Positions 1 through 36,036 of a stretch of DNA of 36,036 nt are shown here, one piece after another; within the stretch, counting starts at the first letter, position 1; the number at the start of each line of letters is the position of its first letter. This stretch comes from a virus: positions 1-36,036 of the IMG/VR virus record IMGVR_UViG_3300037502_003221; one strand, 5' to 3'. A model generated the notes under the pieces. It ran no database searches, was not told the origin of the DNA, and saw only the letters and a list, made by a program, of their open reading frames with translations. The position numbers and the translations under genes are program-made.

Positions 1-2
1 AC

Positions 3-992
3 GAGCTTGTTCTCGTATCTGCAATTTCTGTAGGTGCAGCTTCTCGTTCTATCTCTTCTAAGGCAGCTTTTGAGCAGGAAACTAAGCGTCTTGTTCAGAA
101 TATGCTTAAGTCTACTCAGATTCGCATGGAAATCCAGCTTATGTACGGCCAGTCTGGTATCGGCAAAGTTGCTATCGTAGCTGGTAACGTTCTTACTATC
201 TGTGCTTCTGAATGGGCAGCTGGTATCTGGTCTGGCTCTAAAAATGCTGGTCTTGAAATCCGTTCTCAGGCTGGAGTTCTCCGTGGAACTTGTAATGTTG
301 TTAAGCCTAACCTTAAGGATCAGACAGTAGAAGTTGACGCAATGCCTGTTGGCGTTTCTGGAAACGTTGATTCTGAAAATGCTGGCGCAGACGTTATCTA
401 TTTCAAGGGCGCTTACAATAAGGAATTCGCTGGTCTTCACAAGATCATCACAAACACTGGAACAATCTTCAACATCGACGCTGCTGAGTTCGATCTTTTC
501 AAAGGCAACGTTGTAACTGTTGGTACTTCTGAAGCTGCTAAGGCTTTCATCTCTTTCGAGAAGATTGAAGAAGCTATTGCTCTTTGTATGGAAAAGGGCC
601 TCACAGAGGAAGACGTTGTTGCTCTCGTTAACCCTAAGCACTGGAACAAGCTCATGACTGAGCAGGCTGCTAAGCGTCAGTACGACAGCTCTTATTCTTC
701 TGAGAAGATGGAAAACGGGTCTAAGTCGCTTGTTTTCTATGGCCAGAACGGTAAGATCGAAATCCACGCATCTCTCTTCGTAAAAGAAGGTTTTGCTTAT
801 ATCTTCCCACCAGCTGAGCTTGAGCGTATCGGTTCTTCTGATATCACTTTCGAGCGTCCTGGTTTCCCAGGTAAGTTCTTCCGTGAAATGGAATCTGCTA
901 ACGGTTATGAGCTTCGTGCTTATTCTGACCAGGCTCTTTTCACAAGCGCTCCTGGCAAGATGGCTGTACTCAAGTACATCAAGACTGCTTAA
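3..992 (+). CDS. Major capsid protein, 5' truncated by window edge
   Basis: The reading frame is open from base 3 to the TAA at 990-992, so 329 residues are visible and the true start lies upstream; the ATG at 102 is internal. The C-terminal half has the pattern I know from HK97-fold phage capsid proteins: a segment NPKHWNKLM, then KRQYDSSYSSEK, then a 'fyGqnGkIeihas..vKeGfAy' stretch, an 'ERPGFPGKFF' turn and a closing 'GYELRAYSDQALFTSAPGK'. It would form the icosahedral head shell. Codon use is strongly biased: every Arg I checked is CGT or CGC and none AGA, unlike most neighbours, which fits very high expression. A strong terminator follows directly. The family call is by recalled pattern, not by search. 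Portal and scaffold genes would be expected upstream. Confidence 0.8.
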   Translation, partial: ELVLVSAISVGAASRSISSKAAFEQETKRLVQNMLKSTQIRMEIQLMYGQSGIGKVAIVAGNVLTICASEWAAGIWSGSKNAGLEIRSQAGVLRGTCNVVKPNLKDQTVEVDAMPVGVSGNVDSENAGADVIYFKGAYNKEFAGLHKIITNTGTIFNIDAAEFDLFKGNVVTVGTSEAAKAFISFEKIEEAIALCMEKGLTEEDVVALVNPKHWNKLMTEQAAKRQYDSSYSSEKMENGSKSLVFYGQNGKIEIHASLFVKEGFAYIFPPAELERIGSSDITFERPGFPGKFFREMESANGYELRAYSDQALFTSAPGKMAVLKYIKTA

Positions 993-1021
993 TCATTCTA
1001 AATACTTAATTGTATTAAAAC

Positions 1022-1053
1022 AGGGGGAGCTTTTCGGCTCCCCTTTCTTTTTT
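1022..1053 (+). terminator. Rho-independent terminator after capsid gene
   Basis: GGGGAGC (1024-1030), loop TTTTCG, GCTCCCC (1037-1043), then TTTCTTTTTT. A 7-bp GC-rich stem with a U tract, about 30 bases after the capsid stop codon. It would separate capsid transcription from the fibre cluster, which has its own promoter at 1222. Confidence 0.9.
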
Positions 1054-1069
1054 GTTACGACTTTTCTGA

Positions 1070-1109
1070 AAAAATAAAAACCCCCGACAAATAGATGTAT
1101 TGCCGAGGG
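1070..1109 (-). terminator. Minus-strand terminator (3' end of putative sRNA)
   Basis: On the minus strand, CCCTCGGCA (1109-1101), an 11-base loop, TGTCGGGGG (1089-1081), then a T-rich tail (1080-1070). The stem is 9 bp including two G-U pairs. No minus-strand protein gene lies upstream of it, so it needs another transcript; the small RNA starting near 1145 would explain it. Confidence 0.6.
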
Positions 1110-1145
1110 TATTTAAGGGAGGAGTGAGGCAAGGGGAGAAACCTC
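1070..1145 (-). ncRNA. Putative minus-strand sRNA with anti-Shine-Dalgarno segments
   Basis: Read on the minus strand, a sigma70-like promoter (1152-1180) predicts a start at the G at 1145. The RNA would open with GAGG, which can pair with CCUC 12 bases on and expose UCUCCCC in the loop. An unpaired ACUCCUCCCUUA follows, then a terminator hairpin CCCUCGGCA/UGUCGGGGG with tail UUUUUAUUUUUU ending near 1070. No ORF of note lies in it. The two C-rich segments resemble the anti-SD end of 16S rRNA, so the RNA could pair with ribosome binding sites. The best match in this window is AAGGGGAGA just before the ATG at 14254. Promoter, hairpins and motifs are visible; existence and function of the RNA are inferred. 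Confidence 0.5.
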
Positions 1146-1151
1146 AAAAAG

Positions 1152-1180
1152 AGAATACCTTAGAAAAGCCAAAAAAGCAA
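1152..1180 (-). promoter_or_regulatory. Sigma70-like promoter for minus-strand sRNA
   Basis: Minus strand TTGCTT (1180-1175), 17-base spacer, TATTCT (1157-1152), predicted start G at 1145. The -10 hexamer is identical to that of the ncRNA promoter at 26663-26690. It points away from the late promoter at 1222. Confidence 0.5.
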
Positions 1181-1221
1181 CAGTTTTTTTAAGAAAAATA
1201 AGAACTTGCGACAAGGCTAAA

Positions 1222-1240
1222 TAACACCCTTATATTACAG
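1222..1240 (+). promoter_or_regulatory. Phage late promoter motif, copy 1
   Basis: TAACACCCTTATATTACAG, 26 bases before the ATG at 1266. The same 19-mer recurs at 12816 and 26721, a near copy at 20030 and degenerate copies at 4136 and 33182, each upstream of a gene module. A long unbroken conserved block is typical of promoters for single-subunit phage RNA polymerases; no polymerase gene is in this window. Confidence 0.75.
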
Positions 1241-1265
1241 GAATGTATAGATAACGAGGAAGCTA

Positions 1266-1763
1266 ATGTCTAAAATACTAACGGTAGGAAATGAAGAATT
1301 TGAATTTCCTTTAACCGGGCAAAATCCTGGGTACGGCTCTGAAATCACCGATTGGGCAGAGGCTGTTACTACGGCATTAGAAACAGTACAAAAACCTAAT
1401 GACATTCCTACAACCTCAGAAATTCCATTAAATGCAGATATTGTTTTAAATGAGGAAGATCCTATTCCAGGATTTAGTTTTCCTACAGCAGAAGTTATTG
1501 CTTTAGAGGGCAGATATCTTTTTAAAAGATCTTATACCACTGTTGAAAGTGGTTCTGTTGTTGTAATGGAGCTTGGCATAATTGAAGGTCATTTTAATGG
1601 ATCTGAATGGGCTATTTCTGTTCGTACTACCGGGGATGCTGGAGTATCTGTTACAATAGATGCGTTTGGACAAATGAAATATGCTTCTACGCTGGCTTTT
1701 CCAGCTGGCGCAACAAGCAAGGGTCTATCCATTGTTTACGAAGCTAAGGTAATTAATAATTAG
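1266..1763 (+). CDS. Small fibre-associated protein ending in a shared beta module
   Basis: 165 residues. Start ATG at 1266 is preceded by GAGGA. I do not recognise the N-terminal part (to about residue 65), which contains an acidic, Pro-containing linker. Residues 70-165 ('FSFPTAEVIALEGRYLFKR...', 'EGHFNGSEWAIS', 'SVTIDAFGQMKYAS...') match in layout the C-terminal ends of the fibre genes at 1774 and 9764: hydrophobic beta strands, a W-x-IS motif, then GQ(L/I/M)-(Q/K)Y-x-S and a closing strand. The protein thus looks like a short carrier of the module that caps the larger fibres, possibly a receptor-binding or trimerisation tip. It is the first gene after late promoter 1. Confidence 0.65.
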   Translation: MSKILTVGNEEFEFPLTGQNPGYGSEITDWAEAVTTALETVQKPNDIPTTSEIPLNADIVLNEEDPIPGFSFPTAEVIALEGRYLFKRSYTTVESGSVVVMELGIIEGHFNGSEWAISVRTTGDAGVSVTIDAFGQMKYASTLAFPAGATSKGLSIVYEAKVINN

Positions 1764-1773
1764 GAGTATATAA

Positions 1774-3354
1774 ATGTCACTTAAGAAAACTCGTTTTATC
1801 AAGGGTATTATTCTTGCTCCTGATACCGCGTCTTTGGATAGCATTGAAGGGGAAATTAAAGTAGATTCTGCTGACGGTAAAATAAAAGTTACGCTTGGTG
1901 GAGTAGCTAGAGAAGTACTAACAAATTCGCAAAGCCAAACTCTTACCAATAAAACATTTGATGCAAACGGAACAGGAAACAGCATTTCAAACTTAGAAAC
2001 TGCTGATCTTGCTGCCGGAGTCCTGAATACAAGCACAACTCTTTCTGGTGCTTCTGATACACAGCTTCCATCCGCCCTCGCAGTTAAAACATACGTAGAT
2101 AGCAGCATTTCTTCTAAGGACCAAGCTGATGAAATTCTAACAAATCCTTCAATTGGTGGATCTGTTGGCGAAACTATTCAAGACGTTCTAGAAGACCATG
2201 AACTAAAAATAGATGACTTAATTACTTTATCTGGGGTTGCTGCAAGCTCTACAGACCTTGGATCTTTTACGGGAGTTACAATTCCTGACGGGTCTGATGT
2301 TAAAGAAGCCCTACAGGCTCTCGAAACAGAACTAGAAACAAAAGCCTCTGGAGGAGACTTCTCTTCTCACACAGGCGCAAGCGAAAACGTACATGGAATT
2401 GATGTTGGAAGCTCTGTAGTTGGAACGACTGATGCACAAGAGCTTACAAATAAAACGCTAACAGGCGCAAGCATAGAAGAGCCAATTCGTTCTGACGTTA
2501 AACAAGACACATTTGCTAATCTTACAACATACGCAACAACTGCTACTAACGGACAAATTGTATTTGCAACCGACGAAAAAAGAATGTTCCAGGTTGTTGA
2601 TGGCGAGCTAGTTTCTATTGGCGGAGCTGGGATTGTAAAGCTTACCGCAGGTGAGTCTATATCAGCAAATGACCAAGTTTATATCTCCTCTGGTACTGGT
2701 AATGATTCTGGAAGAACTGCTGGCAGATTGTATAAAGTAGATGCTACAAACGAAGATAGAGTTGATGTTCTAGGATTTGCTACAAAAGCAATATCTAGCG
2801 GAGCGGTTGGGGAAGTACAAACATCTGGAACTTTGTCCGGATTCTCTAGTTTATCCGCTGGTAAACTTTACTATGCGTCATCTGCTACTCCGGGAGCTAT
2901 TAGCGTTACTCCGCCATCGTTAAACTCTCAGTGGGTTATTTCAGCTGGACTAGCTATATCATCCACAGAACTTTTAATAAATCCTGTAGCTTCAGCATCT
3001 GCTATTTATATAACAGATTCCGAGTTTGTAGCTTCTTTGCTAAATAACCAATCTTCCGCAACAGACATTTCCGGACTACTGTTTGATCCTCTGCAAGTAA
3101 GAGCTTTCATTATTGATTATTCTATTTATAGAGAAGATAGCTTAGTTGCTAAATCACAAATTGGTCAAATACGAGGAACTTATAACACGAAAGATTCCTC
3201 TTGGTTAATCTCTGATTCTTTTACTGGAGAAAATGCTGAAATTGAATTTTCAATCCAAGTGTCTGGACAGTTGCAATATACATCTAGCAATTTTTTAGGC
3301 ACTGGTCATACTTGTTCTTTGAAGTATGAAATTAAAAAAACATTTACAATTTAA
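1774..3354 (+). CDS. Tail fibre protein
   Basis: 526 residues; ATG 10 bases after the previous stop with TAGGAG upstream. Phage-fibre hallmarks are visible: an N-terminal beta segment (about 1-50), then 'SQTLTNKTFDANGTGNSISN' (about 52-72) and 'SALAVKTYVDSSISS' (about 100-115). A second 'AQELTNKTL' stretch follows near residue 225. A low-complexity Ser/Gly/Thr beta-rich middle includes 'LTAGESISANDQVYISSGTG'. The last 110 residues form the C-terminal module shared with the genes at 1266 and 9764 (RxTYNTKDSSWLISDSF, FSIQVSGQLQYTSSNF). It should be a homotrimeric fibre used for host recognition. The N-terminal attachment partner cannot be told from sequence. Confidence 0.85.
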   Translation: MSLKKTRFIKGIILAPDTASLDSIEGEIKVDSADGKIKVTLGGVAREVLTNSQSQTLTNKTFDANGTGNSISNLETADLAAGVLNTSTTLSGASDTQLPSALAVKTYVDSSISSKDQADEILTNPSIGGSVGETIQDVLEDHELKIDDLITLSGVAASSTDLGSFTGVTIPDGSDVKEALQALETELETKASGGDFSSHTGASENVHGIDVGSSVVGTTDAQELTNKTLTGASIEEPIRSDVKQDTFANLTTYATTATNGQIVFATDEKRMFQVVDGELVSIGGAGIVKLTAGESISANDQVYISSGTGNDSGRTAGRLYKVDATNEDRVDVLGFATKAISSGAVGEVQTSGTLSGFSSLSAGKLYYASSATPGAISVTPPSLNSQWVISAGLAISSTELLINPVASASAIYITDSEFVASLLNNQSSATDISGLLFDPLQVRAFIIDYSIYREDSLVAKSQIGQIRGTYNTKDSSWLISDSFTGENAEIEFSIQVSGQLQYTSSNFLGTGHTCSLKYEIKKTFTI

Positions 3355-3366
3355 GGAATGTAATAT

Positions 3367-3885
3367 ATGGCACTTAAAAATGGAAGACAAAGCTCTAGCC
3401 TACAAACAATTTTAGTTGGGTCAATAATACCAGCAGGTACGATTGCTCCTTTTGGTGGGGGAGTTGTTCCAGATGGCTGGATGCTATGTAATGGATCTTC
3501 TGTAAGTAGAGCTACGTATTCGGCTTTATTTGCCGCAATAAGCACTTCCTATGGATCTGGAGATGGTTCTACTACGTTTACTCTTCCAAACGCTCAAGGA
3601 GTGTTCTTAAGAGGGAATGACAATGGTCGTGGCTTAGATTCTGGAAGAACTCTTGGAAGCTACCAAGCCGATGACAATAAATTACACGGTCACGCGTATC
3701 AAGCAGCGTCTGGTTATGGAAACTGGGGGGCAAACGACGGTGGTTTTACACGATATTCTAGCTTAGGAACTTATGGTCCATATACAGGAAGTCCAACTGT
3801 TAACGTCGGTCAGCAAATTGGCGGGTCAGGTGGCGGAGAATCAAGACCTAAAAATATTACTGTAAATTATATTATTAAGCTATAG
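3367..3885 (+). CDS. Phage tail-collar domain protein
   Basis: 172 residues. SD AAGGA lies before ATG 3367; an ATG at 3358 runs straight into a stop. Residues 18-75 show the Phage_Collar pattern: 'PxGTIxPFGGxxxPDGWMLCNGSSVSRATYSALFAAIxTSYGSGDGSTTFTLPNAQGVFLRG'-like order with the key DGW-LC-G, SRATY and F-LPN motifs. The His/Gly-rich C-terminal half (KLHGHAYQA, GQQIGGSGGGESRPKNITVNYIIKL) resembles short-fibre tips of the T4 gp12 kind, where His residues bind metal. It is probably a receptor-binding tip or short fibre in the same transcription unit as the upstream fibre. The same collar fold ends the long fibre at 17393. Confidence 0.85.
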   Translation: MALKNGRQSSSLQTILVGSIIPAGTIAPFGGGVVPDGWMLCNGSSVSRATYSALFAAISTSYGSGDGSTTFTLPNAQGVFLRGNDNGRGLDSGRTLGSYQADDNKLHGHAYQAASGYGNWGANDGGFTRYSSLGTYGPYTGSPTVNVGQQIGGSGGGESRPKNITVNYIIKL

Positions 3886-3892
3886 AGGTTTT

Positions 3893-4105
3893 ATGAAAAT
3901 ACTTAAAGGTGAAGAGCTATTTAATGAACTTGGACTTCACATACTAGATTCTAAAGGCATAGCAATTATCGCAGAAGAAGATATAGAGTGTGACATTCTA
4001 CCTGAGCATTTAGATCGCGTCATGGAAATTGTAATTAGCAATAGACTTGCTAAAGGCTTAGATAAAGATGGTAATGAAATTAAAAAACAAGAAGATGACG
4101 TTTAA
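3893..4105 (+). CDS. Small acidic protein of unknown function
   Basis: 70 residues; ATG seven bases after the collar gene's stop, with GAGG as SD. Predominantly charged and probably helical in its second half (PEHLDRVMEIVISNRLAKGLDKDGNEIKKQEDDV). No signal peptide, membrane segment or motif I recognise. Its place, last in the first fibre unit and before a hairpin and a promoter variant, suggests a fibre-assembly helper, but nothing in the sequence proves this. Confidence 0.55.
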   Translation: MKILKGEELFNELGLHILDSKGIAIIAEEDIECDILPEHLDRVMEIVISNRLAKGLDKDGNEIKKQEDDV

Positions 4106-4127
4106 TTAATTGAATTTATATTTTACA

Positions 4128-4143
4128 GGGGCATAAAACCCCC
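4128..4143 (+). terminator. Weak hairpin (possible terminator) before large fibre gene
   Basis: GGGG (4128-4131), loop CATAAAA, CCCCC (4139-4143), followed by only a short TTAT. Weak as an intrinsic terminator, and it overlaps the degenerate promoter copy at 4136-4154, so the C run may instead belong to the promoter. Confidence 0.3.
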
Positions 4144-4154
4144 TTATAGTCTGA
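4136..4154 (+). promoter_or_regulatory. Degenerate late promoter motif
   Basis: AAACCCCCTTATAGTCTGA aligns without gaps to TAACACCCTTATATTACAG; the CCCTTATA core is intact and the flanks differ. It lies 42 bases before the ATG at 4197, in the only gap of the first fibre cluster. Confidence 0.45.
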
Positions 4155-4196
4155 GGCAATAATAATTTTGCCCTCTGGAAAAAGGAAGGAGAATAT

Positions 4197-7100
4197 ATGG
4201 CTAGTAATTCATTCAAGGTTAAGAACTCGCTTGTTCTTACACCAAAAGATTTGTCCACGCTGGTTAGCCCAGAAGCTGGAGATCTTGCATGTGATATTAA
4301 TGATAGTAACAAGATTAAAAGATATGACGCAACTGCAGCTGCTTGGGTTGAAGTTGGTTCTGGTGGGAGTGGAGTTGGTGGAGTAGATATCCTATTCGTT
4401 CAGGATTTTGAATCAGCAGGTCTTTCTTCTTTCACACAAACAGGCCTTTCTCTTTCTCAAACTGACCCTCTTAAAGGTAAAGTATCTGCTCTTCTCACAC
4501 ACCAAGCTGCAGTAAACCAATCTTTCAAACAAGTTATTTCGGTTGATCGTAAGTTTCGCGGACAGGCAATGACTCTTGGACTTGATTGTAAGTCTTCTGC
4601 GTCACAAGGTAATGTTGTAGTTAATATTTATGATGAAACTAATGCTGCTAATATTGTAGCATCTTCTCAACTACAACTAGCAAATGATGTGAACGGAGCT
4701 AAAACTTCTGTAGCATTTGTAATTCCAGAAACATGCGCTAGCCTTTCTTATACAATTACAGCTCTTCCACAAGCAGGTTCCCCAACTACTCGTATTGATG
4801 ATATTATTTGTCAGCTAGCACAATCACAAGTTATTCAAAGTGGTCTTGTTGCTACAGGTGATAGCTATCTTACCGCAGCAGGAAACGCTGGACAAGCAAT
4901 TACTGCTGACGTAACTAATATTCCATTTACTACAATTTCTACTGTTGGAACTGATATTGTTTCTAACGGATCTCAAATTACAGTAGCAACTTCGGGACTT
5001 TATAGCTTTTCTGGGAGTGTGTTTTTTACAACATCAACAAGCAGAGCCATTCAATTATATGTAAATGATACGCTTTTTAGAACTATTTCTGATTTTGTTC
5101 TAAGCTTTGCACAGCTAAAATTTGACGCTCCTAGCGTTTATTTGAATGCTGGAGATGTAGTGTCTTTTAGATCAAATGTTAACGGCGGTACATTATCAAA
5201 TAGCACAACTTCTCACTGGCTTACAGTAACTCGCGAAGGCTCTCTCAAGCAAGTTTCTGTTAATTCTAATCAAAAAATAACTATTCCAACTCACGAGCTT
5301 CGTATCACTGGTTCCAGCTCTAGAGGAACTGGTGATGGTGGAACTAGAGTTAAGTTTGACACCTTACAATCTCTTCGTGGAGATGCCTTTACTATAACAA
5401 ACGATGCCACAGGTACATCTGTTATAATGAAAAAAGCAGGTAGACTTTCTGCAAATTTTTCTCTTGTCTCTAGTGCAACGTTTGCTCAATTGTATGTTGC
5501 GGGATTACCTGTTGCTATTGATGCTACTGGAACTACAGGTGGGGGGGCTGCTTGGACAGGTGATGTTAAAATAGGAGATACTGTATATGTAATAGCAGGT
5601 GCAGCACCAACCTCTAACGTGGCAAATGGTTTATTCCTATCATTCCAAGAACAAGACATCCAAGTGTCTGTTTCCAACACACTTCCCCAGTTTTCTGAGA
5701 GTGATCTTGTTGTAAGAGCTGGAGGAAACTCTGGGCAAGCCATTACCGCAGCAGTTACAAATATTCCGTTTACCACCATTTACGATTCAACTGGTGGACA
5801 ATGGAATGGCTCGCAATTTACAGTGGCAGAAGACGGTACGTATAGCATCACGGCAATGGCTATTTTTACTACTACAGCTGCAAGGTCATTAGCTATTTTT
5901 GTTGATGGAGCAGAATATAAGCGTATTGCACAAACGTCTACTTCCGATTCATACACTCAAGGTAGCTCCACTTTATACCTTACAAGAGGTCAGGTAGTAT
6001 CTATTAGAGCTATTGGAAACGGAGGAACTCTAAATTCAAGTCTTGGCTCACCTTATCACTACATCGACATCACTAAAGTCGGTAAGCCTAACGTAACTGG
6101 CGTTAACGTAACTCCATTTGTTAACGTGCCGCAGCCAGACTCTCAAAATATGGAAATTTTAGCAAGTGGAACTTATGCAGCAGCAACTATTGCCGCAGCA
6201 TTAACTAGATCATCTGGATCTACAAGTTTAATAAGCTATAACTCCTCTACGGGTATCTACACTACTCTTAAATCAATTAATCTTAGCGCATCATTTTCTT
6301 TATCAGCAAGTGCAGCCGCAAGTGTTACTCCGGTAATTGTGGTTAATGGAGTTGATGTTGCCGTTGACGTTTCTCCTGCCGTTGCAAATAACTGGGGATC
6401 TGCCGCTTACGTTGGAACTATCTCAGCTGGATCAACGTTTTCCTTTAGAAACGCAAGTAATACTGGAAATGCTTTAAAAATATTGGTGTTGGCAACAGCT
6501 CTTTCCGACCAAATTCTCACAGCTACAGAAACCTTTTCCACAGACACAGCTTCTCTCACTTACGCAGGTTCTGGCACTTACACGCTTTCTACGCTTGCTA
6601 ACGCTCCTGTTGGTACTTATATTACATTCACTTACGCCGCTAACACAAACACTAGGACACAAACTACAACTCGTCCTACACAAACTGACGCGGACATGAA
6701 TGCAAATGGTATGTTACTTTACACAAGAGCATATAACGCAGCTAGTACAGCAGCTCAGCCAGCGGCAATTGCTATCCAGATCGGCAAGGGAATGAAGGGT
6801 AAGAGCTTGGATTTGTATAAGAGTGCCGGGAAAGTCACTTCTGGGGAATTAGACTGGTCTAGATATACTACAGATACTGTTGAAGAAGGTTGTAGATATA
6901 AGGATTATAATGAATCTACTGGAGTTTTATTAATAGACGCTGGTGTTAGAGGATCGTCTGTTACAAGTGCTTCTTTTTCTTTTAACGATATTACTGCACA
7001 AACATCCGGCTATCTCGTAATCAACGCGTCTAAAAATCCGGCATTGGCAGGCATTGGCTTGAATAGAGTTGCTGCTAGAGTTGTGCAGAGTAGTGGACAG

Positions 7101-7493
7101 AGTATTCCTAATGGAGTTGACACCGCTGTTGTGTTTGATTCAACAAAAGTTTTTGATACTCACGGAGCATTTAATACTTCAACAGGAGTATTCACCGCAC
7201 CAGAAGCTGGATATTACTCCATAGGCTCTGGTCTTATGTCTGCGTCTGTTGCTTGGACTGCCGGTGCGTTATTTCAAGTTTTTTATAAGAAAAATGGAGT
7301 AGGATCTACTTATAATAGATTTGTTATTCAAGCATCAGTTACTCAATTTATACAAGCAACTGGTTCTGATTTGGTATATTTAGCAAAAGGCGACACTATA
7401 CAATTTTTTGTTTACCAAACAAGAGGATCAGCAACAAGCTTACACACAGATCCGACATTTAACTACGCATTTGTATCAAAAGTATCAGTATAA
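4197..7493 (+). CDS. Giant tail fibre with repeated C1q/TNF-like jelly-roll domains
   Basis: 1098 residues; start set by a strong AAGGAAGGAG (4182-4191). The N-terminal 50 residues ('SPEAGDLACDINDSNKIKRYD...W-EV') are a common phage fibre anchor, followed by a Gly/Ser linker (SGGSGVGG). Residues about 62-205 look like a carbohydrate-binding jelly roll (FVQDFESAG ... TRIDDIICQL). Two related domains follow at about 215-350 and 500-640; both contain 'GQAITA-VTNIPFTTI', a 'SGLYSFSG'/'DGTYSITA' strand and 'YLNAGDVVSFR'/'YLTRGQVVSIR', the layout of C1q/TNF-like folds. A third, diverged copy closes the protein (about 960-1098; 'APEAGYYSIGSG', 'YLAKGDTIQFFV'). This should be a trimeric receptor-binding fibre. 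Fold names are pattern-based. Confidence 0.85.
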   Translation: MASNSFKVKNSLVLTPKDLSTLVSPEAGDLACDINDSNKIKRYDATAAAWVEVGSGGSGVGGVDILFVQDFESAGLSSFTQTGLSLSQTDPLKGKVSALLTHQAAVNQSFKQVISVDRKFRGQAMTLGLDCKSSASQGNVVVNIYDETNAANIVASSQLQLANDVNGAKTSVAFVIPETCASLSYTITALPQAGSPTTRIDDIICQLAQSQVIQSGLVATGDSYLTAAGNAGQAITADVTNIPFTTISTVGTDIVSNGSQITVATSGLYSFSGSVFFTTSTSRAIQLYVNDTLFRTISDFVLSFAQLKFDAPSVYLNAGDVVSFRSNVNGGTLSNSTTSHWLTVTREGSLKQVSVNSNQKITIPTHELRITGSSSRGTGDGGTRVKFDTLQSLRGDAFTITNDATGTSVIMKKAGRLSANFSLVSSATFAQLYVAGLPVAIDATGTTGGGAAWTGDVKIGDTVYVIAGAAPTSNVANGLFLSFQEQDIQVSVSNTLPQFSESDLVVRAGGNSGQAITAAVTNIPFTTIYDSTGGQWNGSQFTVAEDGTYSITAMAIFTTTAARSLAIFVDGAEYKRIAQTSTSDSYTQGSSTLYLTRGQVVSIRAIGNGGTLNSSLGSPYHYIDITKVGKPNVTGVNVTPFVNVPQPDSQNMEILASGTYAAATIAAALTRSSGSTSLISYNSSTGIYTTLKSINLSASFSLSASAAASVTPVIVVNGVDVAVDVSPAVANNWGSAAYVGTISAGSTFSFRNASNTGNALKILVLATALSDQILTATETFSTDTASLTYAGSGTYTLSTLANAPVGTYITFTYAANTNTRTQTTTRPTQTDADMNANGMLLYTRAYNAASTAAQPAAIAIQIGKGMKGKSLDLYKSAGKVTSGELDWSRYTTDTVEEGCRYKDYNESTGVLLIDAGVRGSSVTSASFSFNDITAQTSGYLVINASKNPALAGIGLNRVAARVVQSSGQSIPNGVDTAVVFDSTKVFDTHGAFNTSTGVFTAPEAGYYSIGSGLMSASVAWTAGALFQVFYKKNGVGSTYNRFVIQASVTQFIQATGSDLVYLAKGDTIQFFVYQTRGSATSLHTDPTFNYAFVSKVSV

Positions 7494-7502
7494 GGATGTT
7501 AT

Positions 7503-7937
7503 ATGTTTAAAATTTCTATTACTAAAAATTCACAACTTACTAACCAAGCTCAGTTCTCTTCTATGGAAGAGGCTGAGCAGTGGCTCTCTCGTCATCAAGA
7601 AATGGGAAGCTTTGGTCAACCTAAGCAAGTTATTCAACAACAAGTTGAGCTTGAACCAGCTGTTGTAGCAGAAGATGGCTCTATTGTAAAAGAAGCTGTT
7701 GTTGAAATGCAAGAGGTTGAGCTTCCTGGATATGAAGTTGAAATCGAAGATCTTTCTGCAAAGCTTGAGCAAGAAAAGCGCAATGCCGAAGCTCAGAAGT
7801 TTCTTGATTCAACAGACTGGAAAGTTCTGCGTCATCGTGATCAGCAGGATATGGGACTTGCTACAAGCTTAACCGGAGAAGAGTTTCAACAACTCCTCCA
7901 GGAAAGGCAAATGGCTAGAGAAGCTATTATTAAGTAA
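7503..7937 (+). CDS. Tail-fibre assembly chaperone-like protein
   Basis: 144 residues, SD AAGGA, start nine bases after the giant fibre. The N-terminal 30 residues form a short domain (FSSMEEAEQWLSRHQEMGSFG), then comes an acidic linker rich in Val/Glu and a coiled-coil stretch (ALSAKLEQEKRNAEAQ-like). The C-terminal end has the pattern typical of phage tail-fibre assembly helpers: 'STDWKVLRHRDQQDMGLATSLTGEEFQQLLQERQMAREAI', that is, DWK-RHRDQ followed by LT-EE---LL-ERQ-AREAI. It would fold or trimerise the fibre encoded just upstream. Its stop codon overlaps the next ATG by one base (TAATG), so the two are translationally coupled. Confidence 0.65.
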   Translation: MFKISITKNSQLTNQAQFSSMEEAEQWLSRHQEMGSFGQPKQVIQQQVELEPAVVAEDGSIVKEAVVEMQEVELPGYEVEIEDLSAKLEQEKRNAEAQKFLDSTDWKVLRHRDQQDMGLATSLTGEEFQQLLQERQMAREAIIK

Positions 7938-8428
7938 TGTATAAACTAACTGTAAGGGATACAAGAACTGACGAAGAACAAATTAAAGAATTTGACTCCG
8001 CAGAACTTGCTATCCTTTACAGAGATTATCACTTAGTTTTTGGGCAGTGGAATAGCGTAGTAAAGTGGGTTGAAGAAAAAGATTTAACTCCAGAACAACA
8101 GCGCTTTATTATTGATGAAAAAACTGAGTTAGTTAACGGGTTAATTGTTCGTTATTATAAGCTTGCTGAAGGAATGGAAATAAAGCTAGAAGAAGCTTCT
8201 AATGACGCAATAAAAGACTGCTGGATTATTTTAAGAGCTAGTAGAAATAAGTTGCTAAAAGATACAGATTGGACTCAACTTCCGGATGTTGAAATTAGTA
8301 CAGAAGATCGAAAAGAGTATAGAAGCTATCGGTCATACTTAAGGGTTCTGCCAAAGCTATACGATGATAGTACTATTTTACAAGCCAAGGCATATGCTTT
8401 TGAGGACTGGAAAAAAGGTAAGAGATGA
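7937..8428 (+). CDS. Phage tail assembly chaperone-like protein (APC type)
   Basis: 163 residues; ATG overlaps the previous stop as TAATG. The N-terminal 100 residues are mixed charged and unrecognised ('FDSAELAILYRDYHLVFGQWNSVVKWVEEK'). Residues about 102-145, 'RASRNKLLKDTDWTQLPDV ... YRSYRSYLRVLPKLYDD', carry the R-x-RN-x-LL-x-x-TDW-x-x-LPD and YR-x-x-LR signature of the Phage_tail_APC / fibre-assembly family. It probably works with the preceding gene on the large fibre. The last four bases overlap the next gene (ATGA). Confidence 0.65.
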   Translation: MYKLTVRDTRTDEEQIKEFDSAELAILYRDYHLVFGQWNSVVKWVEEKDLTPEQQRFIIDEKTELVNGLIVRYYKLAEGMEIKLEEASNDAIKDCWIILRASRNKLLKDTDWTQLPDVEISTEDRKEYRSYRSYLRVLPKLYDDSTILQAKAYAFEDWKKGKR

Positions 8429-8694
8429 AGAAGCTTTCGGAATTACAAAAAAGCTTCGTTGACTGGTGTACTAAAAAAGGAATTCCAGTTATTATTTTTA
8501 GAGATCCGGTAACTCAAAAACCATCGGCATCTTTTACGCTTTTAGTTGTTTCTTCTGGCATTGTAATATTTGGTCTTTTGAACAAAGTAGCCAAACTCGT
8601 AGATGGCGTAGATATTGATAATGCTCTTCAGTTTTTCTATGCTTGTGCGGGACTTTATTTTGGCAGAAAACTTACGGACGAAAAGAAGGAATAA
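8425..8694 (+). CDS. Small membrane protein, possible holin
   Basis: 89 residues; its ATG overlaps the upstream stop (ATGA). A basic, cytosolic-looking N terminus ([20 protein letters not shown]) is followed by a clear hydrophobic segment at about 37-55 ([19 protein letters not shown]). A shorter, less hydrophobic one follows at about 66-80 ([17 protein letters not shown]), then a charged tail DEKKE. Small size, membrane segments and a charged tail are holin-like, but similar proteins in fibre modules have no proven role. A second holin-like gene lies at 33220, so one of the two calls is probably wrong. Confidence 0.5.
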
Positions 8695-8695
8695 C

Positions 8696-9409
8696 GTGTA
8701 CGTTTACAACAAAAAACAAAAAACAGTATGCTTAGAAAATGATAACGTATGTTATACTTTTTCTTCAGTTTCTGAAGTTTTAAAGTTTTTTAATATGACT
8801 AAAAGTACATTTAATTACAAAACAAAAAAAACAAATATTATTAATGGGTTTAAAATTTATAAGTTAAATACATTTTGTAACATAAATAATTGCTCTAAGT
8901 GTAAAAAATTATTAACTAAAGAAAATGCAGTTACTGGAAAAGGTGATTTTTGTGTTATTTGTAAAAGTTGTAAAAATAAACAATATCACGAAAATAAAGA
9001 GCATATATTAAAAAAACAAAAAGAAAATTATATAAAAAATAAAGATAAAATTAGGCTAAAAGAAAAACAAAAATACGAAAATAATAGAGAATTTTATCTA
9101 GAGCGCTCCAGGTATTATAGAAAAAAATATCCTAGAAATAAATTTGTACACGCAAAAAATGAAAATAAACGTAGATTTTTAAAATTATCATCTTTTAAAG
9201 CATTTGTAGCATATTCAAAAGAAATAGAATTGATATATAAAAAATCTCATGATTTAAGTATTGAAACAGGGATTAAACATCACGTAGACCACATTATTCC
9301 ACTACAAGGAAAAGACGTGTGTGGGCTTCATGTGCCTTGGAATTTACAAATACTAACAGCCAATGAAAATTTAAGAAAATCAAACAAATTTCAGAGAGGT
9401 TTACCATAG
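8696..9409 (+). CDS. HNH homing endonuclease
   Basis: Start taken as GTG 8696, one base after the upstream TAA, with AAGAAGGA as SD; a longer frame exists upstream but overlaps the membrane-protein gene. 237 residues. The N-terminal part has a zinc-finger-like set (CSKC near 65-68, then CVICKSC). A Lys/Asn/Glu-rich helical linker follows. The HNH core is H195-H196-V-D198-H199-IIPL, then GLHVPWN216LQ and NENLRKSNK, the DH-N-N pattern of HNH nucleases. It would cut an endonuclease-free allele so that repair copies the gene across. It is far more AT-rich than its neighbours (runs of aaa/aat/tta codons), so it is a recent insertion. It separates the gene at 9406 from its original upstream context. 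Confidence 0.9.
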
Positions 9410-9762
9410 GAACTATACTTGATGCAATACGTCTTAAAGAAATATTAGAATCTCCTGAAACTGTAAATGTAGACTGGGTTTCTCCTTCTTTTACGTTAGA
9501 TAATCGAGAAGATGAATTTTCTATCCAGATTGTGTATCAGGACGGCTCGTCACCAAACATGAGTCTTGTTCTACAAATTTCTTCCGATAATATCAACTTT
9601 TCAGATATCACAGAATCAGTTCAAGCAATTTCTGATCCAGTTGGATCTCACATTTGGGATATTGCTGGTTCGGGAGCTTTATATGCTAGAGTTAAAGTTG
9701 CTGTGGCAGCAGGCTCTATTAACGTAACAAGAATTTTCTACGCTGGAAAACAAAGGCACTAA
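9406..9762 (+). CDS. Small beta-rich virion protein with non-canonical or displaced start
   Basis: The frame is open from 9367 to TAG... TAA at 9760-9762, but the first ATG/GTG/TTG in it is the GTG at 9532. I place the start at the ATA at 9406. It overlaps the endonuclease stop as ATAG and sits six bases after AGAGAGG. The region 9460-9531 translates to '[21 protein letters not shown]', which reads as the first strands of the beta sandwich continued in '[14 protein letters not shown]', '[18 protein letters not shown]' and '[17 protein letters not shown]'. Starting at GTG 9532 would drop those strands and leave 76 residues. The fold type is common among small phage structural proteins; the role is unknown. 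The start is uncertain; the end is certain. Confidence 0.55.
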
Positions 9763-9763
9763 A

Positions 9764-12700
9764 ATGGCAAATACCGCTATTAGGCTTGGTTATATTTCTG
9801 TATCTTCTGGCGGAGGCGGAGGGGGCGGAGGCTATGAAGAATATTCTAGCTTAGTAGCATTTCCTCCTACTGGGGTTTCTGGTACTATCTACTTAGCAAC
9901 AAACACAAATAAGCTATACAGATGGAATAGTATTACATATATAGAGATTTCCCCTTCTGATGTAATATCCGTAAACGGCAGAGTTGGAGCTATAACCTTA
10001 ACTAAGTCTGATGTAGACCTTTCTAATGTAGATAATACTAGCGATTTAAATAAACCAATTTCTACAGCTACACAGACCGCGCTTAATAACCTAGAAGCTT
10101 CTTTAGACTACTCTCAGGTAGTGTACGTAGATAAAGCCAATACTGCGTCATATACAGCAACTGGCTCTATAACAAAGCCTTATAAAACAATAGCAGATGC
10201 GCTTGCCTCAATTACCGACGCCTCCGCTTCTAAGCGTTACGCTGTTGTTGTAGCTCCCGGCACTTATTCTGAAACTCCCTCTATTCGTTTAAAGGGCTGG
10301 GTTGATATTAGCTCTTTTGCTACAGATACTGTCGTCATATCTACTTCAGACTCTAGTACAATTAAGTGGAGCAATTCCCTACCAGGAAGAGTATTTTTAA
10401 AAGACTTAGGATTTTCTGTCGGGCTTGAAGTTTTAAATGACTCTCCTACCGGAACTTCTGGAGTTGTTTTTGATTTAGATAATATTGACGCAAGTTCTTT
10501 GGTTTTTAGAGGCCGTGGAGGTGGAAGAGATTTTATCCAGCTTAGAAACGACACAAGAATTGCTACAAGCTGTACAATTCAATCAGCTGCTACTACTATT
10601 TTTGATTCTACGAACATTGCAAGCTTAATAATGAATGATGTCGATTGCGTAGCCCCAGATGCTTATGGCTCTGCAATTACGGCAAGTATTCGTTCTAACT
10701 ACATTGGATCAATTCAAATAACTGCTACTAATTATGATGTTTTTACAGATATTTGGGGATCTATTGTTGCAGGTAACTTAAGTATAACTAGTAATGCGCC
10801 TAGTTACCCATGTTACTTTAATTATGATGCTACTTCATATCCACAAGGTACCGTTACCACTACTGGATCTAATCCTGCTCAGCTTGTGCAAACATCCATC
10901 GCACAATCTATTAGGTATACTCCAACTGTTTCTGGTAATTGGGCATCTCCTGCTCCAACACAGGTTCAAGCGGCGTTAGATAGTTTAGCGGCAAATAAAA
11001 TCTCTAGCAGCGAGAAAGGTGCTGCTAATGGTGTAGCAACTCTTGATGGTTCTGGAAAAGTTCCATCAACTCAACTTCCTAGCTACGTTGATGATGTTGT
11101 AGAATATGCAAATCTTGCAGCATTTCCAGCGATTGGAGAAAGTGGGAAGATTTATATAGCATTAGACACCAACATTACCTACCGCTGGGGAGGTTCTAGT
11201 TACATTCAAATTACCTCCGGCGCTGTCGCTTCTGTAAATGGCCAAACGGGTGTAGTTGTTCTAGACTCTGATGATATTGCAAATCAACAAGCAATTCAAG
11301 ACTATTGGGATGTTGCTGATGGCTCTACAATAAAAGCACATTTGGATGAACTTGCTAGCAGAAGAGAAGCTCAAAATACACTAACAAAAGAGCCGACAGG
11401 ATTTGCTACTAGAGATGAGTCTACAACAAGCTTTAGCGATTCTGGCCCAGATAGAACGTTTACTATCTCTCCGGTGGCTTCTTCTTTTACGTTTTATGTA
11501 AAGGGCGTTAAGTTTACAAAAACAACGGCTGAAAGTATTCAGATACCGAATCTGGCCGGAAATCATTTTATTTACTATAGCCCAACTGGAGTTTTAAGCT
11601 CAACACAAGTTGCTGGTTCTGCGCTTTTTAAAGACAACGCACTTGTTGCAATTGTATACTGGAATACCGATACAAATACACATTCATACTTTGGAGAAGA
11701 ACGCCACGGCCTTCAGATGGATGGGGAAACTCATTCTTATCTACACACAGTATTTGGCGCAAGGTACTTATCTGGATTAGCTTTACAAGGCTTTTCTGTT
11801 AATGGAGATGGCAGTTCTAATACTCACGCTCAGTTTACAGCTGACGAAGGTACTATTAGAGACGAGGACTTGCTTCTTACTCTTGCTGCACAAACGCAAA
11901 TTCCGGTGCTTTACCGCCAAGGGACGTTGTGGAGAAAAAAAGCAGCTGATTCATTTCCGATGATTTATAGCGGAACAGCGGGGTATACCGGAGCCAGCGG
12001 ACGACTACCGTATAACCAGTTAATTTCAGGTTCTTGGCAACTAACGCAAGTTGCTAATAACGGATTTGTTTTAGTACACTTATTTGGAACAAATGACAAA
12101 GAAACTCCGGTCGTTGCAATTCAAGGAACTTCCGAATACGGAAACGTTACTGCAGCAAGAATTGCTGCTAGTTCTGAAATAACTAGCTTAGCAGGACTTC
12201 CGTTTGCTGAATTTGTTGCAATTGGTAGTGTAGTTGTTCAAACGGCGGATGCATTTACTAATACTCCAAAAGCCACGGTAGTTTCTTCAAATGGTGGAAA
12301 TTACGTAGATTTTAGAGGAACGCAGCTTTATACTCCAGCCGGTACAGCCACGACCCACGGCCTATTATCAGGGCTTTCTAACGATGATCACATTCAGTAT
12401 CATACCGATGCTAGGGGTGATATTAGATACTATACAAAAGCTCAGGTGGACGCACTAATAGGCGGAGGAGGCTCTCCTGGAGACATTTCAGAAAAGAGCT
12501 ATTCTTTTTCTAACTCCCAAGTTGTTCCTGAAAGCATAACTGATTTTGTTTTTGGGAATGCTGAAGTTAGATCTTTTGTAGCAAATATTTCTGTATTTGT
12601 TGACGCAACTACTAATTTATTTGAAGTATTTGAAATTAAAGGAATACAGAAAGATTCTGAATGGGATATCTCAATAACTTCTGTAGGAGATAATACAGGA

Positions 12701-12808
12701 ATTAGCTTTAGCATTACAACTGCTGGACAAATTCAATATACTTCTGCAAGCTACGCTGGTTTTGTAACTGGAACAATGAAATTTAAGGCATCAACAACTT
12801 CTGTTTAG
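9764..12808 (+). CDS. Tail fibre/tailspike-like protein
   Basis: 1014 residues, one base after the previous stop. After a short anchor comes an eight-Gly tract (about 16-23). Residues 24-60 and about 445-485 are two copies of one module (Y-x-x-L-x-AFP-x-x-G-x-SG-x-IY...TN-x-x-YRW...I), each followed by 'SVNGR/QVGVI-L', a common fibre element. Residues about 110-330 look like the start of a pectate-lyase-type beta helix: 'GSITKPYKTIADALASI', 'YAVVVAPGTYSETPSIRLK'. Near 'HDQYHTDARGDIRYYTKAQVDALI'-like text (about 880-900) is another standard fibre motif. A GGGG linker leads to the last 100 residues, the module shared with the genes at 1266 and 1774. Receptor binding, perhaps with polysaccharide contact, is likely; no catalytic residues are evident. 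Confidence 0.85.
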   Translation: MANTAIRLGYISVSSGGGGGGGGYEEYSSLVAFPPTGVSGTIYLATNTNKLYRWNSITYIEISPSDVISVNGRVGAITLTKSDVDLSNVDNTSDLNKPISTATQTALNNLEASLDYSQVVYVDKANTASYTATGSITKPYKTIADALASITDASASKRYAVVVAPGTYSETPSIRLKGWVDISSFATDTVVISTSDSSTIKWSNSLPGRVFLKDLGFSVGLEVLNDSPTGTSGVVFDLDNIDASSLVFRGRGGGRDFIQLRNDTRIATSCTIQSAATTIFDSTNIASLIMNDVDCVAPDAYGSAITASIRSNYIGSIQITATNYDVFTDIWGSIVAGNLSITSNAPSYPCYFNYDATSYPQGTVTTTGSNPAQLVQTSIAQSIRYTPTVSGNWASPAPTQVQAALDSLAANKISSSEKGAANGVATLDGSGKVPSTQLPSYVDDVVEYANLAAFPAIGESGKIYIALDTNITYRWGGSSYIQITSGAVASVNGQTGVVVLDSDDIANQQAIQDYWDVADGSTIKAHLDELASRREAQNTLTKEPTGFATRDESTTSFSDSGPDRTFTISPVASSFTFYVKGVKFTKTTAESIQIPNLAGNHFIYYSPTGVLSSTQVAGSALFKDNALVAIVYWNTDTNTHSYFGEERHGLQMDGETHSYLHTVFGARYLSGLALQGFSVNGDGSSNTHAQFTADEGTIRDEDLLLTLAAQTQIPVLYRQGTLWRKKAADSFPMIYSGTAGYTGASGRLPYNQLISGSWQLTQVANNGFVLVHLFGTNDKETPVVAIQGTSEYGNVTAARIAASSEITSLAGLPFAEFVAIGSVVVQTADAFTNTPKATVVSSNGGNYVDFRGTQLYTPAGTATTHGLLSGLSNDDHIQYHTDARGDIRYYTKAQVDALIGGGGSPGDISEKSYSFSNSQVVPESITDFVFGNAEVRSFVANISVFVDATTNLFEVFEIKGIQKDSEWDISITSVGDNTGISFSITTAGQIQYTSASYAGFVTGTMKFKASTTSV

Positions 12809-12815
12809 TGGTAAT

Positions 12816-12834
12816 TAACACCCTTATATTACAG
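12816..12834 (+). promoter_or_regulatory. Phage late promoter motif, copy 2
   Basis: TAACACCCTTATATTACAG, identical to the copy at 1222, in the 35-base gap between the fibre gene ending at 12808 and the ATG at 12844. The GAGG following it doubles as the SD of the next gene, so the leader would be very short. Confidence 0.75.
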
Positions 12835-12843
12835 AGGTTTTGA

Positions 12844-13683
12844 ATGTCGGACGTAAAAAATTCCAGTTTTTATGACACAGGACAGATATTTAAAGAGGTA
12901 CATGATCTTCATGGAAAAACTCTTAGAGTATCTGATTCTAGATCTGTCGTAACTCAATTCTACACTCATTTTAGAGTAGAATACACAGAAGATAATCTAC
13001 CTTCTAAAGTTTCTTATTTTAGAGGAACACAAGCTCACAAAACGACTATCGGATGCGTGTCAGACCTTAACGGTTCTTTGCAAGAATCGTACATAAAAAT
13101 ATTTTCAGCACCAGATAATAAGCCATTTCATTTGTGGTTTAACGTAGACGGTGCCGGAACTGCTCCGATTATTGCTGATTCTACTGCAATTGAAATACCA
13201 ATAAACATTAATGATGACGCTCTAGTAATTGCAATGGCAATTTCTTTAGTGCTGAATACTCTTCACAAGCAAGATTTTGTGGTAACTAGAAACAATGCGG
13301 TAGTAGAAATATCTTCTGCTGAGTTTGGAATTGTAAGTAATTCTCAAGATTTTGGTACAGCATTTGCTATAGTTAACACTCCAGGTAAGCAGGAGACAAT
13401 CAGCTCAATAACTATTGGATATAGCGGACAAGATCCTATTTATAAAGGTCAGGTTTTAAAAAACTATATCTTCAATGTCTTTTCTGGGCAGTTTGAATTA
13501 AAGGAAGATCTTAGCTCTAGTAATGTTGAAGTAAGTTGGGATGAAATTGCTACAACATTCCCATCGGAAAACCAAGAGCTATATACTTATAAAAAAAACT
13601 CAGTAGCAGTACAAGAAACGCTAGTAACGTACGCGGATACTACTAGAAAGCAAATAGTTTCTGTTCAAAAAACGAGGTTATAA
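12844..13683 (+). CDS. Phage structural protein of unknown role
   Basis: 279 residues, SD GAGG, first gene after late promoter 2. The sequence is beta-rich with no membrane segment or signal peptide. The opening 'YDTGQIFKEVHDLHGKTLRVSDSRSVV' and the strands 'ESYIKIFSAPDNKPFHLWFNVDG' and 'FVVTRNNAVVEISSAEFGIV' suggest two small beta domains. I have seen comparable proteins in fibre modules but cannot name a family. The next gene's ATG overlaps its stop (TAATG), so it belongs with the two small genes and the coiled-coil fibre that follow. Confidence 0.6.
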   Translation: MSDVKNSSFYDTGQIFKEVHDLHGKTLRVSDSRSVVTQFYTHFRVEYTEDNLPSKVSYFRGTQAHKTTIGCVSDLNGSLQESYIKIFSAPDNKPFHLWFNVDGAGTAPIIADSTAIEIPININDDALVIAMAISLVLNTLHKQDFVVTRNNAVVEISSAEFGIVSNSQDFGTAFAIVNTPGKQETISSITIGYSGQDPIYKGQVLKNYIFNVFSGQFELKEDLSSSNVEVSWDEIATTFPSENQELYTYKKNSVAVQETLVTYADTTRKQIVSVQKTRL

Positions 13684-13871
13684 TGCCTTGGAAATTTGAT
13701 CCATTTGTTGGAGACGTATTCTGGGTTCAGCCAGTTACTATAACACAAGGCATTGGCGATATTAGCATGGGAGATGTTGGAGATTCTGACATATCTATAG
13801 ACTTGGGAAGTCGTGATGACGGCCCTTCTCAAATTGACCAAGGTTTAAGAGTTTACGATGGCGATATTTAA
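13683..13871 (+). CDS. Small acidic protein
   Basis: 62 residues, translationally coupled to the previous gene (TAATG at 13681). It opens with an aromatic stretch (PWKFDPFVGDVFWVQP) and then has an Asp/Ser/Gly-rich half ('DISMGDVGDSDISIDLGSRDDG'). Its final 14 bases overlap the next gene. Unrecognised; the conserved overlaps on both sides argue that it is real. Confidence 0.5.
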   Translation: MPWKFDPFVGDVFWVQPVTITQGIGDISMGDVGDSDISIDLGSRDDGPSQIDQGLRVYDGDI

Positions 13872-14235
13872 AGCTCCAAAGGTAACTACAACACAGAGAA
13901 GCACACTCACTTTAGAAGTGAGCGAGCTAGTATATGATATTGACCAAAAAGCTTTTTACGGAGGAGACGGATCTACTTTAGGAGGATTTCTTATCGGGGA
14001 AGCTTCTGGATTTATAGTAGATAAAATAGAATTAACTCAAGAAGATATAGCTAATAAGTTTGTGACATTATCCCAGACACCCTTAGTATCTGACGCAGTA
14101 ATGGTAAATATAGATGGGGGAATTCCGCAGATAAATGGGATAGATTTTATAGTAGAGGGTAATAAGATTTCATGGAGTGATCTAGGGTTGGATGGATTCT
14201 TAGAAGAAACAGACGTACTGGTAATTCAGTACTAA
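13858..14235 (+). CDS. Small fibre-accessory protein with Mtd-N-like start
   Basis: 125 residues. Residues 8-45 ('TTTQRSTLTLEVSELVYDID-KAFYGGDGSTLGG') follow the 'l..gElvyDtd...lyiGDGsT.gG' pattern of the N-terminal domain found at the start of many phage receptor-binding proteins (Mtd N-terminal-like). Residues 55-125 form a second beta domain: 'IELTQEDIANKFVTLSQTP', 'DFIVEGNKISW', ending 'DVLVIQY'. The same kind of domain closes the coiled-coil fibre encoded next (residues about 800-875, ending 'VFVTYYY'). It may be an adaptor or cap for that fibre. Confidence 0.6.
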   Translation: MAIFKAPKVTTTQRSTLTLEVSELVYDIDQKAFYGGDGSTLGGFLIGEASGFIVDKIELTQEDIANKFVTLSQTPLVSDAVMVNIDGGIPQINGIDFIVEGNKISWSDLGLDGFLEETDVLVIQY

Positions 14236-14240
14236 TTAAA

Positions 14241-14249
14241 AAGGGGAGA
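14241..14249 (+). promoter_or_regulatory. Strong ribosome binding site complementary to the putative sRNA
   Basis: AAGGGGAGA, four bases before the ATG at 14254. It is the exact complement of UCUCCCCUU in the predicted minus-strand RNA at 1070-1145, nine pairs plus one G-U. SD sites are purine-rich anyway, so a chance match is possible. Confidence 0.5.
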
Positions 14250-14253
14250 GCAA

Positions 14254-16881
14254 ATGGCTCAACAAATTAAAAAGAAGTTTATTAAAAACGACGCCGTTGA
14301 CGGGTCGAAAATTAAACTTCTAAGTGGTCAGTCGATTCGTATCGAAGGTCCAGCCGGAGAAGTAGAACTTCTTAAGCTTGGCGTAGATGGCGAAGTTTTA
14401 GCATCTGGGCAAGAAATTGCCTATAAGTCTCAGGTAGATACTCTTACTGCAGATCTTGAAACAGAAGAATCTGCTCGTATCGCTGGAGACTCTCAGCTTC
14501 AGTCTTCTTTAGATTCTGAAGTAAGTAGCAGACAAGCTGCTGTTATGGCAGAAGAGTCCGCTCGTATGGCTGGCGATTCTCAGCTTTCATCTGAGCTACA
14601 GTCTGAAGTTTCTCGTGCTATGTCTGCAGAAAGTGTTCTTGATGGAAAAATCGAGCAGGAAATCTCTGACAGAGTTTCTGCCGTTTCTACAGAACAGTCT
14701 GCTCGTATTGCTGGTGATGAAAATCTCCAAAACCAGATTAACAACATTCTCAGCAACGTAGATCCAGCTGCTCTCGACTCTCTTACAGAAGTCGTAGCTG
14801 CTTTCCAGGCTGCTGACTCTGATCTTCAGGAAGCTATCTCTGCTCTTGGCACAGGAGCTAGCTCTTCTCTCGGTCAAGAAGTTTCTGAGCGTATTGCTGC
14901 TGATCAAACACTCCAGGCTAATATTGACGCAGAGGAGTCTGCTCGTATTGCTGCAGACCAAACTCTCCAGTCTAATATTGATTCTGAAATGTCTCGTGCT
15001 ATGGGAGTTGAAGGTTCTCTTCAAAGCCAGATTACAGCAGAAGTTTCTGCTCGTACCTCTGCAGATCAGACACTCCAGAGCAACATCGACACAGAAGAGT
15101 CTGAGCGTATTGCTGGCGACCTAGTTCTCCAGGGCAATATAGACTCTGAAATGTCTCGTGCTATGGGTGTAGAATCTTCTTTACAGTCTCAAATTACTTC
15201 AGAAGTTTCTCGTGCTCAATCTGCCGAGTCTGTACTTCAGGGTAATATTGACACAGAAGAGTCTGAGCGCGTAGCTGCTGATCTCGTTCTACAGGGTAAT
15301 ATCGACGGCGTAGCTGCTGATCTTTCTACAGAAATGTCACGCGCCATGGGTGTTGAAGGCTCCCTCCAGTCTCAAATCACGCAGGAAGTTTCTGACCGCG
15401 TATCTGCAGACCTAGTACTTCAGGGAAATATCGACTCCGAAGAATCTTCTCGCATTGCTGGAGACGTACAGCTTCAATCTAATATTGATGCAGAAATGTC
15501 TCGTGCTATGGCGGTTGAAGGTTCTCTCCAGTCCCAGCTTACTCAGGAAGTGTCTGATCGTCAATCTGCTGATCAAGTTCTTCAGGGTAACATTGACTCC
15601 GAAGAATCTTCTCGTATTGCAGCAGACGTAGTACTTCAGGGTAATATTGACTCTGAAATGTCTCGTGCTATGGGAGTTGAATCTAGCCTTCAATCTCAGA
15701 TTACTCAAGAAGTATCTGACAGAACATCTGCCGACTCTGCTCTTAGTGGTCGTCTTGATGTTCTTGAAGCAGATCCAGTTACTAAGACGTATGTTGATAG
15801 TGAAGTTTCTGATCTCCAGAATCAAATCAACAATGTACTTAGCAACATCGACCCAGCTGCTCTCGATTCTTTGACAGAAGTAGTTTCTGCTTTCCAATCT
15901 GCCGATGCTGACATCCTTGACGCTATTAGCGCTCTTGGAACAGGTTCTAGCTCTGCTCTTGGACAAGAAATTTCTGATAGAATTGCTGCTGATGCATCTC
16001 TTCAGTCTCAGATTACTCAAGAAGTATCTGATAGAATTGCTGGCGATTCTTCTCTCCAGTCTCAGCTCGACTCTGAGGTTTCTAGAGCTATGTCTGCAGA
16101 ATTTACTCTCCAAAGTAACATTGACGCAGAAATGTCTCGTGCAATGGGTGTAGAGGGATCTCTCCAGTCTCAGATTGACCAGGAAATTTCTGACCGTCAG
16201 GCAGATGTTAACGAAGAAATGTCTCGCGCTATGGCTGCTGAGTCTACCCTTCAGTCTAACATTGATTCTGAAATGTCTCGTGCTATGGGAGTTGAGTCAG
16301 GACTTGATTCTCGCCTTACAACTGCTGAGGGTGATATTGATTCTCTCGAAGGTCGCATGACCACTGCAGAAGGTGATATCGACGCTCTCGAAGGTCGTAT
16401 GACAACTGCTGAGGGTGATATTGATGCCCTTGAAGGTCGTGTTACAGAAACAGAATCTGACATCTCTGTTCTTCAGTCTCAGGTTCTTAACCTTGATTCT
16501 GATCTCAGCACACTCGCTGGAAGAGTTACTGTTACTGAAGGTGATATTGATAACCTAGAATCTAGCTTGTCTTCTGAAATTTCAAGAGCTACATCTGCTG
16601 AAAATGCACTTGACGCTCGTCTTGATGTTATCGAAGCAAAAGCTTTTGGCAAGGAATCTTTCACAATCACTACTAATACAACTTACGTAGATCTTACTAG
16701 AGAGGTTGTTGCAAACTCTCTCGTAGTGTTTGTTGGACGAGTAGCTGCTCACAAAGATATGGATTTTACAGTATCTGTTGTTGGTGGAGTAACTAGACTT
16801 ACTTGGATTGGTTCTTTTGCTGCTAGCGGAGACGAAGCAATCGTAGAAGGTGACGGAGTTTTCGTAACTTACTACTACTAA
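14254..16881 (+). CDS. Long coiled-coil tail fibre, repetitive
   Basis: 875 residues. After a 60-residue anchor ('SGQSIRIEGPAGEVELLKLGVDGEV') the protein is almost wholly repeat. Units of the type 'SEMSRAMGVEGSLQSQIT-EVSDR-SAD--LQGNID' recur, with EMSRAM present eight times. They are interrupted twice by 'NQINN-LSN-DPAALDSLTEVV-AFQ-AD' (about 160-190 and 525-555). Three 14-residue units 'GRMTTAEGDID-LE' follow near 690-735. Heptad-like hydrophobic spacing implies a long trimeric coiled coil. Residues about 800-875 form a beta cap shared with the preceding small gene. Like the capsid gene it favours CGT for Arg, where the sister fibre at 17393 uses AGA, suggesting high expression. A strong SD and a strong terminator bracket it. 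Confidence 0.85.
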   Translation: MAQQIKKKFIKNDAVDGSKIKLLSGQSIRIEGPAGEVELLKLGVDGEVLASGQEIAYKSQVDTLTADLETEESARIAGDSQLQSSLDSEVSSRQAAVMAEESARMAGDSQLSSELQSEVSRAMSAESVLDGKIEQEISDRVSAVSTEQSARIAGDENLQNQINNILSNVDPAALDSLTEVVAAFQAADSDLQEAISALGTGASSSLGQEVSERIAADQTLQANIDAEESARIAADQTLQSNIDSEMSRAMGVEGSLQSQITAEVSARTSADQTLQSNIDTEESERIAGDLVLQGNIDSEMSRAMGVESSLQSQITSEVSRAQSAESVLQGNIDTEESERVAADLVLQGNIDGVAADLSTEMSRAMGVEGSLQSQITQEVSDRVSADLVLQGNIDSEESSRIAGDVQLQSNIDAEMSRAMAVEGSLQSQLTQEVSDRQSADQVLQGNIDSEESSRIAADVVLQGNIDSEMSRAMGVESSLQSQITQEVSDRTSADSALSGRLDVLEADPVTKTYVDSEVSDLQNQINNVLSNIDPAALDSLTEVVSAFQSADADILDAISALGTGSSSALGQEISDRIAADASLQSQITQEVSDRIAGDSSLQSQLDSEVSRAMSAEFTLQSNIDAEMSRAMGVEGSLQSQIDQEISDRQADVNEEMSRAMAAESTLQSNIDSEMSRAMGVESGLDSRLTTAEGDIDSLEGRMTTAEGDIDALEGRMTTAEGDIDALEGRVTETESDISVLQSQVLNLDSDLSTLAGRVTVTEGDIDNLESSLSSEISRATSAENALDARLDVIEAKAFGKESFTITTNTTYVDLTREVVANSLVVFVGRVAAHKDMDFTVSVVGGVTRLTWIGSFAASGDEAIVEGDGVFVTYYY
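14455..16480 (+). repeat. Degenerate coding repeats in coiled-coil fibre
   Basis: Near-identical DNA words recur throughout, for example GAAATGTCTCGTGCTATGGG-like sequence at about 14988, 15150, 15333, 15493, 15655, 16132, 16218 and 16270. Three 42-base units run in tandem near 16330-16440. Such repeats can recombine and change fibre length. Confidence 0.8.
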
Positions 16882-16898
16882 TACTAATTGATGGTATG

Positions 16899-16926
16899 GG
16901 GAAGAGCACTGCTCTTCCCTTTTTTT
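16899..16926 (+). terminator. Strong rho-independent terminator
   Basis: GGGAAGAGC (16899-16907), loop ACT, GCTCTTCCC (16911-16919), then seven T. A perfect 9-bp stem 17 bases after the coiled-coil fibre's stop. No late promoter copy follows before 16937, so genes 16937-19953 depend on read-through or an unseen promoter. Confidence 0.92.
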
Positions 16927-16936
16927 AAGGAATTGT

Positions 16937-17374
16937 ATGGCTATAATATCAAAACCACAAGTAATATACAAAGGTATTCCTGTTGTATTTACTTTATTTA
17001 AGGTTAACTTACTAAGTAACCACGTAGTCTCTGCAAATTCCAGATTTAGCGATGTGTCTAATTGGAAAGACGTTTATATAAACTATGTAAGTTCTGAGGG
17101 AAATCAGCGAATTAATGTTAATTTTGATTCAAAAGATAATTTTCAGAATGGCGTGTTTAGCGCTTCCTCAAGAGCTAGAACTTCTTTTATAGTAGACAGC
17201 ATCACAATTGTTGATTTAGATGGGGAAATTTTAAAGATTTCCAGGAACAACCTAAATACAGCTACCTTTGATATCGAGCTTTATAGCGACTCGGAAAGTG
17301 AAGAGTTTGTGTTATTGCTAGAAGACGGTGCTAACTTTCTTTTAGAATCTGGAGAGTTTTTAGTTTTAGAATAA
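16937..17374 (+). CDS. Small fibre-partner protein, paralogue of the 19606 gene
   Basis: 145 residues, SD AAGGA. Compare with the product at 19606: both open 'M-I-(I/V)-(S/T)KPQV', share 'SNW..VY-NYVSSEG-QR'/'LNWYRVNAVYKSSEGSQY', then 'GVFS-SS(R/K)AR(T/N)SF' and 'DLDGEIL-I-R--L--A-FDIE'. They are clear paralogues, each right behind a coiled-coil fibre gene. This copy has an extra tail of about 30 residues (EEFVLLLEDGANFLLESGEF), an acidic amphipathic repeat of a kind seen at the ends of phage structural proteins. No family name recognised; probably a cap, base or chaperone for the fibre. Confidence 0.65.
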   Translation: MAIISKPQVIYKGIPVVFTLFKVNLLSNHVVSANSRFSDVSNWKDVYINYVSSEGNQRINVNFDSKDNFQNGVFSASSRARTSFIVDSITIVDLDGEILKISRNNLNTATFDIELYSDSESEEFVLLLEDGANFLLESGEFLVLE

Positions 17375-17392
17375 TACAAACGGAGTAAAAAG

Positions 17393-19597
17393 ATGAACAA
17401 AAAGTTAACGCAGCTTACAGAAAAGCTAACAAGCTTAGACCAAGACGATTTGCTATATGTAAGCACCAACGGAGTTTCAAAATCAGTAAAAGTATCTACA
17501 GTAGAAGCACCTCTTAAATCCTACGCAGATACAAAAGCCAGTGAAGCACAGGCTGCTGCAATAAGTGCTTCAAACTCAACGGCACAATCATTAGTGAACG
17601 CAGAAGCTGTAAGAGCTACTGCATCAGAAGCTAGCTTGCAAAGCCAGATATCTTCTGAAGTTTCTAATAGAATGTCTGCAGATGCTAGCTTACAGTCTAG
17701 CATTTCCGTAGAATCCGGAAGAGCTGTATTAGCAGAAAGTTCTTTACAAAATCAAATTAGTCAAGAAATTTCTGATAGAATTTCTGCAGTTTCTGAAATA
17801 GAAGGTGATGTAAGTTCTGAAATTTCTAGAGCTATGTCAGTAGAGGCTTCTTTGGCTTCTCAGATTTCTAGCGAAATTTCAAGAGCACTTTCTGCAGAGT
17901 CTTCTTTGCAGTCTCAAATTAGCTCAATTTTAAGCAATGTAGACGCCGATGCGCTAGATTCCTTATCTGAAGTTGTATCTGCATTTCAATCTGCAGATTC
18001 TTCAATGTCAGGAGCTATTTCTGCGCTTTCTTCATCTTTAGCTGCAGATCTTGCACAGGAATCTTCCCAGAGGATTGCTCAAGATTCTAGCTTACAAGCT
18101 CAAATTACACAGGAAGTTTCTGATAGAACTGCTGCCGTTTCTTCTTTAGAAGCTAGCTTGCAGTCTGAAACATCCTCCAGGGTTTCTGCCGTTTCTTCTG
18201 AGCAAAGTAGAGCTTTGGCTGCTGAGCAGTCGCTACAGTCTCAAATTTCAGCAGAAATAACTTCAAGGCAAGCGGCTATTTCTGCAGAAGAGTCTGCTAG
18301 AATGGCTGCTGATTCTCAGCTTTCTTCTGCGATTTCTTCTGAAGAAACAAGAGCTATGTTAGCTGAAGCTTCTCTTCAAAGTCAACTATCACAGGAAGTA
18401 GCAAGTAGAGCTTCTGCAATTTCTGCAGAACAAAGTGCAAGAGTTAGCGCAGATTCACAGCTAGCTTCTGATATTGCTTCTGAAGAAACAAGAGCTATGT
18501 CGGCAGAAAGTTCTTTGCAATCTCAAATTGGCGCAGAAGCATCTAGCAGACAAGCGGCAGACGCCGTACTACAAGCTGCTATTGAACAAGAAGCTTCTGA
18601 TAGAGCAACTGCAATCTACAACGCAACTACTGGACATATCATCCCAAGAGAAACTCTGGTTTACGACTTAGGTACTCCAGATTATAGATTTAGAGACTTA
18701 TACCTTAGCGGAAACACCATTATCCTGGGAGAAACTAGAATCTCCTCTAACGAAAATGGTGAACTTGATCTACAAGAAGGCGCTACCGTTGGCGGTCTAC
18801 TAATTGCATCAACTGATTTTGTTGACGCAGCTGTAGCCGTAGAAGAGTCTGCACGACTAGCTTCTGAGTCTTCTTTGCAGGCATCTATTTCTGCAGAACA
18901 AAGCAGAGCAACATCTGCGGAAGTAGCTCTTGGCACAAGAATTGACAATATACTTTCAAATACAGATGCTGCAGCACTTGATTCCTTGTCTGAAGTTGTA
19001 GCTGCATTTGTAGCAGCTGATGCTGATTTGTCTGGGGCAATAACTACCCTTGCTACAAACCTTACAACTAGTTTAAATTCAGAAAGCTCTACAAGATTGC
19101 TTGCTGATAGTAACTTGCAATCTCAGATTTCTGCTGAATCAACTTCTAGACAATCTGCTATTTCTAGCTTAACTTCTCAGATTTCTGCAGAAACTAGTTC
19201 TAGACAAGCAGCTGTTACTTCTCTTACTTCTCAAATTTCTGAAGAAACCACTTCCAGACAGTCTGCTATTTCTGCTGAGCAATCAGCAAGAACTGCCGCT
19301 ATTTCAGAAGAAGCTTCTTTAAGAATTGCTGGAGATGCTGCTACTCTACAATCAGCTCAAACATTTGCAACTAACGCTGCTGCAGCGGCTGTGCCAGTGG
19401 GCGTAGTTTCTATGTATGCCGGAACTGTGGCTCCTAGTGGCTATTTGCTGTGTGATGGGTCGGCTGTAAGTAGAACTACTTATGCTACGCTGTTTTCTGT
19501 TATTGGTACTAGCTTTGGATCTGGAAATGGAAGTACAACTTTTAATTTACCAAACCCAGACAGTAACTCTAACATTCGCTTAATTATTAAATTTTAA
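17393..19597 (+). CDS. Second coiled-coil tail fibre with collar-domain tip
   Basis: 734 residues, SD CGGAG. The N terminus (KLTQLTEKLTSLDQDDLLYVSTNGVSKSVK) is a short beta anchor. Coiled-coil repeats (SLQSQISSEVSNRMSADASLQSS type) run to about 405, with 'SNVDADALDSLSEVVSAFQSAD' near 180. A beta insert at about 408-470 contains 'DLGTPDYRFRDLYLSGNTI', a motif common just before fibre tips. The coil then resumes, with a second 'SNTDAAALDSLSEVV', and ends in a short collar domain (about 665-734: 'APSGYLLCDGSAVSRTTYATLF', 'GNGSTTFNLPNP'). The collar domain stops right after the LPN motif, shorter than in the 3367 gene. It has the same architecture as the 14254 fibre but a different tip and different codon use. 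Confidence 0.85.
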   Translation: MNKKLTQLTEKLTSLDQDDLLYVSTNGVSKSVKVSTVEAPLKSYADTKASEAQAAAISASNSTAQSLVNAEAVRATASEASLQSQISSEVSNRMSADASLQSSISVESGRAVLAESSLQNQISQEISDRISAVSEIEGDVSSEISRAMSVEASLASQISSEISRALSAESSLQSQISSILSNVDADALDSLSEVVSAFQSADSSMSGAISALSSSLAADLAQESSQRIAQDSSLQAQITQEVSDRTAAVSSLEASLQSETSSRVSAVSSEQSRALAAEQSLQSQISAEITSRQAAISAEESARMAADSQLSSAISSEETRAMLAEASLQSQLSQEVASRASAISAEQSARVSADSQLASDIASEETRAMSAESSLQSQIGAEASSRQAADAVLQAAIEQEASDRATAIYNATTGHIIPRETLVYDLGTPDYRFRDLYLSGNTIILGETRISSNENGELDLQEGATVGGLLIASTDFVDAAVAVEESARLASESSLQASISAEQSRATSAEVALGTRIDNILSNTDAAALDSLSEVVAAFVAADADLSGAITTLATNLTTSLNSESSTRLLADSNLQSQISAESTSRQSAISSLTSQISAETSSRQAAVTSLTSQISEETTSRQSAISAEQSARTAAISEEASLRIAGDAATLQSAQTFATNAAAAAVPVGVVSMYAGTVAPSGYLLCDGSAVSRTTYATLFSVIGTSFGSGNGSTTFNLPNPDSNSNIRLIIKF

Positions 19598-19605
19598 GGA
19601 GTAGT

Positions 19606-19953
19606 ATGAGTATCGTAACAAAACCACAAGTACAAAAGGGAGTTTCGGCTCAGTTTAGCTTGGATAAAGCTGAGTTGTTGCAGCACTCCAAAGTGCAGTC
19701 GGATTCGTACTTTTCAAATCAGTTAAACTGGTATAGGGTTAATGCAGTATATAAAAGTTCTGAGGGTTCACAGTATGAAATAGTCGAATTTGACGCATCT
19801 GTAGAATCTCCGGTGGGCGTATTCACTGTCTCTCAAAAGGCTAGAAATTCTTTTCAAATTCAAAAATTACAGATTTTAGATTTTGATGGAGGATTTCTTG
19901 AAATTTTAAGATCCGACCTTGTAGCAGCTGATTGGGATATTGAGTTTATTTAA
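19606..19953 (+). CDS. Small fibre-partner protein, paralogue of the 16937 gene
   Basis: 115 residues, SD AAGGAG, eight bases after the second coiled-coil fibre. It is homologous over its length to the product at 16937 (KPQV start, NW-RV, SSEGSQY, GVFTVSQKARNSFQI, LDFDGGFLEILRSDL-A-WDIE) but lacks that protein's acidic C-terminal tail. Beta-rich, no membrane segment. Last gene of the fibre supercluster, ended by the terminator at 19966. Function unknown; constant pairing with a coiled-coil fibre suggests an obligate partner. Confidence 0.65.
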   Translation: MSIVTKPQVQKGVSAQFSLDKAELLQHSKVQSDSYFSNQLNWYRVNAVYKSSEGSQYEIVEFDASVESPVGVFTVSQKARNSFQIQKLQILDFDGGFLEILRSDLVAADWDIEFI

Positions 19954-19965
19954 TTTCAATTATTT

Positions 19966-19994
19966 GCGGGGCTTTATGCCCCGCTTATATCTTT
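19966..19994 (+). terminator. Rho-independent terminator after fibre supercluster
   Basis: GCGGGGC (19966-19972), loop TTTAT, GCCCCGC (19978-19984), followed by TTATATCTTT. A perfect 7-bp GC stem with a moderately T-rich tail, 36 bases before late promoter copy 3. Confidence 0.8.
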
Positions 19995-20029
19995 GATATT
20001 TCTACTACCTACAACTTAAAACCTTGAAA

Positions 20030-20048
20030 TAACACCCTTATATTATGT
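20030..20048 (+). promoter_or_regulatory. Phage late promoter motif, copy 3
   Basis: TAACACCCTTATATTATGT: the first 16 bases match copies 1, 2 and 4 exactly, and the divergence after that suggests that the specific contacts end there. It heads the adaptor/nozzle module. Confidence 0.7.
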
Positions 20049-20069
20049 AGCACAAAGGAGCTATAAACT

Positions 20070-20402
20070 ATGGAAAAGAAAGCAAAAGCTAAGGCTGAGA
20101 TGCTAAAAGAACTTTCTAAGGAAATGTCTGACGACATGTACTCTCCGATGAAAGGCATGCTTGGTAAAAAAGGCATGAAAAAAGTTTCTGTAATGTCTGA
20201 CTCTCCTGAAGGCCTTGAAAAAGGGCTTACCATGGCCGAAAAGCTTATGAAGCTTAAGTCCAAAGAAAGTGGAGAAGAGCCTATGATGGAAGAGTCTGAA
20301 GAAGAGTCTCCTGAAATGGACATGGAAGAGGATCTTTCAGAAATGTCTCCAGATGAAATGGAGATGATGTTCGAGATGCTAAAAAAGAAGCTCGGAAAAT
20401 AA
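20070..20402 (+). CDS. Small Met-rich acidic protein, role unknown
   Basis: 110 residues; SD AAAGGAG. A basic, Met-rich first half (KAKAEMLKELSKEMSDDMYSPMKGMLGKKGMKK) is followed by a strongly acidic Met/Glu stretch (EEPMMEESEEESPEMDMEEDLSEM) and a final amphipathic helix with a basic end (EMEMMFEMLKKKLGK). This low-complexity, probably disordered design is seen in small assembly proteins encoded beside portal, adaptor or scaffold genes. It could be an assembly or packaging helper, but no family is recognised. Confidence 0.55.
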   Translation: MEKKAKAKAEMLKELSKEMSDDMYSPMKGMLGKKGMKKVSVMSDSPEGLEKGLTMAEKLMKLKSKESGEEPMMEESEEESPEMDMEEDLSEMSPDEMEMMFEMLKKKLGK

Positions 20403-20414
20403 TAGGATCTTAAA

Positions 20415-21614
20415 ATGTCAAGCATTCTTAAGACTGGCGATTTAATACGCAGTATTAAGCGCCGTGCCTTCATACCCAATTCCCAAGAAACATTCACGGA
20501 CGAAGATCTGTTGGAAATGGCTACAGAAGAAGTCAACATAGGTTTAGTGCCTTTGATTGAAAGAATGCATGAAGAGCATTTAGTGTACTACATTGAAGTA
20601 GAACTGGAAGAGGGCAAAAAAAGATACCCAATTCCGGCAAGAGCGCATGGAAATAAGCTTAGAGATCTTGCATTAGTTGATGAAAATGACAACGTATTTG
20701 AAATGCACAGATACTCTTTGAATGAAATTTCTGACTTCACCAATACCACAACATACATAAATACTCGTGGATTTTACTTAGAAAATAATGATGTAGTTCT
20801 TGCAAATTTTGATGTAAATATCGGAAATAAACTGCGTTTTTATTTTTATATGCGACCAAACCATCTGGTAACAGAAGACCTCGGCGCTATAATACAGTCA
20901 ATCACCACGGCACAAGAAATCAATCAAATTACCCCAGTTTCTGGAACTATCTCCGGAATAACCGCTGGAAATCCTACAATCATTCAGGCAACAAACCACG
21001 GTCTTAAAAACGGGGATCTTGTTTTAATTAGTGGAGCAAATACTACTCCATCGATAAATGGCTTTTATGAAGTATCTGTTATTAGTTCAAGCTTATATTC
21101 TATTCCAGTTGCTACTACTTCTGTGGGAGCAATCGCAGGCTCTTTCGCATTAGCATGCGTCGTTAAAAAGCTACGAGTTGACGCACTTCCTAATAAATTT
21201 TTAGGCAGCTCTTTCTTTGACTTCACTCAAAACATATCTCCTAATAAAATTATTAAATACGATGTAAGATTAAATAGTATAAATCAATTATCTAAAGAGC
21301 TTAGCTTTATAAGTTCGACTGTAGACGAAGTTACGGTCGGATGCTACGTAACATTGGCTGAGCAAACAATTGTCCCAAATATTCCCACAGAGCTACATCC
21401 AATACTGGCACAGAGAGTTGCTGTATCTTGTTTGGAGGCTATGGGAGACGAGCAAAACAAGCAATCGGCAGAAAGAAAACTTGCTAAAATGGAACAAGAC
21501 GCCGGAACATTTTTAGATAATAGAGTTGAAGGCGCAAATCAAAAAATTAAATCACGACATTCTCCTTTAGTAAACACACTAAACACACTCGGAAGAAGAA
21601 ATAGAAGGTGGTAA
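20415..21614 (+). CDS. Head-tail adaptor (T7 gp11-like) with an inserted beta module
   Basis: 399 residues, SD AGGAT. The N-terminal 'LKTGDLIRSIKRRAFIPNSQETFTDEDLLEMATEEVNIGLVPLI' and 'RYPIPARAHGNKLRDL' match podophage adaptors that bind beneath the portal. The C-terminal 'ELHPILAQRVAVSCLEAMGDEQNKQSAERKLAKMEQDA' is the usual helical end. Residues about 165-250 are an insertion ('GNPTIIQATNHGLKNGDLVLISGANTTPSINGFYEVSVIS') of the type also found three times in the next protein, similar to the FCCH-like domain annotated in phage structural proteins. It is followed four bases later by the nozzle gene, the order of T7 genes 11 and 12. Confidence 0.75.
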   Translation: MSSILKTGDLIRSIKRRAFIPNSQETFTDEDLLEMATEEVNIGLVPLIERMHEEHLVYYIEVELEEGKKRYPIPARAHGNKLRDLALVDENDNVFEMHRYSLNEISDFTNTTTYINTRGFYLENNDVVLANFDVNIGNKLRFYFYMRPNHLVTEDLGAIIQSITTAQEINQITPVSGTISGITAGNPTIIQATNHGLKNGDLVLISGANTTPSINGFYEVSVISSSLYSIPVATTSVGAIAGSFALACVVKKLRVDALPNKFLGSSFFDFTQNISPNKIIKYDVRLNSINQLSKELSFISSTVDEVTVGCYVTLAEQTIVPNIPTELHPILAQRVAVSCLEAMGDEQNKQSAERKLAKMEQDAGTFLDNRVEGANQKIKSRHSPLVNTLNTLGRRNRRW

Positions 21615-21617
21615 TTC

Positions 21618-24600
21618 ATGGCAGTTCTTACCATAAACCGTGGGTTAGTTACTTCTCCAAATGAACTTACAACTCCCGACGGTGCCGCTGACATTTTAGA
21701 TAATTGTAATATTGACTTTGACAACATTGTTCAAAGCCGTAGAGGATTTGCAGAGTTTGGAAATCAAACAGATGACAGCAGCGTAGTAAAGCAGTTAATG
21801 ACCTACAAAGGTAGGATAATTAGACACTTTGCCAATAAGCTTAGTTTTGATTCAACTGGAAATGGCACCTTTCTTAATTTTAGCGGAAGCTATTCTGAAT
21901 TAGTAAATAAACTGAGAATCAAGTACTTTGAGCTTAACTCAAACTTATACTTTACTACAATAGATGGCATCAAAAAAATCTCTGCAACTTCAGCAGATGA
22001 CTTTACAACTAGCGCTGGGTTTATTTCAAATGCCGGAGCTGTTAAAGCTCTTAGCGTTGATGGTAATATCATTCCAGCAGCCTCTGGTTTTTTACCCGCC
22101 CAATCTAAAGTTGCATATAAAGTGCTGTGGGCTAAAAAAGATGCAAACAGCAATATTGTTCGCGGAGTTCCAAGCTCTCGACTAGTAATAACAAACTCTA
22201 CAAAAGACATTAATTCTGGAGAGCAGTTTGAAGTTATAGTTACGGAAGCAGGAGCTGGAATTCATAAGACCTTTGATGCGACAACGGCTGTGTCCGGTCC
22301 GATAATAACAATTCCTAGCCATGGTTTTACTAACGGTACTAAAGTAAGGTTATTTGGAAACATCGCACCAGAATTGAATTCTTCTACAGACTACTATATT
22401 ATTAGCGCAGCTACAGATACTTTTGAACTATCTCTCTCATCCGGAGGATCGGCAATAGTTCTTACAGACGTTGCAGGAACTTCCAACATATATAGCGGGT
22501 TGAATAGCGAGCATTTCTTCACATTTGATACCCCAACAAATAAGTTTGCATGTTGGTTTAACATATCTGGAGAAGATTCTGCCCCTACAGATACTGTTTT
22601 AGTTGGAAGAGATTTAAGAGAAGTTCAAATATACAAAATAGCCATAAAAAATAAAGAAAATTATATGGCTAAAATTGCAGAGACTTTATTTTCCATTTCC
22701 GACATTTCTGTAGCTGCGTCAGCTACTTCTGTGGTTGTAACTAATGTAGATGGTGGTAATGTCTTAAACGCCTCCGCTGGTAATATTGCTACTACTTTGC
22801 TAACCGTCTCCACGGTTCTAGATGGGCAAACAGCTGTGGGAACTCCAGCAAATGTATCGCTCAATTTTACAGTGCCTACTGAGATTATAACCAACTCAGA
22901 CAGGCAATACTTTTATGAAATATATAGAACTGCTCCAATTACAGTTCCGACTGGGCTAACGCTAAACGACATTGATCCAGGTGAGGAGTTTCAGAAAATT
23001 GCTGAGCTTCCGATTGCAGAAATAAATCAGCCAATACCATCTTCTATTTCTTATGAAGATGTAGCTCCAGAGACATTCCGAGTTGGTGGGTTGTTTTTGT
23101 ACACTAACCCAGTTACAGGAGAGGGCTCTCTGCAATCCAATGAGCCACCTCCGGTTGCCCACGACGTTGCCATTTTCAAGGGCTCTGCTTTTTATGCCAA
23201 CACAAAAGAAAGGCATAGAATTCAATTCAACCTTCTTTCAGTTAGCCAACTAATATCAGAAACTTCTAAGCTTTATGTTGGAAATTCCCAGGTACTTAGA
23301 GAGTATACGTTTGTTGGTCAAAATGAAATAGTTAGATTTGAAGCTAAAAAAAGATCTGAAACTGTGAGTGGATCTTATTTTGATATATCCTCTGCTCAAA
23401 ATAAAATTAAATATAGGCTGTGGTTTGATAAAAAGGAAATTTCTCATGTAATTACTGCTGCGTCAATTAACAGCACGACCGACGAAATTACGGTAACAAA
23501 CCACGGGTTTACTACGAACGAAAAAATAGAGATTTCTGGCGGACTACCTCCAGGTGGCTTACTTTCTGGAACTAGCTATTATGTCATAAAGATTAGTGAC
23601 AATGTTTTTAAATTGTCTTTTGTTGTAAATGGAAGTCCTGTGGACTTGTCATCATCAGCAGGAACTTGTGAAATAACTAGAAGATCAGAAGCTCCAGAAG
23701 AGACATCTTACTTTCTCCTAAGAGTCCCTTTAGAACTATATGACGACACTGTACAGGGATCTGTAAATGCTTTCGTAGATGCCTTCTCAGACATTTCTGA
23801 CTTCTTAGTAGAAGATGTTGGGGTTGGATACATAAAAGTAACTTACCAAGATAATGGGCAAGCAGATGATGTAGTTCAATCTGTACAGCCCACTGGATGG
23901 ACGTTTCCTCCAATATATGATCAACAGGGGTTTGGAGAAGACGCAAGTCAAAACGAAGTTCTTTTGTCTGGACTCGCTTCTCAAGACTTATCTGTAGAAG
24001 ATACTGCAAGATCTCTGGAACGAGTAATAAATAAAGATACGCTATCTCCGGTAACTGCCTTTTACTTATCTGGACTTAACGATCTTCCGGGCATCCTTCT
24101 TTTAGAAGCGAAGTCTCTTACAGATGATGCAATATTTCTTGGATTCAGTCACGCTACTGACAAACCAGTATTTGAGCCGTCATTACCTGTAGCTAAAGTT
24201 GTAACAGATTTAGAATCTCCTGGAGTATTTACAACATCCTCAAGCCACGGATTTACTGTAGGACAGCAAGTTTACACATACATTAAGCCAACTGGATCTC
24301 CTATCTTGCTATCAGGAAAAGAAGTTGTAGCCACAACACCAGCTCCAACAACTCTGTCAATTTCTGGATTTTCCACTAATGACAGTTACATAAGTTTTGA
24401 CAAGGCTTTGATATTTTCTGCAGATGTAGTTTCCGATAATTCTATTAATCCCAATAGGGTATATTTTTCTAAGATTGGACAACCAGAAGCGGTACCTCTA
24501 GTTAACTACATTGATATTGGACCTAAAGATAAGGCCATTCAAAGGATATTAGCCCTTAGAGATAGCTTGATTGTTCTGAAAGAAGATGGGGTGTACGTTA

Positions 24601-25937
24601 TTACAGGCCCATCAGCTCCTAATTTCAGCTTTAGATTGTCTGACTCATCTGCTTTGACATACGCACCGGACACTGCTACAAACCTCAATAACTTGATATA
24701 CGTACTTACCAGCCAAGGTGTTGTAACAGTATCAGAGACTGGAGTTGGAGTAATTTCTAGAAACATTGAAGATAAAATTCAGGAAATCGCAAATGCTAAG
24801 TTTGATTACAAACTAACTAGCTGGGGAATGTCTTCTGAATCAGACAGATGTTATCTGCTGTGGCTTCCAGTAAAAACTACTGACGCATATGCAACACAAG
24901 CATTCCGATATAACACCTTCACAAGAAACTGGACTAGATGGACAAAACCTGCTAATTGCGGAGTAGTAAATCCTGCAGATGACAAAATATACCTGGGCGA
25001 TTCTTCTGGAAGGCCTTATGTTCTAAAAGAAAGAAAAAACTTCGAAAGACAAGATTATGCAGACAGAGAAATTGTGCGTGTAATTGGTGCGAATGCTATC
25101 AATGGAACTACGTACACAATATCTTCTGTTGCCGAGCTAGAGCCGGGGGACTCTTTAGTTCAGCAGCAATATCTTGATATTAACAAGTTTAATAGATTTC
25201 TTAAAAAACTAGACAGAGATAGCTTATTGTCAAATGACTACTACTCTTCTTTAGTTACATCAACAGGAGATAGCCTTGCATCAAAGCTATCATCCGTAGC
25301 AGCTAAGCTAACTCTAGATGGGCTTACAATTCCACCGCTTTCTGGAACAGAGAATTTCGAAGACATTCGAGATGATTTTAATTCTATTGTTGACGCATTA
25401 AATAGTCCTGGATCTATTGCTAGCTTTAAGAACTACAAGAAAGCCTTAGACTTATTGGTATATGAAACGCTTGTAACGGATGTTATAGCAAGAGACAATA
25501 AAATCTCTGTTAAATTCTCAACTAAGTTTGTACAAGGAGAAGTTTCCTTCTTCAAGTCTATTAAATGCCTAGTTAGATACGCTCCTCAACATTTCGGAAA
25601 GCCAGAGTCTACGAAGCAGGTGTCAGAAGGTACTTTCATATTCGATCAGAATAACTTCTGGGGAGGGTCTGTAGGATATTCTTCTGATAGGTCATATGAC
25701 TTCTCAACTATAACATTCTCTGGAAGAGGCCCCGGATACTGGGACGGCTATTCTTGGGCAAATGTAACTTTTGGTGGAGAAGGTAATGAAGTTCCTGTTA
25801 GAACTCTAATTCCAAAAGATAAGTCAAGATGTAGATACTTGCACGTACAATTTATTCATTCTAACGCTAGAGAAGAGTGGAAGTTAATTGGAGTATCCCT
25901 GGAGCCTAGAGAAGTGTCTACTAGAGGATATCGATAA
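21618..25937 (+). CDS. Tail nozzle protein (T7 gp12-like), greatly enlarged
   Basis: 1439 residues, against about 790 for T7 gp12. The opening 'LTINRGLVTSPNELTTPDGAADILDNCNIDFDNIVQSRRGF' is the typical start of podophage nozzle/stabilisation proteins. Residues about 950-1160 carry the propeller-like part ('RILALRDSLIVLKEDGVYVI', 'LNNLIYVLTSQGVVTVSETG', 'AFRYNTFTRNWTRW'). Inserted beta modules with the '(N/S)HGF--G--V---G' motif occur at about 213-290 ('IPSHGFTNGTKVRLFG'), 610-690 ('VTNHGFTTNEKIEISG') and 860-925 ('SSSHGFTVGQQVY'). The C-terminal region continues with helical and beta parts (ending 'EEWKLIGVSLEPREVSTRGYR'). It should close the tail tube and carry fibres; the inserts may be the docking sites. 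Its stop overlaps the next ATG. Confidence 0.8.
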   Translation: MAVLTINRGLVTSPNELTTPDGAADILDNCNIDFDNIVQSRRGFAEFGNQTDDSSVVKQLMTYKGRIIRHFANKLSFDSTGNGTFLNFSGSYSELVNKLRIKYFELNSNLYFTTIDGIKKISATSADDFTTSAGFISNAGAVKALSVDGNIIPAASGFLPAQSKVAYKVLWAKKDANSNIVRGVPSSRLVITNSTKDINSGEQFEVIVTEAGAGIHKTFDATTAVSGPIITIPSHGFTNGTKVRLFGNIAPELNSSTDYYIISAATDTFELSLSSGGSAIVLTDVAGTSNIYSGLNSEHFFTFDTPTNKFACWFNISGEDSAPTDTVLVGRDLREVQIYKIAIKNKENYMAKIAETLFSISDISVAASATSVVVTNVDGGNVLNASAGNIATTLLTVSTVLDGQTAVGTPANVSLNFTVPTEIITNSDRQYFYEIYRTAPITVPTGLTLNDIDPGEEFQKIAELPIAEINQPIPSSISYEDVAPETFRVGGLFLYTNPVTGEGSLQSNEPPPVAHDVAIFKGSAFYANTKERHRIQFNLLSVSQLISETSKLYVGNSQVLREYTFVGQNEIVRFEAKKRSETVSGSYFDISSAQNKIKYRLWFDKKEISHVITAASINSTTDEITVTNHGFTTNEKIEISGGLPPGGLLSGTSYYVIKISDNVFKLSFVVNGSPVDLSSSAGTCEITRRSEAPEETSYFLLRVPLELYDDTVQGSVNAFVDAFSDISDFLVEDVGVGYIKVTYQDNGQADDVVQSVQPTGWTFPPIYDQQGFGEDASQNEVLLSGLASQDLSVEDTARSLERVINKDTLSPVTAFYLSGLNDLPGILLLEAKSLTDDAIFLGFSHATDKPVFEPSLPVAKVVTDLESPGVFTTSSSHGFTVGQQVYTYIKPTGSPILLSGKEVVATTPAPTTLSISGFSTNDSYISFDKALIFSADVVSDNSINPNRVYFSKIGQPEAVPLVNYIDIGPKDKAIQRILALRDSLIVLKEDGVYVITGPSAPNFSFRLSDSSALTYAPDTATNLNNLIYVLTSQGVVTVSETGVGVISRNIEDKIQEIANAKFDYKLTSWGMSSESDRCYLLWLPVKTTDAYATQAFRYNTFTRNWTRWTKPANCGVVNPADDKIYLGDSSGRPYVLKERKNFERQDYADREIVRVIGANAINGTTYTISSVAELEPGDSLVQQQYLDINKFNRFLKKLDRDSLLSNDYYSSLVTSTGDSLASKLSSVAAKLTLDGLTIPPLSGTENFEDIRDDFNSIVDALNSPGSIASFKNYKKALDLLVYETLVTDVIARDNKISVKFSTKFVQGEVSFFKSIKCLVRYAPQHFGKPESTKQVSEGTFIFDQNNFWGGSVGYSSDRSYDFSTITFSGRGPGYWDGYSWANVTFGGEGNEVPVRTLIPKDKSRCRYLHVQFIHSNAREEWKLIGVSLEPREVSTRGYR

Positions 25938-26353
25938 TGCCAAAGCTTAGCGATATTCGAAGAATTATACCGGAGGACGTAGACAGTAAGTCTACTCCTG
26001 TGGAAATTGTGGAAACTATTGCTGGTTCATATAACGAATTTGCAGATGAGATCTATCAGGTTGTTAATGGACAGCTAGATTTTGATAATCTGGCTAGAGA
26101 AAAGGTTTCTTTAGACATTACTTTTGATGCGTCAGGAAAACCAATTGGAACTGTTACTATTTTGACAAAGCTATCCTTTGTTTCAATGTTACACATTGGA
26201 AAAGTGCAAAATATAACAAACGCTGCTGAAAAGATAACACAAGCTCCTTATTTAGATTGGACTTATCAAGGAAGCGGAGCAGTTAGAATTAACTATGGAG
26301 TTGGATTCCAATCTGGAAAAAAATACAGATTAACATTAGAGCTTATTAGTTAA
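25937..26353 (+). CDS. Small tail protein
   Basis: 138 residues, coupled to the nozzle gene by TAATG. The N-terminal half is helical (VEIVETIAGSYNEFADEIYQVVNGQLDFDNLAREKVSLDI), the C-terminal half beta-rich ('GTVTILTKLSFVSMLHIGKVQNI', 'YLDWTYQGSGAVRINYGVGF', 'KYRLTLELIS'). Proteins of this size and make-up often follow the nozzle gene in related podophages, perhaps as fibre adaptors. Assignment rests mainly on position. Confidence 0.6.
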   Translation: MPKLSDIRRIIPEDVDSKSTPVEIVETIAGSYNEFADEIYQVVNGQLDFDNLAREKVSLDITFDASGKPIGTVTILTKLSFVSMLHIGKVQNITNAAEKITQAPYLDWTYQGSGAVRINYGVGFQSGKKYRLTLELIS

Positions 26354-26371
26354 ATCAAATATTTAGACATA

Positions 26372-26656
26372 GTTTTACTTATATAGAGCTAAAAACTCTT
26401 TCCAGTAAAACCATATCCTTAATGTGCTTTCAGCTATTTGGGGATAGGGCTGTGGCTTTTAACCTGAATTTCTCTTTTCTACGCAAGTCCAAGTCTTCAA
26501 ATACTTACGCTTAACTCTGTGGCTTTCCGCTGGGTACTTAGTGGTTTTGCGACACCCAGTCGAGTATTTCGTTTCCTACACCGGCTCGTATATCGGACTC
26601 GCTTGTAAGTCCTCTATTTCACGGTCCATCAGAGCAAAAAGAGGAGCTTTCGCTCC
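26372..26656 (-). ncRNA. Putative structured minus-strand RNA, about 285 nt, unrecognised
   Basis: This fills the 396-base gap between 26353 and 26750, which has no ORF. On the minus strand a sigma70-like promoter (26663-26690) predicts a start at the G at 26656. The RNA would open with GGAGC-GAAA-GCUCC, a GNRA hairpin, then CUCU/AGAG, GGACU-(8)-AGUCC and CUGGGU-(18)-ACCCAG (26554-26525). CGUAAGU/ACUUGCG follows, and GUUUUACU-(24)-AGUAAAAC (26411-26372) closes it. The octamer AGCCACAG occurs twice. Loops are A-rich on this strand (GAAACGAAA, GCAAAACC), as in folded RNAs. It does not match tmRNA, RNase P, 6S or SRP RNA as I know them. The 3' end is approximate because no U tract follows the last stem. 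Confidence 0.55.
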
Positions 26657-26662
26657 AAACTC

Positions 26663-26690
26663 AGAATATCACACATTTATATAAAGTCAA
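26663..26690 (-). promoter_or_regulatory. Sigma70-like extended -10 promoter for minus-strand RNA
   Basis: Minus strand TTGACT (26690-26685), 16-base spacer ending in TGA, giving the extended -10 TGATATTCT (-10 at 26668-26663). Predicted start G at 26656, the first base of a hairpin. It fires away from the late promoter at 26721, 30 bases off. Confidence 0.65.
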
Positions 26691-26720
26691 TAAAGCTTTT
26701 ATTTCACAAAACTAGCAATA

Positions 26721-26739
26721 TAACACCCTTATATTACAG
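26721..26739 (+). promoter_or_regulatory. Phage late promoter motif, copy 4
   Basis: TAACACCCTTATATTACAG, identical to copies 1 and 2, then AGAGG as SD and ATG at 26750. It heads the ejection-protein cassette. Confidence 0.75.
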
Positions 26740-26749
26740 AGGTAAACCT

Positions 26750-28651
26750 ATGGCAATTTTGAAAGACGAAGAAGAGCAGAAAGGTCAGGGAACTGGTCAA
26801 GCTTTAGCACAGACTCTTCAAGGTCAACAAGAAGTTGTACAACAGCAAGAACAGCCAGTTACGCAACTGTCAGGCCCATCAATGGGCGGATCTTCAGCTA
26901 CACAAACCTCTGCTCCAGTTAAGGCAATGCCGAAACAGCAAAAAGCTGGAACTGGAACTTTTGCCAATCTCAGAAGCTACTTAGAAGCGGCGCAAGGCGG
27001 AGGTCAGCAAAGAGTAGCACAAGCCGCAACACAACAAGTAAAGAAACTTGGAACTGCAGCAGAGAAAGGAACCTCTCAAGCTTTAGACTCTTTCAGAGGA
27101 AAAGTTAAAGCTGGAACTTTACAAGATTTAGATACAGCTGGTAAAGAAGCAGAAAAAATTATTGGCGGAGCTAGAGCGGTTACTTATCAAGCCCCACAAG
27201 AGCCAATTGCCAGGGAAAGTGTCTCAACTACAGGGCCTTCGAAAGAGCGAACAGAGCCGGTTACAACCTCTCCTAGAGTTGGAGTTAGCCTTCCTACAGA
27301 ACCAACTACTCCAGCAGTCATTACTCCGGAAGCTCCAAAAGTTACCCCATCGTTAATTTCAGATCAAGACAGACAACGTTTTGCAGATATCATCAATGCT
27401 CAATATCAAGGCCCAGCATCTTTGCAACAAGCTGGTCTTTATGAGCAAGCCGCCACAAAAGCAAGAGCTGCTCAACAAGCCGCCGAGTTAACACGTACCG
27501 CAGCTGGAAGGGAACAACTTCTTAAAGATGTTTTTGGTAAAACTAGAGACTATAGAGGAAAATTAGATACTCTTTTACTTAATGCATCAGAACAGGGTGT
27601 GAGACAGTTACAACAACAGGCGACCCCAGCTTCGCAAGCTCAAGCTGCGCTACAAGAAGCTCAAAACGTAGCTGCTAATGAAGCTGCTCAAAGAGCTGCA
27701 GCAATTGAAGGCGTAAGGACTGGAGCAAGAACAGCTTTCACTACAGCTAAACAAGAAGAAGAGGCTGCTACTGAAGGTAGAATTAATAAGGTTTTAGCAA
27801 ACTGGGAAGCAGCTGGTAATAAAGTTAAAGATTTAATTACAGATAAAACTGCAAACCAAGCAGTATACCAGGAAGCTCTTACCTCAAGCCCCGAGGTTAC
27901 ATCAGCACAAAAAGCATTACAGGATGCTACAAATTATTTAAATAGTTTTCCTAATACTCCAGGATATAGAAATTCAGACAAGTATTATTATGCTCAAGAG
28001 GCTGTAAAAAATGCAACACAGGGACTAAACAGAGCTAAGGATGCTGTTAAAAATAGATTAGATCAAGTAATATTGTCACAAGCAGAAGCTAATTTTTTAG
28101 GAGTAAAGGAAGGAACTGGTTTTTTTGGAAATAAAGATATTCTAAAAGTAGCACCAAGAGCAGCGGCTGAAGAGCTGATTACAAAAGATGAACAGCTAAG
28201 ACTAGCTGCATTATCTCAACTTGCTGGATTAGATAAATCAAGCGCATTAAATGCAGCTCTTAAGTACGCAGATGCAGAAAAAGCAGGAACTAAAACAATA
28301 GCGGACGTAATTGACAGAACTGGAACTCTAGCAGGGTCATTAGAAAGAGAGAAGCAATTTGCTCAAGACCCTAGACTAAAGCAATTGGTAGACTATAGAG
28401 GCGCACCAACCCCATTTCCAGTTTACGGCTCCGACTCTCTTTACAACATACTGCAAAGGTCTGGATATAACCCCGAAAGTCCTTCCGCTGCAACACTATC
28501 TGCAATTACTGATCCTAGATTTAATAATTTTCTTTCATCTAACAATTTTTATAACCGAGTAAATGTAGAGGATAGACCAGAACTTAATGCTAGGTTTTCT
28601 GCTTTGCAGGACTATCTTTCTAGTATAGATCCGACATACAAGAAAAAATAA
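26750..28651 (+). CDS. Large Gln/Ala-rich internal virion (ejection) protein
   Basis: 633 residues, SD GAGG. The first 130 residues are low-complexity Gln/Gly/Thr ('GQALAQTLQGQQEVVQQQEQ', 'AAQGGGQQRVAQAATQQVKK'), followed by a Pro/Thr linker (about 145-200). A long Ala/Gln-rich helical region (about 205-360) holds 'QGPASLQQAGLYEQAATKARAAQQAAE' and 'ARTAFTTAKQEEEAATEG'. The C-terminal part (about 490-633) is more globular ('VDYRGAPTPFPVYGSDSLYNILQRSGYNPE'). This make-up and its place directly after the tail genes fit podophage ejection proteins, which leave the head first and line the channel across the envelope. No lysozyme motif is visible. Confidence 0.65.
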   Translation: MAILKDEEEQKGQGTGQALAQTLQGQQEVVQQQEQPVTQLSGPSMGGSSATQTSAPVKAMPKQQKAGTGTFANLRSYLEAAQGGGQQRVAQAATQQVKKLGTAAEKGTSQALDSFRGKVKAGTLQDLDTAGKEAEKIIGGARAVTYQAPQEPIARESVSTTGPSKERTEPVTTSPRVGVSLPTEPTTPAVITPEAPKVTPSLISDQDRQRFADIINAQYQGPASLQQAGLYEQAATKARAAQQAAELTRTAAGREQLLKDVFGKTRDYRGKLDTLLLNASEQGVRQLQQQATPASQAQAALQEAQNVAANEAAQRAAAIEGVRTGARTAFTTAKQEEEAATEGRINKVLANWEAAGNKVKDLITDKTANQAVYQEALTSSPEVTSAQKALQDATNYLNSFPNTPGYRNSDKYYYAQEAVKNATQGLNRAKDAVKNRLDQVILSQAEANFLGVKEGTGFFGNKDILKVAPRAAAEELITKDEQLRLAALSQLAGLDKSSALNAALKYADAEKAGTKTIADVIDRTGTLAGSLEREKQFAQDPRLKQLVDYRGAPTPFPVYGSDSLYNILQRSGYNPESPSAATLSAITDPRFNNFLSSNNFYNRVNVEDRPELNARFSALQDYLSSIDPTYKKK

Positions 28652-28653
28652 CT

Positions 28654-29007
28654 ATGAGCTTATACTCCGAGTTTGTAAAAGAAACAGTTGGCTGGGAAAC
28701 TTTAGAAGATGAAACTAGCTTTGTAACTTATGAGATTCAGAAAGTCGGTTCGGTAAGTTGCATTAAGATTATCGAAATGTACGTAACTCCACTAGCTAGA
28801 GGCAAGGATAAGTGGAACGAGCTAGCAGATAAAGTAGAAGAAATTGGTAGGCAGAATAAGTGTAAAACAATTTCTGCCCAGATAAGTAAAAATACTTCTG
28901 AGTTTACGCAACAGCGCACCGCGCATATTTGCCGCTTATTTGGAATGCAACAAACTTATGAAGATGTTTATCAAATAGTATTTAGCAGAGGAATAAGAAA
29001 TGAGTAA
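28654..29007 (+). CDS. GNAT-like small protein in ejection cassette
   Basis: 117 residues, two bases after the previous stop, no strong SD, last eight bases overlapping the next gene. Central text 'SCIKIIEMYVTPLARGKDKWNELADKVEEIGRQNKCKTISAQI' follows the acetyltransferase (GNAT) plan: beta strand 4, then V-x-P-x-x-RGK, a helix, then beta strand 5. The acetyl-CoA loop Q/R-x-x-G-x-G/A is incomplete (RGKDKW), so activity is doubtful. T7 gp13, encoded at the same relative place, is a small internal-virion protein, and GNAT-like proteins occur in such cassettes. It may be a structural remnant of the fold. Confidence 0.5.
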   Translation: MSLYSEFVKETVGWETLEDETSFVTYEIQKVGSVSCIKIIEMYVTPLARGKDKWNELADKVEEIGRQNKCKTISAQISKNTSEFTQQRTAHICRLFGMQQTYEDVYQIVFSRGIRNE

Positions 29008-29899
29008 AAATGCTGGAAAAAAGGAAATGAAAGAAGCCAATAGGCTTATGCGAGATAATATCGCTCGTCTAGAAGCTATCGGAATTCCAACAATTGAAGC
29101 TCAAAAAATTGCTCTTGAATCTCCAGAGCTTGTCGGGCTTTTAGAAGCAGAATCTTTAGGGCCTTCGAGATTTGAAGAAGTTCAAATGGACCCCCGTCTA
29201 CAAGCCGCACAACAAGCAGCTTTAGAAGATATTACAGGAATTGCAGAAGCTGGTGGACTTGACGCAACTTCTAGATTAAACTTAGAAGAAGGCTTAAGAA
29301 GAGCTTCTGGAGCAGAACAAGCAAGGTTGCAACAATTAAACGAAGATAGAACGATGGGACAAGGGCAAAGACTTGCGCTACAATCTCAAGCAGTTCAAAG
29401 CGCTGGACAAGCAGCAAGAGACGTTGCTTTGCAATCAGCCGCCCAAGCGCAACAAGCTCGTATGGCCGCTTTAGGACAACAAGCAAACCTAGCTTCTGGA
29501 ATGCAGCAGCAACAGCTTGGGCTGGCTGGGCAAAAAGCTAGCGCCGCAGACGCAATTGCTCAATTTAACACACAGCAAAGAATGGGCGTACAGTCTCAAA
29601 ATCTTGCCGCAAAACAAGCTATTGCAAATCAAGCAGCTGCAACAAGAAATCAGCAAGAGACATATAATAAAGGTCTTATTCAGCAACAATTCCAGAATGA
29701 AATGGCAAAAGCAACTGGAATTACTGGAACACAAAGTAATTTAGCTCAACAAATGCAACAACAAGCTGCCGCTGCCCAACAAGCTCAACAGGCTACGACA
29801 GGATCTCTAATTAACCTAGCTGGAACGGCAGCCGGAGCTTACTTTGGTCCAGGCGGTGCGGCTGCTGCTAAATTGGCATTAGAAAAACAAAAAGCATAG
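29000..29899 (+). CDS. Internal virion protein, T7 gp14-type
   Basis: 299 residues; SD GAGGA, ATG inside the end of the previous gene. After a charged start, residues 60-250 are Gln/Ala-rich long helix ('QMDPRLQAAQQAALEDI', 'RLQQLNEDRTMGQGQRLALQSQAVQ', 'QQQLGLAGQKASAADAIAQFNTQQRMG'). The last 30 residues are a Gly/Ala hydrophobic segment (GSLINLAGTAAGAYFGPGGAAAA) that could insert in a membrane. This is the usual plan of podophage DNA-injection proteins. The minus-strand ORFs over it are shadows of its Gln codons. Confidence 0.7.
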   Translation: MSKNAGKKEMKEANRLMRDNIARLEAIGIPTIEAQKIALESPELVGLLEAESLGPSRFEEVQMDPRLQAAQQAALEDITGIAEAGGLDATSRLNLEEGLRRASGAEQARLQQLNEDRTMGQGQRLALQSQAVQSAGQAARDVALQSAAQAQQARMAALGQQANLASGMQQQQLGLAGQKASAADAIAQFNTQQRMGVQSQNLAAKQAIANQAAATRNQQETYNKGLIQQQFQNEMAKATGITGTQSNLAQQMQQQAAAAQQAQQATTGSLINLAGTAAGAYFGPGGAAAAKLALEKQKA

Positions 29900-29907
29900 G
29901 AATTTAT

Positions 29908-31140
29908 ATGGCAGTTGATTATCAAGCTTTATTAGACATGCTTAAGCCTAAAGAAGAAGAGCCTATGATGAGCCAAGTGTCTCCTGAGCAAACAACTCAG
30001 CCACAAGCTCCTGCTCAAGAGCCAATGGTTCCAGTTGAAATGCCAAAACAACAAACAGTTCAGCCACAACAAGCAATGGTGCAAGATCCCGCTACGGAAC
30101 TACAGCGCACGCCTGGGGAACTAGCTTCACCACTTTCCGCACAGGAGCAACTCCTAGAGCAATACAAAAGATTGGTGGGACGAGAGGAAACAGACCAAAA
30201 AAGAATGGAAGAAGCTAGGCGTTCTGACAGAATGCTAAAAGTTGGCGGGGCTCTTGGAGATGCTTTAGCTACGTATCTTAACGCACAAGGACAAATGAAC
30301 GTAAAAGCTCCTGGAGTGCAAGTTCAGCAAGGAGCTGGGCTTGGGAAGGTGGCTGATATGTTTGCGACAGTTCCAGAAATTGCAAGTGATATTGCAGATA
30401 AAAGAAAACTACTATTAGAACAATATAAACAACTTGCATCTGAAGAAGAAAACAAGCTCGATAGAGCTTTGAAAGAAAGACAAGTTGCTGCCTACGAAGC
30501 TCAGACAAAAGCACAATCTAGAAAAGCTGAACTTGAGGCAAGAAAAGATGTAAAAAAAGAAGAAGAAAAACTTACAGTTGGGGAAGAAACTTTAGATAGA
30601 GAATTTGCTAAAAAACTTAATAATTGGTCAACTCAAGGCAAGGCTGATTATGAGGAAAACTCAAAAATCCTTAAAGACGCCATAACTAAACTTGACAAAG
30701 GCACAGTATCTACGGGATTTACACAAGGAATTGCAGCCAAAATTCCTGGAATAAGAACAGAAACAAGAGAACTTGAGACGAGAGTTAGAAAAGCTCTTAA
30801 TGGCATGTTAAGAGCAACTCTTGGCGCACAGTTTACGCAAGAAGAAGGCGAAAGAATATTTCAGCAAACCTTTGATCCAGCAGCTTCTCCAGATGAAAAC
30901 GTTAAGAATATGCAAACAGAGCTTCAAAAGCTAGAAAAGCAAAAGAAGCTTATTGAAGATCAAGGTAGCTTTTTTAAGAAAAATAAAACTCTTCGTGGAT
31001 ACGAATTACCACAAACCCTCGAAGAACCAACACAAAATCAAACTCAACTTAGTCCAAAAGATCAGCAGGCTTTAGATTGGGCAAACAAAAATTCAAATGA
31101 TCCAAGAGCCGCTGCTATTAAGAAAAGATTAGGCATGTAA
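29908..31140 (+). CDS. Putative internal virion protein
   Basis: 410 residues, SD TAGGA. A Pro/Gln/Met-rich first 80 residues ('MMSQVSPEQTTQPQAPAQEPM') is followed by long charged coiled coils (about 160-250; 'LLLEQYKQLASEEENKLDRALKERQVAAYEAQTKAQSRK'). A more globular end contains 'GIAAKIPGIRTETRELETRVRKALNGMLRATLGAQFTQEEGERIFQQTFDP'. It lies between two ejection proteins and has the same composition. No enzyme motif seen. Confidence 0.6.
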   Translation: MAVDYQALLDMLKPKEEEPMMSQVSPEQTTQPQAPAQEPMVPVEMPKQQTVQPQQAMVQDPATELQRTPGELASPLSAQEQLLEQYKRLVGREETDQKRMEEARRSDRMLKVGGALGDALATYLNAQGQMNVKAPGVQVQQGAGLGKVADMFATVPEIASDIADKRKLLLEQYKQLASEEENKLDRALKERQVAAYEAQTKAQSRKAELEARKDVKKEEEKLTVGEETLDREFAKKLNNWSTQGKADYEENSKILKDAITKLDKGTVSTGFTQGIAAKIPGIRTETRELETRVRKALNGMLRATLGAQFTQEEGERIFQQTFDPAASPDENVKNMQTELQKLEKQKKLIEDQGSFFKKNKTLRGYELPQTLEEPTQNQTQLSPKDQQALDWANKNSNDPRAAAIKKRLGM

Positions 31141-31142
31141 TT

Positions 31143-33182
31143 ATGGAAGATAATTTTGATCCAGACAAATACTTGGCAGAAACTCCAGAATTGACGGCGG
31201 CTCAGCCTGAAGAGTTTGACCCAGACCAGTACTTGTCCGAGCCACCTGCCGAACAAGTGCCAGCTTCAGATATAGTAAAAGAACAGCTAAAAGCTAAAAC
31301 AGCTGCAACAACCGCTGGATTAGGGGCAGAGGCTCTTCGTAGAGGCGTTTCTGGAGCTGCAGAATATGGTCTTGAAAAACTAGGAAAACTTACTCCAGAG
31401 CAAATGCAACGAATTACGGTAGATCCAGAATCATACAAAAAAGCAAGATCTTTTGAAGAGTTGATGGGGGAATTTCAAGATCTAGGACAACAAACAAGAC
31501 AAGCTGGTTTTGAAGCTAGACGTAGGGGGGTTGAAAGTTTAAAAGGACTTCCGGCGATTAGCGGCACTGATATCATTCCAGAGCTGGGCAATATTTCAAA
31601 AGGTCCAACTATGCAGCTTTCTCCAGAAGAGTTGCCTAAGATGAAGGTACGCCCATCTAAATCTGCGTCAGAACTGGAAAGTTTGCTTAAACAAAAAAGA
31701 AGCCTAGAAACTGAACTTCAAAAAATACAGGAATCGGGAATTGAATCTTTTGAAATAGATAAGCAAGCTAATGAGTTGTCTAAAAAATTAGAAAATGTTA
31801 ACTCTAAAATTTCTACCTCTATTCCTAGCGCTATTCAAGCTCCATTTGAACAAACTCCGCCTACACTAAAAGACTTTGAAAAGGCTACTAATATTCCAGC
31901 AGAGCTGTTGCAGGCACGACCAGAGCTGGCTGATAAGAAAATACAAAAAGAACTGGCTTCTGCATTAAAAAAAGAAATAGACTTTTTGAAAACAGGAACT
32001 ATTGAACCGCAAAATTTAGCAAGTTATATAAAAAATTTACAAGAAAAGACAAGCTATTTAGCGGCTCCTAGCGAAGCAGATAAGTTCAAGCAAGAAATTG
32101 CAAGAAATGTTTCAGACTATCTAAAAAATCTAGAAGGTGCTGAAGGTTATGCAAAAGGGCAAGAGCTGTCTAAAAAAGCTATTGAACTTGAAAAGGGATT
32201 TAAAGAATTTGGCTTAGGTTTAGATTCTGAAGGAAATATTAAAGTATCAAACCCTACTAAAGTAGAGAATTTGTATAAAAAAGGCAACCAAAAAGAAATT
32301 GATAGGCTAAATAAATATATTGAACAGGCTCAACAACTTCAAGTTGACTTAAATGTTCCTATGCAAAGTGAATTAATACCGCCTTCGATTGACAAATTTC
32401 AAACAGAACTTCCACTAGCTTCGATCAGAAAAACTGTATCCGAAGCAAAAGATTTGCCTTTAGTGTCTACAGCAAAAAGAGCAGTGGGTAGTTTAGTTGG
32501 CGGAACAGTGGGGGGAATTCCAGGAGCTATTGCTGGGTACACCGGAGCCGGATTACTTCCAACTGGAACTAAAATACAAGAAGCTGCAGCTATTGCAAAA
32601 GGCTCTGACGCTTTTAAAACTGCCGCCAAAGCAAGTAAGCTTCTAGGTCCAGCCGCAGCAGTATTAGCAGCAGGAGCTGCTTTTCAAGGCGCAGAAGCCG
32701 CAGGTCTTGAAGGAGCTGAGAAGCTAGGAGTTACAGCAGGAGAAGTCATAAATCCTATCCCATTTACCGACGTTACAGGAGCTTATATAGCTGGAAAGAA
32801 AGAGATTGGAAAGGGCATTGTTCCAGCAGCAAAGGCAGCTGGAGAAGCATTTGTAAAGCCTGCCAAGGAGTTTATAGAACAGCCAACAAATATTGATTTT
32901 TCTTCTGAGGCTCTTAGAAGAATGGAGCGTGGAGAAGTTGTTCCAAAATCTGCTGTTTATAAAGGAAATCTTAAAACTTCCAATCCAGAGGATATTATAA
33001 CGGTTACACAAGCTCTGCAAAATAGCCAGGATAAAACTTCACAGGAATATGCTAGAGTTCTAAGCAAGCTATCCACAGCTTCTGATAGAGAGAAAGAGTC
33101 TATTCTTTTTGGACTCAACCAGCAACCTGCTTTCAGAGAGTTAGTTAGAAAAGTTAAAGGCGAACAAAATACAGAAGAGTAA
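31143..33182 (+). CDS. Putative ejection protein with membrane-active Gly/Ala region
   Basis: 679 residues, two bases after the previous stop, weak SD. The first 45 residues hold two copies of an acidic motif, 'FDPDKYLAE' and 'FDPDQYLSE', found at the N termini of other phage internal proteins as I recall them. Coiled coil occupies about 175-235 ('ELESLLKQKRSLETELQKIQE'). Residues about 440-545 are Gly/Ala-rich and hydrophobic ('SLVGGTVGGIPGAIAGYTGAGLLPTG', 'LLGPAAAVLAAGAAFQGAEAAG'), like colicin or injection-protein membrane segments. The C terminus is charged. This is the last structural gene of the late strand. Confidence 0.6.
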   Translation: MEDNFDPDKYLAETPELTAAQPEEFDPDQYLSEPPAEQVPASDIVKEQLKAKTAATTAGLGAEALRRGVSGAAEYGLEKLGKLTPEQMQRITVDPESYKKARSFEELMGEFQDLGQQTRQAGFEARRRGVESLKGLPAISGTDIIPELGNISKGPTMQLSPEELPKMKVRPSKSASELESLLKQKRSLETELQKIQESGIESFEIDKQANELSKKLENVNSKISTSIPSAIQAPFEQTPPTLKDFEKATNIPAELLQARPELADKKIQKELASALKKEIDFLKTGTIEPQNLASYIKNLQEKTSYLAAPSEADKFKQEIARNVSDYLKNLEGAEGYAKGQELSKKAIELEKGFKEFGLGLDSEGNIKVSNPTKVENLYKKGNQKEIDRLNKYIEQAQQLQVDLNVPMQSELIPPSIDKFQTELPLASIRKTVSEAKDLPLVSTAKRAVGSLVGGTVGGIPGAIAGYTGAGLLPTGTKIQEAAAIAKGSDAFKTAAKASKLLGPAAAVLAAGAAFQGAEAAGLEGAEKLGVTAGEVINPIPFTDVTGAYIAGKKEIGKGIVPAAKAAGEAFVKPAKEFIEQPTNIDFSSEALRRMERGEVVPKSAVYKGNLKTSNPEDIITVTQALQNSQDKTSQEYARVLSKLSTASDREKESILFGLNQQPAFRELVRKVKGEQNTEE

Positions 33183-33200
33183 GCACCCTTAGCTTGTAGT
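33182..33200 (+). promoter_or_regulatory. Degenerate late promoter motif
   Basis: AAGCACCCTTAGCTTGTAG aligns to the consensus with CACCCTTA, TT and AG kept. It sits in the only gap (33183-33219) between the ejection cassette and the small membrane protein, 20 bases before the ATG at 33220. Confidence 0.4.
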
Positions 33201-33219
33201 ATTAATTACGGGGAAAGTT

Positions 33220-33489
33220 ATGTCAGACCAACTTAAAAAAATAGAAGAAAAACTAGATAAAGTTGAAGAGAAAATTTCCAGCATTGACGTAACCCTTGCC
33301 AAGCAAGCTAAAGACCTAGAACACCATATCTACAGGACGGATCTTGCAGAATCAAATATTGAACTTTTAAGAGCAGAAATGCAGCCAGTTAAAAAGCACG
33401 TAGCTTTAATGGATGCTAGTTTAAAAGTCGTTGGAGCTATCTCTTCTGCGGCTATGTTTATTTTAGGCGTAGCTAAGTTATTCTTCTAA
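33220..33489 (+). CDS. Small coiled-coil protein with C-terminal membrane segment (holin-like)
   Basis: 89 residues, SD GGGGAAAG. Residues 5-65 are a charged heptad-rich helix ('LKKIEEKLDKVEEKISSIDVTLAKQAKDLEHHIYRTDLAE'). Residues about 69-88 are one hydrophobic segment (VVGAISSAAMFILGVAKLFF) ending at the C terminus. The layout is that of XhlA-like and related phage lysis-cassette proteins, which sit on the inner membrane and help holins. No endolysin is visible in this window, so the lysis role is tentative. Its stop TAA overlaps the stop of the convergent minus-strand gene. Confidence 0.6.
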   Translation: MSDQLKKIEEKLDKVEEKISSIDVTLAKQAKDLEHHIYRTDLAESNIELLRAEMQPVKKHVALMDASLKVVGAISSAAMFILGVAKLFF

Positions 33490-34037
33490 CTGCCAACAAT
33501 CCAATGCCTAGTATTCGCCTTGTACTTAGGAATATCGCCCTGTTCCAATAAAGCCTTATCCAGAAATCTAATTCTATACTGTGGATATAACATTAAATAC
33601 CCATCTTTGGTTTGAATGGCGTGTAACTGTTTCCAATGAGTTGGGTGCCTTGAATATCCCTCGCCAACAAAATCTATTGTAAATAGGTAAATACCTAATT
33701 TTGCTTGTATCATGTTGGGACGAACTTCACATTCAGCATACCTGATAGTTTCCATGCAAAATACATCAATATCATCACTTATACAGTCCCACATTTGAGC
33801 ATCAGCAAGCTCTAATTTGCCATTAAAAGCGTCTTCTCGAAATGTGATAGCGTGTGCAGGTAATCCTGTAAAAAGCGCACCTGTGTCCAATAAGACGCTA
33901 AATTGAAGGGCTTGGTTTGATCTAGAGCGGACAGATATTAAGTGTCCTCCAGTTTTGCCTTCTTTACTAGAATCGCAGTCAAAAAGAAAATAATCCCAGA
34001 CATACACCCTAATTGGAGGTAAATTTGCGTTATTCAT
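33486..34037 (-). CDS. Conserved phage protein of unknown function
   Basis: 183 residues; ATG overlaps the upstream gene's stop (ATGA at 34037-34034). The text 'VWDYFLFDCDSSKEGKTGGHLISVRSRSNQALQFSVLLDTGALFTGLPAHAIT' is one I recognise from uncharacterised proteins of many phages (YFLFDC-SSK, GGHLISVRS, VLLDTG, LP-HA). It is followed by 'LQLWDC'-like 'AQMWDCISDDIDV' and a 'GIYLFTIDFVGEG' strand. No membrane segment, no known catalytic motif; the LLDTG string recalls retropepsin-like aspartic proteases (DTG), but one match is not enough. Last gene of the minus-strand operon. Confidence 0.65.
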   Translation of the reverse strand: MNNANLPPIRVYVWDYFLFDCDSSKEGKTGGHLISVRSRSNQALQFSVLLDTGALFTGLPAHAITFREDAFNGKLELADAQMWDCISDDIDVFCMETIRYAECEVRPNMIQAKLGIYLFTIDFVGEGYSRHPTHWKQLHAIQTKDGYLMLYPQYRIRFLDKALLEQGDIPKYKANTRHWIVGS

Positions 34038-34294
34038 TTGCTAAACCTATGGTTATGTAAGTCTCTGCAGTATTCGGAGCAGTACACTACTGCCCTTCCC
34101 TTTTTAGTCTCATATATAAAATGTTCAGTTCCAATGTAGCTTTTGCAAAAAAATAGCTGTCCAGTTTCTTTATTATTAATGGTAACTTTGAAAGGTTTTT
34201 CAATTTTAATAGTACAACGCTCACAATAGAGCCTATCATCAGAGGAAGCGTATACTTTTTGATTGGCAAGCTTTCCTTCTAAGTTATAGCTCAT
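34034..34294 (-). CDS. Cys/His-rich zinc-binding protein (TRASH/MYM-like)
   Basis: 86 residues, overlapping both neighbours by four bases (ATGA). Cys24-x2-Cys27, a lone Cys50, then Cys72-x3-Cys76-x3-His80-x-His82. The C-terminal 'VVYCSEYCRDLHNHRF' has the 'yCs-eCr--h' shape of TRASH/MYM-type treble clefs, which bind zinc or other metals. Sitting directly after the cytochrome gene, it might act as a metal-dependent regulator or adaptor; that is inference. No signal peptide, so it should stay in the cytoplasm. Confidence 0.5.
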   Translation of the reverse strand: MSYNLEGKLANQKVYASSDDRLYCERCTIKIEKPFKVTINNKETGQLFFCKSYIGTEHFIYETKKGRAVVYCSEYCRDLHNHRFSK

Positions 34295-34626
34295 TTCTTT
34301 TCCTTTTTTTTGAAACTGCTTATGTATAAGAATAGATTACGCAGCTGTAACTCAGACAACGGTATTCGTGGCATTACTCTTGTTTTTCTTTTAGGTTTAT
34401 AGCCTGTTGGATACTGTCTTTTTTGAGTTTTTAGCGTAATAAGTTCTAAACTAGATCCTGCAATGTCTGGACCTATGGCTCCAGGTTTTGTGGGATTTGT
34501 GTTGTGACAGGAGGTACACCTAGAAGTATAAATAGCTTTTCCCTCGGTGTTGGCTTTAGATAGCGTAGATACTAGAAGTCCAAGTATTAGTATGTTAGCT
34601 ATTCTCAGGTTCCCAAGCATTATCAT
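34291..34626 (-). CDS. Exported monohaem c-type cytochrome
   Basis: 111 residues. The first 25 form a signal peptide: Arg8, hydrophobic ANILILGLLVST (10-21) and a probable cut after SKA (residue 25). The mature part shows class I cytochrome c: 'GKAIYTSRC37TSC40H41NTN' with the CXXCH haem site, then 'GAIGPDIAGSS', a basic loop and 'RVM85PRIPLSELQLRNLFLYISSF', where Met85-Pro is the expected distal ligand and the last helix packs on the haem. All key residues are present, so it should be functional after haem attachment in the periplasm by the host. The start overlaps the previous gene by 32 bases; Met3 is an alternative. The stop overlaps the next ATG. Such a gene is rare in phages and suggests manipulation of host electron transport. 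Confidence 0.85.
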   Translation of the reverse strand: MIMLGNLRIANILILGLLVSTLSKANTEGKAIYTSRCTSCHNTNPTKPGAIGPDIAGSSLELITLKTQKRQYPTGYKPKRKTRVMPRIPLSELQLRNLFLYISSFKKKEKK

Positions 34627-34786
34627 ACGTATTTAGAGCCTCTAGTTTTGAAATGGGAGGAAGCATCCCAGCCTCTTCCAGTTCTAATAGTATATCAGAA
34701 ACTTCTTCTATTGAAAATACATAATCTTGTGGGAGTTTGCTATTAATCAAGTTCCCAAGAAGTTCTATAGCTTGGCTTCTTTTCAT
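34595..34786 (-). CDS. Small phage protein with LEEAGMLPP motif
   Basis: 63 residues; ATG immediately follows the clpX stop (TAAATG). Mostly helical ('SQAIELLGNLINSKL', 'IEEVSDILLELEEAGMLPPIS'), ending 'DNAWEPENS'. The LEEAGMLPP followed by a W-EPE end is a recurring pattern in short phage proteins of unknown role. It overlaps the cytochrome start by 32 bases. Confidence 0.55.
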   Translation of the reverse strand: MKRSQAIELLGNLINSKLPQDYVFSIEEVSDILLELEEAGMLPPISKLEALNTYDNAWEPENS

Positions 34787-35713
34787 TTAATAAATCCACT
34801 TAGGCTTCCCGCTTATCACAACAGAACTGTCAAGAATAAACTGCTTCGGTTTTATAGCTAAGCTTGGGGCTTCAAATTGAGCGTTTAAAAGAGCCTCATC
34901 CAGTACGCTATGTAGTCCTCTAGCTCCAAGACCCTTCTCAATTGCCTTTTGTGCAATAATGTTAATCGCGCTGTCTTCTACCACAAGCTCGATCTTTTCG
35001 CTCAAAAACCACTCTTTAAATGAGTTTAGAATGGAGCCTTTAGAATCTTTAAGTATCTTTCTATAATCGTCAAATTTAAGCTCTTGTAGCTGTGTAATTA
35101 CAGGGAATCTGCCGAGAAACTCTGGAATCATTCCAAAGTCTGTGAGATGTTGAATTGACGTAGATTCTAAACCAACAAAAGCTCCGGAACAAATAAACAT
35201 GATATCTTTTGTGTTCATTTTTCTATCATACTCACCATTTTGTGAATACTTAGAAATGTATGGTACGTCGCTTCCTTCTAGAAGTTTCAAAAGAGACTGC
35301 TGAACTCCTAGTCCATTTACATCAGGACCGGAATTTCCAGAGTCTTTTTTACGAAGTTTATCGATTTCGTCAATATAGATAATTGACTTACTGGCTTTCT
35401 TTTCATCTCCCTCACAAATGCCTATGAGGTCGGTAATAAGCTCTTCTACGCTTCTACCTTGATATCCAGACGAGGTGAATTGAGTAGCGTCGCTTGTTAA
35501 AAAGTTTACCCCAAGTATTTTAGCTAGGATTGATACTAGGTAAGTTTTTCCACATCCCGTAGGTCCAATGAGCAACACGTTTGTTTTTTTAATATTAAAC
35601 CCAGCCATTCTTTTAAAATGGTTATATGCCGCTACAGACATAGCTCGCTTAGTTTTTTCATGACCAATAACGTACAGGTCAAGCTCAGCCTTTATGACTT
35701 CTGGAGTTTTCAT
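34787..35713 (-). CDS. clpX: ClpX-like AAA+ unfoldase lacking ClpP-docking loop and zinc domain
   Basis: 308 residues; E. coli ClpX has 424. It begins at the AAA+ module ('TPEVIKAELDLYVIGHEKTKRAMSVAAYNHFKR'), so the N-terminal zinc-binding domain is absent. Kept: Walker A GPTGCGKT (50-57), Walker B IIYIDEID (111-118), sensor 1 ICSGAF, Arg finger GR202 in 'IPEFLGRFPV', and sensor 2 GARG (263-266). Changed: pore loop 1 is GYQG (83-86) instead of GYVG, and the RKH loop is not recognisable ('ISKYSQNGEYDRK'). Between GLES (181) and GMIPEF (194) only nine residues remain where ClpX carries the long IGF loop that docks ClpP. It should hydrolyse ATP and unfold or remodel proteins without delivering them to ClpP. 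ATGA overlap with the upstream gene. Confidence 0.85.
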   Translation of the reverse strand: MKTPEVIKAELDLYVIGHEKTKRAMSVAAYNHFKRMAGFNIKKTNVLLIGPTGCGKTYLVSILAKILGVNFLTSDATQFTSSGYQGRSVEELITDLIGICEGDEKKASKSIIYIDEIDKLRKKDSGNSGPDVNGLGVQQSLLKLLEGSDVPYISKYSQNGEYDRKMNTKDIMFICSGAFVGLESTSIQHLTDFGMIPEFLGRFPVITQLQELKFDDYRKILKDSKGSILNSFKEWFLSEKIELVVEDSAINIIAQKAIEKGLGARGLHSVLDEALLNAQFEAPSLAIKPKQFILDSSVVISGKPKWIY

Positions 35714-35901
35714 GCGTTATCTGGAATTACTTTGTTGTCGTTTATATCAAAAAATTCTAATGTCATAGACCCATCATCTAGCAGCTCTATCGAATAGGAA
35801 TCTACAATGTCCGGATCTTTGAATAGATGCTTAATGTCATTAAAGTCCAGGTAATGTTCGCCCGTTTGCTCATCAATTTTAATCTGAATACTCTTTGACA
35901 T
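35710..35901 (-). CDS. Small acidic protein upstream of clpX-like gene
   Basis: 63 residues, overlapping the clpX-like ATG as ATGA and itself overlapping the upstream stop by one base (TAATG). Text 'IKIDEQTGEHYLDFNDIKHLFKDPDIVDSYSIELLDDGSMTLEFFD' reads as a small alpha/beta domain. Unrecognised. Tight coupling to the unfoldase would suit an adaptor or substrate, but that is only a guess from position. Confidence 0.55.
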   Translation of the reverse strand: MSKSIQIKIDEQTGEHYLDFNDIKHLFKDPDIVDSYSIELLDDGSMTLEFFDINDNKVIPDNA

Positions 35902-36036
35902 TATTCCTCGCTTTCGGTAATTAGATCTTCGATAATAGTATTAGATGAATCGTCGTCTTGCAAGTAAACATACTGTAAGTCTTCAAAAGAATCTAGCTGA
36001 AGTCCCCTGCAAGAGTTATTCTGAATGTCGTATCGT
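35901..36036 (-). CDS. C-terminal part of an acidic protein, cut by window edge
   Basis: The frame is open from 36035 to the TAA at 35903-35901, giving the last 44 residues: '...NNSCRGLQLDSFEDLQYVYL', then an acidic tail 'DDDSSNTIIEDLITESEE'. The stop overlaps the next ATG (TAATG), so it belongs to the same operon. Too little is visible for a name. Confidence 0.5.
   Translation of the reverse strand, partial: RYDIQNNSCRGLQLDSFEDLQYVYLQDDDSSNTIIEDLITESEE

Follow-up and report, generated by a model that had tools for sequence, protein, structure and literature searches.

A predicted exported class I cytochrome c of a DUF989-linked subfamily, carried by phages and related to Bdellovibrionota cytochromes

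The window analysed here is a 36,036-nucleotide stretch of viral DNA (IMG/VR record IMGVR_UViG_3300037502_003221), in which positions 34291-34626 are predicted to encode an intact, exported, mono-haem class I cytochrome c with haem attached at a CxxCH motif (Table 1). The first-pass annotation gave this gene without a strand; it lies on the minus strand, and the plus-strand frame across the same positions is interrupted by many stops. Its claim that a phage contig encodes a complete and exported cytochrome c of class I stands: the open reading frame (ORF) occupies exactly those coordinates, begins with a predicted signal peptide and exceeds the cut-off of Pfam family PF00034 (Cytochrom_C; 28.8 bits versus 21.3, E-value 2.2e-7 over the record). 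The haem motif and Met85-Pro were also found at the residues it had named, and the CTSCH is the sole CxxCH in the 36-kb window when six frames are checked. Membership in class I thus rests on the PF00034 score, the N-terminal CxxCH (C37, C40 and H41), the C-terminal Met85 and the fold. The structure prediction that had been proposed alongside the profile search gave a cytochrome c fold (AlphaFold2, pLDDT 86.6), whose top structural matches belong, with few exceptions, to cytochrome c domains of class I; the match to the cytochrome cc domain of a mycobacterial bcc complex has a VIA Z of 9.1 over 76 residues, a moderate value.

The N-terminus of the protein is hydrophobic from about residue 9 and ends in a small-X-Ala site (S23-K-A25), after which we infer cleavage; A25 is invariant in three phage homologues, namely the window cytochrome and its two nearest relatives. 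A lipobox was sought in this N-terminus and is absent. The full sequence, with a slash at the predicted cleavage site, is MIMLGNLRIANILILGLLVSTLSKA/NTEGKAIYTSRCTSCHNTNPTKPGAIGPDIAGSSLELITLKTQKRQYPTGYKPKRKTRVMPRIPLSELQLRNLFLYISSFKKKEKK. A search of PHROGs with the protein returned no family match, and none of the NCBIfam respiratory families reached its cut-off; SoxX, c550, c551 and QcrC were rejected as assignments since all scored far below theirs.

Table 1. Coordinates of the cytochrome c gene, its predicted protein features and the neighbouring genes in the window
Feature	Coordinates	Strand	Remarks
Cytochrome c gene	34291..34626	minus	111 aa, ATG start, stop included; PF00034 above gathering cut-off
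Predicted cleavable signal peptide, residues 1-25	34552..34626	minus	Hydrophobic segment and S-K-A site, without lipobox
CTSCH haem-attachment motif, residues 37-41	34504..34518	minus	CxxCH invariant in 12 and in 9 homologues
YPTGYKPKR subfamily signature, residues 72-80	34387..34413	minus	YPxxYKPKR invariant in phage and first-aligned cellular homologues
Met85, predicted distal haem ligand (Pro86 next)	34372..34374	minus	Invariant in both homologue alignments
63-aa phage ORF upstream of cytochrome	34595..34786	minus	Related phages have homologues (56% in L008, for example)
86-aa Cys-rich phage ORF downstream of cytochrome	34034..34294	minus	Homologues of 40-52% in related phages
183-aa phage protein, PHROG 3704	33486..34037	minus	Database labels 'ferredoxin' or PurM; without ferredoxin-type cysteine clusters
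ClpX-like AAA+ ATPase	34787..35713	minus	First large gene of minus-strand module

As the first-pass annotation had noted, phage-type genes overlap the cytochrome gene on both sides, by 32 nucleotides with the upstream 63-aa ORF and by 4 nucleotides with the downstream 86-aa ORF, both of which have homologues in related phages. The plus strand up to 33489 carries mostly virion genes, and the minus-strand block (36036 to 33486) opens with small phage ORFs and the ClpX-like ATPase. In three related phages of approximately 80 kb (G007, G020 and G016, all linear records for which completeness is not given), the same strand block runs on into RNR, helicase and DNA polymerase genes, placing the cytochrome at the end of a replication/host-takeover block and not among the virion genes. 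The equivalent site in G007 has ClpX, orf86, orf63 and PHROG-3704 genes without a cytochrome. The PHROG 3704 neighbour was considered as a ferredoxin redox partner and dismissed because ferredoxin-type cysteine clusters are missing from it and database entries for its homologues read PurM or hypothetical; the ferredoxin label looks like a misannotation that has been propagated.

Searching IMG/VR and INPHARED directly with the window protein matched no relative, and neither did INPHARED searches with two other members of the phage cytochrome family. The first close phage relatives were found by way of the neighbouring genes, and others followed from a wider profile. The subfamily is now found on at least nine phage contigs, the window and eight further IMG/VR contigs. 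Two are close relatives of the window phage: the L010 copy (64% identity to the window cytochrome) adjoins the same PHROG-3704 gene, and the L015 copy (63%) occupies a different genomic place. A third, G021/L106, is a distant member of the window phage's virus family (terminase 40%, portal 49%, capsid 45%) with a cytochrome of 38% identity. The wider profile added L225, L226, L227, L228 and L229. Among these, L225 is a 119-kb, myovirus-like contig on which visual inspection of the sequence, and not a profile, picked out a tail-sheath-like gene, the L227 terminase is 47% identical to that of G021, and the L228 and L229 RNRs are 75% identical to that of G016. A scan of IMG/VR for YPxxYKPKR returned only contigs already found and one more scan added nothing, which suggests that the IMG/VR contigs with this motif have all been found. 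No previous description of such a stand-alone cytochrome c in a phage turned up in the open-access literature and collections searched.

Conservation of the gene in related phages, which the first-pass annotation had suggested examining, presents two sides. All nine phage copies keep the CxxCH, the YPxxYKPKR signature and the axial Met; loss of the haem or Met ligands in related phages, which would have counted against a working carrier, is thus seen in none of them. The L225 copy also keeps a lipobox, unlike the window copy. Most close relatives, on the other hand, lack the gene: no homologue was found in 18 of the 20 related-phage records searched whole, many of which are fragments, and its position shifts between phages. 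The earlier description of the cytochrome as fixed in the operon therefore does not hold, and the gene is better regarded as variable cargo. It is under purifying selection. Among the three closest copies dN is approximately 0.33 against a dS of 1.6 to 2.1 or saturated, and third codon positions change most and second positions least.

To find cellular homologues, we scanned approximately 85,000 species genomes. Matches fell in Bdellovibrionales/Bacteriovoracales, SAR324/Lambdaproteobacteria and a few deltaproteobacterial MAGs; a phage-only profile at E <= 1e-10 hit 60 of 291 Bdellovibrionota genomes, 19 of 52 SAR324 genomes and 5 of 247 genomes of another deltaproteobacterial phylum. The cellular homologue is a small cytochrome, usually a lipoprotein, and in most genomes one copy scores far above the rest (G028 and G030 have extra strong or partial matches). 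Across four phage and eight cellular sequences, CxxCH, GP, SS, YPxxYKPKR and Met85 are invariant; in further cellular copies the YPxxYKPKR signature is slightly degenerate (for example, YTPKR).

Of 51 cellular loci, 40 have a short Urate_ox_N (DUF989, PF06181) gene as the immediate neighbour of the cytochrome gene, among them all 31 Bdellovibrionota loci examined. Given that the partner is not nearby in the other 11, the pairing is not obligatory outside Bdellovibrionota, and PF06181 is absent from all phage records searched, making the partner a feature of the host gene pair and not of the cytochrome itself. The host partner is a membrane protein of approximately 230 aa with four transmembrane segments; it matches DUF989 in part and has no cytochrome fused to it. 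Its weak matches to CopD (E-value 0.79) and UPF0093/HemJ (E-value 0.25) are leads only. His19 and His176 are invariant in the short DUF989 protein, and the two-gene module recurs in Bdellovibrionota and part of SAR324 (example loci L109, L112 and L131). By its YPxxYKPKR motif, GP/SS signature and tree grouping, the window cytochrome is assigned to this DUF989-linked cytochrome c subfamily.

The comparison with host cytochromes that had been called for was made with two trees. In both, the window, L010 and L015 cytochromes nest with five Bdellovibrionota sequences (support 98/94 and 96/94), so that, on phylogenetic grounds, the window gene is placed as having originated inside a Bdellovibrionota clade. 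The virion genes point to the same hosts. The only INPHARED match to the window capsid protein is a phage of Silvanigrella aquatica, a member of the Bdellovibrionota, and the same phage gives the best terminase match. The capsid gene occurs in 3 of 369 Bdellovibrionota genomes and in none of 52 SAR324 genomes; two of the three occurrences are in prophages on chromosome-like contigs, which share terminase, portal, capsid and other virion genes with the window phage family. Tetranucleotide composition singled out no host. The window phage thus probably infects Bdellovibrionota, the phylum to which predatory bacteria of the Bdellovibrio type belong; the link runs through distant virus relatives and MAGs. 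These two prophages are L217-L218 (G261 contig 4) and L219-L220 (G657 contig 6); one is decayed, with in-frame stops, and the other is apparently intact and lies beside dnaE and an integrase-like gene. In the window, itself a fragment of an approximately 80-kb phage type, no gene could be recognised as encoding a tail tube or sheath, yet members of the same family are integrated prophages, and the earlier description of a lytic podophage was not borne out.

Our preferred reading, to which we assign a probability of roughly 0.58, is that the gene is an auxiliary metabolic gene (AMG) from a Bdellovibrionota host whose product would act as a phage-supplied electron carrier for the host's DUF989 membrane redox pair. 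As expected of an AMG, it appears host-derived, lies in a genuine phage genome, is recurrent and shows purifying selection. After capture from such a host, the gene would probably be expressed during infection, given its place in the minus-strand replication/host-takeover block. Sec would export the protein and the host cytochrome c maturation (Ccm) system would supply its haem. In the periplasm it would then supplement the host carrier as a further copy without a membrane anchor, shuttling electrons between the DUF989 redox protein and the remainder of the respiratory chain. The likeliest benefit would be relief of a carrier-limited step: with an extra carrier moving electrons, the DUF989 step might no longer limit the infected cell. 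The absence of DUF989 from the phage records fits phages that supply the carrier and not the enzyme. Sustaining electron flow in infection, as the first-pass annotation had supposed, is therefore a reasonable role, although the relatives suggest the short DUF989 protein as partner rather than simply a terminal oxidase.

The cytochrome could instead be a general respiratory shuttle, along the lines of the first-pass suggestion: it would feed a terminal oxidase with electrons taken from bc1 or alternative complex III and so raise ATP output during infection, with no particular tie to DUF989. Respiratory cytochrome c domains among the fold matches, the predicted soluble state of the window copy and the lack of DUF989 in the phages are all consistent with this, but the YPxxYKPKR signature and the trees point to the DUF989-linked cytochrome and not to an oxidase-linked family, and with every NCBIfam respiratory family below its cut-off we consider such a shuttle unlikely. 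The lack of a lipobox in the window copy, when host copies are mostly lipoproteins, suggests that it may act differently from them, conceivably as a decoy or saboteur that shuts the host pathway down, either by draining electrons from the DUF989 module or by blocking its partner. That phages carry the carrier only, never the enzyme, would suit such a role; retention of all haem and ligand residues in nine copies, as a working carrier would require, and of the lipobox in at least one phage copy (L225) make it improbable.

A chance passenger with little function in the phage would explain why the gene is missing from most close relatives and varies in position, yet nine phage contigs with invariant ligands and a strong third-position excess of changes are hard to reconcile with it, and we find it more doubtful still. 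That the homologues are cellular genes might raise suspicion of a contig chimera with host DNA, which the first-pass annotation had named as fatal to its claim. Independent phage contigs from other metagenomes carry homologues between phage genes and at other positions, which makes a chimera very unlikely; with phage genes overlapping the cytochrome on both sides and host neighbours such as DUF989 missing, hardly any weight is left for it.

Supply of a carrier to the host DUF989 pair, the reading preferred here, can be set beside several known systems. Cyanophages encode the photosynthetic electron carriers plastocyanin and ferredoxin, likewise small, soluble and phage-supplied to sustain electron flow; the window protein differs in being of haem c type and in its heterotrophic hosts. 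A close comparison is the host pair in Bdellovibrionota and SAR324, which shares the signature and the haem and Met ligands with the phage copies. Its cytochromes are mostly lipoproteins encoded beside DUF989, whereas the phage copy begins with a signal peptide predicted to be cleaved and comes without DUF989. The urate oxidase PuuD likewise unites a class I cytochrome c and a DUF989 membrane domain, but in one fused protein whose membrane domain is full-length, with eight transmembrane segments, and which is encoded in purine operons (PMC4562309). In the hosts considered here these parts are two separate proteins, of which the membrane one is short, and the phage encodes the cytochrome alone. 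The window protein itself, a single domain of 111 aa without fused DUF989, was rejected as a PuuD. Short DUF989 proteins outside the puuD context and without a fused cytochrome were described with no function assigned (Doniselli 2015; PMC4562309). Among sulfur AMGs, phages favour carriers over enzymes (Kieft 2021; PMC8190135). SoxD, the sulfane dehydrogenase subunit of sulfur oxidisers, is another phage-encoded cytochrome c-type protein, but two viral SoxD proteins lack one or both haem motifs (PMC8190135), while the window protein is a complete single-domain carrier from another pathway.

Among electron carriers encoded by phages, those of photosynthesis and sulfur oxidation are the most familiar; a recurrent, complete, predicted haem c carrier in Bdellovibrionota-linked phages extends the range to heterotrophic, partly predatory hosts with little-studied viruses. 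A further implication is that the hosts have a conserved two-gene module, for a short DUF989 protein and a cytochrome c, which phages evidently find it worthwhile to modify; what this module does thereby becomes a testable question. Given that at least nine phage contigs carry this kind of gene, these viruses seem to tinker with an electron-transfer step of the host that has been little studied. More tentatively, and with the odds somewhat against it, Bdellovibrionota phages may have captured the DUF989-partner cytochrome repeatedly and independently to control that step. The best nine-phage tree requires approximately five label changes and its well-supported branches force at least two; L225, L226 and L227 sit on weakly supported forks, and a single clade of all nine phage copies is not rejected (AU p = 0.144). 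If repeated capture did occur, the DUF989/cytochrome step would be an energy bottleneck in Bdellovibrionota hosts.

Two other genes of these phages were noted in passing. In the virion region of the window, positions 4197-7493 (plus strand) encode a 1098-aa protein with a C-terminal C1q-like domain (PF00386), perhaps a receptor-binding tip. Related phages encode a ClpP/SppA-like protease (PF00574, E-value 7.8e-16) that begins with a signal-peptide-like segment and is apparently an exported Clp-type protease (L187:7546-8334 in G020, L182:13097-13891, L226:6972-7871 and L210:1122-1916); in G020 and G007 it lies fairly near a ClpX-like ATPase.
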